Of a DNA stretch of 64,000 nt, positions 1 to 64,000 are shown piece by piece. The stretch spans positions 1 through 64,000 of the forward strand of contig JAHITX010000001.1 of the NCBI GenBank assembly GCA_018817425.1, in the 5' to 3' direction. Source of the DNA: Pseudomonadota bacterium (GTDB lineage Bacteria; Desulfobacterota; Desulfobacteria; Desulfobacterales; RPRI01). Position numbers and translations under genes: made by a program. Every line of letters starts with the position of its first letter. Position 1 is the stretch's first letter. The notes under the pieces were generated by a model, which was given only the letters and a program-made list of their open reading frames with translations, had not been told where the DNA came from and did not search any database.

Positions 1-396
1 TGTGGTATCAAAGTGAACCCGCTGTGGATCGATATCGAATATGTTGATGGCATTTTGCGCGATCTTTGAAAAGATCTTCTGCGTGCCGGTATCGAAAACT
101 TTATCAAGAACACGAGCGACATTAAAGTCACTGAAAAGTCCTGGTTCAATATGATTACCAAGCAATAACTCGGTGTCTTTTTCCTGGAAGAACTCCTCAA
201 GCCGGTACAATGGAGTTCTTCCTGAAAGCGTATCCAATACCATAGCTAAAATGCAAGCACCAGTGGGCAACTCCATCTGGCTGTTGACCATGGTGTCGAA
301 GGTTTCAACAAGTTTAATCTTATTAGCAAATGCCTTAACGATCGGTAAATGTCCAACTTCTGAAAATGTTAGATCCTTAGGAATAATAGATTTCAT
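1..396 (-). CDS. IS1634/IS4-type transposase, N-terminal part (truncated by window edge)
   Basis: The minus strand reads without a stop from an ATG at 396 to the window edge (132 codons). The protein resembles the DUF4277 N-terminal region of IS1634-family transposases: an early 'GHLPIVKAFANKI' segment, then 'PLYRLEEFF', 'ELLLG' and 'ARVLDKVFDTG', which occur in that order in the family. This region precedes the DDE catalytic domain, which would lie outside the window. A G-rich stretch just before the ATG could act as ribosome binding site. A short inverted repeat (402-408 with 427-433) lies just upstream and may be near the element end. Whether the element is intact cannot be judged. The plus-strand ORF over this stretch is a shadow. 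Confidence 0.72.
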   Translation of the reverse strand, partial: MKSIIPKDLTFSEVGHLPIVKAFANKIKLVETFDTMVNSQMELPTGACILAMVLDTLSGRTPLYRLEEFFQEKDTELLLGNHIEPGLFSDFNVARVLDKVFDTGTQKIFSKIAQNAINIFDIDPQRVHFDTT

Positions 397-401
397 AAAA
401 A

Positions 402-433
402 CCCCCATTTTTGTTTGATTTAAAGTATGGGGG
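402..433. repeat. Short inverted repeat upstream of the transposase
   Basis: CCCCCAT at 402-408 is exactly complementary to ATGGGGG at 427-433. It sits immediately upstream of the IS1634-like transposase start and could be part of the insertion-sequence end or a hairpin in its leader. No target duplication is visible in the window. Confidence 0.4.
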
Positions 434-577
434 AAGTGTATCAATAATAATATACAAAGTCTAGAATTATTTTTTTCATATCTCAAAGTTGCTGTCAACA
501 ACATATTATAGTATCGTTCATAATAGAATTTTTATATATTTCATTACGTTAAGCATGATTCTGCCATTTATTTTAAC

Positions 578-636
578 TTGACAGAAATTATGGTTGCTGA
601 TAGCAATATGAATGTAATAATTACGATTTGCTATCA
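578..636 (+). promoter_or_regulatory. Possible promoter and operator of the SDR gene
   Basis: TTGACA at 578-583 is a perfect -35 hexamer. Seventeen bases later TAGCAA (601-606) could be a weak -10. A 9-bp perfect inverted repeat (TGATAGCAA 598-606, TTGCTATCA 628-636) overlaps that -10 and resembles an operator. The SDR start codon is about 60 bases downstream. The rest of the 397-694 gap is AT-rich with no gene. Confidence 0.3.
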
Positions 637-694
637 ATCTATTAATGTAACGGCATAATATAAAATTGTTGGTTTAGAAAAGGGAGAATAAATT

Positions 695-1453
695 ATGAAG
701 ATCAGCGAATGCAAAGCGATTATAAGTGGCGGTGCTTCCGGTATTGGAGAAGAATGCGCACGTCAGATTACAAGTGGCGGAGGAAAAGTTACCATTCTTG
801 ATTTACAGGAAGATAAAGGCATAAGCCTTGCGGCAGAACTGGGAGGCTTTTTTGTTAAAACCGATGTTACAAATAATGACAGTGTAAATCAGGCTATAAA
901 TACTGCTGCCGAAAAGATGGGAGGCATAAATGTAGCTATTAATTGCGCCGGAATAGGTGGCCCATGCAAGATACTTGATAAAGAAAAGGGCCCTATGCCT
1001 ATGGATTTTTTTGAAGCCAGAATTCAGGTTAATCTTATTGGTACCATGAGAGTTCTCATAAGCGCGGCAGCAAAAATGGCTGAAAATGAGCCAGGTGAAG
1101 ATGGCGAACGGGGTATTGTTATCAATACTTCATCTGTTGCCGCATCTCAGGGGCAAATCGGACAGGCCGCTTATAGCGCTTCCAAGGGCGGAGTTGAAGG
1201 CTTGATGCTTCCTGTGGCAAGAGAGTTGGGACGCCACGGAATCCGTGTTGTAACAATTGCACCCGGAACCATAGATACACCAATGCTTGCCAGAGTACCG
1301 GAAAAAGCTCGTGAAGCATTGGCCAAATCAATTCCTTTTCCAAAAAGGCTGGGAAAACCCTCAGAATATGCTTTTTTGGTTCAACACCTGATAGAAAATA
1401 TATACTTAAATGGAGAAGTATTTAAGCTCACAGGCGCATTGAGGATGGCATAA
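695..1453 (+). CDS. SDR-family dehydrogenase, 3-hydroxyacyl-CoA dehydrogenase type II-like
   Basis: This 252-residue classical short-chain dehydrogenase has all the expected motifs. The NAD-binding GGASGIG is at 12-18. Asp36 at the end of strand 2 favours NAD over NADP. NCAG is at 83-86, and the catalytic Ser147, Tyr160 and Lys164 lie in an INTSS...YSASK context. The overall pattern, including the GQIGQAAY stretch and the APGTIDTPML segment, is closest to type-II 3-hydroxyacyl-CoA dehydrogenases (HSD17B10-like), which oxidise 3-hydroxyacyl-CoA in fatty-acid or branched-chain amino-acid breakdown. The start is supported by AGGGAG about 10 bases upstream. elbB follows after 27 bases and xth after that, so the three may be co-transcribed. 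The substrate is inferred from the family. Confidence 0.85.
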   Translation: MKISECKAIISGGASGIGEECARQITSGGGKVTILDLQEDKGISLAAELGGFFVKTDVTNNDSVNQAINTAAEKMGGINVAINCAGIGGPCKILDKEKGPMPMDFFEARIQVNLIGTMRVLISAAAKMAENEPGEDGERGIVINTSSVAASQGQIGQAAYSASKGGVEGLMLPVARELGRHGIRVVTIAPGTIDTPMLARVPEKAREALAKSIPFPKRLGKPSEYAFLVQHLIENIYLNGEVFKLTGALRMA

Positions 1454-1480
1454 TTTTTAATAGTATAAGGGAGAGCAGGC

Positions 1481-2152
1481 ATGTCTGAAATACCTTATCA
1501 TTTTGCTGTAATTCTTGCCGGATGCGGAAACAAGGATGGTTCGGAAATTCATGAATCCGTAACCACACTGCTTGCTATCGATCGTGCAGGAGCAAAGTAC
1601 ACTTGCTTTGCTCCTGATATTTCACAACACGTTGTGCTAAACCACATTACCGGTGAGCCTATGGCAGAGAAGAGAAATGTTCTTATCGAGTCTGCACGGA
1701 TAGCACGCGGGGATATCAGGAATCTTAAAGAGTTTAGTGCTGATAAGTTTGATGCTTTAGTAATGCCGGGCGGATTCGGCGGTGCTGCATTGAGTTTGTG
1801 CAGTTTCGGGATTGACGGGGATAAAATGAGTGTTAATCCTGATGTGGAAGGTGCCGTGTGTGCAATGGTTGCCCAAAAAAAACCGATAGGTGCGCTTTGT
1901 ATTGCACCTGTGATTCTTGCCAGGTTGATACCTAATGTAAGAATCACATTGGGCCAGGATGAAGGTGCAAACAGCAAGGCTATGCAAATGGGTGCTGTGA
2001 CTGTAAATACACAACATGGAGAAGTTGTTGTAGATCATGAACATAAAGTGGTAACAACTCCCTGTTATATGCTGAATGCAAGAATCTCTCAGATACTCGA
2101 AGGAGCTGAAAAACTTGTGGCAGAAATACTTTCATTGATTAAATCCGCATAA
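1481..2152 (+). CDS. elbB: ElbB, isoprenoid biosynthesis-associated glyoxalase (DJ-1/PfpI-like)
   Basis: This 223-residue protein belongs to the class-I glutamine amidotransferase/DJ-1 superfamily. Its ElbB signature includes an N-terminal AVILAGCGNKDGSEIHE block, MPGGFG at 95-100, and a nucleophile-elbow cysteine Cys140 in GALCIAPV. E. coli ElbB has glyoxalase activity and has been linked to isoprenoid synthesis; its physiological role remains unclear. The start is preceded by AGGGAGAG. The gene lies between an SDR dehydrogenase and xth on the same strand with short spacers, and nothing in these neighbours explains its role. Confidence 0.88.
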   Translation: MSEIPYHFAVILAGCGNKDGSEIHESVTTLLAIDRAGAKYTCFAPDISQHVVLNHITGEPMAEKRNVLIESARIARGDIRNLKEFSADKFDALVMPGGFGGAALSLCSFGIDGDKMSVNPDVEGAVCAMVAQKKPIGALCIAPVILARLIPNVRITLGQDEGANSKAMQMGAVTVNTQHGEVVVDHEHKVVTTPCYMLNARISQILEGAEKLVAEILSLIKSA

Positions 2153-2156
2153 TATA

Positions 2157-2945
2157 ATGCCAAAAAAACTTGTAAAACTAATATCATGGAATGTTAACGG
2201 CCTGCGGGCTGTGGCAAAAAAGGATTTTTTTGAAAGCATCCGGCGTATGAATCCGGATATATTTGCCATTCAGGAGACAAAGCTTCAGGAGCACCAGAGA
2301 ACCGATAGCATGTTGAATTTTGAAGGTTATAGCTCCTACTGGTCGTATTCCACGATTAAAAAAGGTTACAGCGGAGTTGCCACATATACGCGCTTTGAGC
2401 CCAAAAATGTTAAAACAGGAATAGGGAATCAAAAATATGATCAAGAAGGCCGCATATTAGAAACAGACTTTGGAGATTTTATATTTTTTAATGTCTATTT
2501 CCCAAACGGCCAAATGAATGAAGACCGCCTGCAGTATAAGCTTGATTTCTACAAAGATTTTTTTGCGTATACGGATTTACTGAAAAGTCAGGGTAAAAAT
2601 CTGATTATAAGCGGGGACTATAACATTGCCCACAATGAAATAGATCTGACACATCCCAAACCCAATGAAAAATATTCGGGCTTTTTGCGCATAGAACGAG
2701 ACTGGATGGATGAAATAATTAAGCGTGGTTACGTGGATACTTTCCGGTATTTTTATCCTGAAAAAGTAAAATATTCGTGGTGGTCTTACCGGGCCAATGC
2801 CAGAGAAAAAAATGTAGGCTGGCGGGTAGATTATGTTTTTGTAAGCCAAAATATAATAGATAAAGGCTGGTTAAAAGAGCCATTTATCGATAATGATATA
2901 TTTGGTTCAGACCATTGTCCGGTGGGTGTAGTATTGGAGTTTTGA
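2157..2945 (+). CDS. xth: Exodeoxyribonuclease III
   Basis: The 262-residue product is a complete exonuclease III/AP endonuclease of the EEP superfamily, acting on abasic sites and 3' blocked ends in base excision repair. Family motifs in order are SWNVNGLRA near residue 10, QETKLQ with the metal-binding Glu, GDYNIA with the Asp-Asn pair, and the C-terminal GSDHCPV containing Asp252-His253. Length matches the family. The gene starts 4 bases after the elbB stop and has no clear ribosome binding site of its own, so translation is probably coupled to elbB. A strong hairpin follows the stop codon. Confidence 0.93.
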   Translation: MPKKLVKLISWNVNGLRAVAKKDFFESIRRMNPDIFAIQETKLQEHQRTDSMLNFEGYSSYWSYSTIKKGYSGVATYTRFEPKNVKTGIGNQKYDQEGRILETDFGDFIFFNVYFPNGQMNEDRLQYKLDFYKDFFAYTDLLKSQGKNLIISGDYNIAHNEIDLTHPKPNEKYSGFLRIERDWMDEIIKRGYVDTFRYFYPEKVKYSWWSYRANAREKNVGWRVDYVFVSQNIIDKGWLKEPFIDNDIFGSDHCPVGVVLEF

Positions 2946-2959
2946 TATATCTGATGTTT

Positions 2960-2991
2960 AGCCTCCTGCTCCGAAGTTACGGCAGGAGGCT
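2960..2991. terminator. Intrinsic terminator between convergent genes
   Basis: GCCTCCTGC (2961-2969) pairs with GCAGGAGGC (2982-2990), extended by an A-T pair, with a 12-base loop and TTGTTTT after it. It lies between xth (plus) and the aldolase gene (minus) and could serve both. Confidence 0.8.
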
Positions 2992-3006
2992 TGTTTTCAG
3001 CCGATC

Positions 3007-3957
3007 TTATAATGATTCCACTAAATTTGTCATTTGGTCATAAAATTCCAGGATCTGATTTTTTTTGTCCGATTCCATGATGGCCATGGCGCTTCGGGGG
3101 TGTTGATTCAAAACACCGGTTATCATATACGGTACAAAGTATCCCCAATCGATTTTTTCCCGCCATGGGAATATATGTGATTCTATAGCCTCAATAATCG
3201 GACGGACATTAAACTTGGGATTTTTAAGAAATGAAATCAACAACTCCAGAGGGCAATTGCCGGCCCCACGGCCGATGCCGTAAAAGCTGCCATCTACGTA
3301 GTTGATGCCGTTTATAATAGACGAGATAGTATTTGCAAAGGCTAATTGTTGGTTATTATGAGTGTGAATCCCTATAGTTTTTCCGGGAAGACGCTCCATG
3401 TACTTGGCTGACAGTATATCAATATCTTCTGAGTAAAAAGCACCAAAGCTATCCACAAGATAAATAACAGGTACCCTGCTTTTCGAAAGATCATCTAAAG
3501 CTTCATTAAGCTCTCTCATGCCGACAGTGGAAACAGCCATAAGATTGATGGTTGCTTCAAAACCTTTTTCCATGCAGTGATGTGCAAGTTCTATTGCCGC
3601 GTCGATCTGATGCACATAGCAGGCGACCCGGACCATATCAAGCATGCTTTCCGATTTTAAAGGAATATCATCATAGTCAATCCTTCCGATATCTGCCATA
3701 GCGGATAGTTTAATTTTTCTTTCACCTTCACCGATAACCCGCCTTATATCTTTATCAGCACAAAGCCGCCATGGTCCGAACTTATCGCGGGGAAACGCAC
3801 TTTCTGAACTGAGGTAACCAACTTCCATATAATCAACGCCAGCCTTGGAATTGGCTTTGTAAACCGCCCGGACAAAATCATCCTCAAACTGCCATTTATT
3901 CATCAGCCCCCCGTCACGGACTGTACAATCCAACACCTTTATCTCAGGCCTAAACAT
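3007..3957 (-). CDS. HMGL-like aldolase catalytic-domain protein
   Basis: This protein of about 316 residues has a DRE-TIM metallolyase fold (HMGL-like, as in HMG-CoA lyase and 4-hydroxy-2-oxovalerate aldolase). The N-terminus carries DCTVRDGG, matching the metal-binding D-x-T-x-R-D-G motif. A later IHTHNN block supplies the two metal-ligand histidines. The start at 3957 is chosen because AAGGAG lies about 12 bases upstream (3969-3975); a longer ORF to 4008 would run into the KDPG aldolase gene. Relatives often occur in surface-polysaccharide clusters as aldolases of unknown substrate. Its position downstream of a KDPG-type aldolase and an AroB-type cyclase suggests a shared sugar or keto-acid pathway. 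That is inference; the exact reaction is unknown. Confidence 0.72.
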   Translation of the reverse strand: MFRPEIKVLDCTVRDGGLMNKWQFEDDFVRAVYKANSKAGVDYMEVGYLSSESAFPRDKFGPWRLCADKDIRRVIGEGERKIKLSAMADIGRIDYDDIPLKSESMLDMVRVACYVHQIDAAIELAHHCMEKGFEATINLMAVSTVGMRELNEALDDLSKSRVPVIYLVDSFGAFYSEDIDILSAKYMERLPGKTIGIHTHNNQQLAFANTISSIINGINYVDGSFYGIGRGAGNCPLELLISFLKNPKFNVRPIIEAIESHIFPWREKIDWGYFVPYMITGVLNQHPRSAMAIMESDKKNQILEFYDQMTNLVESL

Positions 3958-3962
3958 TTTTA

Positions 3963-4613
3963 TTAATTCTCCTTTATTATTAAGTTCTTGATAGCTGCTT
4001 TTTTGCATAGTTCAACAAAAATTTTTACATTTCGCGCAAGATCCTCAATATTCCGGTTTTCAAGAGCTTCCTTTCCGAACAGCGAAGTGCTTGTCCCAAC
4101 CGCCTTGACGCCTGCTTTGAAATAATCTCCAATATTTGAACTGTTAACACCGCCTACCGCAACAAGTGGAATTTGGTCAAAGGGCCCCAGCAGATCTTTA
4201 ATATATTGCGGGCCAAAATGGCCGCACGGAAAAACCTTAACCATATTCGCACCGGCAGACCATGCGTTGTACACTTCGGTTGGAGTAAATGCCCCGGCAA
4301 TTACCGGTATATTATGAGAAAAGGCATATTCTATTACCGAAGTATCCGTGTTTGGAGTTACAAAAAACATGGCTCCCGAATCCGCTGCTTTTTTAGCTTC
4401 ATCCAGATTTCGTACGGTTCCGGCGCCCAACAATTTTCCCGAAGGCACAGATTTGCGGCAGTTTGAAATAATTTGAGCAGCATTTTCAGTATTCATTGTA
4501 ACTTCAATAGCCTGGAGCCCTGAGCTAAAGGAGGCATGCAAAATTTCCTTAAAGAAAGAAGCTTCGATTCCCCTTAAAATACCGATAACCGGAACATCCA
4601 GTATAAAAGTCAT
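3963..4613 (-). CDS. eda: KDPG/KHG aldolase (2-keto-3-deoxy-6-phosphogluconate aldolase)
   Basis: This complete 216-residue class-I aldolase would cleave 2-keto-3-deoxy-6-phosphogluconate to pyruvate and glyceraldehyde 3-phosphate. Visible motifs are the general-base Glu37 in AIEVTM, GAGTV, FFVTPN, and the Schiff-base Lys126 in MVKVFPCG. The phosphate-binding VAVGGVN segment is present. The stop lies 6 bases upstream of the downstream aldolase start, and that gene's ribosome binding site sits inside the end of this one, indicating tight coupling. No Entner-Doudoroff dehydratase (edd) is in the window, so a side role in keto-sugar or keto-acid metabolism is possible. Confidence 0.88.
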   Translation of the reverse strand: MTFILDVPVIGILRGIEASFFKEILHASFSSGLQAIEVTMNTENAAQIISNCRKSVPSGKLLGAGTVRNLDEAKKAADSGAMFFVTPNTDTSVIEYAFSHNIPVIAGAFTPTEVYNAWSAGANMVKVFPCGHFGPQYIKDLLGPFDQIPLVAVGGVNSSNIGDYFKAGVKAVGTSTSLFGKEALENRNIEDLARNVKIFVELCKKAAIKNLIIKEN

Positions 4614-4646
4614 TTTGTGTCTGCTGTCTCCCGCCTAACAATGTAA

Positions 4647-5684
4647 TCAAATATTATCAAACACATTATCTAATTCGCTATTTAATTCGCTTATTGAAAT
4701 TTCATCTATAACAGCTTTACCTATTCCGTCAAGCAATACGAAATGAATCCCTTCCCCTTCTCTTTTTTTATCTTTATTAAGCGCATCCATAACCTTATTT
4801 TTATCAATTTTTATTGTTGTGGGCAATTCAAGATTTTTAAGCAGAGTTATAATTTGCTGTTTTTCACCGGATGACAGCAAACCTTTTTTTTCAGAAAGGA
4901 AAGCGGCAAAGACCATACCCAGGCTTACTGCTTGTCCGTGAGGAATTCCAGTAGTTTTTTCAATAGCATGCCCAATAGTATGACCGAAATTAAGTTTGCG
5001 CCTTTCACCTTTTTCCTTCTCATCCCTGTTTACTACAGATGATTTGATTACAACAGAATCATATACAAGTCTCTCAATTACATTGTAATCTATAGACAAA
5101 GCTTTTTTATAGTTATTTTCAAGATATTCAAACATGACGGCATCTTCTATGGCGGCATGCTTAACAATTTCGGCAAATCCGCACAAAAGGTCTTTTTGGG
5201 GCAGAGTTTTTAAAAGGTTAAGATCACAGATAACAAAGGCCGGCTGGTTAAAGACACCTACCATGTTTTTGTATCCTTTGAAGTTAACGCCGTTTTTACC
5301 ACCTACGCTGGCATCAACCTGAGAAAGCAATGTGGAAGATACAAATCCGAAAGATACGCCCCTTAGATAAGTTGATGCAACAAACCCAGTAATATCACAG
5401 ACAATACCACCACCTATGCCTACAATAACACTGGAGCGCTGTGCATTCATGTCCATCAGGTTTTGATATATGTATCCGGCCGTATCAAGAGTTTTTACAG
5501 ATTCACCGGTACCGATAGTAATTACAGGATAGCCAGGAAATTGGTTGCGATAATGTTTTGAGACGTTTTCATCAGTAATCAGAAAAACATTTTCACCGGG
5601 AATATAATTTTTCAGATTTTGTAAACTCTCACCAACTAAAATCTTTGATTGGCCTGTTGATCCGTAAATTTCGATCTTCTTCAT
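4647..5684 (-). CDS. aroB: 3-dehydroquinate synthase family sugar-phosphate cyclase
   Basis: This 345-residue protein has the full AroB layout: an N-terminal NAD-binding half with GGGIVCDITG, a TLLSQVDASVGGK segment, an AEIVKH metal site, and the C-terminal LNFGHTIGHA and HGQAV histidines that bind zinc. It should cyclise DAHP to 3-dehydroquinate in aromatic amino-acid synthesis. The start at 5684 has AAGGAG upstream; a longer frame to 5768 lacks one. The 'GGKNGVN' sequence where most AroB proteins have GGKT is slightly unusual. Because it heads a cluster with two aldolases, another sugar-phosphate cyclase role (2-epi-5-epi-valiolone or DOI synthase type) cannot be excluded, though the conserved residues favour AroB. 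Confidence 0.8.
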   Translation of the reverse strand: MKKIEIYGSTGQSKILVGESLQNLKNYIPGENVFLITDENVSKHYRNQFPGYPVITIGTGESVKTLDTAGYIYQNLMDMNAQRSSVIVGIGGGIVCDITGFVASTYLRGVSFGFVSSTLLSQVDASVGGKNGVNFKGYKNMVGVFNQPAFVICDLNLLKTLPQKDLLCGFAEIVKHAAIEDAVMFEYLENNYKKALSIDYNVIERLVYDSVVIKSSVVNRDEKEKGERRKLNFGHTIGHAIEKTTGIPHGQAVSLGMVFAAFLSEKKGLLSSGEKQQIITLLKNLELPTTIKIDKNKVMDALNKDKKREGEGIHFVLLDGIGKAVIDEISISELNSELDNVFDNI

Positions 5685-5903
5685 TAATAACTCCTTAACT
5701 AATAAATGAGTCTTAAATAACCTAGCTTGAGAGAAATTACAAGCCATTGATTTTCTGAAATCCGGCAAAATATGAGAATGGAATAACTTGCTTGGAGTAC
5801 AAGGGATAAAACAAATTGCAGAGAATTTGTTGTTTCACAGCTTCGTAAAAGATAATTAAGCAAGAAGTTTGCCGATAAATAAAACAATTATTTACTTGAC
5901 TTA

Positions 5904-5923
5904 AAGATATTCATATATATCTT
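5904..5923 (+). promoter_or_regulatory. Palindrome in the slyD promoter region
   Basis: AAGATAT (5904-5910) and ATATCTT (5917-5923) form a perfect 7-bp inverted repeat just downstream of TTGACT (5896-5901), a plausible -35. The slyD start codon is 35 bases further on. It may be an operator, but no clear -10 at good spacing was found. Confidence 0.3.
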
Positions 5924-5957
5924 AAAATAAATATAAATTAAAATACAGGAGAATTTC

Positions 5958-6482
5958 ATGGAAAAAGTTGAAAACAATATGTACGTCAGTGTTCATTATA
6001 AAGGAACTCTGAGTGACGGAGAAGTGTTTGACAGCAGTGAAGGTCGAATGCCCCTTGAAGTGCTGATGGGTGGCGGGCAATTGATAAAAGGTTTTGAAGA
6101 TTCACTTGTCGGAATGTCTTTAAACGAGAAAAAAACATTTACACTTGCGCCGGAAGATGCCTATGGTCCAAGAAATGACAGCATGATGCATAACTTTCCG
6201 TTATCGGAAGTGCCTCCCGGTGTAGTTCCGGAAGTGGGTCAGGTTATCGGCCTTCAAATGCAGGATGGCCGTCAGGTCCCTGCTAAGGTTACACAGATTG
6301 ATAGTGAAAACGTTATCTTGGATTTAAACCACCCTCTTGCCGGTCAAGAATTGACCTTTGCTATTGAAGTTGTTGGCATTAGTGATAAACCTACCCAGGT
6401 TCAGGAAGGTTGCGGCTGCGGCTGTTCATCATCAGATAGTTGCGATGATGGAGGAAGTTGTGGGGACGGGTGCTGCGGATAA
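5958..6482 (+). CDS. slyD: SlyD-type FKBP peptidyl-prolyl isomerase with cysteine-rich tail
   Basis: This 174-residue protein has a split FKBP domain: the catalytic halves surround an inserted chaperone flap (about residues 70-125), the arrangement of SlyD. It would be a cytosolic prolyl isomerase, chaperone and metallochaperone. The last ~24 residues hold seven cysteines separated by Gly, Ser and Asp, and no histidine. E. coli SlyD has a His-rich metal-binding tail in the same place, so this tail probably also binds metal (nickel, zinc or copper). SlyD supplies nickel to hydrogenases in E. coli; no hydrogenase genes lie nearby. CAGGAG lies about 8 bases before the ATG. Confidence 0.9.
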   Translation: MEKVENNMYVSVHYKGTLSDGEVFDSSEGRMPLEVLMGGGQLIKGFEDSLVGMSLNEKKTFTLAPEDAYGPRNDSMMHNFPLSEVPPGVVPEVGQVIGLQMQDGRQVPAKVTQIDSENVILDLNHPLAGQELTFAIEVVGISDKPTQVQEGCGCGCSSSDSCDDGGSCGDGCCG

Positions 6483-6494
6483 ATATATGACTTA

Positions 6495-6510
6495 AAACCG
6501 CAAGGTTTTA
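6495..6510 (+). terminator. Small GNRA-capped hairpin after slyD
   Basis: AAAACC-GCAA-GGTTTT forms a 6-bp stem with a GCAA tetraloop directly after the slyD stop, ahead of a larger terminator hairpin. It may act as a first weak terminator or stabilise the 3' end. Confidence 0.45.
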
Positions 6511-6520
6511 TACTTATATA

Positions 6521-6573
6521 AAATAACGTATGGGCCGGATCAATAAAGTTTCGGTTCATACGTTATTTTTTTC
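6521..6573. terminator. Intrinsic terminator after slyD
   Basis: AAAATAACGTATG (6521-6533) is exactly complementary to CATACGTTATTTT (6558-6570), followed by a T run. It separates slyD (plus) from the convergent DUF2148 gene (minus). Confidence 0.78.
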
Positions 6574-6635
6574 CTTATACCAAGCTTGGACTTATCCGTT
6601 TTTGCCTTTTTGTGGACTGTTAACAGGCCCGGTTT

Positions 6636-7154
6636 TTATCTGTCAAAATATATATTCTTTCCGGTTATTGAAAGAGGAATTCCCATAATAAAATCCCAGT
6701 CAACCATTTTCATGTAGCGTACAACAACTCCAATTCTATACATAATACGATTATCAATATTAAACATGCTTGCTGTTTTTACGGCTGAACCAAGCGCTAT
6801 GCCCATATCAAGTGTTCTAAAAGCGCAGACAGGACCCATGAAATCTACAGATTTCTTTTCTTGTAAGGAAAGTGTTTTGCAATCCGGATAACCGCATACA
6901 CCGCAATCCAACCCTAATGGTTTTGCATCTTTTAGGCCTATAAGCACTATTGCATCTGATACGGAAATATTTTTTGCATCCCGATCAAAATCTTTTTTTT
7001 CTTTTTTTATTCCGAATTCTATCATTTTTTTTGAAAGCTTCTTAAGATCTTTTCCTTTTAGTATTTGAGTGCAAACATAGTTTTCCCCTTTGCTTTTAGG
7101 GGCCGTAGTTGCAGATATAACCATAAGCTGAGCCACCATATCTATAGCTTCCAT
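6636..7154 (-). CDS. DUF2148 ferredoxin-like domain protein
   Basis: This 172-residue protein matches the DUF2148 family of small cysteine-containing proteins common in anaerobes. The most recognisable part is LGLDCGVCGYPDC around residues 97-109, a cysteine cluster resembling a partial Fe-S site, with another Cys in GPVCAFRTLDMGIALGSA. No membrane segments or signal peptide are visible. The ATG is preceded by AAGGAG. The function is unknown; iron-sulfur binding is suggested by the cysteines only. Neighbours (slyD, a lipoprotein) give no pathway clue. Confidence 0.72.
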   Translation of the reverse strand: MEAIDMVAQLMVISATTAPKSKGENYVCTQILKGKDLKKLSKKMIEFGIKKEKKDFDRDAKNISVSDAIVLIGLKDAKPLGLDCGVCGYPDCKTLSLQEKKSVDFMGPVCAFRTLDMGIALGSAVKTASMFNIDNRIMYRIGVVVRYMKMVDWDFIMGIPLSITGKNIYFDR

Positions 7155-7278
7155 CAGTATCTCCTTTTTATTGCTTTCATAACAGCTAAATCTAATTTAT
7201 AATGAAACAAATTTATATTACATTAAAGATGAATACAAGATGTTCAAGCTTTATAATTTATTTACAAGGAGGATAGAT

Positions 7279-8013
7279 ATGAAACGATACTCATCTTATA
7301 TATTAATGCTGTTACTATCCATTGTTTTACTAATTGCAGGATGTTCTACATATAAAATAAAACCCCTTCCCTTTAAATCTCCGACATCTTTAAATAATGC
7401 CGTAAACATTGCAGGCGCAGATATAGCAGCAAGAGCATTTACAGATCCAAAAGAAACAAAAGATATTTTCGGTTTTGATATACACGGAGCCGGGATGCTT
7501 CCTATCCAGGTGGTGTTTGATAACCAGGGATCTCACGCATTGGAAGTTGTAGGTAATCAGACTTTTCTTGAAGATAAGAATGGAAATCTCTGGCCAATAT
7601 TGAGCAAAGATATAGCATACGAAAGAGCCACTAAATATGCCAAAACAAAAGAAGTGTTCAAAGAAGGGGCTTATAAAGGTTTACTTGGGGCTGCAGCCGG
7701 TGCAGTGATCGGAGCGGCTATAGGGATTGTCTCCGGCGAAAATGTAGCATCAGCAGCCGGAAAAGGTGCTGCTGTTGGTGCCGCTGCCGGTGCAACAATA
7801 GGAGGTGCAATCGGCTATGGTTCTGATAATGCAATAAAATCAATAACAAATGACCTGCGTGAAAAATCTCTCCAGAATAACGCAGTATTACCCAAAAACT
7901 TGGCGCATGGGATACTGTTTTTCCCTGGTGAAGCTTTATCGGCAAAACAATTGCGTCTGCAGATAAAAGAAACGGATACCGGTGTTTTACATGTGATAAA
8001 ACTGGAATTTTAA
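7279..8013 (+). CDS. Glycine-zipper lipoprotein
   Basis: The product (244 residues) begins with a lipoprotein signal peptide ending in the lipobox LIAGC, so it is probably lipid-anchored in the envelope. Residues about 140-190 form a glycine-zipper segment rich in GAAAG/GAAIG repeats, like those in SlyB and other outer-membrane-inserting lipoproteins. The C-terminal part predicts beta structure with no known domain. The start at 7279 is set by AAGGAGG at 7266-7272 and the signal peptide; an upstream in-frame ATG at 7240 would add 13 residues before the signal. A role in envelope integrity is plausible but unproven. Confidence 0.7.
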   Translation: MKRYSSYILMLLLSIVLLIAGCSTYKIKPLPFKSPTSLNNAVNIAGADIAARAFTDPKETKDIFGFDIHGAGMLPIQVVFDNQGSHALEVVGNQTFLEDKNGNLWPILSKDIAYERATKYAKTKEVFKEGAYKGLLGAAAGAVIGAAIGIVSGENVASAAGKGAAVGAAAGATIGGAIGYGSDNAIKSITNDLREKSLQNNAVLPKNLAHGILFFPGEALSAKQLRLQIKETDTGVLHVIKLEF

Positions 8014-8131
8014 AAATACATAAACATTCAACAATATATGTTAAGCTTTAACCTGTTGACAATTTGAAACGGACTCTTAACTTTTAACTAAATATAATAT
8101 TATAAACAATGTTATTGGAGAGTATACGATT

Positions 8132-8806
8132 ATGCTTGAAACAAAAGAACAGGTTCTTGAAAAAATACTTACTAAGGGAAAACCGGTCTGTCCGCATTGT
8201 AAAACCGAAATGAATCTCTGGGAAGTTCCGTCGATTAACTGCGGGGATGGTTTGGGATGGGGAACACCTTATCTTTATATATGCTTTAATGATGATTGTT
8301 CTTCATATACAAGCGGATGGGACAACATTAAAGATAATTATGCTCATAGCGCTTCCTATAGATGTATGTGCTATCCAGGCACCGACCAATTTGAGCTGAT
8401 TACGGTATTTAGCCCTGCAGGAGCAACAGGACAGATTATAGATGACAAGATAATGGCACAACAGGAAGCATTGAAAGAGGCTACGAAAAAAGGCTTTTCT
8501 ATTCTTGCCGAATGTTATGTATCAAAAGATTCTCCGTCAGTTATGAGAATTATACTTGATCCGACGGAGCCTGCACGTGTAAGGCTCAAGGCAGCCGAAA
8601 TGATAGGTGATATAGGTGAAGTAGATGCAATCGAACCTTTAAAAAACTTAAAATTTGAAAACAAGCTTATTAAAGAAAAGGTTGAACAATCGATTTCAAA
8701 GATACATGAAAGATCTTTTACCAGAGAATGCCCGTTTTGTGCAGAAATAGTAAAAAAAAGGGCCAATATGTGTAAGCATTGCGGAAAAGAGATTGCCGGA
8801 CAATAA
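8132..8806 (+). CDS. Zinc-ribbon / HEAT-like protein
   Basis: This 224-residue soluble protein has three parts. The N-terminal zinc-binding region carries CPHC near residue 20 and further cysteines (INCGDG, CFNDDC, YRCMCYPG). The middle helical part (about 125-190) resembles a single HEAT-like repeat with ARVRLKAAEMIGDIG. The short C-terminal zinc ribbon has CPFC...CKHCG, a double-zinc-ribbon style end. The protein probably binds zinc at both ends and may mediate protein contacts; the function is not known. It ends just before a large bidirectional terminator. Confidence 0.6.
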   Translation: MLETKEQVLEKILTKGKPVCPHCKTEMNLWEVPSINCGDGLGWGTPYLYICFNDDCSSYTSGWDNIKDNYAHSASYRCMCYPGTDQFELITVFSPAGATGQIIDDKIMAQQEALKEATKKGFSILAECYVSKDSPSVMRIILDPTEPARVRLKAAEMIGDIGEVDAIEPLKNLKFENKLIKEKVEQSISKIHERSFTRECPFCAEIVKKRANMCKHCGKEIAGQ

Positions 8807-8822
8807 GCTTTGTCGGTAATGA

Positions 8823-8869
8823 TCCTATAGGATTGATGGATTTCTTATAAATCCATCAATCCTATAGGA
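8823..8869. terminator. Strong bidirectional terminator, 21-bp perfect stem
   Basis: Positions 8823-8843 are exactly complementary to 8849-8869 with a 5-base loop (CTTAT). The hairpin lies between convergent genes (zinc-ribbon protein, plus; hydrolase, minus). The stem is long and AT-containing; downstream T-rich sequence on the plus strand starts near 8877. Confidence 0.8.
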
Positions 8870-8880
8870 GTAAACGCTTT

Positions 8881-9585
8881 TTAATCTATTTTAAACATTC
8901 CGTTTTTTAAAAAAGCTGTAACCTGTTCAAGAACCTTTTTATCATTCATTATAAAAGAATGTGTTTTATGTACCACCAGAAAATCTTTCATACCCAAAAG
9001 CTTTGCGCTTTCTACGGAAACCTTTCCATCGCTTTTTCCCGGAATCAGAAACGATGAAATGGGAGTAATTGTTTTATCACCGGTAATAATTCCGACCTCA
9101 TAATCAGGAGGACCCACTGCTTTTGGAATACTGCCCGGTTTTGTTCCCAATTGTTTTCCTGCAGGCCCGTTTATTAATTTAAAAACGGTGCTTTTTCCAA
9201 ATTTATCGACGATTTCACTGCCGCTATTCGGAGGACTTAGCATTACAACGCGGCCAAGATTTGAAACTTTATTATTTTCAAGATAGTATCGGACCAGAAT
9301 GCCTCCCATAGAATGAGTAACAAAATGGATTTTACCGGCACCAAGAGATAAGCATTTTTCAATTGCTTTGGGTATTGTGTCTACAGAAAGTTCCTGTATG
9401 GTTTTCCTGCGTGATGGATAGCCGATATTTACTACACGAAAACCTTTGTTTTCAAGGTAATGTTCGAGTTTTAACAAAGATCTTTTAGTACGCGCCAGGC
9501 CGTGCAAAAGTATCACAAATTCGGCATTCGTATTTGCAGTTTTTGTGTAACCAACTGTCAGAAGATGAAAAAGCGATATATTCAT
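8881..9585 (-). CDS. Alpha/beta hydrolase (lipase/esterase-like)
   Basis: This 234-residue alpha/beta hydrolase has the HG oxyanion motif in LLHGLART near residue 27 and the nucleophile elbow THSMGG with Ser92. Probable acid and histidine partners are GKSDGK and HKTHSF near the C-terminus. The pattern resembles the short 'lipase class 2/PGAP1-like' hydrolases that act on acyl esters. No signal peptide is evident, so it is probably cytosolic or membrane-associated. It starts 9 bases after the stop of the radical SAM gene on the same strand, so the two are probably one transcript. The substrate is unknown. Confidence 0.75.
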   Translation of the reverse strand: MNISLFHLLTVGYTKTANTNAEFVILLHGLARTKRSLLKLEHYLENKGFRVVNIGYPSRRKTIQELSVDTIPKAIEKCLSLGAGKIHFVTHSMGGILVRYYLENNKVSNLGRVVMLSPPNSGSEIVDKFGKSTVFKLINGPAGKQLGTKPGSIPKAVGPPDYEVGIITGDKTITPISSFLIPGKSDGKVSVESAKLLGMKDFLVVHKTHSFIMNDKKVLEQVTAFLKNGMFKID

Positions 9586-9593
9586 TTTGTTTA

Positions 9594-10898
9594 TTAAAAT
9601 GTTTCTTTCGGTGGATTAAAGTATCCGTGCTTTAAATCCGGGAAGTCTTTTTTTATCATAGAAAGAATTGTACTCATGCCGACAGGAGTACTCACCGGCG
9701 CAGCTTCAGACATTATCTTCCAATATCTTAAAGGATCAAAATTCAGGTTTCTCCACTGTATGAAATTAACCGGATACTTTTTTAAAAAATCATAAAGAGC
9801 AGCCAGTTCTTCCTGTGAATCTGTAAAACCTGGGCAATTAAGATAATTTATGGATATAAACTTTTTCTTTTTAATCGCAATTTTTATACTTTTTATAACA
9901 TCTGAAAAAGCATACCCTTTTGGACGAAAATATGAAGTATAGCAGGTTTCCCTAACGCTGTTCATACTTATTCTAATACTGTCAAGCCCTGCATCAAAAA
10001 GTTTTTCAAGAACATCCGGGATACTACCATTGGTATTCATATTGATAGTTCCGTTTAGGGTCTTTGCACGTATCAGCTTTATTGCAGGTTCAATAACATG
10101 AGCAGCAAGCAAGGGATCTCCTTCACAACCCTGGCCAAAACTGACTACACTTTTCTTTACCTTTTTTATATGCTCAATTGCAATTTCTGCAATTTCTTCG
10201 GGTGTCGGAGTAAATGAGATTCTATCCTGACTGTTTTTAATATCAGTACTTTTCTGTAACGATAAACAGCCTAAGCATTGTGCGTTACAATTTTTTGAAG
10301 TCGGAAGGGGTGCTTCAAATCTTTTCAAGAAAAAATTTTTTGCGGCAGGACATCCATAAGTTAAAGCGCAATTTTCAAGATGCGCGCGCAACCTGTTATG
10401 TGGCATTTTTGTTCTCATGGAGCGGATACCCACTAATATTTTGTTGTGCGGCATCAGACGTAAATCCTGCCTTTTTTCACTGTCCACAAGTATTACTGCT
10501 GTTCGAAATTTGCCATTGTGCCAGCCAACAGCTCCATATGAAAATAAAGGAAGATGCTTAGCCCCCTTTAGTTCCTTATAAGCGCAAACATGAGAAAGAA
10601 CATAACCCGGTGAATTGAAAGCTGCTACAGGAAAGATAGGTTCGCCCGGGGCATATGGATTGTTTTTTAAAGTTTCAAGTTTTGATGTTTCAAGATTAAA
10701 CAGGATTGGATGCCTGTCCGGCAAAAACATAAACTCACCGCCATAAGGCATGGGAACGGTATTTTGTTTAGTCAATGGTATTATAGAAGATGCTGCCATT
10801 CCAACAGCAGCATAGCCATCAAGTTCGAATATTGTGCCCTTTTCATCGGCAACAAGAGCTGTAACAAGGTCTTTTTTTTTAAAAGATTCAATATTCAT
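9594..10898 (-). CDS. Radical SAM protein with a ~190-residue N-terminal extension
   Basis: This 434-residue protein carries the radical-SAM cluster motif C204-x3-C208-x2-C211 unusually far into the sequence. It is followed by the SAM-binding GQGCEGDPL segment and a partial TIM barrel up to about residue 400. The first ~190 residues form a separate domain of unknown type that ends with two extra cysteines (Cys177, Cys183), which could bind a second cluster or zinc. No SPASM or B12 domain was recognised. It is probably co-transcribed with the downstream hydrolase. The substrate is unknown; the radical SAM assignment itself is firm. Confidence 0.8.
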   Translation of the reverse strand: MNIESFKKKDLVTALVADEKGTIFELDGYAAVGMAASSIIPLTKQNTVPMPYGGEFMFLPDRHPILFNLETSKLETLKNNPYAPGEPIFPVAAFNSPGYVLSHVCAYKELKGAKHLPLFSYGAVGWHNGKFRTAVILVDSEKRQDLRLMPHNKILVGIRSMRTKMPHNRLRAHLENCALTYGCPAAKNFFLKRFEAPLPTSKNCNAQCLGCLSLQKSTDIKNSQDRISFTPTPEEIAEIAIEHIKKVKKSVVSFGQGCEGDPLLAAHVIEPAIKLIRAKTLNGTINMNTNGSIPDVLEKLFDAGLDSIRISMNSVRETCYTSYFRPKGYAFSDVIKSIKIAIKKKKFISINYLNCPGFTDSQEELAALYDFLKKYPVNFIQWRNLNFDPLRYWKIMSEAAPVSTPVGMSTILSMIKKDFPDLKHGYFNPPKETF

Positions 10899-10933
10899 TG
10901 TGAATAATATAAACTGATAGTTTGCGTATAAAA

Positions 10934-12349
10934 CTAAATGGAATCATTTTTCGAAAGAAGAGCTTTGGTCCATCCACCGCCAAGAGCCTTATAAAGAACA
11001 ATCTGGCTGTTAATTACTTCCGTCTGATAGCTTATGAGATTTAGAGATGAATTCAGATATCCGCGTTGAGCATCAAGCACTGTAAGATAATCAACAACTC
11101 CAACTTCATACTTCTTGTTGGCAAGAAATAAAACCCTTTCAAGCGCTTTTAACTCCTCTTCCTGGGCGCTAAGCTTATTGCCGGAAGTCTTGATCTTGAT
11201 CAAAGCATCATGTACTTCCTTAAAAGCGGTTTTTACTGTTTTTACATATTGAATGACGGCTTGTTTCTGCTGTGCTTCTGTAATTTTAACATTTGAATTT
11301 CTTCTGCCGAAATCAAGAACAGGTTCTATTAAATTTCCACCTATATTCCACATTCTTGCTGATGATTGCATCAGATTGTCTAATTCAAAGCTATGCAGTC
11401 CCAAAGCGCCGGTAAGGGATATTGATGGGAAATAAGCAGCCTTTGCCACGCCGATTTGAAAGTTAGCGGCTTTTAAAGTTTCTTCAGCCTGTAAAATATC
11501 CGGCCTGTTTTCAAGCAGCTTTGACGGGAGCAAGGCAGGCACTTTAATTGGTTCGGGCAATTGAAGATTTATATTATAAAGATTATCAAATATTTCATTG
11601 GGAGTTTTACCTAAAATAAGAGATAGGGTGTTCTTTAATAAAGCATCCTGCTCTTTTAAATTTTCAAGCAAAATTTTCACGGAATCATATTGAGCCTTTG
11701 CCTGCTGTACAACCATTTCATCAAGGATACCATGCTTGAACTGCTTTTGCCTGAACTCATAGATTTCCTTATAACTAGTTAATATGTTTTCGGTAGTTTG
11801 TAACTGCCGCGCAAGAGATACAAGATTAAAATATACTGTTGCAACATTTGAGACAAGGCTAAGCTGCAGAGTATCTTTTCCTGCTTTTGTTGAAAGCAGG
11901 GTAGAGTAAGCTGCTTCCTTCCGGTTTTTTAATTTACCCCAGAGATCCAGCTCATATGCCACATCTGCTGAAAGAGAAAAATAATTATTCGTATATGCAC
12001 TTCCCAATTGAGAAGCCTCAGCGCTTGTTCTTTGCCTTGATGCTGCTGCGTTGGCATTTATAAAGGGAAAACGGTCGGCTTTGGCAAAACCCAGCCTGTA
12101 TCTTGCTTCTTCAATCCTTGTAGCCGCCAATTTCAGGTCATCGTTATTTTTCAATGCTTCTTCTATAAGCATATTTAAATTTTCATCTTTATAATTTTGC
12201 CACCATTTTGTATTTATAGCAGTATCACAGGCAGTCTTTGCAAGATCCGGAGGCAGATTGACCTGCGGTTTAGAATATTTTGGTGCAAAAGAACAACTGT
12301 AAAATCCAATTGCCGAGACTAATAAGTATATATAAAGCCTTTTTTTCAT
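10934..12349 (-). CDS. Outer-membrane efflux lipoprotein (OprM/NodT type)
   Basis: This 471-residue outer-membrane factor is the channel of a tripartite RND efflux pump. The signal peptide ends at an SCS lipobox (GFYSCS). The protein shows the duplicated TolC-like coiled-coil repeat: FSLSADVAYELDLWGKLKNR in the first half, then LLENRPDILQAEETLKAA and FGRRNSN in the second. It overlaps the RND permease stop by 4 bases (ATGA), so translation is coupled. It is the last gene of the TetR-adaptor-permease-channel operon. The exported substrates cannot be predicted from sequence. Confidence 0.92.
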   Translation of the reverse strand: MKKRLYIYLLVSAIGFYSCSFAPKYSKPQVNLPPDLAKTACDTAINTKWWQNYKDENLNMLIEEALKNNDDLKLAATRIEEARYRLGFAKADRFPFINANAAASRQRTSAEASQLGSAYTNNYFSLSADVAYELDLWGKLKNRKEAAYSTLLSTKAGKDTLQLSLVSNVATVYFNLVSLARQLQTTENILTSYKEIYEFRQKQFKHGILDEMVVQQAKAQYDSVKILLENLKEQDALLKNTLSLILGKTPNEIFDNLYNINLQLPEPIKVPALLPSKLLENRPDILQAEETLKAANFQIGVAKAAYFPSISLTGALGLHSFELDNLMQSSARMWNIGGNLIEPVLDFGRRNSNVKITEAQQKQAVIQYVKTVKTAFKEVHDALIKIKTSGNKLSAQEEELKALERVLFLANKKYEVGVVDYLTVLDAQRGYLNSSLNLISYQTEVINSQIVLYKALGGGWTKALLSKNDSI

Positions 12350-15300
12350 CTTTTCACCTTTTCTTCAAATATTTGTTTTGCCCTCATAATCAGATAATAA
12401 AATAAAGGGATGGCAAATACTCCGATTGTTGTTGCCAAAAACATTCCGGCTACAACTGTTGTGCCTATGATATTTCTGCTGCCGGCTCCGGCTCCGGTCC
12501 CGAGGGCAAGAGGAAGTGTTCCGGCTATAAAGGCAAAAGAAGTCATAACTATCGGCCTGAATCTTATCCTTGCAGCTTCCACAGTTGCTTCGAACAAAGG
12601 CATTCCATGCTTTTTGTAGCGTTCTTCGGCAAATTCAACAATTAAAATAGCATTTTTTGCCGCAAGTCCAACCAAAGTAATAATACCTACCTGGAAATAT
12701 ATATCACTTTCAAGTCCTCTTAGCAATACACCAAGTATAGCGCCGAATATTGCAAAAGGTATGGACAGGATAATTGCAACAGGAGCCAGCCAGCTTTCAT
12801 AAAGAGCAATAAGTATCAAAAACACAAAAACAACTGCATAGACAGTAGCTACATAACCTGTCTGAGCCAGACTTTTCTCCTGATAGGAAGTTCCTGCCCA
12901 GGCAATTGTATATCCGGTCGGTAAGACTTCAAGAGCTGTGTCTTCTATTGCCTTAAGCGCAGCGCCGCTTGAAAATCCGTGTCTTGGTTCACCAATAATT
13001 TTTGCAGCCGGAAACATGTTAAATCTTTCAACAACACTGGTATCAATTATTCTTTTCAAGGTAATAAGAGAACTTACCGGCACCAGTTCTCCATACTGTG
13101 AACGAACAAAGACTTTATTGTAATCATTTAGTGATTCTCTGAATTTGCCTTCGGACTGCATGTTTACATGATATGTTTTCCCGTACAGATTTACGTCATT
13201 AACATAGCTTTTACCAAATGTCATTTGAAGTGTTTTGTACAACTTATCTATTTCTACCCCTAAAGATTTTGCTTTCTCCCTGTTTACCACAACAGAATAA
13301 TGCGGCACATTGGTATTAAGAGTCGTACGCACCGCCATCAAAGTAGGGTTCTGGTTAGCCCTTTTAACAATTTCCTGAATGTATCCATTCAGTTTATCGA
13401 TGGACTCTCCCGTTCTGTTCTGTATATACATTTCAAATCCGCCGGTATTGCTTAATCCGCTTATTGGAGGGGGAGTAACGGCAAATATCAGTGAATTCTT
13501 GAGTTGATAAAATTTTTTGTTCATATCTTCGGCAAGCGCTCTGGCAGACTGTTCAGGCCTTTTTCTCTCCGGCCAGTCTTTAAGATTTACCCAGGTTGCA
13601 GAGCTATCGGTTTTTGTAGCCCCGGAGCCGAAATCAAGCCCGATTATTCCGCCTCCCTGGGCTACTTCAGAATAAGACTGGGAAATCCTTTCAATTTCAA
13701 GCTCGGATTGCAATGTGCGGCTAAGCGATGTGCCAGGCATCATATAATTTAAAGCCAAAACCAATCCCTTATCCTCCATCGGCACCAAACTGGATGGAAG
13801 TTTATCAACCAAATGAAATATAAGAAATATCATTGTGCCAAAAAGAATAATATTAATTATAGCAGTTTTAATTACCAGTTTGACAACTTTTGTAAAGCTA
13901 TTGGTTATTGTATCAAATAGCTTTAAAAATAATCTAATGGGAAGGATGGGGGGTGGTTGGGTCTCCTTTAAAAATATTACGCAAAGAGCCGGAGTCAGAG
14001 TAAGAGCTACAATGCCGGAGATAAAAACCGATATCGCAATTGTAATGGCGAACTGCTGATACATCTTGCCGCTGAATCCGCCTATAAATGAAGCGGGTAT
14101 AAATACTGCAGAAAGCACAAGAACGATAGCTATAACAGGAGAAGTAATTTCCTGCATGGCTTTTACGGTTGCTTCCTTGACACTAAGTTTTTCTTCCCTT
14201 AAAATCCGTTCCACATTTTCAATAACCACGATGGCGTCATCAACCACAAGTCCGATTGCCAGAATAAGCCCGAACAGGGTTAACAAATTTATAGAAAAGC
14301 CTGCCGAATAGATGCCCGCAAAGGTTCCTATTATTGAAACAGGTATTGCCATTACGGGAATCAATGTAGCCCTTAAATTCCCAAGAAATACATAAATAAC
14401 CATAATTACGAGGATAATTGAGATGACAAGGGCGATTATAACTTCTTTTATTGATTCTCTTACAAATCTGGTAATATCATCCACAAGGTAGTATTTTACA
14501 TCCGGAGGAAACCCTTTAGACATTTCAGCAAGCTTTTTTTTGACCGCATCTCCGACAGCTACAGCGTTTGCACCCGGATTCAAAAAAACTCCCATTGCCA
14601 CAGCAGGCTCTCTTTTAAATGAACCTTTCATGCCGTAGTTTTCTGCTGCAAGATCCACTCTGGCGACATCTTTTAACTTTAAAGATGAGCCATCCCGGTT
14701 TGAACGGATAATGATGTTTTCAAATTCTCCAATTGTTTTTAATCTGCTTTCAGCTCTTACGCTGTAAGTATAAATCTGCTCTGTTGAGCTGGGTTCATCA
14801 CCGATTCCGCCTGCTGTGAACTGTTTATTCTGAGCCTTGATCACATCGCTTATCTCCGTAGGCGTGAGCCCGAAAACAGCCAGTTTGTCAGGTTTGAGCC
14901 ATACTCTCATTGAGTATTTCTTTTCACCATAAAGAAACACATCGCCAACTCCCGGTACTCTTTTCAGGTCATCAGCAACATTTATCGCTACATAGTTTGA
15001 AAGAGAGACTATGTCCCGTTTTTGATTCTCAGATATCCAGCATAAAACAGCAAGCATATCAGGAGAACGTTCACGGACTATAACTCCCTGCTTTTGTACT
15101 TCTTCGGGTAAAGTGCTTAGCGCTATCTGTACCCTGTTGTTTACGTCAACCCTTGCCATAGCCGGATCAGTGCCCACATTAAAATATACGCTCATAGTCA
15201 GTGATCCGTCGGAAGATGCGGTGCTTGATATATAAATCATGTCCCCAACGCCATTTAAAGAATCTTCGAGCGGAATTGCCACTGTTCTTGAAACGGTATC

Positions 15301-15465
15301 CGCATCCGCACCCGGATAGACAGTTCTGATAATTATTTGAAGAGGGGTCAGAGCCGGATACTCCTGTACGGCTAATTCTTTTAGCGCAATGACTCCTGCA
15401 AGGGTTATGACAATCGCAATAACGGTGGACAATAACGGTTTTTCTATGAAAAATTTGGAAAACAT
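12346..15465 (-). CDS. RND efflux permease (AcrB/MexB, HAE1 type)
   Basis: This 1039-residue inner-membrane proton/drug antiporter is of full HAE1 length. It starts with MFSKFFIEKP and has two six-helix halves, each followed by large periplasmic domains. The TM4 region holds LILAIGLVVDDAIVVIENVER with the proton-relay Asp-Asp pair, and the TM10 region holds LVGLAAKNAILIVEFA with the conserved Lys. It should form a trimer that exports hydrophobic drugs or lipids using proton motive force, with the adaptor and channel encoded on either side. It begins 5 bases after the adaptor stop. Confidence 0.95.
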   Translation of the reverse strand: MFSKFFIEKPLLSTVIAIVITLAGVIALKELAVQEYPALTPLQIIIRTVYPGADADTVSRTVAIPLEDSLNGVGDMIYISSTASSDGSLTMSVYFNVGTDPAMARVDVNNRVQIALSTLPEEVQKQGVIVRERSPDMLAVLCWISENQKRDIVSLSNYVAINVADDLKRVPGVGDVFLYGEKKYSMRVWLKPDKLAVFGLTPTEISDVIKAQNKQFTAGGIGDEPSSTEQIYTYSVRAESRLKTIGEFENIIIRSNRDGSSLKLKDVARVDLAAENYGMKGSFKREPAVAMGVFLNPGANAVAVGDAVKKKLAEMSKGFPPDVKYYLVDDITRFVRESIKEVIIALVISIILVIMVIYVFLGNLRATLIPVMAIPVSIIGTFAGIYSAGFSINLLTLFGLILAIGLVVDDAIVVIENVERILREEKLSVKEATVKAMQEITSPVIAIVLVLSAVFIPASFIGGFSGKMYQQFAITIAISVFISGIVALTLTPALCVIFLKETQPPPILPIRLFLKLFDTITNSFTKVVKLVIKTAIINIILFGTMIFLIFHLVDKLPSSLVPMEDKGLVLALNYMMPGTSLSRTLQSELEIERISQSYSEVAQGGGIIGLDFGSGATKTDSSATWVNLKDWPERKRPEQSARALAEDMNKKFYQLKNSLIFAVTPPPISGLSNTGGFEMYIQNRTGESIDKLNGYIQEIVKRANQNPTLMAVRTTLNTNVPHYSVVVNREKAKSLGVEIDKLYKTLQMTFGKSYVNDVNLYGKTYHVNMQSEGKFRESLNDYNKVFVRSQYGELVPVSSLITLKRIIDTSVVERFNMFPAAKIIGEPRHGFSSGAALKAIEDTALEVLPTGYTIAWAGTSYQEKSLAQTGYVATVYAVVFVFLILIALYESWLAPVAIILSIPFAIFGAILGVLLRGLESDIYFQVGIITLVGLAAKNAILIVEFAEERYKKHGMPLFEATVEAARIRFRPIVMTSFAFIAGTLPLALGTGAGAGSRNIIGTTVVAGMFLATTIGVFAIPLFYYLIMRAKQIFEEKVKR

Positions 15466-15470
15466 AACCC

Positions 15471-16625
15471 TTATGCCTCTTTATTTATAATTTTATCTGT
15501 TTTAACCGGCATGTCCGGCCTGATTTTAAAAAAATTGTTTACTACAACCAGATCTCCTTCATTTAATCCCTTTTCTATAATGAAATTTTCTCCGCTGGTA
15601 TCACCCACTTCAACCGGTCTGACAGCTATTTTTCCATCTTTTACAATAAAGACAATAGTGCCTCCGGGATTCTGGATAACGGATTGCTGAGGTACTACAA
15701 TAGTATTTTTTCTTTTAAGTCCTTCAATTTTAATCCTTACAAATTGACCTGGAAGTATTTCGCTTTTACGGTTCGGAAAGACAGCTCTTGCTTTTACGGA
15801 AGCCGTTTTTTCATCAATATTTGTGTCGACAAAATTTACGGTTCCTTTTTCATCATACCTGCCATTATCCGAAATAAGCCAGGCCGAGAGCATTTTTCCC
15901 ATTTTTGCCCAATTACCGCTTTTTAATTCATATTTTGTTTTCAAAAAATCTATATCCGGCAATGAAAAGTCAACATATAAAGGATCTGTTTGCGTCACAG
16001 TAACCAATGGTGTGCCGGCACTTACAAAATTACCTACATCTACGTTTCTTAGCCCGGTAACACCGGATACTGTTGCATTTACATCCGTATAATTAAGATT
16101 AATTCCGGTCTGCAACAAACGCGCCCTTGCCGCTGAAACCGAAGCTTTTGCTATTTCATATGCCGAAAGAGCAGTATCACGGTCCTGTTCGCTGGCTACT
16201 TGAGCTTCATACAGGGCGTTCATTCTTTTCCAGTCTCTTTCAGTTTTGTTCAACTGAGCTATAGCCTGTTCCAGAAGTGCCTGAGCTGTGGCTGCTTCAG
16301 CCTCATATATATCCGGTTCAATTTTAAAAAGAAGATCTTCCGCTTTAACCGATTGGCCTTCCGTAAAGAGTTTGCTCTGCAAAATTCCTGAAACTCTTGC
16401 TACAAGTGTAACGCTACTTACACTTTTTGTTCTTGCGGGATATTCCAATTCAACGGGAAAGTCTTTTGGCTCCGGAATCTTATAAACATCTACAGACACT
16501 ACTGGTGCTGAACCTGTCTTTTCCTGTGCCGGACTATCAGGTTTTGAACAAGATGCAAATGTTAAAATAAAAAGAACAAAAATATAAATGGTAAATATTT
16601 TTTTTGGCATGTTGTAAGCTTTCAT
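15471..16625 (-). CDS. RND efflux periplasmic adaptor (AcrA/MexA type) lipoprotein
   Basis: This 384-residue membrane fusion protein begins with a signal peptide ending in the lipobox TFASC, so it is lipid-anchored in the inner membrane facing the periplasm. It has a lipoyl-type half (VSGILQSKLFTEGQSVKAEDLLF), a coiled-coil hairpin with repeated Ala/Glu/Gln (about 110-165), the second lipoyl half and beta-barrel, and a membrane-proximal domain near the C-terminus. AAGGTGAT precedes the ATG. It links the RND permease to the outer-membrane channel encoded downstream. Confidence 0.93.
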   Translation of the reverse strand: MKAYNMPKKIFTIYIFVLFILTFASCSKPDSPAQEKTGSAPVVSVDVYKIPEPKDFPVELEYPARTKSVSSVTLVARVSGILQSKLFTEGQSVKAEDLLFKIEPDIYEAEAATAQALLEQAIAQLNKTERDWKRMNALYEAQVASEQDRDTALSAYEIAKASVSAARARLLQTGINLNYTDVNATVSGVTGLRNVDVGNFVSAGTPLVTVTQTDPLYVDFSLPDIDFLKTKYELKSGNWAKMGKMLSAWLISDNGRYDEKGTVNFVDTNIDEKTASVKARAVFPNRKSEILPGQFVRIKIEGLKRKNTIVVPQQSVIQNPGGTIVFIVKDGKIAVRPVEVGDTSGENFIIEKGLNEGDLVVVNNFFKIRPDMPVKTDKIINKEA

Positions 16626-16706
16626 AAATCACCTTTTGAATTGATCAATGTTTCTGTATGCATCTATTGGAAATTATATCCGTTATTTATTAAATTTTAT
16701 GCTTTC

Positions 16707-17339
16707 TTAGTCTTTGCTATCTTTCTTAATACTGCTTAAGAAGAGATCAAGAACCGCCATCGCATTATTAGAATAAGGATGTTTTTTGGGATCACGGAGC
16801 CAAAGGAGCAAAAAAGAGCTTATTACGCTGTTAAGTGAAACAGCAAAATAATAAGGCTCAAGTAAAGGTTTAAACCGTCCCGCTTTAATGCCCGATTCAA
16901 AAACAGCAGCAAGTTTATCCAGCAGTTTTTCGTACAAAAACCTGATATCTTCGTTAAAACATGCTGTTACATCAGTACTGGCCAGATTGGTTCTGCCAAT
17001 ATATATTTTTAAAGTAGATTCATTTCCCATCAAGAATTCCCCTTTAACTTTTACATAATTCCGTAGTTTTTCAATTTCATTACCAGAAATTTCAAGAGCT
17101 TCAATAAAGACGGCATTAGCTTTTTCTGAAAATTCCATAATCATTTCACGATATAATTCTTCCTTGTTGGGGAAAAATTTGTACATTGTTCCGATCGCAA
17201 ACTCTGCTTTTTTTGCAATTTTGTGCATGGAAACATTGTGGTAGCCGAATTCTGAAAATAGCTCGAGAGCTGCTTTGATTATATCTCGGCGCTGCCGCAG
17301 TTTCTCTCTTTCACGCCTTGTAAGATTATTGCTTTTCAT
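16707..17339 (-). CDS. TetR/AcrR-family regulator of the efflux operon
   Basis: This 210-residue TetR-type regulator has an N-terminal helix-turn-helix (about residues 18-65), with IIKAALELFSEFGYHN, MHKIAKKAEFAIGTMYKFF and the family-typical NKEELYREM. The ligand-binding helical domain fills the rest. The start at 17339 follows AAGGGGC; an upstream TTG at 17357 is less likely. It is the first gene of the operon and about 80 bases upstream of the adaptor gene, so it probably represses its own transcription and that of the pump, released by a pump substrate. The ligand is unknown. Confidence 0.85.
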   Translation of the reverse strand: MKSNNLTRREREKLRQRRDIIKAALELFSEFGYHNVSMHKIAKKAEFAIGTMYKFFPNKEELYREMIMEFSEKANAVFIEALEISGNEIEKLRNYVKVKGEFLMGNESTLKIYIGRTNLASTDVTACFNEDIRFLYEKLLDKLAAVFESGIKAGRFKPLLEPYYFAVSLNSVISSFLLLWLRDPKKHPYSNNAMAVLDLFLSSIKKDSKD

Positions 17340-17393
17340 TATATGGCCCCTTTGCAAGTCAAATTATATGTCATAAAATGAATACAGCGTCAA

Positions 17394-17421
17394 TTTATAG
17401 AACGAATTGTCATAATGTCAA
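17394..17421 (-). promoter_or_regulatory. Sigma-70-type promoter of the TetR-RND operon
   Basis: On the minus strand TTGACA (17416-17421) is separated by 16 bases from TATAAA (17394-17399), a near-consensus promoter about 55 bases before the TetR start codon. TATGACA occurs twice nearby and may be part of the repressor binding site. The remaining 17422-17793 gap is AT-rich without a recognisable gene. Confidence 0.55.
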
Positions 17422-17793
17422 GATAAAAGAGGTATCTTTTTTATTTAATTGAAAAATTGCTGCAATGCAAAAATGTATATTTTGTGATTATTGCTCTGTC
17501 AAAAACTGAAATGGCGAAATATATATTTTGCAGTTTTTTGTGAGCTTACCAATTGTAAAACTATTGTAAAATTGCACAAAAGCTTTGCAACTAACCCTTT
17601 TTCCCTCTATAAATTAAAAATCTGAGTTCTTTGTATAACACATCTTTATCAACCTGTTACTGTGTCAGGTTCAAATATCAATCCTTACGATACTTAAATG
17701 TATTTCTGCGGTTAATTGGTACTTGGTCAAAGCTGTTCGTTTTTCAAAGGCCTTATTCTATCAGAATTAATTTCAAAGGAGTTTTTAATTAAT

Positions 17794-18870
17794 ATGTGTT
17801 TCAGTGCGTTAAAAATTGGTGATCTTGTTAGTAGTGTTCCAATTATACAGGGTGGTATGGGAGTAGGAATTTCCATGTCCGGACTTGCTTCAGCTGTAGC
17901 TAATGAAGGAGGAATTGGAATAATTGCGACAGCAATGATAGGCATTGATGAACCCGATGTTTCCAAAGACCCGGTGGGGGCAAATATTAGAGCTCTTAAA
18001 CGGGAAATAAGAAAAGCAAGGGCTATGACCAAAGGAATAATCGGCGTTAACATTATGGTGGCATTGACTCACTATGCCGAACTGGTAAAAGCAGCTATTG
18101 AAGAAGCTGTTGATATAATTATTTCAGGTGCAGGTCTTCCTTTGGATCTTCCGGGATACCTTATAGAAGGTGCCAAGACAAAACTTGTGCCGATAGTCTC
18201 TTCTGCACGTGCGGCGAAGCTTTTATGCCAGAAATGGATGTCAAAATACAAGCGTTTGCCGGATGCCTTTGTTGTGGAAGGGCCTAAAGCCGGGGGACAT
18301 CTTGGTTTTAAAAAAGAACAGATAGACGATTCTGACTATGCACTTGAAAAGCTGCTTAAAGAAGTAATCGAAACAATTGGACCAATCGCTGCCAAACATG
18401 GCACTACTATTCCGGTTATAGCGGCAGGTGGTATTTATACTGGTGAAGATATCCGTAAAATGATAGATTTGGGAGCTGCCGGCGTCCAAATGGGAACCAG
18501 GTTTGTAGCTACATTTGAATGTGATGCATCCCCCGCTTTCAAGCAGACTTACTTGGATGCAAAACAGGAAGATCTGATGATAATCAACAGCCCAGTTGGG
18601 CTTCCCGGCCGTGCCATACATAACAAATTTTTGGATGATGTTGAAAATGGGGCAAAAAAACCCTTCAAATGCCCTTATCATTGTATCAAAACATGTGATG
18701 TTGAAAATAGTCCTTATTGCATTGCATTGGCTCTTGCAGGAGCTAAAAGAGGGAAATTTAAAAGCGGCTTTGCTTTTGCAGGTTCCAATGCATATAGAAT
18801 TAACAAGATTGTTTCGGTAAAAGAATTAATTCTGACTTTGCAAACAGAGTATACGCAAACTCAAAGTTGA
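17794..18870 (+). CDS. Nitronate monooxygenase / FabK-like FMN enzyme
   Basis: This 358-residue FMN-binding TIM-barrel protein is of the 2-nitropropane dioxygenase family, which includes nitronate monooxygenases and the enoyl-ACP reductase FabK. Visible motifs are PIIQGGMGVGIS at the N-terminus, VNIMVAL, the GPKAGGHLG loop with the catalytic-position His, VIAAGGIYTGEDI and GVQMGTRF for FMN phosphate. The C-terminal extension has a cysteine cluster (CPYHCIKTCDVENSPYC) not usual in classic members. The start at 17794 follows AAAGGAG; upstream in-frame TTG starts are weaker. It is divergent from the efflux operon. Whether it acts on nitronates or on enoyl thioesters cannot be decided here. Confidence 0.78.
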   Translation: MCFSALKIGDLVSSVPIIQGGMGVGISMSGLASAVANEGGIGIIATAMIGIDEPDVSKDPVGANIRALKREIRKARAMTKGIIGVNIMVALTHYAELVKAAIEEAVDIIISGAGLPLDLPGYLIEGAKTKLVPIVSSARAAKLLCQKWMSKYKRLPDAFVVEGPKAGGHLGFKKEQIDDSDYALEKLLKEVIETIGPIAAKHGTTIPVIAAGGIYTGEDIRKMIDLGAAGVQMGTRFVATFECDASPAFKQTYLDAKQEDLMIINSPVGLPGRAIHNKFLDDVENGAKKPFKCPYHCIKTCDVENSPYCIALALAGAKRGKFKSGFAFAGSNAYRINKIVSVKELILTLQTEYTQTQS

Positions 18871-18951
18871 TGAATTATAAAAAGTCATAATCAGGCCGGT
18901 AAATACAAAAGATTAAAAGCATTTTAAGCGTAATAATATTTTGCAAAGTCA

Positions 18952-19686
18952 TCATGAGTCATTTTCAAAAACATAACCAACTAACCTGATACTTTTGAAA
19001 TATTTTGGCTTTTTTGAGTCAGCTTCAAAATATTTTCTGAACCGGGCAACAAAATTATCAACGGTTCTTGTAGAAACGTTGCCGGTATATCCCCAACCAA
19101 TTTCAAGTATCTTTCTACGCGAAAGTGTTTTTCCTGCGTTTGTTATAAAAAGTTTCAACAGTTTAATTTCCTGTTCCGTTAATGATACCTTTCCGGTTCT
19201 GCATATACCCGTGGATTTTTCAAAATCGATCAGATTATCCCCAAATTTGTAAATTCCAGATGGCAAGTCTCCTGTTTGAACTGCTGCATCTTCTTCTCTT
19301 GACACCCATGAAGCCCTTACAAGCAAGCGTTCAACTCTTAAGAGAAACTCTTCAAGGTTAAATGGTTTTGAAAGATAGTCATCAACTCCACAGGAAAGCC
19401 CCTTGATTTTGTCATGAGCTTCTGCCTTTGCAGACAGTATTAATATCGGAATCCGCTCATCCTCAAGGCGAATATTTTGAAGAACCGATAAACCGTCGAT
19501 TCCCGGAAGCATAATATCAAGCACCACAAGATTTGGTTTCCATTCCTTCCATTCATGTAGCCCGGATATACCGTCTTTAGCTATAACCACATCATACCCC
19601 TGCAAAGAAAGATTCAGCTTAAGTCCTTCAGCTATGTGATTATCGTCTTCTATTACAAGAATTCTTTTATTTCCATGATATTTCAT
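18952..19686 (-). CDS. OmpR-family response regulator
   Basis: This 244-residue regulator has a receiver domain (about 8-120) with the acidic pair in VIEDDNH, phospho-acceptor Asp57 in VVLDIMLPG and the conserved Lys in LSKPF. A C-terminal OmpR-type winged helix (about 150-240) shows LTEQEIKLLKLF and RTVDNFVARFRKYF. The start at 19686 is chosen since it gives a normal receiver N-terminus and avoids overlap with the kinase gene. It lies 28 bases downstream of the histidine kinase, its probable partner. Target genes are unknown. Confidence 0.88.
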   Translation of the reverse strand: MKYHGNKRILVIEDDNHIAEGLKLNLSLQGYDVVIAKDGISGLHEWKEWKPNLVVLDIMLPGIDGLSVLQNIRLEDERIPILILSAKAEAHDKIKGLSCGVDDYLSKPFNLEEFLLRVERLLVRASWVSREEDAAVQTGDLPSGIYKFGDNLIDFEKSTGICRTGKVSLTEQEIKLLKLFITNAGKTLSRRKILEIGWGYTGNVSTRTVDNFVARFRKYFEADSKKPKYFKSIRLVGYVFENDS

Positions 19687-19714
19687 AAAGGCACTTTTTA
19701 TATTTTTTGGAAAA

Positions 19715-20668
19715 TCATATCTCTTTATATGGTAGTTTGAGTGTAAAAACAGAACCCTTTCCGATTCCTTTGCTTTCGGCAACTACTTTTCCATTATGTA
19801 TTCGAGCTATATTTTTAACAAGATAAAGTCCAAGACCGTTTCCCTTAGCTGTCATATCTTTGTACTGACCAACCTGGTAAAATTTTCTAAATATTTTTTT
19901 GATCTGAATATTTTCAATTCCAATTCCATTATCCTCAAATTTTATGTGCAGCATATTACCATGCAAATCAAAAGAAATGTCTATTTTCGGTACTTTTGAA
20001 TCATTATATTTAACCGCATTTGTCAAAAGATTCATAAGAAGCATTTCAAAAAGATATGTATTTATCAAATAAACAAAATGTTTATCAGATGAACTGTGAA
20101 CAGATATTCTGCATTCCGGAAAAAGATGCTCATTAGCATTGCAAAATGTTTCAACTGCGACTACAAGATCGGTTTTAATGAAATCCCCCTGATAGTTATT
20201 ACTCTCAATCCCGGCAAGGTCAAGTATACGTCCTAAATTGTCAGAAAGCCTTACAACATCAAGTATCATATAATTAATATACTTTAGTTGCTCAGCTCTT
20301 GACAGCTCATGTTTGGAAAGAGTTTCAAGAAAAAGTTTTAAAGAAGTTACAGGTGTTTTAAGCTCGTGAGTGAAGTTATTAATAAAATTTTGCTGAATTC
20401 TGTATAACTGGTATGTTTTCAGATTATACATAAAAATTGTAAATATTCCCAGAAGGATAATTCCTACAAGAACAGATAAAACCATAATAACAAGCCATGT
20501 GTGTGATTCCAAAACAACCGATGGTTCAATGTTAAATCTGGTAACTAAGGTCTTAAGCCCCGAGCTGACCCTGATATACCAGTATATATACAAAAAAAGA
20601 GACGCGGCCAGCGCCATGACGGATAAGAGAAAAACAATAATCGGATAAAACCATTTTGATTGATCCAT
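19715..20668 (-). CDS. Membrane sensor histidine kinase
   Basis: This 317-residue kinase has two membrane helices (about 7-32 and 58-82) with a short ~25-residue periplasmic loop. A HisKA domain follows with His101 in FTHELKTP, then an ATPase domain with NLLTNAVKYN (N box), EDNGIGI (G1) and GNGLGLYLVK (G2). The tiny sensory loop suggests it senses the membrane itself or works with an accessory protein. It is followed by the OmpR-type regulator. No HAMP domain was recognised between TM2 and the H box. Confidence 0.9.
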   Translation of the reverse strand: MDQSKWFYPIIVFLLSVMALAASLFLYIYWYIRVSSGLKTLVTRFNIEPSVVLESHTWLVIMVLSVLVGIILLGIFTIFMYNLKTYQLYRIQQNFINNFTHELKTPVTSLKLFLETLSKHELSRAEQLKYINYMILDVVRLSDNLGRILDLAGIESNNYQGDFIKTDLVVAVETFCNANEHLFPECRISVHSSSDKHFVYLINTYLFEMLLMNLLTNAVKYNDSKVPKIDISFDLHGNMLHIKFEDNGIGIENIQIKKIFRKFYQVGQYKDMTAKGNGLGLYLVKNIARIHNGKVVAESKGIGKGSVFTLKLPYKEI

Positions 20669-21077
20669 AATATGAACTGCTATAATAACTTAAAGAAAAA
20701 GTCAATTTTTTAATAGTGTTATAGGCTTTTAATCTATATACAGCTAAAGAATTTATAACAATATATGGCAAGTTTTTTCCATTATCAGATTAAAATATTG
20801 ATCATAAAAAGGGATTGTAATAACTACTATTAGCATCTATTAAGCCCGAGTATATGTGTGAAGTGTCAGAAAGAAATAAGAATTCATGAAGTTGTAGTCG
20901 CAGCTGATTCTTTATCTTCACAGAAAATCGTATCGGATAATAATGCTTTAAAAATTGAAATTATAAAAATGCTATCTTCAGTATCTGAAAAACTTGATAC
21001 GGAAGTTGATAACTACCAGAAAATAATTGAAGCAATCCTTAGCTATTGGAGCCAAAACGAAGGAATAAATAGAGCAT
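20669..21077. other. Intergenic region with a doubtful small ORF
   Basis: Between the divergent kinase and thioredoxin-fold genes there is AT-rich sequence. From a GTG at 20858 a plus-strand frame runs to 21184 (108 codons); its first ~70 codons read like an acidic helical protein (KIEIIKMLSSVSEKLDTE), but the last third overlaps the next gene in another frame. No good ribosome binding site precedes it. It may be a small protein gene or chance. Confidence 0.35.
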
Positions 21078-22067
21078 ATGAAGCAAATCTCACCCCAGGA
21101 CGAAGAAATCATCCGCCAATGGTCGGATATACAAACATCTCCGACTTTTCTCAATGTTGTCGGAGGAGAAGGCCTTGCCGGTGAAATGCTTGTTCAGTTT
21201 TGTGATGAATTCAAAGTATTGGCGCCGGTTGTACAAATCCGCAAAGAGCAGGAAGAACCTTTTGCGGCACCTGCCATTATTATTGGTAGACATAAGAATA
21301 TTGCCTATCAGGCGCTTCCCGAAGGTAAAGAACTATTGCCTTTTCTTGAGGCATTAAGTGCTGCGGCTAATCCAGGCACATTGCCCAAATATGATTTTGG
21401 TTTCTCAACCCGAATCGAACTTCCGGCGCATCTTGCCGCCTTTATTGCTCAGCAGTGTCCTTACTGCCCTCAAGTAGTTACTCAGGTTTTGTGTCTGGCT
21501 GAAGAAAACCCGCTTCTTCGGCTGACCATTATCGATGGGGTTCTGTTTGGAAATCTGGCTGAAGAGCGGGGTATTCGTTCAGTGCCCACACTAATCCTTG
21601 ATAATGAAATCCGCTGGACCGGCCAGATCAATATCGAAGAGGTAGTCCGGCAGTGCGTACGGCGCGACCCTGCCCAACTTTCAACCGATACATTAAGGCA
21701 AATAATTGAAAACTCCGATGCTGCCCGCGTAGCATCAATGATGTGCAGCAGTAACAGAATCTTTCCTGCTTTCATAGATCTTCTGGTTCATGAGCGCTGG
21801 TCGGTTCGTCTGGGTGCCATGGTTACCGTGGAATATCTTGCAGAAGAATCCCCCGATCTGGCCGCTCAGTTATTCGCACCGCTTCAGAAGCGTTTCACAG
21901 ATCTTGATGCATCGGTACAAGGTGATTTAGTGCAGGTTCTGGCGCAACTCAAAAACAAGGAAATAAAAGAATATCTTCAGACAATCGTATGTAGTGATTG
22001 TGCTGAATCTGTACGGGAAGCAGCTACCGAGGAGCTTGAAACTTTGAAGAAAATAGGTGAGCTATAA
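21078..22067 (+). CDS. Thioredoxin-fold protein with C-terminal HEAT-like repeats
   Basis: The 329-residue product begins with two tandem thioredoxin folds like those of PDO/AhpF N-terminal domains. The first (about 1-100) lacks a CxxC. The second has the redox motif Cys127-Pro-Tyr-Cys130 and a cis-Pro in SVPTL. From about residue 200 the chain is helical with HEAT-like repeats (VHERWSVRLGAMVTVEYLAEE, DLVQVLAQLKNKEIKEYL). A cytosolic thiol-disulfide role with a protein-docking tail is likely. The ribosome binding site is weak (AAGGA too far). It is convergent with an ISAs1 fossil. Confidence 0.75.
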   Translation: MKQISPQDEEIIRQWSDIQTSPTFLNVVGGEGLAGEMLVQFCDEFKVLAPVVQIRKEQEEPFAAPAIIIGRHKNIAYQALPEGKELLPFLEALSAAANPGTLPKYDFGFSTRIELPAHLAAFIAQQCPYCPQVVTQVLCLAEENPLLRLTIIDGVLFGNLAEERGIRSVPTLILDNEIRWTGQINIEEVVRQCVRRDPAQLSTDTLRQIIENSDAARVASMMCSSNRIFPAFIDLLVHERWSVRLGAMVTVEYLAEESPDLAAQLFAPLQKRFTDLDASVQGDLVQVLAQLKNKEIKEYLQTIVCSDCAESVREAATEELETLKKIGEL

Positions 22068-22102
22068 TTGCCCTTTAGTTTTAAATAGGAAATGAGATTA
22101 CA

Positions 22103-22368
22103 ATGTTGCTATGTCCACTAAGAAATAACGAGGATCAATATTTTTTAAATGGTAGGGTAGCCAACATATCTCATCTTCCCGGAAAGAAACATCTAATACC
22201 CAATGAAGGCTATTTTCAATACCCCAATGACTACGGACGGCATTGCCAAATTTTTTTGCATCATTTGCTATGCTGCAAATGTAATAGCTTGTGTCTTCTG
22301 TTTACTCTTCTTGGATCTTTTACCTGTTTAAAATACTGGACTATTGTTGGAACTTCCTCTTTTGGCAT
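22103..22368 (-). pseudogene. ISAs1-family transposase fossil with a large internal deletion
   Basis: The minus strand from an ATG at 22368, preceded by a GAGGT ribosome binding site, encodes the ISAs1 N-terminal motif (YFKQVKDPRRVNRRHKLL). The frame then shifts straight into the conserved C-terminal motif (YYICSIANDAKKFGNAV then RSHWGIENSLHWVLDVSF). Intact ISAs1 transposases are several hundred residues long, so the middle, with most of the DDE domain, is gone. After the FRED motif the sequence no longer resembles the family. It is not functional. The plus-strand ORF at this place is a shadow. Confidence 0.72.
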
Positions 22369-22376
22369 TTTGACCT

Positions 22377-22409
22377 CCGGCTGATAAAATTTGTAATATT
22401 ATCAGCCGG
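22377..22409. repeat. 11-bp perfect inverted repeat upstream of the ISAs1 fossil
   Basis: CCGGCTGATAA (22377-22387) pairs with TTATCAGCCGG (22399-22409) around an 11-base AT-rich loop. It lies directly upstream of the fossil transposase start and may belong to the element's end or leader. From 22410 to 22717 only AT-rich non-coding sequence was seen. Confidence 0.5.
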
Positions 22410-22717
22410 TAGCATATAAGAAAAAGTCTGGAATTGTTCAACAATTATAGTAATTTATATGCATCCAACTATTCAACTTGGTTTTTTAGGTTTACATCCC
22501 TTAAAATATTAAATTCTAAATGCGGTTACCCTGATTATGATCTAATTATATTGGTTGCATGGTTTTGTTTAAATGCTGTATGAATATTTCATTATATTAT
22601 ACGCTTTTATTATTTTTCTTAATATAAGGCCAAAGATGTTAAGTGCAAACAATGATAGCTTATGAGCTTATTGATTTTTTAAGTTTGCAAAATAATCTTT
22701 TATTCCAAGCAGGTATT

Positions 22718-23659
22718 ATGAGTCTCAAGGATTCTATGTCTGAAAATAAAAAAAGACATCCATATATAATTAAAAATCTTAAATTGCGTTCAAAAATAAT
22801 ACAGGAGATACGTCAGTTTTTTAACAATCGAGAGTATCTTGAAGTGGAAACTCCGTGTAGAATTCCGGCACCCGCCCCCGAAGCTTATATAGAGGCCTTT
22901 GAATCGAATGAATATTTTCTTCAAACTTCTCCCGAATTGTATATGAAAAGACTTCTTGCTTCAGGCTATCCTAAAATATTTCAGATATGCAGATGTTTCA
23001 GGAAACATGAAAGAGGCGCCAGGCATCTTCCTGAGTTTACAATGCTTGAATGGTATTGTTCGGACTCGAATTATTTTGATATGATGAATGAAAGCGAAGC
23101 TCTTATTAAGCATGTCGCCTGCAAATTGGGATTTGAAAAAACCTTAATTTATCAAGGAAAAAGCATCAACATAGATAAACCTTGGGAAAGAATAACAGTT
23201 TCAAAAGCATTTCAAAAGTACGCCTCCATATCCATTGAGAAAGCTTTGTCGGACGATCTGTTTGATGAAACAATAGCCCAGATCGAGCATAAATTAGGAA
23301 CAGATGTACCGGTTTTTATTTATGACTACCCGGCTTCCTGCGGTGCTCTTGCCAAGCTGAAATCTTCAAACAGCCTGCTTGCCGAACGATTTGAACTCTA
23401 TATTTGCGGAATAGAACTGTGTAATGCTTTTACGGAACTTACTGACCCGGTTGAACAAAGAAGGCGGTTTGAAAAAGAACTTAAATTACGTAAAAAGGCC
23501 GGCCTTAAAGCATATCCAATGCCCGAAAAATTTCTTGAGTCACTTTCACATATGCCCGAAGCATCGGGGAATGCTTTAGGATTGGACAGACTTGTAATGT
23601 TCTTTGCAAATGCCAAATCTATTGATGATGTAATTGCTTTTACCCCTGAAGAGCTTTAG
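22718..23659 (+). CDS. epmA: EpmA/GenX, elongation factor P beta-lysyltransferase-like protein
   Basis: The product (about 313 residues) is a lysyl-tRNA synthetase-like class-II enzyme lacking the anticodon-binding domain, as in EpmA (PoxA/GenX). Motif 1 is at REYLEVETP, motif 2 at FRKHERGARHLPEFTMLEW, and motif 3 near the end at GNALGLDRLVMFF. In E. coli EpmA attaches beta-lysine to EF-P Lys34. Neither efp nor epmB is in this window. The start is uncertain: ATG 22718 gives the usual length, ATG 22736 has AAGGA closer upstream, and an in-frame extension to 22643 looks non-native. Confidence 0.85.
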   Translation: MSLKDSMSENKKRHPYIIKNLKLRSKIIQEIRQFFNNREYLEVETPCRIPAPAPEAYIEAFESNEYFLQTSPELYMKRLLASGYPKIFQICRCFRKHERGARHLPEFTMLEWYCSDSNYFDMMNESEALIKHVACKLGFEKTLIYQGKSINIDKPWERITVSKAFQKYASISIEKALSDDLFDETIAQIEHKLGTDVPVFIYDYPASCGALAKLKSSNSLLAERFELYICGIELCNAFTELTDPVEQRRRFEKELKLRKKAGLKAYPMPEKFLESLSHMPEASGNALGLDRLVMFFANAKSIDDVIAFTPEEL

Positions 23660-23696
23660 GTTTTATATTACAACAGGCCGCTCACATATAAATGCA

Positions 23697-23734
23697 TAAC
23701 AACCATAGCGTTTTTCAAAACGCTATGGTTGTTA
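23697..23734. terminator. Bidirectional terminator, near-perfect 18-bp inverted repeat
   Basis: Positions 23697-23714 and 23717-23734 are complementary (core AACCATAGCGTTTT), separated by two bases, giving in practice a ~16-bp stem with a small loop. It lies between epmA and the convergent secreted-protein gene. Confidence 0.75.
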
Positions 23735-23755
23735 CAATCTAATCTTTGACTTTAT

Positions 23756-24322
23756 TTAGGAAGAAGTGACGTTAAAATTTCTCAGAATCCCAACAAAGCC
23801 AAGGAGGCCCGCTCCAAACAGAAATACTGTAGAAGGAATGGGAACGGCAGAAGTTGTACGGTTAAAAGTTAACTCGTCAAGATTCGAAAGGGTTGGATAG
23901 GACCAGTCGCCAGAATCAAAGTTTAGATAGCTGCCGAAAACCTTGCCAGTGCTTGTATACGCCAAATATGCTAGCTCCAATGTGTCTTCCGTAGTTCCGG
24001 TGAAAGAAAAAAGCCAGGTAAAGTCTCTGATACCTTTAATATTGGTGGCCACAACATAATCAGAATTCGGCCTCTCTACCGTCCATGTGCCTGGTGAGAA
24101 ATTGCTCATACCAGTACCTTCAAAGTCACTCGTTCCATTTATTTTAAATACTTCGATTCCTGTTATTTTATAGCTTTTGCCACCGTAAACTCCGTTTTCG
24201 TTAAACTCCTGAGACCACGATGCAAATAATGATGTGCTCCAAAGACATATTAATAAAACTGAGATGAAACAAATAACTGTTTTCTGCATTCGTATTTCTG
24301 TTCTATTTAATATTTTCTTCAT
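23756..24322 (-). CDS. Secreted protein with PEP-CTERM-like sorting tail
   Basis: This 188-residue protein has a signal peptide (about residues 1-34) and a body rich in aromatic, Gly and Thr residues, apparently beta-structured. The C-terminal tail has VPIPST, a hydrophobic helix (VFLFGAGLLGFVGI) and a short basic end. This is the tripartite layout of PEP-CTERM/VPxPS sorting signals processed by exosortases and tied to exopolysaccharide export. No exosortase is in the window, though a polysaccharide locus begins at 60.9 kb. AGGAGG precedes the ATG. The body matches no family I recognise. Confidence 0.72.
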   Translation of the reverse strand: MKKILNRTEIRMQKTVICFISVLLICLWSTSLFASWSQEFNENGVYGGKSYKITGIEVFKINGTSDFEGTGMSNFSPGTWTVERPNSDYVVATNIKGIRDFTWLFSFTGTTEDTLELAYLAYTSTGKVFGSYLNFDSGDWSYPTLSNLDELTFNRTTSAVPIPSTVFLFGAGLLGFVGILRNFNVTSS

Positions 24323-24785
24323 ATTATCTCCTCCTGCAATGATTTCGGGTTTGATTTTCTTTTTTTTATTAGTTTTGTGTTTCTTATCATTGCAGCTAGC
24401 ATGCCATATAGATTTTAATGCATATAAAAATATATATTATAAGAATAATTTAATATTGCACATAGCTATAAAATATGTTGAAAAGGATTAAAAAACCTAT
24501 AAAACAAGATAATTATACTGTTACTATTAAATTGTTATTTGCCATACCATGCTCTAAAAAATATTTTGATGTTTCTTTTTTTGAGCTGTAAGAAGCTATA
24601 GCAAGACCTGCGTTATCTACAAATTTTTGGTACTGTCAGCACTTTTTGTAGCCATGCAGCATTTTTTGTAGGCGCCATTTATGGCAAAAACTCCATCTAT
24701 ACATTTCTGGTTGGTTGGTTTTCTGTGGTGAGGCTTCTTTTTAACAAAGGCCAAGATATGTTGGCGGGAAATGTAAATTTTGATT
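24323..24785. other. Intergenic region with a short tandem repeat
   Basis: This 463-base AT-rich stretch has no convincing gene. Two near-identical 15-mers with a 20-base period occur at 24637-24651 and 24657-24671 (CAGCA[C/T]TTTTTGTAG). Their meaning is unknown. Confidence 0.45.
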
Positions 24786-25145
24786 TTATTTTTTCACAAA
24801 AAGATATGCTGCAAGGCCAATGAGTATTAATGCAAATATTTTTTTAAAATTAGCGGTGGACACATGCTCAACCAATCTTGCTCCGATCTGAGCTCCAATA
24901 ATTCCACCGATACCTAAAAGAATTCCAATTTTATAGTCCACATTTAAAAGTTTATTGTGAGCTAAAAGCGCTGACATTGAAATAATAAGTATTGCAAGAA
25001 ATGAAGTGCCGACTGCCTTTTGTGCGGTATAGCCCAGAAATAATAATAATGGAATCATAAGGAACCCACCTCCAAGGCCGGTAAACGAAGCTCCTATACC
25101 CACAATAATTCCACTTGCGATCAACAGCAACATGTTCATATTCAT
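24786..25145 (-). CDS. Half-size TauE/SafE-family membrane protein
   Basis: This 119-residue protein has about four hydrophobic helices and matches one half of the TauE/SafE (sulfite or organosulfonate exporter) family: GASFTGLGGGFLMIPLLL near the N-terminus and GILLGIGGIIGAQIGARL later. Typical members have two such halves (~250 residues). The frame is complete with a ribosome binding site (AAAGGA), so it is probably not a broken gene. Such half-size proteins may work as dimers. The substrate is unknown. Confidence 0.75.
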   Translation of the reverse strand: MNMNMLLLIASGIIVGIGASFTGLGGGFLMIPLLLFLGYTAQKAVGTSFLAILIISMSALLAHNKLLNVDYKIGILLGIGGIIGAQIGARLVEHVSTANFKKIFALILIGLAAYLFVKK

Positions 25146-25210
25146 ATATTTATTCCTTTACTATTTTTCATTTTACAGATTTCAGCAATCCTTTCCGCAA
25201 TAATTATACT

Positions 25211-26680
25211 CTATAAGGCATCTAATTCGCTTTTTGCCATCTGAGCTTCAGTGGAGCCGGAATATTTAGAACAAAGAACTTTTAGGCATTTCTTATGTTT
25301 ATCATAATTTTTCTTTATTTTATAACTATTGGCAAGTTTTAGCAAAAGCATTGCCAAACCGGGTAAATCCGGTTTTTTATTTAAAAACATGGCCAGAATG
25401 CCCTCGGCTTTTTCCGGATAGCCATAAGTTGAAAATATTGAGATTAAGCGCAGATATACCTCTGTAGACAACTTGGGCTGTTTAGCATGTTTGATATATT
25501 CACCATACACTTCTACAATCATATCATGCTTAAATCCATCTTTCGACAGAAGTAAAAGCAGCCGCTCTGCCACTGTATGGAATTGAATATCTTCGGCATT
25601 AATTTTATGAATATCAAACAGATGCTTTAAAGCTACTATATGATTCGGATCTTTTTTTAATACATCATTTAGTAAGTCTGCGCCTTTTTCCATCTCTAAT
25701 TGACGTATATGTTCCAACGCCTTTTCTAATAAAGGAGATATTTCGTCTTCAGTTTCCGGCTCAAGAGCTTCTGCTTTATAAAATCCAAGGTATCTTTTAT
25801 TGATAAAACCCAATAATGCACCTGATAGTATACCGCCAACATGGGCAAGGTATGCGACATGCCTTTCTTCGCTGAATGCAATCTTATACACTTCACTTCC
25901 TAACCACAAAGGCAAAAGCCATATAGCTTTCATTTGGACATAATTAAAATAAACGCCAATGGTAAAAAACATCTTAACGCGTTTTTTACCGTATAATACC
26001 GTAAAAGCTCCCATTAATCCGGCAATTGCACCAGATGCCCCGACAAGAGGGATTGTAGAACCCATATTCCAAAGCCAAAACATGGCTACAGCACCAAGTC
26101 CTGTTACAATATATGTGGTGAAATAATAAATTCGCCCACATCCCATCTCTATCATACATCCGATAAGCCACAGAAAAATCATGTTTCCAAATAGATGCCC
26201 CATTCCACCGTGGAGAAACATGTGCGTAAATAATGATATTACATCCGGATGGGCGGGTTTGAATCCAAATCTTATCGATACAATATTTGACAGTCTATGT
26301 TTATATTCATCTCTAAGATTCTTCCATTCAAGGTACACCGGGTCATTCGGTGTTATAATTTCTTCGTGTTCAAGCATCTCCATGAATGCCTCATCCTGGT
26401 ACATTTCTATAAATATGCTTCGAAGCTTTTGCTGCCGGAATTGAGCATTAAGCTTTTCTATAGAAGCCTTCTCTTCCGGCATATGTTTGTAATCAATATA
26501 TTTTAATATTTCTATATCAGCCAATTCTGATTCAAAATAGAAAGCCTCGGCTGCCATATATTGCTTGTCTTCATTAAATTGAACCAGAAAAAACACAATA
26601 CAGTTAATAATGATAAGAGCTATGGTTACAACCGGGGGATTGCGTAAACTCATTTTGCCTGTCAAAGGAATGATCAACAT
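25211..26680 (-). CDS. Rhomboid-family intramembrane protease with TPR tail
   Basis: This 489-residue protein has a rhomboid core: TM1 at about 15-33, then HGGMGHLFGNMIFL with the family His/Asn, the nucleophile Ser216 in GASGAIAGL, and the catalytic His280 in YLAHVGG. An insertion of about 100 charged residues sits between TM1 and TM2. After the last helix (about residue 295) a soluble region of about 190 residues with TPR-like helices follows (LEKALEHIRQLEMEKGADLLNDVLKKDPN). It should cleave membrane proteins; the TPR part may recruit substrates or partners. It is downstream of a gene with zinc finger, membrane helices and TPR repeats. Confidence 0.88.
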   Translation of the reverse strand: MLIIPLTGKMSLRNPPVVTIALIIINCIVFFLVQFNEDKQYMAAEAFYFESELADIEILKYIDYKHMPEEKASIEKLNAQFRQQKLRSIFIEMYQDEAFMEMLEHEEIITPNDPVYLEWKNLRDEYKHRLSNIVSIRFGFKPAHPDVISLFTHMFLHGGMGHLFGNMIFLWLIGCMIEMGCGRIYYFTTYIVTGLGAVAMFWLWNMGSTIPLVGASGAIAGLMGAFTVLYGKKRVKMFFTIGVYFNYVQMKAIWLLPLWLGSEVYKIAFSEERHVAYLAHVGGILSGALLGFINKRYLGFYKAEALEPETEDEISPLLEKALEHIRQLEMEKGADLLNDVLKKDPNHIVALKHLFDIHKINAEDIQFHTVAERLLLLLSKDGFKHDMIVEVYGEYIKHAKQPKLSTEVYLRLISIFSTYGYPEKAEGILAMFLNKKPDLPGLAMLLLKLANSYKIKKNYDKHKKCLKVLCSKYSGSTEAQMAKSELDAL

Positions 26681-26792
26681 AATTTAACTTCCCTTTAGAA
26701 AAATGCGCTGTTTCGTTTGAATCAAATGTAATTTGTACTTGCAGTAATTGGGTAACATATCAGTTTTTATCTTTCAAAGCTTAAAAGCACCT

Positions 26793-28232
26793 TTACATTA
26801 TACTGGTAATGTAATTTTTAATTTGAGGGACAATTTCATGCTCCGGATATTTTATTATCAATCCGTTTAATATTTTTTTAGCTTTTACTGGATTCATCAT
26901 CCGATCGTTAAATAACTGAGCAGCACGGAAATATGATTTCGGTACTAAGGGATTTTCAGGATACTCTTTTATGAGGCGGTTAAAGGTTTTGACTGCCTCT
27001 TGAAATTTCCCGGTTTCATTTAACCATTCTGCAATTTTAAATAAGGACACCGCTGACGGAACAAACTCCGGATCTGTTTTTATACATTCGGAATAAATAT
27101 CTAAAGCTTTATTTTTTTGTTTAGCCTTGATGATCAGCTCCAGATGATTTATGCCGTATCCAAGCATATGTTTTGTTTTATTTGTCATTTTTAAAAGCGA
27201 ATAATATCGATTTGACAATTCAAGACTTGTTATTTCTGCGCCATGGGTCATATCTTCAATAACTTCTATAGATTCATCATATTTTCCATCTTGGATTAAA
27301 GGATTTATTGCTTTTAAAATATGTGCACCTGGATCAATCTGGGCCAGTTTGTTTTTATCCAACGATTGATCCTTAAAGGCATCATGTTCAATTTCGTATC
27401 CAACTTCATCATGATACTGAAGTATGACATATCCCATAAGATGATAAGAAATTATAGTATAATAGCTTTGAGCAATAGTTACTAGTAAGAAGTGCAACCC
27501 GGTGGGAAGTAATTTGTCAATGTATTGCGCCGCGAATGCTGGCGCGCCAGCCAGTAGAAATAAAAATAAATACATCAAAAGGTAACCCCACCCGATTCTA
27601 TATGTCAACCGAACAAAAATATTAGGGTTTAAGGCATGTAACAGGCTGCTGGTTGTAACCAGAAGAATTAGCATTGCAGGTATAAAAAATGCTGCAAATA
27701 GGATAAATAATACCCCAATTAGGAGACCTAGCGCTGCAGAGATCAAACCGAAAGCAAATAAAATCAGAAAATAGAGAACATACTGTTTTAAAACCTGATT
27801 GAAATCTTCTGAAATTGTATTTGAACTTATTTTAGGTGGTCTCAGATCGCCACTGGCCGTTGTTTTCAGGGCCTCATAAGAATACTTGAGCACAACCAAA
27901 AACAAGGCTCCTCGGACCAGCAAATTTAAAAGGCCCTGACCTGAAAAAAAAGAGCTTAGTAAGGATAGAGAAATTATTAATACTATCGGATGAAAAGAAG
28001 AAAATGGATAGGCAAATATTTTTGACAGCCGTTTCCAAAACGGATCAATAATATTGGCCACACCGCACCATTGTACTTGAATATTGCATTTGGGGCAGAA
28101 ATAAAGCGATTCTCCTTGTAAATATCCTCCCTTATCACGTTTTACAACACATTCCGGGCATAGATTTGCACTGCATTTAGGACAAAACCAATGAGCGTTA
28201 ATAGTCGGGTGATAATCACAGGATTGCTTCAT
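26793..28232 (-). CDS. B-box-like zinc finger / Yip1-like membrane / TPR protein
   Basis: This protein of about 479 residues has three parts. At the N-terminus, cysteines and histidines (CDYHPTINAHWFCPKC, CPECV, FCPKC) look like a B-box-type zinc finger found in many bacterial membrane proteins. Several hydrophobic helices (about 85-270) resemble a Yip1-type membrane domain. The C-terminal TPR-like helical region starts near residue 295. The start at 28232 follows GGAGGTG; a TTG four codons upstream is less likely. Function is unknown. The same architecture logic (membrane plus TPR) recurs in the rhomboid gene 112 bases downstream. Confidence 0.65.
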   Translation of the reverse strand: MKQSCDYHPTINAHWFCPKCSANLCPECVVKRDKGGYLQGESLYFCPKCNIQVQWCGVANIIDPFWKRLSKIFAYPFSSFHPIVLIISLSLLSSFFSGQGLLNLLVRGALFLVVLKYSYEALKTTASGDLRPPKISSNTISEDFNQVLKQYVLYFLILFAFGLISAALGLLIGVLFILFAAFFIPAMLILLVTTSSLLHALNPNIFVRLTYRIGWGYLLMYLFLFLLAGAPAFAAQYIDKLLPTGLHFLLVTIAQSYYTIISYHLMGYVILQYHDEVGYEIEHDAFKDQSLDKNKLAQIDPGAHILKAINPLIQDGKYDESIEVIEDMTHGAEITSLELSNRYYSLLKMTNKTKHMLGYGINHLELIIKAKQKNKALDIYSECIKTDPEFVPSAVSLFKIAEWLNETGKFQEAVKTFNRLIKEYPENPLVPKSYFRAAQLFNDRMMNPVKAKKILNGLIIKYPEHEIVPQIKNYITSIM

Positions 28233-28279
28233 ATTCACCTCCAAAAAATATAACGTATAATTATCTATTTCTTTTCTTT

Positions 28280-28612
28280 TTAAAGAACGGCAATCTTTCT
28301 AATAGTATCTAAAATAGCTTTTTTAAAAGAAGCCGGGGTTTTGATAAATTTTACGCCCATTCCGGCTTCGGTTTCTAATTCTGAGGAATTTATCCATATA
28401 ACCTTAGAATTAACTTCTGCCCGGCCTATTTCTCCTACAGAAAAAGTTAGTTTTATAGTTTCTCCTACAGTAAGCAGTTTTTGGGTACATATAAACATGC
28501 CATCTACGGACAGATCTTTACTGTATGAAATCAGATAGTCCCCATCATGGACATATTTTATTTCGAATTTTGCAGGAATACGTTTATTTATTCTGCTTTC
28601 AGATGATGTCAT
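28280..28612 (-). CDS. PilZ-domain protein
   Basis: This 110-residue single-domain PilZ protein is a probable cyclic-di-GMP receptor. The binding motifs are visible: an Arg-rich segment (RINKRIPAKF) near the N-terminus and DLSVDGMFI matching the D/N-x-S-x-x-G motif. Such proteins control motility, polysaccharide or other envelope processes by binding a partner. Neighbours on the same strand are gpmI upstream (12 bases) and the zinc-finger/TPR membrane protein downstream; a functional link to the latter is possible but not shown. Confidence 0.85.
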   Translation of the reverse strand: MTSSESRINKRIPAKFEIKYVHDGDYLISYSKDLSVDGMFICTQKLLTVGETIKLTFSVGEIGRAEVNSKVIWINSSELETEAGMGVKFIKTPASFKKAILDTIRKIAVL

Positions 28613-28624
28613 TTCCCTTTCCTG

Positions 28625-30178
28625 TTATTTTGATGTTTTTTTGATTAAAGATTCTCCAGTCATGGAAGCAGGTTTTTCGATTTCCATAATCTCAAGTATG
28701 GTAGGTGCGATATCTCCCAGTACGCCGTTTCTTAATTTAATATTTTTTCTTGAATCATCAACAAGTATAAAAGGAACCGGATTTAAAGTATGGGCTGTGT
28801 GAACATGTTTTTGTTCATCAAGCATGGTTTCTGCATTGCCATGATCTGCTGTAACCATAAGCACACCTTTTTGCTTTTTTACTTCGGCTGCAATCCGGCT
28901 CACACAGGAATCAATTGTTTCGCATGCATTAATTGCAGCTTCAATTACTCCGGTGTGTCCCACCATATCCATATTTGCAAAATTAAGTGCGATAAAATCA
29001 TAGTGCGTCGATTTTAAGCGGGATAGTATTTCGGCTGTAACAAGCTTTGCGCTCATTTCCGGCTTTTTGTCATAGGTTGGAACTTCACGTGGAGATGGAA
29101 TCAGGCAGCGTTCTTCTAAAGGAAACGGATGCTCTTCTCCTCCGTTTAAGAAATAGGTTACATGAGCATATTTTTCCGTTTCAGCAATTCTTAGCTGTTT
29201 TAAGCCCTTTTTACTTATTACTTCTCCAAGGATATCGGTAAGATGAACAGGTGAAAAAGCAACCGGCAGGGAAAATGTTTCATCATATTGGGTCATGCTT
29301 ACAAATCCTGTTAGTTGCGGGTGAGGATCTCTATTGAAAAAACTAAAATCAGGATCTGTGAGAGTGCGTGTTATTTCTCTTGCGCGGTCTGAACGAAAGT
29401 TGAAAAAAACAACAGCATCATTGTCTTTGATTTTTCCCGCAGGATTTCCATCCTTATCTATAATTATAATGGGTTTGACAAATTCGTCCGTTTCGTTTTT
29501 TGAATAAGAGTTTTTTATTGCATCAACAGGATTTGTTTCTTTTATTCCTTCTCCTTTTGTATAAAGCCGGTAGGCCTTTTCTACTCTTTCCCATCTGGTA
29601 TCGCGATCCATTGCATAAAAACGTCCGCAGACAGATGCAATTTTCCCCACTCCTTTTTCATTAATATAATTTTGTAACTGCTGCATGTATCCCGCGCCGC
29701 TGTCGGGCGCAGTATCTCTTCCGTCAAGTATTACATGGATATAAACATTTTTCAGGCCGTTTTCTTTTGCCATGTCAATTAGAGCAAAAAGATGCTTTAT
29801 CTGGCTGTGAACCCCTCCGTCTGAAAGAAGGCCGATAAAATGTAAAGCAGCTTTTTTATCTTTAACTTTTTTCATAATCAGACAAAGAGCCTGGTTTTTA
29901 AAAAAGCTTTTATCCTTTATAGCCTTATCTATTCTTAAGAGATCCTGGTAAACAACCCTGCCGGCGCCAATATTTAAATGCCCCACTTCGGAATTTCCCA
30001 TAATACCTTCAGGAAGTCCTACTGCCTCGCCTGAGCATTTTAAGCTTGTTAAAGGGTATTCTTTTTTGATTGAATCAAGAAAAGGTGTTTTTGCAAGAGT
30101 TATAGCATTGCCGTCATTCGTCTTTCCAATCCCCCAACCATCTAAGATTATGAGCATACAAAAGTTTGGTTTCGGCAT
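28625..30178 (-). CDS. gpmI: 2,3-bisphosphoglycerate-independent phosphoglycerate mutase
   Basis: This 517-residue two-domain metalloenzyme interconverts 3- and 2-phosphoglycerate in glycolysis. It begins with LIILDGWG, where the Asp binds manganese, and has GNSEVGH with the phospho-Ser at about 62. The C-terminal metal-binding TADHGNAE is intact. Length matches the family (about 510). AAGGAG precedes the ATG. It lies downstream of rsfS after a 50-base spacer in a long same-strand gene series. Confidence 0.96.
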   Translation of the reverse strand: MPKPNFCMLIILDGWGIGKTNDGNAITLAKTPFLDSIKKEYPLTSLKCSGEAVGLPEGIMGNSEVGHLNIGAGRVVYQDLLRIDKAIKDKSFFKNQALCLIMKKVKDKKAALHFIGLLSDGGVHSQIKHLFALIDMAKENGLKNVYIHVILDGRDTAPDSGAGYMQQLQNYINEKGVGKIASVCGRFYAMDRDTRWERVEKAYRLYTKGEGIKETNPVDAIKNSYSKNETDEFVKPIIIIDKDGNPAGKIKDNDAVVFFNFRSDRAREITRTLTDPDFSFFNRDPHPQLTGFVSMTQYDETFSLPVAFSPVHLTDILGEVISKKGLKQLRIAETEKYAHVTYFLNGGEEHPFPLEERCLIPSPREVPTYDKKPEMSAKLVTAEILSRLKSTHYDFIALNFANMDMVGHTGVIEAAINACETIDSCVSRIAAEVKKQKGVLMVTADHGNAETMLDEQKHVHTAHTLNPVPFILVDDSRKNIKLRNGVLGDIAPTILEIMEIEKPASMTGESLIKKTSK

Positions 30179-30228
30179 AAAGTTAAATACTCCTTATTGA
30201 CTTTTTACTCAGTGGAAAAGAACACTTC

Positions 30229-30654
30229 TTATTCCAGGCCGGGGTTTACATCGTCTTCGGTCTGTTGATGGGCTTTTTCGAGCTCATCAAATTTTATCCG
30301 TTTTGCATCCGACCACAGGCCCTCAAGATCATAAAACTGCCTTACGGTATCATAAAAAACGTGAATTACAACATCTCCGTAATCGAGTAAAACCCATTGG
30401 CCTTCGTTTTTACCCTCAACGCTCAATGCTTTTATTCCGGATTTTTTCATGTACCGCTCAATGAATTCGGCTATAGCAGTTACCTGGCGATTTGAACTTC
30501 CTGTACATATTATAAAGGCATCTGCAAGAGAAGTAAGTCCACGTAGGTCAAGGGCCACTATATCTTCAGCCTTTTTACCTAATACAGCTTTGATATAAAG
30601 ATTAAATGATGGAATAATGTCTTCTTTTACCTTTGGAGTTTTTTTGTCTGTCAT
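30229..30654 (-). CDS. rsfS: Ribosome silencing factor RsfS
   Basis: This 141-residue RsfS (Iojap/YbeB) protein binds ribosomal protein uL14 and blocks subunit joining when nutrients are scarce. Typical segments are KAEDIVALDLRGL, ADAFIICTGSSNRQV, GQWVLLDYGDVVIHVF and YDLEGLWSDAK. It has a short charged N-terminal extension and a ~15-residue acidic tail. The start overlaps the nadD stop by 4 bases (ATGA), so translation is coupled, as in many bacteria where nadD and rsfS are adjacent. Confidence 0.94.
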   Translation of the reverse strand: MTDKKTPKVKEDIIPSFNLYIKAVLGKKAEDIVALDLRGLTSLADAFIICTGSSNRQVTAIAEFIERYMKKSGIKALSVEGKNEGQWVLLDYGDVVIHVFYDTVRQFYDLEGLWSDAKRIKFDELEKAHQQTEDDVNPGLE

Positions 30655-31334
30655 ATATATAATCCATTGTTTTTTATAAAAAGTTCAACATCTTCCGGCA
30701 TCAAAAAACTAACCGGCTCTTTATTTCTAATCAGTGTTCGGATATTTGTGGAAGAAATATCTATCGGAGTTATATCAAGCATATATACAGGTTGATTAAC
30801 TTTATGAGTATATACTGAATCCTTTTTTGAAAATAAATACCCGTCTGATATTTTTGTATTAAGAAAATCCGAAATCGCCGTAACTCTATCTTTATCTTCG
30901 CAATAGTTTAAGCCCGGTCTTGTCATAACTATAAAAGGAATAACACGAAAAAGCTCTTTAAATGATTTCCATGTGTCTATTTCAAGAAAGGCATCAAGAC
31001 CTAATATAAGATAATAAGCAGCAGGTTCGGTTTGGTCTGATTGAAAATATTTAACCGTATCTATTGTATAAGATGGCCCCTGCCTGTTTAGCTCAACGTT
31101 TGACAGATAAAATTCAGAATAGCTTTTCATGGCTATCTTTAACATTTCAAAACGATCTTTAGCATCGGCAATGCGTGATGGGCTTTTGTGCGGAGGTATA
31201 GAAGACGGAATAAAACAAACTTTATCCAGCAAAAACCTGTCCCGCACTTCAGCAGCAGATCTTAAATGCCCGAAATGAACCGGATTGAATGTACCTCCGA
31301 ACAATCCTATTTGTTTCAAATTTTTCTCATCCAC
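30651..31334 (-). CDS. nadD: Nicotinate-nucleotide adenylyltransferase
   Basis: This 227-residue nucleotidyltransferase makes nicotinate adenine dinucleotide in NAD synthesis. Motifs: GLFGGTFNPVHFGHL with the HxGH site, FIPSSIPPHKS, and near the end the ISSTNIR adenylyl-binding motif. The start is a GTG at 31334, 10 bases after the proA stop; no better ATG precedes the first strand. It overlaps rsfS by 4 bases. Confidence 0.93.
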   Translation of the reverse strand: MDEKNLKQIGLFGGTFNPVHFGHLRSAAEVRDRFLLDKVCFIPSSIPPHKSPSRIADAKDRFEMLKIAMKSYSEFYLSNVELNRQGPSYTIDTVKYFQSDQTEPAAYYLILGLDAFLEIDTWKSFKELFRVIPFIVMTRPGLNYCEDKDRVTAISDFLNTKISDGYLFSKKDSVYTHKVNQPVYMLDITPIDISSTNIRTLIRNKEPVSFLMPEDVELFIKNNGLYI

Positions 31335-31344
31335 AGGGTTAATC

Positions 31345-32601
31345 TTATTCTCTTATCTGCCCATTTCCTAAAGCCACAAATTTCGTTGTTGTAAGCTCTT
31401 CCAATCCCATGGGTCCGAATGCATGAAGCTTGGAAGTACTGATTCCTATTTCAGCACCCAATCCCAGCTGACCGCCATCATTAAACCTTGTTGATGCATT
31501 TACAAGCACCACCGAAGAATCAATCTCGCTTGTGAAACGCCGCGCTCTGCTGTAATCACTGGTAACAATTGATTCTGTATGGTTTGATCCATATTTTTCT
31601 ATATGGCTAACAGCTTCATCCATATCATCAACAATTTTAACGGCAATGATAAGATCCAGATATTCAGCCGGCCAGTCTTCTTCTTTTGCTTTTTTTGCCG
31701 TTTTAATAATTTTACATGTTTTGCTGCAACCTCTGATTTCAACACCTGCTGATTTAAAATCTTTTGCCATTTGAGGAAGAAAATTCTTTGCCGCATTTTT
31801 GTGGACAAGCATAGTTTCCATGGCATTGCAAACTCCGGGACGATGAACTTTTGAATTAAAACAAATTTTTCGGGCCATCTCTACATCAGCACTTTCATCT
31901 ACATACACATGGCATACACCTTTATAATGTTTTAAAACAGGAATTCTTGAATTCTTAACAACAAAACGAATAAGCTCTTCCCCACCTCTAGGAATAATAA
32001 GATCGATATATTCTTCCTGGCTTAAAAGGGCATTTACTGCTATTCTCTCTTTCACAGGAACAACCTGAACCACTTCTTCCGGCATGCCTGAAAGCGCCAA
32101 TGCTTTTTTAATTATTCCGGCAAGCGCCTGGTTTGAGTGAAAAGCATCAGATCCACCACGCAATATAACTGCATTTCCCGCTTTAAGACATAGTCCTGCT
32201 GCATCAATAGTTACATTCGGCCTTGACTCATAAATGATTCCAATAACTCCAAGCGGTATTCGCATGCGCGATACTTCAATGCCATTTGGCCTTATCCAGG
32301 TTTTGACTATCGAGCCTACCGGATCTTCAAGCGCTGATACTTCTTTGAGACCGTCAACCATAGATTTTATTGTTGCATCCTTTATGGTAAGCCGGTCTAT
32401 AAATGCTGCGGAAAGTCCGGCTTTCTTGGCCTGCGTTAGATCTTTTTTGTTTTCTTTTTTTATGTAAGCTTGATTCTTTACTATTTCATCAGCGATTTTT
32501 AAAAGCACATCGTTTTTTTTGGCTGTAGGGCATCTTGCTAAAACTCTTGATGCGGTTCTTGCCGATTTTGCCATTTGTTCTATAATTTTATCAACAGACA
32601 T
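31345..32601 (-). CDS. proA: Glutamate-5-semialdehyde dehydrogenase
   Basis: This 418-residue ALDH-superfamily enzyme reduces gamma-glutamyl phosphate, the second step of proline synthesis. It has [20 protein letters not shown] and the catalytic cysteine in [19 protein letters not shown] precedes the ATG. It follows proB after 24 bases, so the two pathway steps are encoded together; the operon also holds obg and the bL21/bL27 genes. Confidence 0.96.
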
Positions 32602-32625
32602 ATGTATTCTCCCTTATATCTGGGT

Positions 32626-33765
32626 TTATTCGCATTCAGCCGTAAGCGCCAGATTATCTCTGTGTATTACCTCATCATAAGGCTTATGCCCGAGTTTTTC
32701 CTTTATACGGCTGGTTTTAAGTCCCATAATCTTTTTGATATCAGCTGAGCTGTAATTTACAAGCCCCACTCCAAGAACTTCTTTTTTTGAATTACAAAAT
32801 TCAACCGGCGCACCTTCCTTAAATTCGCCGTCCACACCGACGATACCTCCCGGCAGCAGGCTTTTGCCCTTATTTGTAATTGCAGATTCAGCTCCATCAT
32901 CAATGATAACCGCGCCCTGAGGTTTCAGAGAATAGCCTATCCAGCATTTTTTTCTTGAAAGCCTTTCTTTTTTTGGAACAAAAAAGGTGCCATGTTCTTC
33001 ACCTGCAAAAATCCGGGTAAGAATATCGGGTTTTTCACCTTTTGCTATAATCATGGGAATTCCTGCCGCTGTAACCTTTTTTGCAGCCATGATTTTAGTA
33101 AACATCCCTCCGGTTCCAAGCGGACCGGCAATGTTGCAGGCCATTTTTTCTATACTCTTGGTAATACTCTCAACAACAGGAATTAGTTTTGCGTTCGGAT
33201 TGTTTCGTGGGTCTTTATCATAAAGTCCATCAATATCTGTAAGAGTTATCAGAATGTCGGCATCCAGAAGAAGGGCTATCATAGCGGCAAGATTGTCATT
33301 GTCACCGAATTTGATCTCATCAACAACAACAGTATCATTTTCGTTTATTACAGGAACAACTTTCCACGATAAAAGCGTATATATTGTATTTCGCGCGTTT
33401 AAATATCGCTTTCTGTTTGAAAGATCATCGCTTGTAAGAAGTATCTGGGCAACTTTTTTGTCAAAACGCTCAAAAGCTTTTTCATATTCCATGATAAGCC
33501 CGGCCTGTCCCACTGCGGCCACAGCCTGCCTTTTTGGTATTTCATCAGGCCTTTTCGCAAGACCGATTTTTTTTGTTCCCGATGCCATGGCTCCTGAAGA
33601 AACAAGAATTACTTCCATTTTTTTGTCCATCAGTTTGCTTATTTGCCTGCTTATCGAGTCGATGACTTTTAAATTCAGGCCATGATCCTGGGTTAGAACA
33701 TTACTTCCTATTTTAACAACAACTTTTTTTAAAGAAGTAATCATCAATTTATAACCATCTTTCAT
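32626..33765 (-). CDS. proB: Glutamate 5-kinase with PUA domain
   Basis: This product of about 379 residues phosphorylates glutamate in the first step of proline synthesis. The amino-acid kinase domain shows VVVKIGSNVLT, VSSGAMASGTKKIG, INENDTVVVDEIKFGDND and GTGGM. A PUA domain fills the last ~100 residues (GAVIIDDGAESAI...GIVGVDGEFKEGAPVEF). The kinase is normally feedback-inhibited by proline. The start is uncertain: 33765 or the methionine seven residues later. It begins 4 bases after the obg stop. Confidence 0.95.
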   Translation of the reverse strand: MKDGYKLMITSLKKVVVKIGSNVLTQDHGLNLKVIDSISRQISKLMDKKMEVILVSSGAMASGTKKIGLAKRPDEIPKRQAVAAVGQAGLIMEYEKAFERFDKKVAQILLTSDDLSNRKRYLNARNTIYTLLSWKVVPVINENDTVVVDEIKFGDNDNLAAMIALLLDADILITLTDIDGLYDKDPRNNPNAKLIPVVESITKSIEKMACNIAGPLGTGGMFTKIMAAKKVTAAGIPMIIAKGEKPDILTRIFAGEEHGTFFVPKKERLSRKKCWIGYSLKPQGAVIIDDGAESAITNKGKSLLPGGIVGVDGEFKEGAPVEFCNSKKEVLGVGLVNYSSADIKKIMGLKTSRIKEKLGHKPYDEVIHRDNLALTAECE

Positions 33766-33769
33766 AAAA

Positions 33770-34765
33770 TTAATGCTTTTCCAGTAATTGCAGAATCTTT
33801 TTTTTAAGCTCGTCTATGCCTTTGCCGGTTGCGGCAGATATGGTTAATACCTTCACGTTTTTGGCTGCTTTAATAAAAATATCGGCAGACTCTTTCGCTC
33901 CTGTAATATCCAATTTGTTTAATACCACCAACTGAGGCTTTTCGGCAAGAGTTTTACTGTATGAGGCAAGTTCTTTATTAATTATATCATAACCATATAG
34001 GGGATTGTCTATACTTATGGCAGATACATCAATTAAGTGAATGAGAATATGTGTACGTTCAACATGTTTTAGAAATTGTATGCCGAGCCCTGTGCCTTTG
34101 TGAGCGCCTTCTATCAGGCCGGGAATATCAGCCACCACGAACGGCTCTTCTTGTTCGACCTTGACTACTCCAAGAGCCGGTGCAAGTGTAGTAAAAGGGT
34201 AATCGGCTATTTTGGGGCGTGCTGAGGAAATAACACTGATAAGCGTTGACTTGCCTGCATTGGGAAGTCCTACAATTCCAACATCGGCAATAAGTTTAAG
34301 CTCGAGCTTTATATTTAGGGTTTGGCCTTCTTCGCCCGGTTGGGCAAAGCGTGGTGCACGGTGAGTTGATGAGGCAAACTTTTTATTGCCCTGTCCACCT
34401 CTGCCTCCAACTGCAATAGCAAAAGCTTTATCGGGTTCGACTAAATCTTTTAGAATAAGACCTGTGTCTGTATCAATTAATACTGTACCGGGAGGAAGTT
34501 CAACAATCAGGTCTTTTCCTTTTTTCCCGGATCTTTGATTTCCTTCTCCGTGCCCGCCGTTTTCTGCTTTAAATACTTTTTTAAACTTAAAATCATAAAG
34601 GGTGCGTTTTTGCGATGTTGTCTTTAAAACAACATCGCCGCCCTTTCCGCCGTCTCCGCCGTCCGGGCCTCCACGCGGTATAAATTTTTCCCTCCGGAAA
34701 CTTACACAGCCTTTTCCTCCATTTCCGGACTGAATAGTAATAATTGCTTCATCTATAAATTTCAC
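33770..34765 (-). CDS. obgE: Ribosome-associated GTPase Obg (CgtA)
   Basis: This 331-residue GTPase is needed for 50S assembly. The glycine-rich Obg fold fills about residues 1-158 ([14 protein letters not shown]), followed by the G domain with GLPNAGKST (G1), DIPGLIEGA (G3) and NKLD (G4). It lacks the C-terminal OCT extension of some homologues. The start is GTG at 34765 overlapping the rpmA stop (GTGA). Its place after rplU-rpmA is the widely conserved order. Confidence 0.96.
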
Positions 34766-35016
34766 TCTGCATATACGCTGGCTTTTTTACGCGACTTGCC
34801 GAATTCTTCAAATTTAACAACTCCGTCTATCTTGGCAAATAATGTGTAATCCCTTCCCATGCCGACATTATTGCCTGGATAGATCCTTGTTCCCAACTGG
34901 CGGATAATAATACTTCCGGCTGTAACTTTTGTTCCGCCGTAGCATTTAACCCCGCGCCTTTGCCCATTACTGTCGCGGCCGTTTCTTGAGCTGCCGCCCG
35001 CCTTCTTGTGTGCCAT
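34762..35016 (-). CDS. rpmA: 50S ribosomal protein bL27
   Basis: The 84-residue product begins with the typical [16 protein letters not shown] and contains GQRRGVK and [23 protein letters not shown]. Its N-terminal arm reaches the peptidyl-transferase centre. It lacks the cleavable N-terminal extension of Firmicutes bL27. It follows rplU after about 105 bases and overlaps obg by 4 bases. Confidence 0.97.
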
Positions 35017-35121
35017 TTTAATAACTCCTGTAAAGACAAAATATGAATTTCAACCAAGTCGGTTTTGTATTCATTTATTTTATGATACTTCGCGGTATAG
35101 AACTGATTTTACAAATATAAA

Positions 35122-35433
35122 CTATACCGTTATGCTCTCAATTTTAACAGCCGTATATGGTTGACGATGTCCCTGTTTACGGCGATATCCTTTGCGCCTT
35201 TTGAATTTGAAAACAAGAATTTTTTTTGCCTTGTCCTGTTCAACAATCTTTCCGACAACAGCAGCGTTTTCAACAAAAGGTTGTCCCACCTTTACCGTTT
35301 CTCCATCCGAAGACATCAAAACCTTATCAAATGAAATGGTTGAGCCAATATCACCTGGGATTTTTTCCAGTCTGAACGTTTCGCCTTCCTCAACCCTATA
35401 TTGCTTTCCGCCCGTATTAAATATAGCGTACAT
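35122..35433 (-). CDS. rplU: 50S ribosomal protein bL21
   Basis: This 103-residue protein starts MYAIFNTGGKQYRV, with KRRKGYRRKQGHRQPYT near the C-terminus, both diagnostic for bL21. The start at 35433 follows a GGGAGGG ribosome binding site; a longer frame to 35454 is less likely. It is the first gene of the rplU-rpmA-obg-proBA-nadD-rsfS-gpmI series and has a clear promoter upstream. Confidence 0.97.
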   Translation of the reverse strand: MYAIFNTGGKQYRVEEGETFRLEKIPGDIGSTISFDKVLMSSDGETVKVGQPFVENAAVVGKIVEQDKAKKILVFKFKRRKGYRRKQGHRQPYTAVKIESITV

Positions 35434-35478
35434 TTTACCCTCCCGAAAAATCAAATTACCTTATTTTGAAAAATACTA

Positions 35479-35506
35479 ATAATATTCTACTAAAATATTT
35501 TGTCAA
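35479..35506 (-). promoter_or_regulatory. Sigma-70-type promoter of rplU
   Basis: On the minus strand TTGACA (35501-35506) is followed after 16 bases by TATTAT (35479-35484), both near consensus. The start codon of rplU is about 45 bases downstream. The rest of the gap up to 35813 is AT-rich and holds no gene. Confidence 0.65.
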
Positions 35507-35813
35507 TATAAATATGTGTTTATGCCCTTTTATATTGTTTTGATAAAATTTTATGTCAAGTGACTTTAATATTGGATTTAATCTATATGATTTTCAATTA
35601 TTTATCAACAAGAGTTTAAGAAAGTAACCCTGAATATTTTTGAATGGAAAAAACCCTGCGTCCTTTGGCGCACATTAGTGATGTATTTTTTATTGTTTTT
35701 AAATTTTTAAACTGGGCAGAATCATTGATTTATTTAAATTATATGCTAAATATGTAAAAATTAAATTATATTTAAGTGGTATCTTATAAATAAAGTATGT
35801 ACGGAGATTATTT

Positions 35814-36173
35814 ATGTTCAATAAACAAATTGAGCTTGATTTTGGACTATTTATTCTTGAAGCGGATCTGTTTGATACCGCAATAGCGAGAAAATTTTCA
35901 GAAAATCTGCCATATACAGTAAGCCTTATGCAATGGGGCAAAGAACTTTACGGATCTATAGGAACAGACCTTGGAGAGGAAAATCCGGTACCAAAAATTC
36001 CTCCCGGAGGAATCGCATATACCAATAATGGTGATTATTTGTGCATTTTTTTTGGCCAGACACCGGCTTGGGCTGTTGAGCATATCGGCAATATAATCGG
36101 CGACCAGTGGCTGCGTCTTAATGAAGGACAATCGATTTCTTCTGTAATTGTAAGGGCAAAAAAAAAGGATTAA
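35814..36173 (+). CDS. Cyclophilin-like fold protein (TM1367 family)
   Basis: This 119-residue protein resembles the small cyclophilin-like family PF04126 (TM1367 type): LPYTVSLMQWGKELYGSI, then PGGIAYTNNGDYLCIFFGQTP. These proteins have a cyclophilin-type barrel but lack the isomerase active-site residues, and no function is established. ACGGAG precedes the ATG. A CYTH-domain gene follows after 9 bases, so the two may be co-expressed. Confidence 0.72.
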   Translation: MFNKQIELDFGLFILEADLFDTAIARKFSENLPYTVSLMQWGKELYGSIGTDLGEENPVPKIPPGGIAYTNNGDYLCIFFGQTPAWAVEHIGNIIGDQWLRLNEGQSISSVIVRAKKKD

Positions 36174-36182
36174 ACTGATAAA

Positions 36183-36800
36183 TTGGAACAGCTTGAAACT
36201 GAAGTAAAATATTATATTACCGACATAAATGCTCTGCGGGATAAACTTATCTCACTTGGCGCTTGCGCAGGGAAAAATCTTTTTGAAATAAATGTCAGAT
36301 TTGATGACAAAAATAAAACCCTGTTTAAAAATAAATCCCTGCTAAGAGTACGCAAGGATGAAAAAGCCACTCTAACATTCAAATCACAGCCTGAAATCAA
36401 AGACAGCCGCTTTAAAACTTTAAAAGAGTATGAAATTGAAGTAAGCGACTTTTCCACAACGTGCCAAATCATAGAACTCCTTGGTTTAGCAAAACAGCAA
36501 ATATATGAAAAATGGCGTGAAACTCTTACGATTGGAGACACTGTCTTTTGTATTGATAAAATGCCTTACGGAGATTTTCTTGAAATCGAAGGAAGCGGTG
36601 AAGAAATTATAAGATATACAACCCTGCTAGGATTAGACTGGAAAAACCGCATACTTTTTAACTACCTTGAAATATTCGAAACAATAAAAAATTCCCTTAA
36701 CCTCTCTTTTTCCGATGTAACATTTGAAAATTTTAAAAATATAAATATAGATATAGATTTTTCAGAATATCTTTCGGCTGTTACATCCGGTGATTTGTAA
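36183..36800 (+). CDS. CYTH-domain protein (class IV adenylate cyclase / triphosphatase family)
   Basis: This 205-residue protein has a CYTH domain. The N-terminal ETEVKYY is the ExExK metal/triphosphate signature; later RVRKDEKATLTFKSQ and FLEIEGSGEE supply more of the charged tunnel residues. Members include CyaB-type class IV adenylate cyclases and inorganic triphosphatases. The start is a TTG at 36183, since ETEVK begins immediately after. Residues from about 170 lie beyond the domain. Whether it makes cAMP or hydrolyses triphosphates is open. Confidence 0.78.
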   Translation: MEQLETEVKYYITDINALRDKLISLGACAGKNLFEINVRFDDKNKTLFKNKSLLRVRKDEKATLTFKSQPEIKDSRFKTLKEYEIEVSDFSTTCQIIELLGLAKQQIYEKWRETLTIGDTVFCIDKMPYGDFLEIEGSGEEIIRYTTLLGLDWKNRILFNYLEIFETIKNSLNLSFSDVTFENFKNINIDIDFSEYLSAVTSGDL

Positions 36801-36852
36801 TTATTTTTCAGAACCCGTTTGACAATGCCTTCTATCCGACCATAGACTTATT

Positions 36853-36907
36853 GACCCCAGCGTTTGGGACGCTGGGGTCGCTGGTTCAAATCCAGCCGTA
36901 CCAACCA
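36853..36907 (+). tRNA. 3' half of a tRNA-Pro(TGG) gene; possible island attachment site
   Basis: The segment holds an anticodon arm (CAGCG / TTTGGGA / CGCTG, anticodon TGG at 36865-36867), a 5-base variable loop GGGTC, a perfect T arm (GCTGG-TTCAAAT-CCAGC, 36880-36896), the 3' acceptor strand, discriminator A and encoded CCA (36905-36907). The expected 5' acceptor strand (TGGTACG) and D arm are absent upstream, so this is a partial gene. Instead, bases 36853-36857 extend the anticodon stem to a 10-bp perfect hairpin. A 3' tRNA fragment ending in CCA is the usual mark left by tRNA-targeting integrases. Confidence 0.72.
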
Positions 36908-37089
36908 GAGAGCTCTTAGACTTTACAAGATTTTTGATAAATCAGAAATGATAAAAGCTGGTAATCAAATGCTTACCGGCTTTTATATAATGTACCCCTG
37001 ATATTTCCTCTTTCTTTAATTGTTGTATAACACCTTGTGTTCTTATGGATTAATAAATGTTATAAAACATCCCGGGACGCCGGGGTAAA

Positions 37090-37262
37090 ATGGGAGGAGA
37101 GAATCTGTATTTCACCTGATGCCAGAAAGCATGTTTTGTAGATTAGATCCTCTTCCCACTGCTTTGTTCAGTAACTCGTACGGTATCATAAACCGTCCCA
37201 AATGGGAATGAGTTTGTACTTGCAAGGTTGATTCGGACGAAGCTTTTTTACCAAGGTAGATA
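37090..37262 (+). ncRNA. Candidate IS110 bridge RNA region
   Basis: The long non-coding stretch before the IS110 transposase is where IS110-group elements encode their bridge RNA. Fold-back sequences are visible: 37091-37106 with 37145-37158 (GGGAGGAG against CTCTTCCC, one G-U), ACGGT/ACCGT around 37180-37195, and TCCCA/TGGGA near 37195-37207. The octamer ACGGTATC at 37180-37187 recurs at 38263-38270 just past the transposase stop, as expected if a donor-binding loop recognises the right end. Exact ends are not determined. Confidence 0.45.
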
Positions 37263-37288
37263 TTTCTAATTTAAAGAGAGGTGTTTAT

Positions 37289-38257
37289 ATGTCAGTATCG
37301 GTTCTTGGGATAGATATTGCAAAACAGAAATTTGATGCAGCACTGGTTTTAGATGCGAAAATAATGCATAAAAGTTGTAAGAATTCGACGGAAGGTTTTG
37401 AGACCTTGATGGTTTGGCTTGATAAGTATGGAATTCAGAAGGTTCATGCCTGCCTGGAAGCCACGGGCAATTATGGAGAAGCTTTGGCCATTTTTCTTCA
37501 TGAAGCAGGACATAATGTTAGTATTGTCAATCCTGTCAGAATCAAAGGATTTGCCCAGAGTGAATTGATTCGTACAAAAAATGACAAGATTGATGCTGGC
37601 ATCATTGCCCGGTTCTGTCTGGCCATGAAGCCCGACACCTGGATTCCTCCAACACCTGAAATCAGGTCTCTGCGAGCTATAGTCAGAAGGGTTGATAGCC
37701 TGATCGTTATGCGAAGTCAGGAAAAGAATCGGATCGGTACGGCGCATGAATCTGTCATTCATTTGATCAAGGAGCATATCGCTTATTTGGATCAAGAAAT
37801 TAAAAAAATCAGGCAACAAATAGCCGGGTTGATTGAACAAGATCCGAATCTTAAACGGAATAAGGATTTGCTGGATTCTATTCCCGGAATTGGCAAGGTA
37901 ACTATTTCTGTCATCCTTACAGAATTAGATAATCTGGATAAATTCAACCACGTTCGGGAACTGGTGGCATTTATCGGGCTTGCGCCAAAGGAAACTCAAT
38001 CGGGAACATCTATTAAAGGCAAACCCAGGCTATGCAAGATTGGTCATGTACGGCTCAGGAAAGCCCTTTATATGCCTGCATTGGTGTCACTCCAGTGTAA
38101 TCCCGTTATGATTGCTTTTTATAATCGTCTAAAAGATAAAGGCAAGAATGGTAAAGTTATTATCTGTGCGATTATGCGGAAACTGGTTCACGTTATTTTT
38201 GGAGTTCTCAAATCCGGGAAAGAGTATGACCCAAATTATAAGCCAGTTTTCGTTTGA
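37289..38257 (+). CDS. IS110-family transposase
   Basis: This 322-residue transposase has an N-terminal RuvC-like DEDD domain: LGIDIAKQKFD, CLEATGNYGE, and RTKNDKIDAGIIARF. The C-terminal Transposase_20 domain has SIPGIGKVT, LVAFIGLAPKE and ALYMPALVSLQCN with the catalytic-position Ser. Length is normal (320-340), no frame break is seen, and GAGAGGTG precedes the ATG, so it may be active. IS110 elements move by RNA-guided recombination and lack terminal inverted repeats. It sits about 380 bases after the tRNA-Pro fragment at the island's left side. Confidence 0.93.
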   Translation: MSVSVLGIDIAKQKFDAALVLDAKIMHKSCKNSTEGFETLMVWLDKYGIQKVHACLEATGNYGEALAIFLHEAGHNVSIVNPVRIKGFAQSELIRTKNDKIDAGIIARFCLAMKPDTWIPPTPEIRSLRAIVRRVDSLIVMRSQEKNRIGTAHESVIHLIKEHIAYLDQEIKKIRQQIAGLIEQDPNLKRNKDLLDSIPGIGKVTISVILTELDNLDKFNHVRELVAFIGLAPKETQSGTSIKGKPRLCKIGHVRLRKALYMPALVSLQCNPVMIAFYNRLKDKGKNGKVIICAIMRKLVHVIFGVLKSGKEYDPNYKPVFV

Positions 38258-38425
38258 CAAGAACGGTATCTACAAAGAGTTAAAAGTATCTTGGATCAGT
38301 AATTGAAGATTTCCTATTGAAATGGAGCATAACCATTTCAATTTTCCTCTATCCTGTTTGATATCGATTTTTTAGCCGTATTATTGCGGCTCACTCGATG
38401 AGCATTGCTTTAACCTTGATTAACT

Positions 38426-41400
38426 TCAGTATTCCAATTCTCGTTTTTCAGCTCTTTCATCTTCTCGTTTTGCATCCTGTTCATAAGATTTCGAAATATT
38501 GACTAACACAGAAGCAACTATGGGGAATTTGTTTTTATGATTTGTAGCAAGGTTATTAAAATATTTAGCAAGTTTTCTTTCCTGTTCACCACCTTCAAAT
38601 GGTGATTTGGTAACAGTGCCTCTTTGGTTAAAAACCGCACATACAAAATTATCTTTAATATTATCTGTATTGATACTTTCAATTATGAAACAGATTTCAT
38701 CTGGCGGCCAATTATCCTCTTTTTTAGGAGACTGCGCTAATACTTGTCCAATATGCATGTCCGCAACCTCAATGCGACCACATTCACCAGCCAACTTTCT
38801 TACTCTTTTTACCCAACTGTTTAAAAATTCAGAATCAATTTTACCTGATTCATTAACGCCAGGTATTTGTTTCCAAGTAAGTAATAATTCATATGCTTGC
38901 TTTGCTCTATTTTTTATTTGTTCATCCGACAAATCTTTAATATCAGTATTAACTAATTCATCATTATCGGGTGTGTAAATCCAATTTAACACTTCGATGA
39001 AGAAGTCAGGGCTTTTAGAGAGTTCCCCATGTAATAATTTGGGGCTTCTTTCATTATCGCAAGATACTAAAACGGGAAGATATAACCATTCTATCTTAAT
39101 AAGCGTTTGAGGTTCTATCTCCTCGCTTCCATCAAGGGCCTCAAAAAGTTGATTTACATCATAGCCATCAATACGAATATTTTCATTAGCACGCTCTGTT
39201 CCAGCCTTTTCCAGTATCTCAACAATTAAATTTGAAGGAATTTCTTTTGCAAAGTGAGAACATATATCAATTGCGCTATAGTATCTTTTATATTCTATAA
39301 GGTATTTAAGACCGATTACCTTTTCATCTGCACTGATATGGTAAAAATGTGGCAGAACATTTAACCAATATTCCTCTCTAATTGAACTATCTGTTGTATC
39401 TATAAAATCCCAAAGGTCCTTATTCTGATCAAGCGGAATAAATAGTTGAGCCAATGATTTATTGTTTAAACCTTGCTGTTTCAATTTCTTATACAAATCA
39501 AATACCCAATTAATTCCTTCAAGTATTGATTTTCTAAAAATGAAACTGTGAACAAATCTAATTTCATCACTTTCTTTATTAAGGAATTCGCATAGAGAAA
39601 GGACTTCAACTTCATCTATGATGATATATGCCAATGTATCACCAAAGATCCATGGCTGCTTTATTAAGGAAATTAACTCTTTAATTTTAGCAATACCGAA
39701 GTTCTTGTAAATATTATTAAGTCCTTCTTTTCTTCTTACATTTATCACTTTCCGTTGTTCATCATGTGATACTTTTTTGTACACAGAACCTTCTGGGAAA
39801 TCCGGTCTATAATCATCAAACATCCAAATTGATTTGTTTATTTCGTCCTCAGGCTGTAACACCCAATATAGTTTCTCATAACGAATTAATTCTGCTTCGG
39901 GAAGTGACCACTCTGCATCTGGATACGAGCGATGTTTCGATAATAATTTTCTTAAAGTATGCCATGCAGAATAATTTGCTTGGGTAACTTTGACTAAGAT
40001 AGATTCTATAAATGACAAAAGCTTGTCTCTATCATTAGGACTTAAATTAACAGATTCATCAATTAACTGAGAAAGTTCAGTTTCACTGTTGTTAAAAATT
40101 GATAATATTATTTCGACAACAGCTGTATGAGTATCCCAAATTTCTTTATATGTAATTGGCATCTCTAAGCTTTGATTAAATATTCGCCATCTCATTTTGT
40201 GTGTGGGATGTCCAATTCCATGGTAGCGGGGTAACAAACTACATAACAAGGTCCATGCAATTTCCTTTTCCTTCTCTGATATTAATTTTAAAACTTCAAT
40301 TCTCTCTTCAAGATTAGCAAGTGTTTGATAATGCCAAGGTTTAAAAATTTCTGTCAAACTGTTTATTGGGCGATTTAACAATTTGCCACCGGGGTCAATT
40401 ACTGAAAGCCTCGATAAAATTATGGCTGCTCTTGATAAATATTCGGGTAGCCATGCAATATTTTCTAAAGCCCATAATAATCCTGTATGATGGCTGATTG
40501 GCGTGAGAAAACCAGGCTCTTCGTCAAACAAAGCTACTATTGGTGAATTATCAATAGCTAAATATTTTTCCACCGCATTTAGAAATTCAGTAGGTGAAGC
40601 TTCAGCTAACAACGGCAGTTTTCTTTCAATAGACTTCCACAATAATGAATCATCAGCATTTAACAATTCCGCAATAATTCTATCAACCCAAAGCTGACCA
40701 TTTAAAGGTAAATCGAGTTTTAGCTTGTCACCAAATACGGATACTAATATTAAAGATTGAACTATTCCCTCTCTTATCCACCCAGAATATTGTCTCGTTT
40801 TTCCATGAATTGAAGCCATATACCTTTCTTCAGGTTTTAGATCAAAGGCTGGATCTATTTCACTCATGATTTCAAGAAAAGATATGTGGAGTAGTTCAAA
40901 ATCCTTCCTTGTCAAATAACGCGATGCGTTTACCCATGAATCTAAAGGGGATGTAAGTCGCCAACTACTACCAATTTGTACAATCGGTGAATCTGGAGTG
41001 TATACCCATCTTTTCAGTTTTCGTATATAATCTTCATAAGATTCGCCAGAAAAACGCGAAATAACATTTCTGTCTTGCTCGTAATTTTCATCCCATCTTC
41101 CAGCGATTAAAGCAGGTATTATTTCTCTAACATTATCTGCTTTCGCCCATTCAGGTGAATTTCTTACGAATTCAAGTTGTCTTCTTAATATCGTAATATT
41201 TCTTGCTGATTCTTTAGAATATTTTTCCGCAAGCTCTTTTGAAATACCTGATCCAACGAGTGATTCAATAAAAGAATCTCTATCTAATTTTGGGAGAATA
41301 ATTTTATTGCTCCAGCTATCCGTTGAATCTGCACCAATCGGTGAAATTACAGTATGCCCTTTTACAATCGCTCGATTAATTACTCCTGTATCATCAAATC

Positions 41401-42202
41401 TTGGGATAAGAATCAATGGGTTGTCATGGACAGATAGTTGGCGGAATGTTTCAGGATTATCAACGATAAGACTTCTGGCAAAAAAATCTTCTTCTTTCGA
41501 TGGGTCATTTATGAAACATGAGATAATAAATGCTAATGCTTCTTCTCGCGAAGCTCCTTGCACTGCTGTAACAGAGGATATCGAAGTAAACTCAAATAAT
41601 GTATCCGAATCTTTCTTTCTCCCACTAATCAATAATTGTGGGTTTAATTTAATTTGTGGGCCACTTGACCATTCTTCCCAAAAGTCTTCAGTCGGCTGTA
41701 TTCCTTCCGAGGGGTATTTACCTAAGTGTTTTATAGCTAACCATGCTGATACAGTTGGTGCATTTTCAAGCCATTCTTCAAGCAATTCTGCACTTATAAC
41801 TTTAATGTCTTTCCAAATATTATCTTTCTTTTTTCCTTCAATCCACTCATTGCTTTTTGTCCATAAACGTGGAGTTACAAAAACAAATGTTGAATTTGAT
41901 GGATTAAAGCCAAGAGGTTTTTTACTTCGCTTTGTATAATCATCGTCAGCTTTACCTTTGGGATCTTTATTTGCCCCAAACTCCCAAACAGAAATGCCAG
42001 ATGGTAAGTATTCGGTTTCCTCAGTAACTTCAAGGATTCCATCCCAACCACCTATCAAAACATTATCCCCTGAAGGAAATTTTATACTTTTAATTGAATG
42101 TGATGTTGCCCTTATAAGTTTTCTTACTAACTGAGGAAGTGCCTCTTGACAGGCTCTACGATTTGCCCAACTTCTTATATCTAGAGTATCAATCCATATC
42201 AT
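38426..42202 (-). CDS. 1258-residue protein: nuclease-like N-terminus, degenerate STAND-like segment, long helical C-terminus
   Basis: I do not recognise a named family. The first ~165 residues look like a PD-(D/E)xK nuclease-type domain: GGWDGI with Asp54, then VWEFG with Glu74, followed by KGKADDDY (Lys82, Lys84), TFVFVTPR and a helix. Residues about 205-345 resemble a STAND/AAA module whose P-loop is degenerate (VQGASREEA at 214-222 in place of GxxGxGKT), followed by a hydrophobic strand LILIPRFDD (263-271) and a lid-like LPKLDRDSF segment. From about residue 360 to 1258 the chain is mainly helical with many Trp, as in repeat-type sensor domains. This layout (effector, NTPase-like core, sensor) is that of anti-phage proteins. 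Flanking IS110, HEPN-like and mazEF genes fit a defence island. Defence function is inference. The start ATG has only a weak ribosome binding site. Confidence 0.6.
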   Translation of the reverse strand: MIWIDTLDIRSWANRRACQEALPQLVRKLIRATSHSIKSIKFPSGDNVLIGGWDGILEVTEETEYLPSGISVWEFGANKDPKGKADDDYTKRSKKPLGFNPSNSTFVFVTPRLWTKSNEWIEGKKKDNIWKDIKVISAELLEEWLENAPTVSAWLAIKHLGKYPSEGIQPTEDFWEEWSSGPQIKLNPQLLISGRKKDSDTLFEFTSISSVTAVQGASREEALAFIISCFINDPSKEEDFFARSLIVDNPETFRQLSVHDNPLILIPRFDDTGVINRAIVKGHTVISPIGADSTDSWSNKIILPKLDRDSFIESLVGSGISKELAEKYSKESARNITILRRQLEFVRNSPEWAKADNVREIIPALIAGRWDENYEQDRNVISRFSGESYEDYIRKLKRWVYTPDSPIVQIGSSWRLTSPLDSWVNASRYLTRKDFELLHISFLEIMSEIDPAFDLKPEERYMASIHGKTRQYSGWIREGIVQSLILVSVFGDKLKLDLPLNGQLWVDRIIAELLNADDSLLWKSIERKLPLLAEASPTEFLNAVEKYLAIDNSPIVALFDEEPGFLTPISHHTGLLWALENIAWLPEYLSRAAIILSRLSVIDPGGKLLNRPINSLTEIFKPWHYQTLANLEERIEVLKLISEKEKEIAWTLLCSLLPRYHGIGHPTHKMRWRIFNQSLEMPITYKEIWDTHTAVVEIILSIFNNSETELSQLIDESVNLSPNDRDKLLSFIESILVKVTQANYSAWHTLRKLLSKHRSYPDAEWSLPEAELIRYEKLYWVLQPEDEINKSIWMFDDYRPDFPEGSVYKKVSHDEQRKVINVRRKEGLNNIYKNFGIAKIKELISLIKQPWIFGDTLAYIIIDEVEVLSLCEFLNKESDEIRFVHSFIFRKSILEGINWVFDLYKKLKQQGLNNKSLAQLFIPLDQNKDLWDFIDTTDSSIREEYWLNVLPHFYHISADEKVIGLKYLIEYKRYYSAIDICSHFAKEIPSNLIVEILEKAGTERANENIRIDGYDVNQLFEALDGSEEIEPQTLIKIEWLYLPVLVSCDNERSPKLLHGELSKSPDFFIEVLNWIYTPDNDELVNTDIKDLSDEQIKNRAKQAYELLLTWKQIPGVNESGKIDSEFLNSWVKRVRKLAGECGRIEVADMHIGQVLAQSPKKEDNWPPDEICFIIESINTDNIKDNFVCAVFNQRGTVTKSPFEGGEQERKLAKYFNNLATNHKNKFPIVASVLVNISKSYEQDAKREDERAEKRELEY

Positions 42203-42410
42203 AACTGTCTAAACCTATAGCTACTAGAACAAATTATTATTTTATCCGTCAATCTTTTCAGAACATAATAATTAATATACGTAATATATCTTTATTTGAT
42301 GCCGGAAAAAATCTGTATGAAAAGTAGTTAATTTGTAAAGGAATTTAGAGTTTTTGTCAAATTTTTAGTGAGATATTTCGTAATTGCTACTTATTATGTT
42401 GATTACTAAA

Positions 42411-42847
42411 TGGGGTCTTGCAAAACAAAGATATTTGTCAGGATGTTTCTTTCAGTCAATAAGGATTATCATTTGAAAGGAAGTACACCTGTCAAAATTT
42501 ATAGACGCTTTGTTACAGGAAGCATTCAATAAAAAAAGCAGTATTAACATTTTTCAAGATCGCCAAACTGCCTAAATTGCTGGCTTCACCTCCTAAGAAA
42601 CAAGAATACGTCATTTCCAGTGAAGCTATGCAATTTCAGGACGTTATATTGCTATGGCACCTGAGCGTCTCCTCCATTGACACCATATGTTTCTTCCATT
42701 AATAACCCGGTGCATAGCTTCGGGTTAAAATGCTACAAAGAAATGCTACCGGATTCTTCAGAAACTGTTTATTACTAAAGGAAAGAAAGTAACGGTTTGT
42801 TCAGCAGTTGACAGGGCAATACAAAATTTCGATTTGCCAAGACCCCA
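42411..42847. mobile_element. Short element or IS remnant bounded by imperfect inverted repeats
   Basis: TGGGGTCTTG-CAAA at 42411-42424 matches, in inverse orientation, TTTGCCAAGACCCCA at 42833-42847 with one extra base. The ends resemble those of ISL3-type elements, but no transposase frame survives in the ~437 bases between them. No clear target duplication flanks it. The rest of the 42203-42859 gap is AT-rich non-coding sequence. Confidence 0.5.
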
Positions 42848-42859
42848 CCGCCCTATCAA

Positions 42860-43519
42860 TCAGCTGCTTATTCCTAAATTTTTTACTGGTTTTGACGGTA
42901 TTACAGCTGGTTTTTGTTTAAATACTTTTTCAATATTACTTCTGCAAATGCTATTACTTTGCTCATTATAATATTTTGAGTAGTATAAATATGAAACAAA
43001 CGTAATTGATTGTGCGATTGCATATCCTTTTGAGCTGGCAGCCATTCCAGTTCTTTCAGTATAATCTATAAGTCCTTTTGTAATTCCTTTTTCACCCCAA
43101 TGAGTGACATTGATATTTGTCGGTGAAGTTGGTTGATCTGAAGCTTGTATAAATGTTTGTATATTGAATTTATATGCAATATTTTTCAACGTCTCATACC
43201 ATTTTGGCATATATGATAAATTAGTATCACCGTATTCTGATGCCAACAAGCGTGCAAACAAATAGTGTTCAGCCGCAGCTATATTTAGATCTTCTGAATT
43301 TCCAGCATCCCTACAGTCTTTAAGTTCATGCCAGGCATTTTCGATAGTTGCCATATTGTATTGATTGTCTATTAAATCAGCTAAATTTGAATTATCATCA
43401 AATGAAACCGCTAAAGAAGTTAATATTAATTTCATGACAATTGTATCGTTGAAATCGTTACATAATGCCGAACCCTGTATAATGAAAAAAAATATCACCG
43501 TGAATTTAATAGATTTCAT
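42860..43519 (-). CDS. Secreted or periplasmic protein of unknown function
   Basis: This 219-residue protein starts with a signal peptide (KFTVIFFFIIQGSALC; cleavage probable near residue 20). The Cys at about 20 could be a lipobox position, though the preceding residues fit poorly. The mature part is mostly helical, with WHELKDCRDA, EHYLFARLLASEYGD and THWGEKGITKGLIDY segments. I recognise no domain. It lies in the accessory region between an inverted-repeat element and a HEPN-like gene. It could be an immunity-type or island-specific envelope protein, but nothing proves this. Confidence 0.5.
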   Translation of the reverse strand: MKSIKFTVIFFFIIQGSALCNDFNDTIVMKLILTSLAVSFDDNSNLADLIDNQYNMATIENAWHELKDCRDAGNSEDLNIAAAEHYLFARLLASEYGDTNLSYMPKWYETLKNIAYKFNIQTFIQASDQPTSPTNINVTHWGEKGITKGLIDYTERTGMAASSKGYAIAQSITFVSYLYYSKYYNEQSNSICRSNIEKVFKQKPAVIPSKPVKNLGISS

Positions 43520-43641
43520 TGTGATTATTTCTCCTATAATATTGAGTTAAGAGCATAAACGCAAAAATCACCAGTTTATCTGTTGCATTTAATTGTTGGA
43601 ATTCAGTAAGCTGTCCCCCGAATTCCCGGTTCTGGACCGTC

Positions 43642-44307
43642 TCATACACTCACCTGCTCACCCAATTCCATCCAAAAGTTCCTTAAGACCGTTCGGAAAT
43701 ACTCGATGTCATTAATCGAAAGGTTCGCTATTTCGTCGTACTGGATACCGGCTTCATCTATGTCTAAGTCACAAAATAGTGCGAGCTTGCAATAGTACTC
43801 TCTGCTCACTGACAGTAGTTCTGTCGCCGAAAGTCCGCGTCCATGTTTTGCTGCATTAGCAACTAACCGCAGCAGGTTCACCTGATCGAAGGTCGAATCC
43901 TGAGCCCCCCAGAACAGCAAAAGGGACTTTAGATTCGCGTACTTGTAGCGTTGAATCTCTTGCTCGGCCACATGATTGCTTCCCTTATTTACTGGTGACC
44001 ACAACGATTTATGTTTGCATAAGTCCCTGATATCGTGTTCCCACAAGTGGTAAAGGGATATCAAAACGGAGGAATACATTCCATTGATAAGCAAGGTATA
44101 CTCTTCAGACAACGATGAGCTGAAATCGCTTACCTGATAATAAACCTCCTCGCCGTCGATACCTGCACTAAACAACCGGCCTTGGAAATCGGTTATCTCT
44201 TTGGAAAAGCCGTTCTCAAGGTTCATCCGCTTCAATAGAGATATCGCTCTATCAGAAAACGATTCCACCCGCTTCAGATAAAGTCTAACCCTGCTGTATC
44301 TGTCCAT
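43642..44307 (-). CDS. HEPN-like protein
   Basis: This 221-residue all-helical protein has features of HEPN-type nucleases and their relatives: LYHLWEHDIRDLC at 85-97 and LLRLVANAAKHGRGLS at about 145-160, giving Arg147...Asn151...His155 (an R-x7-H arrangement near the usual R-x4-6-H). Many HEPN proteins are RNases or partners in toxin-antitoxin and defence systems. The gene's base composition is visibly richer in G+C than its neighbours, pointing to recent transfer. A 9-bp perfect hairpin lies upstream at 44369-44389. No partner antitoxin (MNT-type) is adjacent. Assignment is moderate. Confidence 0.5.
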   Translation of the reverse strand: MDRYSRVRLYLKRVESFSDRAISLLKRMNLENGFSKEITDFQGRLFSAGIDGEEVYYQVSDFSSSLSEEYTLLINGMYSSVLISLYHLWEHDIRDLCKHKSLWSPVNKGSNHVAEQEIQRYKYANLKSLLLFWGAQDSTFDQVNLLRLVANAAKHGRGLSATELLSVSREYYCKLALFCDLDIDEAGIQYDEIANLSINDIEYFRTVLRNFWMELGEQVSV

Positions 44308-44932
44308 CTATTGTGCTCACCATGGGAGTTACTCTCTACTCAGACCATCCCGATCTGCCCAACAAGTTATTGAACAGTTTCTGTTCAATACCGATGCTTT
44401 CTTCTATGGTTGAATTCGTGTTTTATTATCACGATTTACGTTAGAAAGCTACTATTTTATTGAAAGTGTTCGATTTATCTCTTACAGGAAGCTATACGTA
44501 CAGTATATGTCACTTGCAATCACTTACTATCTCAACCCTATATTGGAAAGTAAAAGGCCGCTTGCTATTTTATTGAACAGACGGATAGAGGAAGTTTGGT
44601 TACGCCCTGCGCCCTTGACACAATGGAATATTAATCTTTTGACAGCGAATAGGGCGAATAGGATCAAACTTTGACGGGTTTTTGCTCTGAGCCATTTATT
44701 TTGCAGTGTATCATTTCTTTACAATTCTTATTTTGTCAAACTTTTTAACAACAATTATTTTGCCATTTTAAATTCACTGAAAAAGTCAGAGGAAGGGGGA
44801 ACACCTTTATCAAACATTGAATAGTGAACTATAAACACTCAACCTAAAAGATATTGCAATTTTATTTCTTTAGATGTATATCCATTGTAGACACATAATA
44901 GAAGGCGCGATTTTATTAAATGGAGGTGTACC
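44308..44932. other. Non-coding gap upstream of mazE
   Basis: No gene is seen in these 625 bases. The gap contains a perfect hairpin ATTGAACAG/CTGTTCAAT (44369-44389) upstream of the HEPN-like gene. It also contains, at about 44708-44765, an imperfect copy of the 3' end of the SAM hydroxide adenosyltransferase gene that reads KFDKIRIVKK-stop on the minus strand. Confidence 0.6.
44708..44765. repeat. Direct repeat, left copy, flanking mazEF
   Basis: This stretch aligns with 45542-45597 (about 45 of 57 positions, one gap; the first 28 bases differ at only two). On the minus strand it would encode VVKKFDKIRIVKK then a stop, a diverged copy of the C-terminal FNAKKVGKIRIVKK of the SAM hydroxide adenosyltransferase. 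No longer homologous reading frame lies upstream. Confidence 0.65.
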
Positions 44933-45175
44933 ATGCAAACTAAAATTCAAAAATGGGGAAATAGCCTTGCGTTACGAATTCCCAAATCATTCGCAATTGA
45001 TGCAAACCTGAGGCAAAATGAAACGGTAGATTTATCTATCGACAAGGAAAAGATTATTATTACTCTGATCGGGAAAAAAGAATATTCGCTCGATGAACTA
45101 TTAGAAGGTGTCTCGGAAAATAACATTCACAGCGAATTTGTTACAGGAGCCCCGATGGGGAAAGAAACATGGTAA
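44933..45175 (+). CDS. mazE: MazE-type antitoxin
   Basis: This 80-residue AbrB/MazE-family protein has an N-terminal swapped-hairpin DNA-binding domain (KIQKWGNSLALRIPKSF) and a flexible acidic C-terminus (SLDELLEGVSENNIHSEF, then GKETW) that in E. coli MazE wraps the toxin. It neutralises MazF and probably represses the operon with it. A strong GGAGGTG lies before the ATG. It overlaps mazF by 7 bases. Confidence 0.92.
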   Translation: MQTKIQKWGNSLALRIPKSFAIDANLRQNETVDLSIDKEKIIITLIGKKEYSLDELLEGVSENNIHSEFVTGAPMGKETW

Positions 45176-45522
45176 CAAATAGCGATTATGTTCCGGATAG
45201 GGGAGATGCCGTTTGGATAAACATGAATCCGCAAGCCGTTCATGAGCAAGCGGGAAGGCGTCCTGCTATAGTTTTGTCGCCGATTTCCTACAACCGTAAA
45301 GTCGGCCTTGCCTTATTTTGTCCGATAACTAACCAAATAAAAGGTTATCCTTTTGAAGTTAATATTCCTTCAGGTCTAAAAGTAACAGGTGCTGTTTTAT
45401 CCGATCAGGTTAAAAGTCTTGATTGGAAAATAAGGAATACGGAATTCTATGACAAAATCCCCGATATTGTTATTTTCGAAATATTAAAAAAACTTGGGGT
45501 GCTGCTACGTTTTGATAGTTAG
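45169..45522 (+). CDS. mazF: MazF-type endoribonuclease toxin
   Basis: This 117-residue toxin closely follows E. coli MazF: YVPDRGDAVWINMNP, EQAGRRPAIVLSPISYN with the catalytic Arg, CPITNQIKGYPFEV and ALSDQVKS-like VLSDQVKSLDW. MazF cleaves mRNA at short sequences (ACA in E. coli), causing growth arrest under stress or phage infection. The ATG lies inside the end of mazE. All catalytic positions I can place look intact. The module lies between two copies of a ~55-bp repeat. Confidence 0.93.
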   Translation: MVTNSDYVPDRGDAVWINMNPQAVHEQAGRRPAIVLSPISYNRKVGLALFCPITNQIKGYPFEVNIPSGLKVTGAVLSDQVKSLDWKIRNTEFYDKIPDIVIFEILKKLGVLLRFDS

Positions 45523-45541
45523 TACTACCCTAACAAATAGC

Positions 45542-45597
45542 GTATCATTTTTTTACAATTCGTATTTTGCCCACTTTCTTTGCATTAAAATAATGTT
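45542..45597. repeat. Direct repeat, right copy (3' end of SAM hydroxide adenosyltransferase gene)
   Basis: Partner of 44708-44765. It contains the true stop codon and last ~16 codons of the neighbouring gene. The two copies in direct orientation bracket the mazEF module. Confidence 0.65.
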
Positions 45598-46348
45598 CCG
45601 CACTTCCATGGTTTACCGCAATCTCAAGGAAACCACGACTTCCAATAATAGCAAGCGGATTTCCTGCCAATGTATTTGAATAGCTTGTTGATAAGTACTC
45701 TATTCTATTTTTCCCGATAATTATCTGGAAACCCTTTTTATTCAGATTGGAAGTAAATGTATCAAGTATTTTTGCGTCGATATTTGTTATAAGATTACCA
45801 AAACGGTCAATTGACACAACTTCACCTATAAGCTCTCCATTATCTGATATTTCAGGTTTTGGTATTTTAACGGTAACGACTGTATTCTGATCTATTGGTA
45901 TGCCGAGTTCTTCAAGGCTTTTCCCTTTGGATAATTGTGCTGCAATCGGTGCGAAAATATCACGACCGTGAAAAGTATTGCTTACAGGCTTTAAAAACCA
46001 TTCATTTTTGTCCAGCTTTACAATCTTACAGTTCTTTTCTTCTTCCAATAAAAGGCTTAATACACCATTATCAGGCGCTATAAAATAGTGGCCATTAACT
46101 TCTGCTGCAAAAATAGCCCTGTTGCTGCCAACGCCGGGATCAACCACAACAACATGTATTGATCCTTCTGGAAAATATCTGTAACAATAGTTTGTAAGGT
46201 ATGCAGCGTTGACTATATCATGGGGAAGAATCGAATGGCTGATGTCAATAATGGAAGCAGAAGGGTTTATGGAAAGAATAACTCCCTTCATTATGCCCAC
46301 ATATTCGTCTTTGATACCAAAATCTGTAAGAAGAGTTATAACCGGCAT
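45545..46348 (-). CDS. S-adenosylmethionine hydroxide adenosyltransferase (DUF62)
   Basis: This 267-residue protein belongs to the fluorinase/chlorinase-like family that hydrolyses SAM to adenosine and methionine. It begins VITLLTDFGIKDEYVGIMKGV, followed by DISHSILPHDI, VVVDPGVGSNR and FIAPDNGVLS, all typical of the hydroxide-using branch. It lies 10 bases downstream of ruvB on the same strand. The biological reason for SAM hydrolysis is not known. Its last codons are duplicated beyond mazEF. Confidence 0.88.
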   Translation of the reverse strand: MPVITLLTDFGIKDEYVGIMKGVILSINPSASIIDISHSILPHDIVNAAYLTNYCYRYFPEGSIHVVVVDPGVGSNRAIFAAEVNGHYFIAPDNGVLSLLLEEEKNCKIVKLDKNEWFLKPVSNTFHGRDIFAPIAAQLSKGKSLEELGIPIDQNTVVTVKIPKPEISDNGELIGEVVSIDRFGNLITNIDAKILDTFTSNLNKKGFQIIIGKNRIEYLSTSYSNTLAGNPLAIIGSRGFLEIAVNHGSAEHYFNAKKVGKIRIVKK

Positions 46349-46357
46349 GATTATTTA

Positions 46358-47383
46358 TTACAGCTTTTTATATAAATGCTGATATGCTTCTTCAGATGCT
46401 TTTCGGCCGGAAGAAGTTCTCATGATAAAACCGATTTTTAAAAGAAAAGGCTCTACAACATCTACAAGAGTATCCGATTCTTCCTGAAGGGTGGCTGCAA
46501 TCGCCTCAACTCCTACAGGCCCGCCATTATAATACTCTATCACTGTTTTAAGATAACGGCAGTCAAGACTTGTAAGTCCTTTTTCATCAACTCCCTCAAG
46601 AGCAAGCGCTTCATGTACCGCTTTTTTTGTAATTACACCGTCTCCTCTTACCTGCGCATAGTCTCTTACACGCTTTAGTAACCTGTTGACAATTCTCGGT
46701 GTACCCCTTGACCGCCGCGAAAGCTCTAATGCGGCATCTTCTTTGATTTTAACTTTAAGTAAATTTGCTGAGCGTGAAACAATTATCATAAGATCCGTTT
46801 CAGTATAAAAATCCAGAGTTCTGAATATGCCGAAACGATCTCTTAAAGGTGATGAAAGCAACCCGACTCTTGTTGTTGCTCCAACCATTACAAAATGCTT
46901 TAAGCGGTATTTGTGGCTACGCGCATTCACTCCTTTGTCGAATACAAAATCTATGGCAAAATCTTCCATTGCAGGATACATGAATTCTTCAACCACCTTA
47001 GGAATCCGGTGAATCTCGTCTATAAAAAGAATATCGCCTTCTTCAAGATGAGTAAGAATCCCTACAAGATCTCCTCCCTTTTCAAGAGCCGGCCCTGATG
47101 TAACAGTAAGATTACCGCCCGTCTCATTTGCAATAATATGGGCAAGAGTTGTTTTGCCAAGACCCGGCGGGCCATGTAAAAGAACATGATCAATAGGCTC
47201 ACCGCGCTGTTTTGCTGCTTCAATTGCGATTTTAAGCGTTTCAACAACCTCGCTCTGGCCTATATAATCAGACATACATGACGGACGCAGGGAAAGTATT
47301 TCAGGTTCTGTGTCAACAGAAAGGCAGGAACCGGAAAGTATTTCATTATCTTCCGAAGAATGTGTCAGAATATCATTGCTCAT
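46358..47383 (-). CDS. ruvB: Holliday junction branch-migration ATPase RuvB
   Basis: This 341-residue AAA+ motor drives branch migration with RuvA. It has [12 protein letters not shown], Walker [10 protein letters not shown], Walker B LFIDEIHR, sensor GATTR and the C-terminal winged helix ending [16 protein letters not shown]. The start codon overlaps the ruvA stop (TGATG), so translation is coupled. The order ruvC-ruvA-ruvB is conserved. Confidence 0.97.
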
Positions 47384-48003
47384 CAGGCTCTTTCTCCACG
47401 ATATACTTCTTCAAGGAGATCCTCAGGGCTTGTTATAAATTTGTTTCTTTTCAAAGCTTGCACAACCATCGTCTTTGCTTCGCCAGGTTTATAACCAAGC
47501 TGGGAAACAAGAAGATCAATGACTGTTTGTCCAAAATCTTCTGAAACAGAATCATCATCATATGGTTGCTCCGATTTTCTTATCAGGGCGAACTTGTTTA
47601 ACTTTCCTTCAAGCGTTGCTATAATTTTTTGGGCTGTTCTGTTTCCGATTCCTTTAAGCTGCTTTAGTGTTGCAGCATCTTTTGATTCTATAGCTCTTGC
47701 AATATCACGTACGGACATGGTAAGAGCTTTTACAGCTTTTAACGGTCCTATATCTTCAACAGAAATGAAATATTGAAAAAATTCCTTTTCGATTTCAAGA
47801 TTAAACCCTATCAATACAGGTTTTGGCTGCTTTTCCGATTGATGATAATAAATATATAGAGTTATTTCGTCTCCAACTGACCTTGTATTTAGAGTCTCCA
47901 TTACAATCGCCGGAAGCAGTATTTCATATCCTATATGATTTACGAGCAAAAGTATGCGCTCGCTTTCTTTTTTTAATAATTTTCCTTCTAAGTATCCTAT
48001 CAC
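47383..48003 (-). CDS. ruvA: Holliday junction-binding protein RuvA
   Basis: This 206-residue protein starts [10 protein letters not shown], with the OB domain, two HhH motifs ([26 protein letters not shown]) and a flexible acid-rich linker ([13 protein letters not shown]) before the RuvB-binding domain III. Tetramers hold the four-way junction open for RuvB. It lies about 35 bases after ruvC. Confidence 0.96.
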
Positions 48004-48038
48004 TAAATTCTTCTCCGAAAGAGTTTAAATTTAAAGTT

Positions 48039-48527
48039 TTACCTGTTGTTGTTATTATAACGGAAAAGACCTAATAGAGCCAGAGCAATTGCATCGGAAG
48101 CATGAAAGGGTCTAATGGGGGTATTTAATTTCAATAAATTCCTCACGGTAAGCTCAAGCTGTTGCTTGTTTGCATTACCATTACCTGTTAAAACATGCTT
48201 GACTTCCCTCACAGCAACCTCGGTTGCCGATATCCCGGCATGGCATGCCGACAGAAGAATAACACCTGTAACCTTGCCAAGGCTTATACCTGATTTAGGA
48301 TAGGCATCAAGGGAAAATACATCTTCTAATACCATTAGATCAGGCTTTTCATCTTTTAGAAGTGAAAGGACTTTTGAAAAAATATGGTTAAGACGCTCGG
48401 GAAGAGCCTGATTTTTTGACGTGTTTATACTTCCGAAAGAATATCTTTGGATTTTAAGCCCTGTCCCACAGATAATTCCCACACCCGTTGAAGCCAGGCC
48501 AGGATCTATACCGATGACCTTTATCAT
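48039..48527 (-). CDS. ruvC: Holliday junction resolvase RuvC
   Basis: This 162-residue RNase H-fold nuclease cuts Holliday junctions symmetrically. Acidic active-site residues are visible: Asp in VIGIDPGLASTG, Glu in LEDVFS, and the pair in FHASDAIALAL. The start at 48527 gives the canonical MIKVIGIDPG and follows AAAGAGC; a longer frame to 48575 is not supported. It is the first ruv gene. A 142-bp repeat element lies 36 bases upstream. Confidence 0.95.
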   Translation of the reverse strand: MIKVIGIDPGLASTGVGIICGTGLKIQRYSFGSINTSKNQALPERLNHIFSKVLSLLKDEKPDLMVLEDVFSLDAYPKSGISLGKVTGVILLSACHAGISATEVAVREVKHVLTGNGNANKQQLELTVRNLLKLNTPIRPFHASDAIALALLGLFRYNNNNR

Positions 48528-48562
48528 CTTTTGCTCTTTAAGGATTAAAACCAAAATTATTC

Positions 48563-48704
48563 GAGCCAGTTTCAAAACGCCCCATTTTGGCCGATCTCTG
48601 CATTGGGCTCAAATTTAAATCCTCGAAATACTCAATGTATTACTGCTGTTGAAATTTTCTCCCGCCTTGAGCTTGACCAAACTGAAATGTTTTAAAAGTG
48701 GCTC
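48563..48704. repeat. 142-bp MITE-like element
   Basis: The element has imperfect terminal inverted repeats: GAGCCAGTTTCAAAAC at 48563-48578 and the complement of GAGCCACTTTTAAAAC at 48689-48704 (14 of 16). Its right 88 bases match 57085-57173 in the opposite orientation with about six differences. It encodes no protein. It lies between ruvC and cpoB. Confidence 0.7.
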
Positions 48705-48710
48705 ATTATT

Positions 48711-49685
48711 TTAAAATCCTTTCAGCTTGCTTTCAGCTGTTTTGGCTTCAATTGAATCAGGAAATTTTTCTACAAGTTGGTTTAAAATGAGTTTTGAAGT
48801 CTTTTTATCTCCAATATTGTAAAAGGAAAGACCCTGCTTTAGCAATGAAGCCTTCATTTTATTGCCTTTTGGGTATTTCTCTATAACTTTCTGATATTCA
48901 CCAATGGCTTTTTCATACCATTTTTCCCTGTAATAGCTTTCACCAATCCAGAACTGGCAATTATCAGCTATATCGGAATTCGGATATTTTTTCAGCATTT
49001 CCTGCAATTGTTCACGGGCTGCTGCATATTTCTCCTTATCATACAACTTAAGGGCGGAAGCATACATCTCGTTTTCAGGAATTTCCTGCTTTGTGTTCTC
49101 CGTTGTGTCGGTCTGCCCGGCAAGTGTTGTTTTTTCTTTTCCTTCTAAACTCAAATATTGATCAAGTTGCTTAAGCTTATTAGCAGATGCTTCCGTAGTC
49201 TGTTCAACCTTGGCAAGTCTGCTCTCAGCTATTTTAGCGGTTTCTTCGAGCGCATTTAATTTTTGGTTTAAAAGGTGCTCAAGCACCTCTACTCTTCCAT
49301 TTAATATCTGAATTTCTTCAGTATGCCTTTGGATATCGGCATATTGTTCGGCTGCTTGTCCTCTGATTTTATTTTCTTTTTCGGATTCGATATCTTTAAT
49401 CTCTTCCGTTTTCTTTTTTAGTCCATCCGTTTTGGAGTTAAGCTGGGAAGTCTGGTTTTCTAAAGTTACAACCCGCAGCCTTAGTTGTCCTACACGGTTA
49501 TCAAGCGTTAGAACGTCTTTATGCAAAGCACAGCCGAAATTATAAAATCCAAGAAGAACAAGAAGAACAACCAATTTCAAAATATGGCGTTTCCCTTTGC
49601 CGACAAATGGAAAAAAAGTAATTATTCGAGGAATCAAGGAATTTTTTCCTAATGGCCCTAAATTATTTATTGAGGCTTTTAGCAT
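48711..49685 (-). CDS. cpoB: Tol-Pal system coordinator CpoB/YbgF
   Basis: This 324-residue protein has an N-terminal hydrophobic segment (about 37-52) ending in YNFGC, a lipobox-like site. A long coiled coil (about 60-185) follows, then a TPR domain with three repeats (ALKLYDKEKYAAAREQL, AIGEYQKVIEKYPKGNK, ASLLKQGLSFYNIGDK). E. coli CpoB is periplasmic and links Tol-Pal constriction to peptidoglycan synthesis. Here the lipobox and the ~35 residues before the hydrophobic segment are unusual; a later start is possible. It is last in the tol-pal order. Confidence 0.88.
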   Translation of the reverse strand: MLKASINNLGPLGKNSLIPRIITFFPFVGKGKRHILKLVVLLVLLGFYNFGCALHKDVLTLDNRVGQLRLRVVTLENQTSQLNSKTDGLKKKTEEIKDIESEKENKIRGQAAEQYADIQRHTEEIQILNGRVEVLEHLLNQKLNALEETAKIAESRLAKVEQTTEASANKLKQLDQYLSLEGKEKTTLAGQTDTTENTKQEIPENEMYASALKLYDKEKYAAAREQLQEMLKKYPNSDIADNCQFWIGESYYREKWYEKAIGEYQKVIEKYPKGNKMKASLLKQGLSFYNIGDKKTSKLILNQLVEKFPDSIEAKTAESKLKGF

Positions 49686-49725
49686 CCTGAAAGATCTCCC
49701 TGGAGCTTTTTTGTGAATCTAATTA

Positions 49726-49793
49726 AACGGATTGCATCCGCATGTTGTGTATCATACACATATAACAAGCGGATGCTTAAGTCATAATCCGTT
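49726..49793. repeat. Nested inverted repeats between pal and cpoB
   Basis: The outer pair AACGGATT (49726-49733) with AATCCGTT (49786-49793) encloses the inner pair GCATCCGC (49734-49741) with GCGGATGC (49769-49776). Inside that, GTGTAT/ATACAC (49747-49752 with 49754-49759) almost touch. The transcript could form a long branched stem in the pal-cpoB spacer. Confidence 0.6.
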
Positions 49794-49836
49794 CATAATG
49801 TTTTTGGTATAAAGCCCGGATACAAAAATCCAATTC

Positions 49837-50433
49837 TTACTTTATAATAAAATGAGCTCTTCTGTTCTTTGACCAGGCGTCTTCATTTTGGCCAGGATCA
49901 AGCGGTTTTTCTTCTCCGTAGCTGATTATATTTAAACGTGAAGGAGCTACACCAAGATTGATAAGGTAATTCATTGCGCTTCTGGCACGCCTTTCCCCAA
50001 GAGCAAGGTTGTACTCATTGGTTCCGCGGTCATCACAATGCCCTTCAATAGTCACAGGAATACTTGCACATTGCTTCCCAAGATAATCAGCTTTCGTTTT
50101 GAGAATTTCCTGAGCGGTTTCCGTAAGAGCTGCGCTATCATAGTCAAAAAGCACGTCTTCATTAACAAGACTCTGCATTGCTTCAGCTTTTTCCATTGCC
50201 ATCATCTCTTCTGCGCTAGGCCCGGTGGGTTCTTGAACTGATTGGTCAGCCGGGAGAGATTCTGAATCCACATCAGACGCAGAAGAGTCAGCGGCAGCAG
50301 CGTCCATGTCAGCTTGTGCATCCTGAACGGTTTCAACATCAGCCTTCACAGTCTGTTTCCCACAGGAAGTGAAAATCAATAGAGCCGGAATTACAAGTAA
50401 GAAAGATAAAACAATCAACATTTTTTTCTTCAT
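49837..50433 (-). CDS. pal: Peptidoglycan-associated lipoprotein Pal
   Basis: The 198-residue outer-membrane lipoprotein has its lipobox at IFTSC (about residue 24). A ~65-residue acidic Ala/Asp/Ser-rich linker follows, then an OmpA-like peptidoglycan-binding domain (VLFDYDSAAL, EGHCDDRGTNEYNLALGERRA) to the end. It tethers the outer membrane to the cell wall and binds TolB. A GGAGG-type site precedes the ATG. The unusually long acidic linker is the only oddity. Confidence 0.94.
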   Translation of the reverse strand: MKKKMLIVLSFLLVIPALLIFTSCGKQTVKADVETVQDAQADMDAAAADSSASDVDSESLPADQSVQEPTGPSAEEMMAMEKAEAMQSLVNEDVLFDYDSAALTETAQEILKTKADYLGKQCASIPVTIEGHCDDRGTNEYNLALGERRARSAMNYLINLGVAPSRLNIISYGEEKPLDPGQNEDAWSKNRRAHFIIK

Positions 50434-50462
50434 TTTAAACCTCCTTGATAAATATAATACTG

Positions 50463-51785
50463 TTATTTGTTAACAAGCCTTGGTGACCATTTGGGATTTG
50501 ACTGTTCACCTGATATACTAAACACACGCCTTTGATCTGTTCCATAAGAAGTCATTACATAGATCCTCGAAGGCCCCTCTCGCGTTGAGCTGAATACAAT
50601 AAGGGTGCCATCCGGAGACCATGAAGGTGATTCGTTATTACCTGTGTCTTGTGTTAATTGTACTGGATTTTTGCCATCAAAACCAATTATAAAAATATTA
50701 TGGCTTCCTCCATCCAATCCGGAATATACTATCTTATCGCCTTTAGGCGACCAGCACGGCTGAGTATTATAGTTACCATTAAATGTCAATCTTTTCTCAT
50801 ATCCGGTATAAAGGTCTTTAATATATATCTGAGGTGTTCCTGATCTGCTTGAAACAAACGCCATCTTCTTTCCGTCCGTAGATAATGCAGGGGATACATC
50901 ACTTCCGGAACTTTTTGTCAACTTTTTAATTATTTTCCCGGTTCCTGTCATTAGATAAATATCCTGATCTCCTGTATAGGAAAGTGTTGCAGCAAGTGCA
51001 AATTTTCCGGGTACCCAGACCGGTGTTATATTTATTCCTTTTTTTGCTATCACAGATATACTGTTGTTATTGACATTTTTGATATAGATATCAGGATTAC
51101 CTTTTAAATAAGAGGTGTATGCAATCCACTTACCATCCGATGACCATGCTGGAAAAAGAGTAATTGCTTTATTGTTTGTAAATTGTTTTACATTGGTTCC
51201 GTCAAAATCACAAATATATATTTCTTTATTTCCTGAGCCTGTTGACACAAAGGCAATACGGGTATCAAAAATGCCTCTGTTTCCGGTAAGATAAAAGACA
51301 ATCTCACTTGCAAAGAGTCGTATTACCTGATTTAAACTTTTAGCGTCTGCTTTGTATTTTTTTCCTATAAGCTGGCTGGCTTTAATTGTATCAAACAACC
51401 TCAATTCAATTTCAAGAAGATCGCCTTTTATCGAAATCTTGCCGGTAACAAGAAGCTCCGCACCCACGGTAGCCCAGTTATGAAAATTTATATTTTGCAA
51501 AGTTGTTTCAGGCTTTAATGGATTTTCAAGAAAGCTTTCCCTGTCAAGTATCTTGAAATAACAGGTAAAATCGAGCATTTCTGCAAGCATATTGGAAGCT
51601 TGTTTTGAAAATATCATATCATTGTTATTAATTGTTCCTGTACCGGATTTAAACAAAGGTATGGCAATCGGCATTTTTCTTATAGACGGACTGTTTATAT
51701 CAATGTAATCATATGCTCCAAAGCTAATTTCTGTCATTGCTAATACAGCAGCAATAATAACTATAAAAAAACGAAAACATCTCAT
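50463..51785 (-). CDS. tolB: Tol-Pal periplasmic protein TolB
   Basis: The 440-residue periplasmic protein has a signal peptide (about 1-23), an N-terminal domain of about 140 residues, then a six-bladed beta-propeller of WD40-like PD40 repeats. Repeats such as PAWSSDGKWIAYTS, PCWSPKGDKIVYS and PSWSPDGTLIVFSS are visible. It binds Pal and is released by TolA. It sits between tolA and pal. Confidence 0.95.
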   Translation of the reverse strand: MRCFRFFIVIIAAVLAMTEISFGAYDYIDINSPSIRKMPIAIPLFKSGTGTINNNDMIFSKQASNMLAEMLDFTCYFKILDRESFLENPLKPETTLQNINFHNWATVGAELLVTGKISIKGDLLEIELRLFDTIKASQLIGKKYKADAKSLNQVIRLFASEIVFYLTGNRGIFDTRIAFVSTGSGNKEIYICDFDGTNVKQFTNNKAITLFPAWSSDGKWIAYTSYLKGNPDIYIKNVNNNSISVIAKKGINITPVWVPGKFALAATLSYTGDQDIYLMTGTGKIIKKLTKSSGSDVSPALSTDGKKMAFVSSRSGTPQIYIKDLYTGYEKRLTFNGNYNTQPCWSPKGDKIVYSGLDGGSHNIFIIGFDGKNPVQLTQDTGNNESPSWSPDGTLIVFSSTREGPSRIYVMTSYGTDQRRVFSISGEQSNPKWSPRLVNK

Positions 51786-51820
51786 CTATTTTTCCTTTAA
51801 AATTTTCAGCATTATATCGT

Positions 51821-52756
51821 TTAATTCCGCTTAAGTCCACTGGTTCCGAAACGAAGGCCGACTTCATAATATGGCCTGCTATAACCTTCGGGAAGAGGTG
51901 GAAGAGGATTGGATTTTTGAATAGCTCTGTATGCCGACTCGTCAAGATAGCGGTTTTTTGATCTGCTTTCAAACCGGATATCGCTGATTTCGCCATTATG
52001 CATTATTTTTATTACAAGAACAGCCAGTTCATCTAAACCTCTGCCTCCTATCTGCTCGGAATACGCCCAGTTTTGCTGAATTGTATAAAAAATTTCTGCT
52101 TTATATATATCAAATATGCCTATTGGCAGGTTACTGCCACCGCTACCGCCGGAGATGCCTGGTACTGCTCCTTTTATTGCGCTTCCCTGACTACCCAACC
52201 CCCTGGACTGATTGGCACCCTCAGCTTTTGCGATCTTATCCCTTATTTTGCTTATTGCTTCATCAACTGATGATGGCCTTGATTCCTCAACCTTTTTTTC
52301 CATATCTTTTACGGCATTTTTTATCAACTCGGCAGACTCAACTTTCTTTTTTGGTGATATCTTCGGTTTTAATGATATGGCTTTCGACACTTTTGTTACA
52401 GGTTTTTCCTGGGCCTTTTTTACAGCTTTAATCTCCGGTTTTGAAATTTCTTTAGGTTTTTCAATTTTTGCCGGAACTTGCTTTACAACTTTTTTTTCAA
52501 CTATAGCCGCACTCTTTTTTAAAGCCGGTTTTCCGGCAGGAGGCCCAGGACGGCCAGCCGGAAGAGAAACAAGGCTGACATTTATTGCCGAAGGAAAGGG
52601 ATTAAACATTGGCCTGCTATATCCGGGAAGAAAAAATAAAACTCCTATTAAAACGGCATGACACGCAAAGGAAATAACAAATGTTAAAGTCACTGTTTTT
52701 TGAGGTATGCCGCTTTTTCCGTTAAAATATCCGGAGAATTGAAAACCTTCTTGCAT
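51821..52756 (-). CDS. tolA: TolA-like protein with TonB-type C-terminus
   Basis: This 311-residue inner-membrane protein has one N-terminal anchor (about 20-45), a Lys/Pro/Val-rich linker (about 75-150) and a charged helix (about 150-195). The C-terminal domain resembles TonB/TolA domain III: NWAYSEQIGGRGLDELAVLVIKI, GEISDIRFESRSKNRYLDESAYRAI and PLPPLPEGY. With TolQ and TolR it transmits proton-motive force to TolB-Pal. The gene order tolQ-tolR-tolA-tolB fixes the role. Confidence 0.92.
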   Translation of the reverse strand: MQEGFQFSGYFNGKSGIPQKTVTLTFVISFACHAVLIGVLFFLPGYSRPMFNPFPSAINVSLVSLPAGRPGPPAGKPALKKSAAIVEKKVVKQVPAKIEKPKEISKPEIKAVKKAQEKPVTKVSKAISLKPKISPKKKVESAELIKNAVKDMEKKVEESRPSSVDEAISKIRDKIAKAEGANQSRGLGSQGSAIKGAVPGISGGSGGSNLPIGIFDIYKAEIFYTIQQNWAYSEQIGGRGLDELAVLVIKIMHNGEISDIRFESRSKNRYLDESAYRAIQKSNPLPPLPEGYSRPYYEVGLRFGTSGLKRN

Positions 52757-52761
52757 GCCTG

Positions 52762-53187
52762 TTATTTTTTCCGATTTGTTTTGCTTTCGATAGGCTCTGT
52801 AACCATACCGAGCTTTTCCACACCAGCTTCCTTTATCTCAGACATAAGAGTAACAACCGCACCGTATGAGATATTTTTATCTGCTCTAAGATATACTTCC
52901 TGGCCGGAATGGCCCTCGAGAATTTTTTTTATTTTTACCTGAAGCTGCTCAGGAGCAACTTTGTAATCATTTATATATATATTGCCACCTTTATCGAGAG
53001 TTATTAAAAGATGCTCTTTTTCCGAAACAAGAGGCTTAGTTGTTGCTTCGGGAAGGGAAACATTTACGCCTTGAACCATCATAGGCGCAGTTGCCATGAA
53101 AATAATCAAAAGAACCAGCATAACATCCACAAAAGGAGTAACATTTATATCGGAAATAATGCTATCTTTATCTCCTCCTGCCATCAT
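52762..53187 (-). CDS. tolR: Tol-Pal stator protein TolR (ExbD family)
   Basis: This 141-residue protein has a single transmembrane helix with the proton-carrying Asp in NVTPFVDVMLVLLIIFM, then a periplasmic domain (VSLPEATTKPL, VYLRADKNISYG). With TolQ it forms the proton channel that energises TolA. It overlaps tolQ by 4 bases and precedes tolA by 5. Confidence 0.95.
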   Translation of the reverse strand: MMAGGDKDSIISDINVTPFVDVMLVLLIIFMATAPMMVQGVNVSLPEATTKPLVSEKEHLLITLDKGGNIYINDYKVAPEQLQVKIKKILEGHSGQEVYLRADKNISYGAVVTLMSEIKEAGVEKLGMVTEPIESKTNRKK

Positions 53188-53915
53188 TTTTTAATCCCCT
53201 TTGCCTTTAATGTATCCCGTTCTACTATATTAAGAAAATCAGCCGCAAAACTTTGCAGTTCAGAGTCAATATTTCTTATTTTTTGCATGAAATAATTAAA
53301 TGCTATTACAGCAGGTATTGCTGCTGCAAGACCTGCTGCAGTCGCTACAAGGGCCTCGGATATTCCGGGAGCAACAACCGCAAGTGTAGCCGATCCTCTT
53401 AGCCCGATTCCGTGAAACGAATTCATGATTCCCCAAACCGTACCAAACAAACCTATAAAAGGAGCTGTATTTCCGGTTGTTGCAAGAAACGGAACAAGGT
53501 GTGTAAGGCTTGTTACTTCGGAGTTAATGGCCCTTCTTAAAGCACGCTTAATATTATCCATACCTACAAACCGGGAACTTATAGAAACATCTTCTGAATC
53601 TGAAGTTTTCGGAGTTGAAGAAACGCCCGACTGGCTTAATTTTGTAAGCTCCACATAACCTATGCGAAATATTCTTGCAACCGGACTGCCGGTCATTTCT
53701 TTTGATTTTGTATAAACATCCGAAAAATCACGGCTTCTCCAGAAATAGTCAATAAAGAATTCGGATTCTTTATATGCCCGCTTTATATATTTGTATTTAA
53801 GAAAAATAATTGTCCAGGTAGATACGGAAAAAAGAACAAGTGTAAGCAATACACCCTGTACTACAATTCCTGCATTGCTTATCATGTGAAACAAATCCAG
53901 ATGCTGGGAACCCAT
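53184..53915 (-). CDS. tolQ: Tol-Pal proton channel protein TolQ
   Basis: This product of about 243 residues of the MotA/TolQ/ExbB family has three membrane helices. The conserved block LVPFLATTGNTAPFIGLFGTVWGIMNSF and the last helix with VAPGISEALVATAAGLAAAIPAVIAFNYF are diagnostic. The start at 53915 follows GCGGAGT; an in-frame extension to 53951 has no such site. It is first in the tolQRAB-pal-cpoB series. Confidence 0.95.
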   Translation of the reverse strand: MGSQHLDLFHMISNAGIVVQGVLLTLVLFSVSTWTIIFLKYKYIKRAYKESEFFIDYFWRSRDFSDVYTKSKEMTGSPVARIFRIGYVELTKLSQSGVSSTPKTSDSEDVSISSRFVGMDNIKRALRRAINSEVTSLTHLVPFLATTGNTAPFIGLFGTVWGIMNSFHGIGLRGSATLAVVAPGISEALVATAAGLAAAIPAVIAFNYFMQKIRNIDSELQSFAADFLNIVERDTLKAKGIKK

Positions 53916-54306
53916 AGAATTTACTCCGCTATATTGAGTATGTTTTGACAAAAATCAGATAGTTAATGGTAATCATTGAATTTATATTTTATATAGGCAA
54001 TATACTGCTGTGTCAATAATAAGTTATGAAACTGGCTCCATCGTATTTTATATAGTTGCTTTCTGTGTATCATATCTTAACAAAAGCATCTGCCTAAGGC
54101 AAGCCCGTTTGGCTAACAGCCCGTTTGGCGATTTTCAGTGAATGCAATTTTTAATAATCTAAACTATGACAAAGGATATAGGTTATCTTCGTATTCTTGA
54201 CAAGTTAAGCTATAGCCTTTAACGGATAATACTTGATTTAAAAACAATATTAATATAATTGCATGAATACTTAATACAATTTAAAAAAATGTGGAAATGT
54301 GAATAA
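53916..54306. other. Divergent intergenic region tolQ / TetR
   Basis: AT-rich spacer without a gene. It contains a 12-base direct repeat AGCCCGTTTGGC (54102-54113 and 54118-54129) and GAAACTGGCTC near 54028, an 11-mer also found at the end of the 142-bp repeat element. Promoters for tolQ and the TetR gene must lie here but none stands out. Confidence 0.45.
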
Positions 54307-54900
54307 ATGAAAAGTTCCGATACGAAACAAGAAATCTTGGATAAAGCTGTAGATCTTTTTTATGAGTTTGGTTTTGTAAAAGCTTCTGTCCGAGATATTG
54401 TGCGAACTGTCGGGGTAACAAATTCCACAATATATGTTCATTTCAAAAATAAAGACGAGATACTTTATACCATCATACAGGATATAGGCTCAATTGTTTT
54501 AGAAGAACTTCACAAAGCAATAACAAACAATGATGATCCTGTAAAATGTCTGAAAGAAATGATTTTCAGGCAAACCTGTCTTATCAAGGAAAAGCGAAAA
54601 GAGCTGAAAATTTATATTGAAGAACAATATCAACTTCCCAAAGCCTTGAGTTCGGAAGCTGTAAAACAGCAACGCCAAATACATGATTTATATTTTAATA
54701 AATTTTGTGAGCTTGAAAAAATAGGCCTTCTGAAACAGGGAATAGACAAAACAATTATGGCTTTTTCAGTATTTGCCATGATGAATTGGATATATCGCTG
54801 GTATAATGATAGCGGAAGGCTTTCAATTGAAGAAATCGCCAATCAAAGCATAGCAGTATTTTTCGGCGGTATTATGGTTGAAAAAAGCAAACAAAATTAA
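54307..54900 (+). CDS. TetR/AcrR-family transcriptional regulator
   Basis: This 197-residue regulator has an N-terminal helix-turn-helix: ILDKAVDLFYEFGFVKASVRDIV, then VTNSTIYVHFKNKDEIL. The helical C-terminal part resembles regulators of fatty-acid metabolism (QEILDKA...IEEQYQLPKAL), but the ligand is unknown. No target operon is directly adjacent: hisA is convergent 5 bases downstream and the tol genes are divergent. It is probably autoregulatory. Confidence 0.85.
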   Translation: MKSSDTKQEILDKAVDLFYEFGFVKASVRDIVRTVGVTNSTIYVHFKNKDEILYTIIQDIGSIVLEELHKAITNNDDPVKCLKEMIFRQTCLIKEKRKELKIYIEEQYQLPKALSSEAVKQQRQIHDLYFNKFCELEKIGLLKQGIDKTIMAFSVFAMMNWIYRWYNDSGRLSIEEIANQSIAVFFGGIMVEKSKQN

Positions 54901-54905
54901 TCGTG

Positions 54906-55637
54906 TTATAAGTTTTGCGCAGAAATTTTCACAGCTTCCCTAAAATCAAGCGTTCCGCTGTATATTGCTTTGCCTGTAATAACCCCAACAACTCCATATT
55001 TTTCAATTGATAGAAGATTTCTTATATCATCTATCGTTGAAACGCCTCCTGAGGCAACAACCGGAATATTTACAGATTCGGCAAGCCGCTTTGTTTCCTC
55101 AATATTAGGCCCAGTTTGCATTCCGTCTCTGTATATATCTGTAAAATTAATTGCCGCAACTCCGCAATCTTCATAAGTTTTTGCAAGATCTACAGCTTTC
55201 ATTTCCGTCGTTTCCGTCCATCCTTCTATTGCAACAAAACCTTTTTTCGCATCAATTCCTACTACTACTTGTTTTGGATACATACGGCAAATATCTTTAA
55301 CAAATTTGGGATTTTTGTGCGCTTCCGTTCCTATTACTATCCTTTTAACGCCGATATCTAAAAACATTTTGGCGGTTTCTTCATTTCTTATTCCTCCGCC
55401 AACTTGTATGTCAACTTTTACAGTTGATAGTATTTTCTTTATGGCCATAAGATTAACAGGGGTTTTTTCAAAAGCCCCGTCAAGATCAACCACATGAATC
55501 AATTTTGCTCCCTGCTTCTCCCATTTTTGGGCCATAGCTGAAGGATCATCTGAAAATATAGTTTCACGATCCTTTTCGCCCTGTAAAAGCCGGACACATT
55601 TTCCGTTTTTTATATCTACTGCAGGTATAATAATCAT
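54906..55637 (-). CDS. hisA: Phosphoribosylformimino-AICAR ribotide isomerase HisA
   Basis: This 243-residue TIM-barrel isomerase of histidine synthesis begins [20 protein letters not shown] with the first catalytic Asp at about 8. It also has QVGGGIRNEETA and VVASGGVSTIDDI phosphate loops and TDIYRDGMQTGPN with the second Asp region. The start overlaps the stop of the upstream lipoprotein gene by 4 bases (ATGA). Confidence 0.95.
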   Translation of the reverse strand: MIIIPAVDIKNGKCVRLLQGEKDRETIFSDDPSAMAQKWEKQGAKLIHVVDLDGAFEKTPVNLMAIKKILSTVKVDIQVGGGIRNEETAKMFLDIGVKRIVIGTEAHKNPKFVKDICRMYPKQVVVGIDAKKGFVAIEGWTETTEMKAVDLAKTYEDCGVAAINFTDIYRDGMQTGPNIEETKRLAESVNIPVVASGGVSTIDDIRNLLSIEKYGVVGVITGKAIYSGTLDFREAVKISAQNL

Positions 55638-56362
55638 TTTGTGAAAAATATATGAATCATCTCTTCAAGACCCGGTTTTGCCAGATCTTCTGCGACAACC
55701 CATTTTCCTCCCCTTTTAATAAAAGTTCCAATTTCAAAAAGATTTTCGCTTAAAGGCCGCTGGGTTTCATCCATATGGCCTGTCCAGATAATACGGCGTT
55801 CCGAAACACTTATAAGATGCAAATCAAAAGCTACCGAAGCGGGAGATTCTACACCATAACCTGTTCCTACACGTTGTTTAAAACGGTAAATATGCCCTAA
55901 ATAAACAGCATCTGCTCCAACCGCTTGTCCGATTTCAACAATTTTATCAATCATTGCTTTCGAGTCTTGGAAGCACGCTTGGAAGTCATCTGCAATAAAT
56001 TCTGCTCTATCAGGGGGAATTATTTTAAAATCGGTGTTTTTTTCCAGCAGAGAAAAAAGATGATTTGTCAACATAACATCAGCGTTTTCCGCAATATCTC
56101 CGGTAAAAAACATACTTCCGCAAAGCGGGCATCTTATATTATTCTCTTTACCGCAAAAGTCAGTATAATTTTTAAAGCGGAGAACAAGTACCTTTTCAAT
56201 TTTCCCCTTGGTAGAAAGAAGTTCAGGTTTAACTTGGTTAGAACTACATGCCGGAAAAAGTAAAGGTATAAAAAACAACAAACAAATCAACTGTACAAGA
56301 TTTGCCTTCCTTTTAAAAACACTCCCGACAAATAAACCGTATAATGAATTTTTTATTATCAT
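55634..56362 (-). CDS. Lipoprotein of unknown function between hisB and hisA
   Basis: The 242-residue product has a signal sequence ending in the lipobox LLFPAC near residue 39, so it is probably an envelope lipoprotein. The mature part has [10 protein letters not shown], a cysteine pair CPLCG, and [18 protein letters not shown]; the fold resembles the small alpha/beta lipoproteins of the GNA1162/CsgG-like group, which is tentative. It starts 4 bases inside hisB (ATGA) with AAAGGAG and ends 4 bases inside hisA, an odd partner for histidine genes. Function is unknown. Confidence 0.6.
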
Positions 56363-56946
56363 AATACTCCTTTTGTGGAGCAAATTCCGGTTATCCGTTC
56401 ATCAAGAGACGTTGCCTGATCAAGTGCTCTTCCGGCAGCTTTGAAAACGGATTCGATAATGTGGTGTTCATCCTGGCCGTAAAATGTATTTATATGAAGA
56501 TTCATACCCGCCTTTGTTGAAAAAGCTCTGAAAAATTCCCTTGCAAGTGCAATAGTGAATGTAGCCCCTGAATTCGGAATAGATGGCACATTGTAAACTA
56601 AATAAGGACGGTTTGAAAGATCAATAGTAACCGAAGTTAAGGAATCATCCATAGGAACCGTAAAATTACCATAACGTCTTATGCCTTTTCTGTCGCCAAG
56701 AGCTTTGTTTAATGCATCTCCCAACACAAGACCCACATCTTCCACTGTATGGTGGAAATCAACTTCAATATCGCCTTTTGCTTTTACTGTCAGATCAAAA
56801 AAACCATGTGCAGAGAAAAGAGATAACATATGGTCAAAAAAGGGGATGCCGGTATTAACTTCATGTTTCCCGGTTCCATCCAATAAGAGTTTAATGCTGA
56901 TTTGTGTTTCTTTTGTCTTACGCTCAACATCGGCTGTACGATTCAT
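56359..56946 (-). CDS. hisB: Imidazoleglycerol-phosphate dehydratase HisB
   Basis: This 195-residue monofunctional dehydratase has the two manganese-binding motifs [11 protein letters not shown] and DEHHIIES, as well as GIPFFDHML. It catalyses the sixth step of histidine synthesis. It is the standalone form, without the phosphatase domain of enteric HisB. Neither hisH nor hisF is nearby, so the his genes are scattered here. Confidence 0.96.
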
Positions 56947-57084
56947 AACTCACCTTCAATTCGTTATATATTAAGTATTAACGTTGTTTATTTGTATGCC
57001 GATATACTGTAAGTGTCAAGCTTATATGTTATTGTTTCCGACCAATCTGCTTGCATATTATTCTATCCTTGTTTTTATTCATCT

Positions 57085-57173
57085 GAGCCACTTTCAAAAC
57101 GTTTCAGTTTGTTCAAGCTCAAGGCGGGAGAAAATTTCAACAACAGGAATACATTGAGGATTTCGAGGATTTT
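57085..57173. repeat. Partial second copy of the 142-bp MITE-like element
   Basis: These 89 bases match 48617-48704 in opposite orientation with about six differences, including the terminal GAGCCACTTTCAAAAC and a GGCGGGAGAAAATTTCAAC core. Beyond 57173 the match stops, but AAATTTGAGCCC, the next piece of the full copy, recurs at 57358-57369, so this copy may be interrupted. Confidence 0.7.
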
Positions 57174-57243
57174 GTCTTTATTCATTTCTGTCATGATTTC
57201 AGCTGTGATTAGTAAATATATACTGGTTAAACAATACAACAAT

Positions 57244-57281
57244 AGGAATAGGAGGAAACCTTAATGCTTCCCCCTATTCCT
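57244..57281 (+). promoter_or_regulatory. Hairpin hiding a Shine-Dalgarno and start codon upstream of nhaA
   Basis: AGGAATAGGAGGAA (57244-57257) pairs with TTCCCCCTATTCCT (57268-57281) at 13 of 14 positions. The stem contains AGGAGG, and the 10-base loop holds an ATG (57264). That ATG opens a 31-codon frame ending at 57359, about 40 bases before nhaA. Confidence 0.5.
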
Positions 57282-57359
57282 CTTGTTAAATTTCCGCATA
57301 GCATTGTTTGCATAAGGAAAAATAATAAACTATATTTCCTTATAGAAATATTAATATAA
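57264..57359 (+). CDS. Possible 31-residue leader peptide before nhaA
   Basis: A small frame begins at ATG 57264 with an AGGAGG 7 bases upstream, the best ribosome binding site in this region, and ends at TAA 57357-57359. The peptide is hydrophobic with several basic residues. nhaA itself has a poor ribosome binding site, so coupling is possible. It may equally be chance. Confidence 0.3.
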   Translation: MLPPIPLVKFPHSIVCIRKNNKLYFLIEILI

Positions 57360-57400
57360 ATTTGAGCCCTTATCAACAGAGCAAGACAAAGCGCATTTCT

Positions 57401-58564
57401 ATGATAACCACCATTGAAACATTTTTAAAAAGACAATCATCGTCAGGCATGCTGCTGATTTTTTTCACTATTACTGCCCTGGCATTGCAAAACAGCGGCC
57501 TGTCTGATTTGTACAATGGATTTTTACATACGCATGTAGAAATTCGATTTGGTAATTTACAAATTGCCAAGCCCTTATTGCTCTGGGTAAATGATGGACT
57601 AATGGCGGTTTTTTTCTTTCTAATTGGGCTGGAGGTTAAAAGAGAATTTATTGAGGGTCATCTTTCCTCTCTAAGTCAGATCGCGTTACCAGGAATAGCA
57701 GCGCTCGGAGGAATGACGGTGCCTGCTCTGGTTTTCATTGCATTCAATCAAGGCGAGTCATTCGCAATGAAAGGCTGGGCAATACCAACCGCAACCGACA
57801 TTGCTTTTGCTTTGGGAGTTTTATCTCTATTAGGGAATAGAATTCCCGTCTCTTTAAAAGTATTTCTGTTAGCGTTGGCTATTATTGATGATTTAGGAGC
57901 TATCGTTATTATAGCACTGTTTTACACGGCTGACATATCTACAGTCTCTATAGTCATCGCTTCAATCGCTCTTACTACCTTGTTTACCATGAACAGAATG
58001 GGCGTAGCTAGTAAAGCGGCTTATATTTTGCTCGGCATCGTGCTTTGGGTTAGCGTATTAAAATCAGGCGTTCATGCAACTCTATCAGGTGTCGCATTAG
58101 CCTTTATGATTCCTTTGAACTGTATAGGCAGAGACGGTAAAGTCTTTTCTATGAGCAAAGAAATGGAGTATGGTTTACATTATTGGGTAGCCTTTATGAT
58201 ATTGCCCCTTTTTGCTTTTGTTAATGCAGGTGTTGATTTAAGAGGGATTTCTTTTGAGGAAATGCTAAATCCTGTCCCTATGGGAATTATGATTGGATTA
58301 TTTATCGGTAAACAGTTGGGGGTTTTTAGTTTTAGTTGGCTTGCTATCAAATCAGGATTCGCAAGCTTGCCCAAAGATAGTAGCTGGAATCAACTGTATG
58401 GTGTATCCATTCTTACCGGTATCGGATTTACCATGAGTTTATTTGTTGACACGTTGGCTTATGATGATAATCAGATTTATCACTATGCAGATAAACTAGC
58501 CATTCTCCTGGGTTCATTTATGTCTGGTATCGTTGGTTATTATGTTTTAAAAAGCTCGAAGTAG
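57401..58564 (+). CDS. nhaA: Na+/H+ antiporter NhaA
   Basis: This 387-residue inner-membrane antiporter has about 12 helices and exports sodium in exchange for protons. It follows E. coli NhaA closely: LLWVNDGLMAVFFFLIGLEVKRE, GWAIPTATDIAFALGVLSLLG, the essential Asp-Asp pair in AIIDDLGAIVIIALFY, VLKSGVHATLSGV and TGIGFTMSLFV. The start at 57401 gives the usual N-terminus; a TTG start at 57362 is less likely. It stands alone. The close match to gammaproteobacterial sequence may reflect transfer. Sodium tolerance fits a marine or sediment organism. Confidence 0.94.
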   Translation: MITTIETFLKRQSSSGMLLIFFTITALALQNSGLSDLYNGFLHTHVEIRFGNLQIAKPLLLWVNDGLMAVFFFLIGLEVKREFIEGHLSSLSQIALPGIAALGGMTVPALVFIAFNQGESFAMKGWAIPTATDIAFALGVLSLLGNRIPVSLKVFLLALAIIDDLGAIVIIALFYTADISTVSIVIASIALTTLFTMNRMGVASKAAYILLGIVLWVSVLKSGVHATLSGVALAFMIPLNCIGRDGKVFSMSKEMEYGLHYWVAFMILPLFAFVNAGVDLRGISFEEMLNPVPMGIMIGLFIGKQLGVFSFSWLAIKSGFASLPKDSSWNQLYGVSILTGIGFTMSLFVDTLAYDDNQIYHYADKLAILLGSFMSGIVGYYVLKSSK

Positions 58565-58804
58565 TTCCTTGAAAAAGCTCCGGTTGTGCCTTCACTTTGA
58601 AAATCTGCATATTGCGACGTTAGCTTCCATAGCGTATAGATACCATAACGTTTAAAAGTTATAATGTCGATAAACACTTTTGGCGGTGATATTATGGCAA
58701 CTGCTACAAAACGTGCCACGATTTATTGAGACCCAGTTTTACATAAAGCTTTGAAATTGAATAAAACAAATTAGCTATGCGGAATTTTGTTTTTATAAGA
58801 CGAA

Positions 58805-58834
58805 AAAAGGCTGGTTGTATTTTACCAGCCTTTT
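58805..58834. terminator. Terminator of tRNA-Ala (and plus-strand transcripts)
   Basis: AAAAGGCTGGT (58805-58815) pairs exactly with ACCAGCCTTTT (58824-58834). On the minus strand the stem is followed by a T run (58803-58808), placing it about 30 bases downstream of tRNA-Ala. On the plus strand it is followed by CTTTTTT, so it can work both ways. The rest of the gap 58565-58865 shows no gene; GAAACTGGCTC at 58843-58853 matches the end of the MITE-like element. Confidence 0.78.
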
Positions 58835-58865
58835 CTTTTTTGAAACTGGCTCTAATAGTTTTATT

Positions 58866-58941
58866 TGGTGGAGATGAGGAGGTTCGAACTCCTGGCCTCA
58901 GCATTGCGAACGCTGCGCTCTCCCAACTGAGCTACATCCCC
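58866..58941 (-). tRNA. tRNA-Ala (anticodon CGC)
   Basis: This 76-base gene on the minus strand has acceptor GGGGATG/CATCTCC, discriminator A and encoded CCA. The D arm contains AGCTCAGTTGGGAGAGC, the anticodon arm is CAGCG-TTCGCAA-TGCTG, and the T arm is AGGAG-TTCGAAC-CTCCT. The anticodon CGC reads GCG alanine codons. All four stems pair well. Confidence 0.95.
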
Positions 58942-59060
58942 ACGTTAATATTTTAATACCAAATTAAAAAAATCCGGTCAATTTAAAATTTAATTTTATG
59001 TTTAAGCTGTATAATGTTAAAGGGGGCAATGTAGATTATTCCAAACGGAGGATTTTTAAA

Positions 59061-60791
59061 ATGAGTTATGAAATTATTCTAAATGATGCTTTCAAGCGTT
59101 TTACACTTGATCAGGACAAAATCAAAACACCGGAAGAAACCGTAAATAGCTTTAAAGAAACGCTTAAAGAACTTGATCTTGATATTCTTGAAAGCACTTC
59201 ACGAATAGATAATGGCAGGCTGAAAATTCCCGTTTATTTCAGCGTATGTGGTAAAGATGCTTCAAATATTACCGGAACAAAAAAGCAGATGGGAAAAGGC
59301 GCAACTCCTTCACAAGCCGAAGCAAGTGCTGTAATGGAACTTGCAGAAAGATTCAGCTTTTTTTCTTTTTGCCAAAACCCCGATAATTTTTTCTATGAAA
59401 AACCTGCTAATATAAATTATAACGCAATCTCTTTTGAGATGATTGCAAAATCTGTTCATGACTCTTCGGATGATTTAAAAATAACAAAAAATATATATGA
59501 TAACCTGACGCTTAAATGGACATGGGCATATAACCTGACAAAAAAAGAATCGGTGCTTATTCCCTTTAACTGGTTTTATATGATTAATGAATTCAACGGT
59601 CCATCCGCCGGAAATTGTGTGGAAGAGGCATTGAGTCAGGGAATTTGTGAAATTGTTGAGCGGCACGTTTCATCACTAATCAGCATAAATAAACTTAAAG
59701 TTCCTTTAATTAATCCTGATTCAGCAACAGATCCAATGGTAGTTGAAATGATAGAAAAATACCGTGCCGCGGGAATTAAACTATATATTTCGGACTTTTC
59801 TTTAGGACTCGGAATACCCACCGTAGCTGTTCTTGCTTATGATCCATCAACCTTTCCCGAAAAAAGTGAAATTGTGTGGACAGCAGGAACCACACCTGAC
59901 CCTCAAAAGGCTTTAAGCAGGGCTCTTACGGAAGTAGCCCAGCTTGCCGGAGATTTTAATACATCCTCAAATTATGTTGCCAGCGGACTTCCAAAATTTA
60001 CTGATCTCGACAATGCACGGTTTGTAATGGAAGCAGAACCAGTTATTGATATTGACAACCTCCCGGATATTTCCAGCAATAATATAAAAGTAGAAGTAGA
60101 AAACCTGATTTCATCGCTTTACGCAAACGATATGGAAGTAATAGTTATAAACACCATGCATCCCAAGCTTAAGATTCCTGCATTTTACACCATAGTGCCG
60201 GGCGCTCATTTCAGGGAAAGAGCTGCAAGTGCAAGTACCGGTTTGTTCTGCGCAAAAATCATTATTGAAAATTATGAACCCGAAAATGCTCTTTATGAGT
60301 TAATGCAAATGGATCAGATGCTTGCCGGAAAATATTACATAAAGTTTTATATAGGCCAGTCTTATCTTTTGTTAAATGATCCCGGCTCGGCATTACCTTA
60401 TTTTAAACAGGCTCTTGAGTTAGACCCGTCAAAACAGGATATTTCCAGCATATATTCTTATCTTGGTGTATGTCTTAAAGAAATGGGGGAATACCGGCAG
60501 GCGATTTCCATGCTAAAAGAAGGTGAAAAATATGACAATGAAAGAACAGACATTTTCAACCTGATGGGATTTTGTCACTTCATGCTTAAAGAACATGAAA
60601 TGGCTATCGAAAATTTTATGAAAGTTATAAAATTAGATCCGGCCTCTGCAATAGATTATGCAAATATAGCTTCAAATTACCGCGATATGGGAGAAAAAGA
60701 AAAAGCAATATACTATTACAAAACAGCTATCGAACTTGACCCTTCAATAGAATTTGCAAAAACCAATTTAAGTAAACTGCTACAAGCATAA
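59061..60791 (+). CDS. YcaO-domain protein with C-terminal TPR repeats
   Basis: This 576-residue protein has a YcaO domain (about 20-380), an ATP-dependent enzyme that activates amide backbones. The ATP/Mg-binding acidic residues are visible: Glu87, Glu93 and Glu96 in the EASAVMELAER block, and Glu188-Glu200 with Arg201 in VEEALSQGICEIVERH. From about 400 to the end lie TPR repeats (YLGVCLKEMGEYRQAISML, LMGFCHFMLKEHEMAIENF). The start at 59061 has GGAGG upstream; the in-frame ATG at 58998 lacks it. No precursor peptide, cyclodehydratase partner or TfuA lies beside it, so it is more likely a YcaO of the E. coli type, linked to RimO methylthiolation of ribosomal S12, than a peptide natural-product enzyme. 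That is inference. Confidence 0.82.
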   Translation: MSYEIILNDAFKRFTLDQDKIKTPEETVNSFKETLKELDLDILESTSRIDNGRLKIPVYFSVCGKDASNITGTKKQMGKGATPSQAEASAVMELAERFSFFSFCQNPDNFFYEKPANINYNAISFEMIAKSVHDSSDDLKITKNIYDNLTLKWTWAYNLTKKESVLIPFNWFYMINEFNGPSAGNCVEEALSQGICEIVERHVSSLISINKLKVPLINPDSATDPMVVEMIEKYRAAGIKLYISDFSLGLGIPTVAVLAYDPSTFPEKSEIVWTAGTTPDPQKALSRALTEVAQLAGDFNTSSNYVASGLPKFTDLDNARFVMEAEPVIDIDNLPDISSNNIKVEVENLISSLYANDMEVIVINTMHPKLKIPAFYTIVPGAHFRERAASASTGLFCAKIIIENYEPENALYELMQMDQMLAGKYYIKFYIGQSYLLLNDPGSALPYFKQALELDPSKQDISSIYSYLGVCLKEMGEYRQAISMLKEGEKYDNERTDIFNLMGFCHFMLKEHEMAIENFMKVIKLDPASAIDYANIASNYRDMGEKEKAIYYYKTAIELDPSIEFAKTNLSKLLQA

Positions 60792-60866
60792 CAACGCAAT
60801 GTCGGGATATAGAGATAAATTAGTTTGAACCGCAACACGGATTCCGTCTGGCATCATACAAGAAAC

Positions 60867-62021
60867 CTATTGCTCGGCACTATTCTTTATCTCTTCTGCT
60901 ACTAAATATGCCACAGGGAGCCAGAAAAAAAACCAGGTGGGGTGAGGCCCTTTCAACAGTATATGAGTATCTGTTGCAATAGATAGCAGCGCAAACACAA
61001 CAAGAGAAATGGCGAGACCGTTTTCTCTTACAGATTTAATAGTCAAAGATTGCCTGGCTATATGAACCGCCAGGTTCAACAATAATACTACTCCTATGAT
61101 ACCGCCTATAAAAAATGTTCCTACATATCCGCTATGAGCATGCGGAAAACTGAGAGCCGGTGTTATAGTAACAGTTTCATTTACCGCTATGCCGTGACCA
61201 AAAAGCCAAGCACCGCTATTTATACTCTCTGAAATAACCTGTTTCCATATTGGGATTCTAAAGCTGGAATGTGCCCAAAAAATTCTTCCGCAGGATATAA
61301 TTTTAAGATAATCGAGCACCCATAAAACTATACCCGAACCTCCTATGATAAATGGCATTATTTTTCTGCTCTGACCAATCAAACCCGCAACAACGGCTAC
61401 GGATAATGCTAAAATTGGTCCTCGGCTCTGAGCAAAAATAATACTCAAAAGAAGAATGGATAGCGCGCAAATTCTTAGAGCTTTCCCGGTTTTTTTTTCG
61501 GAAAACATTAAAAACAAAAACAGTGTGGCATAGGTGCAGGCTCCAAAAATGGGACTTTCAACGCGGCCATAAAAAAGCAATCTTTGGGCAAAAGGCTTGT
61601 CATAAAAAAATAAAAGTATAGATAGCCCTCCCCATATAGCTGCCCAGAGAGAAACGTAATTCATCTTTTCTTCCAGGTCGTATTTGCTAAATAGCAATAC
61701 GCAAAGAAAGAAAAAAACCAGGAAAGAAAACCAGTGCCTAAAAGGCTTGACAATCTCAGATAAAGACACGAATTGCATATTCAGAAAAACTGTTAAGGCT
61801 AAATATGAAACCAAAATAAAAACCAAAATAAAACCTTTGGACTTAATAACATTGAACAAATCTTCTTTTTTTACTCTTATAAATAAAACGAAAGGCACCA
61901 AAATAACCAGATAAAAAAAATTGTTATGAGCCTTTGAGCTAAGCGGACCGAAAAAAAGCGATAAATAAATTATAAATGGAATTATAAGAACTTTTGGATC
62001 ATGCTGCCTGAATTTAATCAA
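60867..62021 (-). CDS. O-antigen ligase/polymerase-like membrane protein
   Basis: This 384-residue integral membrane protein has about 10-11 helices. A large periplasmic loop near residues 245-290 precedes the conserved FPHAHSGYVGTFFIGGIIG segment, the signature area of the Wzy_C/WaaL family. Members join or polymerise O-antigen or other surface glycans. The start is a TTG at 62021 preceded by GGTGAG. It lies by glycosyltransferase genes, which supports the role. Ligase or polymerase cannot be separated by sequence alone. Confidence 0.78.
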   Translation of the reverse strand: MIKFRQHDPKVLIIPFIIYLSLFFGPLSSKAHNNFFYLVILVPFVLFIRVKKEDLFNVIKSKGFILVFILVSYLALTVFLNMQFVSLSEIVKPFRHWFSFLVFFFLCVLLFSKYDLEEKMNYVSLWAAIWGGLSILLFFYDKPFAQRLLFYGRVESPIFGACTYATLFLFLMFSEKKTGKALRICALSILLLSIIFAQSRGPILALSVAVVAGLIGQSRKIMPFIIGGSGIVLWVLDYLKIISCGRIFWAHSSFRIPIWKQVISESINSGAWLFGHGIAVNETVTITPALSFPHAHSGYVGTFFIGGIIGVVLLLNLAVHIARQSLTIKSVRENGLAISLVVFALLSIATDTHILLKGPHPTWFFFWLPVAYLVAEEIKNSAEQ

Positions 62022-62178
62022 AGGAAACTCTCACCCATAAAATGTTTTGATAGTAAGAAAGACCTCGAATTTTCAAGGGTTTTCCCCGCTCTTTGTTGAA
62101 TTTATAATAGATTAACGAAAAAATCAGCACTCTCAGACATTTCGGAAACCACAAATGAAAATGCAGATTATTAAGCCT

Positions 62179-63330
62179 TTATCCTCTATTCTTTGACTGA
62201 TCAAGCAGTATATCATCATAAACTCTGATAATCTGCTCTGTCATCTGCTCTATAGTAAAAGCATCCAAAACCCTCTGCCTCGCTTTTATGCCCATACCAC
62301 TCTGCTCTTCCGTGTTGAGCCTTCTTAGCTTCAATAAACCCTTTAAGATGCTATCTTCATCTTTAGGATCCACCAAAATGGCACTTTCTGTTGAATCAAC
62401 AACTTCCTGACAAGGCCCTATGTCGGCTGCCACCACGGGAAGTCCAACAGCCATAGCTTCGAGCAAAGCAAGTCCTAATCCTTCATTAAGAGAAGGAAAG
62501 ATAAAAGCATCCAAAGAATGTAGAAATGTTGGGATATTTTCTCTTTGTCCTAAAAGAACAATATTATGCTCAAGACCAAGGTCTTTGATTTGTTTCTTTA
62601 ACTCGTACTCTAGCTGGCCAGCGCCTGCAACAAGTAATATGGAATCTGGGAAATCTATAACTAAGTTCTTAAATACCCTAAACAAACGCTGGTGGTTTTT
62701 CTTGGGTGCCAGTCTGCCTACCATACCGAACCAATAACTATTGGCATGCCCTTTAAGGATCTCTTCTCGAATCTTTTGTTTTGGTATAGATGAAACTTTC
62801 AAATATTTAGAATAATCGAGGCCATTGGGTATGCTTATAACCTTTTCTTTGTCTATCCACTTATTGGTCATCAAGATGTCATCATGCACAGCCTTAGAAA
62901 CACCAATAATCCGGGCTGTTTTATTAAAAATAATCCGATTTGTAAATTGTCTTTTCTTTGATCTTGTCCGTCCGGTACCGTGAACTGTTGATATAACTGG
63001 TTTTCCACCTGCAAGAATAGAGGAGATGACCCCATATACCGTAGGTTTGTGCCGATGACAGTGAATGATATCGATTCCTCTGTCCCGAATCACACTCTTT
63101 AGAAATAAGACTCTCCGAGGAAAAATTAATCTGCTTTGTCCTAAATACTTTTCGGGATATATTGTTTCAATGCCTGCCCGTTCTATGCGAGTGGGCTTCT
63201 CTGGTTTGCCGCGAAGAAAAATGACAGTACTTTGATACCGATCTGGCTCTAGTCTTAGAATGAAATCATCAAGCAGAGGATAATCACCATGGAATTTCGA
63301 AATAATATGGAGGATGTTTATTGTTTTCAT
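62179..63330 (-). CDS. GT4-family glycosyltransferase
   Basis: This 383-residue GT-B enzyme has an N-terminal acceptor domain (LHIISKFHGDYPLL, VISTVHGTGRTR, ARIIGVSKAV, the latter starting the linker). The C-terminal nucleotide-sugar domain shows GMVGRLAPKKNHQRLF, FPSLNEGLGLALLEAMAVGLPVVA with the E-x7-E motif, and GPCQEVVD. It adds a sugar to a surface glycan precursor; donor and acceptor are not predictable. It lies about 157 bases upstream of the ligase-like gene on the same strand. Confidence 0.88.
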   Translation of the reverse strand: MKTINILHIISKFHGDYPLLDDFILRLEPDRYQSTVIFLRGKPEKPTRIERAGIETIYPEKYLGQSRLIFPRRVLFLKSVIRDRGIDIIHCHRHKPTVYGVISSILAGGKPVISTVHGTGRTRSKKRQFTNRIIFNKTARIIGVSKAVHDDILMTNKWIDKEKVISIPNGLDYSKYLKVSSIPKQKIREEILKGHANSYWFGMVGRLAPKKNHQRLFRVFKNLVIDFPDSILLVAGAGQLEYELKKQIKDLGLEHNIVLLGQRENIPTFLHSLDAFIFPSLNEGLGLALLEAMAVGLPVVAADIGPCQEVVDSTESAILVDPKDEDSILKGLLKLRRLNTEEQSGMGIKARQRVLDAFTIEQMTEQIIRVYDDILLDQSKNRG

Positions 63331-63604
63331 AACTATCTCATAATCCTATTCTGTCACGGGTCAGATGTTTTTAAAGAATATTTTTGATCACATCTTTATC
63401 CAAAGTTAACGGCTCATAACAATTCGTATAACCTTTTTCAACTATTTATCATTATCCAGGTGAATAAACTGCCATATACTGTGTTGATTGTCAAATTATA
63501 ACCTTTCTTGACATACAAGTCTAATTTTCCTATACTTTGGCCCTTAAAGAACAAGTTCTTATAACCGATGGTCAACAATCGGCGCGTGAAAATAAAACAA
63601 ATCC
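63331..63604. other. Divergent intergenic region of the glycosyltransferase genes
   Basis: AT-rich spacer of 274 bases. It should hold the promoters of both divergent glycosyltransferase genes; TTGACA-like sequence is seen near 63509 on the plus strand (TTGACATAC), but no clear -10. The short plus-strand ORF starting at 63537 is a shadow. Confidence 0.4.
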
Positions 63605-64000
63605 ATGGGAAAAACAAAAATACTTCAGGTTTGTCACAGCTATGAACCGCCTTTTTTTGATGTTGCCAACCAATACGCGGCAGTGTTTGATGGGAGTAAA
63701 TATGAGGTTACCTGCCTTTTTTTAAAAGGTAAAGATTCTCCCATGGTGCGGAATCAGGCCATTGCTGACAAATTGCTGTTTCTGGAAAGCTCAACAGGCG
63801 ATATGCGGGGAATGAAGGCAGGCCTTATTAAAAAGCTATGTCGCATCCTGGCTGAAGAACACTATTCCTTGGTAGTAGCTCATCGCTATAAAGCCATTTA
63901 TCTCATAGGTATAGCCAGTCTTATATCGTCACCAATACTAATAGTCGGCGTGGTTCATGCCTACAAAGTGTTTTCGCAACTGCCCCGCAAACTGCTTGTC
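63605..64000 (+). CDS. Glycosyltransferase, N-terminal part (truncated by window edge)
   Basis: The plus-strand frame from ATG 63605 stays open to the window end (132 codons). It reads KILQVCHSYEPPFFDVANQYA, a start seen in GT4-type LPS glycosyltransferases, then YEVTCLFLKGK, AHRYKAIYLIG and VGVVHAYKVF. This corresponds to the N-terminal Rossmann half; the donor-binding half lies outside. No strong ribosome binding site precedes it. It is divergent from the GT4 gene and probably begins another operon of the same polysaccharide locus. Confidence 0.7.
   Translation, partial: MGKTKILQVCHSYEPPFFDVANQYAAVFDGSKYEVTCLFLKGKDSPMVRNQAIADKLLFLESSTGDMRGMKAGLIKKLCRILAEEHYSLVVAHRYKAIYLIGIASLISSPILIVGVVHAYKVFSQLPRKLLV

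Follow-up and report, generated by a model that had tools for sequence, protein, structure and literature searches.

A 142-bp sequence with inverted repeats at its ends lies beside ruvC in the 64,000-nucleotide stretch of DNA analysed here (the window), and a first-pass annotation had taken it for one of a MITE-like family with GAGCCA termini. We asked what kind of element this is, how far its family extends, and what accounts for its movement and its conservation.

Copies in the window and in the genome

The element lies between two minus-strand genes, with the start of ruvC (48527) on one side and the end of a tol/pal-type TPR gene (48711–49685) on the other, gene identities being judged from sequence. 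Direct comparison of the ends bore out the terminal inverted repeats (Table 1). A partial copy in inverse orientation near 57.1 kb, with about six differences in 88 bases, had also been proposed; indeed, 57085–57172 on the minus strand matched the right part of the element over 88 bp with 6 differences (93% over 89 nt in a separate search), and 57085–57184 matched the covariance model with E 1.2e-10. The terminal 11-mer GAAACTGGCTC occurred exactly three times in the window, once inside the element and alone at 54028–54038 and 58842–58852, the last one base from the position first given. The excess over chance reported for this 11-mer held up, in that two occurrences outside the two copies compare with 0.027 expected and, with one mismatch permitted, five were observed against a shuffled mean of 1.04 (equalled in 1 of 100 shuffles). 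Judged by sequence, the lone ends at 54028–54038 and 58838–58852 are probably remnants of eroded copies. The window carries two end classes, GAGCC and, in the eroded copy at 17624–17754, GAGACC. We considered and rejected nhaA (57085–58852) as the passenger of a composite transposon, because no matching target duplication is present between the 57085 and 58838–58852 ends, which are thus two unrelated remnants.

Table 1 Positions of the element, its parts and its relatives in the window
Feature	Position	Strand	Basis
Complete GAGCC-class element, 142 bp	48563–48704	+	cmsearch E 9.1e-28
Left terminal inverted repeat GAGCCAGTTTCAAAAC	48563–48578	+	14/16 complementary to right end
Right terminal inverted repeat GAGCCACTTTTAAAAC, read inwards	48689–48704	-	14/16 match with left end
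Conserved core hairpin, 15 pairs, three helices	48605–48663	+	Alignment A1 columns 45–104; placed by covariance-model search
Truncated GAGCC-class copy, right part only	57085–57172	-	6 differences/88
Eroded copy, GAGACC-type ends GAGTTCTTTGTATAAC ... CAAAGGCCTT	17624–17754	+	Covariance-model search, E 1.8e-9
Solitary 11-bp end, probable remnant	54028–54038	+	11-mer match; length too small for proof
Solitary 15-bp end, probable remnant	58838–58852	+	Contains the 11-mer at 58842–58852

The first-pass annotation held that a total of two copies in the genome would count against it, and this is not the case. In the 5.12-Mb genome to which the window belongs (the own genome), the end pattern was matched 204 times on one strand and 216 times on the other (420 in all), against 0 and 1 for a reversed control, a count that corresponds to about 200 copies. 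With the element as query, and 40 of 296 candidates scored, at least 41 matches were obtained, 40 of the 41 having 91–100% identity over almost the whole element. Among the 100 ends listed, 66 were paired and 34 unpaired (five of the latter at contig starts), with pair lengths of 142 bp (22), 143 (6), 164 (2), 165 (1) and 188 (2); ten shorter pairs, of 66–141 bp, were seen among all loci examined. The element, mostly 142–188 bp long, is thus below the size of a transposase, and 142 is no multiple of three, as befits a MITE without coding capacity. Longer forms gain segments in steps of about 22–23 bp (142, 165, 188). At L033, L042, L045 and loci of KR11 (genome G006, a sister genome of the same genus), the 164–166- and 188-bp forms contain added GCACTTTAGTGAAGCTTTAGCGCTA-like segments next to the hairpin. 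Copies are mostly intergenic, 19 of 217 lying within ORFs called by a simple ORF caller. The repeat breaks the assembly of the own genome at some copies; contigs C20, C35, C40, C41, C52, C81 and C87 of G000 begin in a copy, and C63, C85 and C87 end in one.

In duplication counts for which element pairs were located by their ends alone, an exact 4-bp duplication flanked 25 of 41 GAGCC pairs in the own genome (the other 16 were without one), 70 of 86 in KR11 and 21 of 41 in other genomes, against shuffled means of 1.25, 1.75 and 0.86, respectively. The duplicated sequences of this class are varied and A/T-rich. The window copy has no exact adjoining duplication, ATTATT being present on both sides with an offset of one base.

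Sites lacking the element were also found. One KR11 copy is flanked by CCTT; the matching sequence occurs at two places of the own genome, with a single CCTT and no element in each. The site of the window copy is closed, with the element absent, in all nine genus mates whose ruvC locus was compared; in the comparison of 30 ruvC loci, the core match was absent from the other 29. Places with both flanks in the own genome and in KR11 numbered six (3 of 40 own GAGCC elements with both flanks in KR11 loci; 2 of 81 KR11 elements, at 3 places, in own loci), and none holds the element in both genomes. Apart from the two CCTT places, these have ragged junctions or other sequence, two of them holding 94 and 165 bp of unmatched sequence. 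Near 3766–3947 of L188 in KR11, about 165 bp of non-element sequence stands where the own genome carries the MITE L028. Since exact duplications and empty sites both occur, transposition in this family is ongoing or recent; and because the family has many copies, exact 4-bp duplications and empty sites, the sequence at 48563–48704 is a MITE, that is, a non-autonomous DNA transposon, without a protein. This much of the original proposal stood. Its definition of the family by GAGCCA ends proved too narrow, GAGCCA being one of several end types on a shared core.

A shared core with several end classes

The window element was matched in 52 of 96 relatives, often from its position 8 and only as far as 119 or 136. 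Inspection of the sequences indicated that matches stop short of the element ends because the core is the same and the ends differ. In particular, a core of about 100 bp lies between different ends of about 16 bp that are alike on both sides. The end classes are GAGCC, with the motif GAGCC[A/G].TTTCAAAA; GAGACCTTTGCA; GTGTCCATCC and GTGCCTGAACG; GAGCATGTTTGA; GGGTACCTTGA; and single cases including GTTCCCGTAGA and TATAAGCCATTT. Among 149 distinct cores, 69 bore GAGACC, 43 GAGCC, 8 GGGTACC, 7 GTGTCC, 3 GTGCCTGAACG and 2 GAGCATG ends, and 17 were unclassified. Classes can occur together. Besides its roughly 200 GAGCC copies, the own genome carries GAGACC-type ones at C103:2650, with the duplication GATTA, and at C93:41707, and L066 of G045 has three end classes inside 1.5 kb.

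The length of the target duplication tracks the end class, with 4 bp for GAGCC, 5 bp for GAGACC and TANNTA for the GTGTCC type. Of the 73 GAGACC pairs, 36 had a 5-bp duplication, against a shuffled mean of 0.78, and 37 lacked one; a 4-bp duplication was seen in 2. Of 12 GTGTCC-type rows, 3 were flanked by TANNTA and 7 had TA at each side; the 12 may include chance pairings. Two GTGCCTGAACG copies had duplications, TAGATA and TACTTA, both of the form TANNTA, and the two GAGCATG copies had TAA and TTA.

Comparison of pairs of 142-nt elements gave a measure of how cores and ends diverge. The closest GAGACC/GAGCC pair had 2 differences in 94 core positions and 11 in 32 end positions, and a GAGACC/GTGTCC pair had 4 and 15, respectively. 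For pairs with at most 3 core differences, the mean number of end differences was 10.2 between classes (5 pairs) and 1.5 within a class (68 pairs); because classes are defined by their ends, only the near-identity of the cores is informative in the between-class pairs. Within one class, core and ends diverge at similar rates, so that constraint on the core does not clearly exceed that on the ends of the class to which it belongs.

Core matches were found in 246 of 389 genomes and 94 of 150 genera of the order. A sample of 395 genomes from the phylum gave 47 with a match, of which 38 lie outside the order. Carriers include MAGs named Desulfosudis and Desulfonema, names that make Desulfobacterota the most probable phylum, as well as a 4.07-Mb contig of G057. 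The best matches listed, from different genera, were about 91–97% identical to the consensus and weaker ones ranged down to about 75%; RuvC proteins of other families share only 50–70% identity with the RuvC of the window. As far as sequence can tell, the high identity of the core across genera may reflect either constraint on it or its recent movement between genera. The plasmids and phages searched gave no match to the element, and a 34-nt core pattern had no exact counterpart in viral contigs.

Folding, which the first-pass annotation had put forward as a check, revealed a conserved hairpin with covariation in the core. We used an alignment (A1) of 48 of 58 selected elements, from which L266 and L097 (two overlapping elements each), the long variant L033, L381, L202 and the second copies of L280, L383 and L218 were left out; some rows were cut back to 142 nt, and the ends of L290, L240 and L220 are doubtful. 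RNAalifold proposed 15 pairs in the core, 10 of them with double changes. Double-change cells numbered 50; shuffled controls gave 9.1 (s.d. 2.4) and slid controls no more than 16. Of all cells, 96.4% were paired. Counts of this kind can be raised by relatedness and by template switching. Conservation was 1.51 bits per column in the core versus 0.80 and 0.79 at the ends. Within the core, unpaired columns (1.49 bits) are nearly as conserved as paired ones (1.57 bits), an indication that sequence, too, is under constraint.

Candidate transposases and known systems

Among the loci sampled, we found no transposase with matching ends of the kind that the first-pass annotation had suggested looking for: 1.76 Mb of partly overlapping loci contained no GAGCC-ended transposon with a transposase. 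A scan for GAGCC...GGCTC around an ORF, at 14/18 or at 12/18 plus a 4-bp duplication, yielded 22 GAGCC pairs, none with a duplication and mostly neighbouring MITEs. GAGCC ends were likewise absent beside PF01609, PF07592, PF05598 and PF13751 transposases in about 30 loci per search and a few further stretches, a subset of the matches; PF01609 itself had only five weak matches in the own genome. Candidates rejected as partners were the ISAzo13-type (PF07592) loci examined, which have other ends; the DUF772/PF13751 elements examined, which also have other ends, for example GATGGTCTCGTAAAAA with 6 bp; and a decayed PF13751 fragment 0.9 kb from the copy at C131:27859, around which GAGCC ends are absent. 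In this sample, then, the ends match those of no autonomous transposon. MITEs without a known partner exist, and the missing partner thus weakens only the assignment to a transposase family. The GAGCC transposase may have been lost, may lie in an assembly gap, or may belong to a family outside the sample.

Insertion sequences (ISs) with DUF772 transposases, which we take to be IS1182- and IS5-like, may represent the kind of partner involved. In these genomes they have GAG, GTA, GGG or GAT ends and 5–6-bp duplications, and the GAGCC end of the window copy is absent from all those examined. In G057, a 1,645-bp DUF772 IS is flanked by 6-bp duplications at 16 of its 17 copies, and 15 of these read TANNTA, the target motif also of the GTGTCC-type MITEs; it is alike in behaviour and not a partner, because its ends (GTATCCGCTGAATTTC) differ. 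A DUF772/DDE_Tnp_1_6 IS of G011 has the ends GAGACTGTCGAAAAAG, which agree with GAGACCTTTGAAAAAT at 12 of 16 end positions, and a 5-bp duplication (ATATT), the length found with GAGACC MITEs. Separately, PF13751 elements with ends like AG.CTGT.GAAAAA in three genomes (L466, L469 and L471) are all flanked by CAACG (CGTTG in L468), a pattern suggestive of insertion at one fixed target. Another IS, about 1.9 kb long (L451, L486–L493 and L500), recurs in the order, with one copy in the own genome; its ends resemble GATGG..TCGTAAAAA, and its duplications are mostly A/T-rich and 6 bp long.

MITEs are usually tied by their ends to one IS and are normally read as shrunken copies of a single transposon. 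The window family is a true MITE family and ordinary in kind; what sets it apart is that a single conserved, structured core is combined with several end classes and with duplications of different lengths. IS630-type elements insert at TA, which is duplicated, and the GAGCC and GAGACC classes do not have this target. Prokaryotic MITEs, as the accounts cited describe them, are gene-free elements of 50–500 bp, mostly intergenic and hairpin-forming, with terminal inverted repeats and target duplications (PMC10969869, PMC2229807), and the window family shares their size, repeats, duplications, placement and hairpin. Correia elements and RUP are described as small IS630-related bacterial MITEs (PMC2817692). 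They differ from the window family, whose ends are of GAG or GTG type and whose duplications measure 4, 5 or 6 bp. ERIC is an imperfect palindrome for which we know of no core with exchangeable ends. ERIC/RU-1, which the cited sources give as 127 bp long with many intergenic copies in enterobacteria (PMC2229807, PMC2759123), resembles the window family in length and in its many intergenic copies. REP/BIME sequences, too, are abundant intergenic palindromes, moved by RAYT through IS200/IS605-type transposition without larger target duplications according to the source cited (PMC2817692), with REPs given as 20–40 bp (PMC3733652); the window family, in contrast, leaves exact duplications.

Origin of the ends and of the core

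The best explanation, and in our judgement a probable one, is that the family is one Desulfobacterota MITE lineage with separable core and end modules, in which we infer mobilization in trans by several DDE transposases and exchange or re-evolution of the ends on a persisting core. A DDE transposase would bind and cut in trans the roughly 16 bp at each side, pair the two ends, excise the element and insert it into an A/T-rich target, producing a duplication of 4, 5 or 6 bp according to class (4 bp for GAGCC). The core of about 100 bp, with its covarying hairpin and conserved unpaired stretches, would be retained as the ends change. Where ends are definable, total length is near 142 bp (mostly 140–146) across end classes, a constancy that may help ends so close together to pair. 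In this genome the GAGCC-ended lineage would have multiplied to about 200 copies, most of them intergenic, and its transposase would now be missing or unrecognized.

A serious rival, given a poorly supported core tree and the existence of intermediate forms, is that this is an ordinary MITE lineage in which both ends drifted together, in small steps, with shifts in the specificity of related transposases, the core being merely inherited and no modules exchanged; we think this rather unlikely. The length stays near 142 where ends are definable, GAGCC and GAGACC ends have 13 of 17 positions in common, and some ends look intermediate (GAACCCTTTGGAAAAC, GAGCCTCTTGCAAAAC and CAGCCCGCTTTAAAAC), which favours gradual change over a swap. 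End labels also cluster on the core tree (149 cores, 98 columns), in which at least 15 label changes are needed among the six named classes, the 17 cores with unclassified ends being excluded from this count; few branches are supported, 90 of 146 inner branches being open, so that the number of end changes is uncertain. Against stepwise drift, cores only 2–4 differences in 94 apart can already bear ends 9–15 differences in 32 apart, the duplication length shifts with the end class, and GTGTCC-type and GTGCCTGAACG ends have little in common with GAG ends. The reading that the repeat is a chance palindrome or an assembly artefact is already refuted: several contigs start or stop inside a copy, but such breaks are normal assembler behaviour at repeats, and the target duplications, the empty sites, the phylum-wide core and its presence on the 4.07-Mb contig contradict it.

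The remaining alternatives concern the core. Paired changes can arise, according to the account cited, by template switching in quasi-palindromes (PMC8794818), which would copy one arm onto the other and yield covariation with no selection on structure. That the whole element is an imperfect palindrome folding on both strands fits this idea, yet template switching should erase non-complementary stretches, and those in the hairpin are conserved (1.77 bits at columns 61–67, 1.37 at 82–88); we regard a mutational origin as unlikely. It is more doubtful still that the host keeps the core for a function as RNA or as a cis-regulatory element, with transposition only its means of spread, a reading that we consider improbable. 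The covarying hairpin, the conserved unpaired columns and a nearly invariant U-G pair (47 of 48) speak for it, as does the orientation of copies in other genomes, where 36 are opposite to tandem flanking genes and 18 on the same strand. However, there is no such lean in the own genome (11 opposite, 12 same) or in KR11 (20 and 26), and a regulatory role inferred from gene context was rejected for want of a common lean across these sets. Moreover, insertion sites are not shared in the places compared, namely the nine genus mates that lack the window copy and the six own/KR11 places, and no Rfam family exceeded the gathering threshold.

A further possibility, which we raise tentatively, is that selection maintains the core as a structured mobile module in its own right, either a DNA or an RNA hairpin, and that this module has lasted throughout the phylum by repeatedly gaining the ends of different transposons. 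The core would then define the element, and the length of about 142 bp with its steps of about 23 bp (142, 165, 188) would represent a spacing rule for the pairing of ends. A core that outlives its ends, with duplications changing along with them, would be direct evidence that non-autonomous elements are able to switch transposase, and would supply many natural before/after pairs for the study of end change. A search of open-licence papers found no description of the family or its core, a weak negative, and a very frequent repeat, with about 200 copies and contigs broken at some of them, is thus undescribed in the papers searched and absent from Rfam.

Elsewhere in the window, a small ORF at 45169–45522 may encode a MazF/PemK-type toxin, which its sequence resembles. 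A tRNA gene at 58869–58941 adjoins the ORF at 58998–60791, whose product we take, from its appearance, to be a YcaO-like protein fused to TPR repeats.
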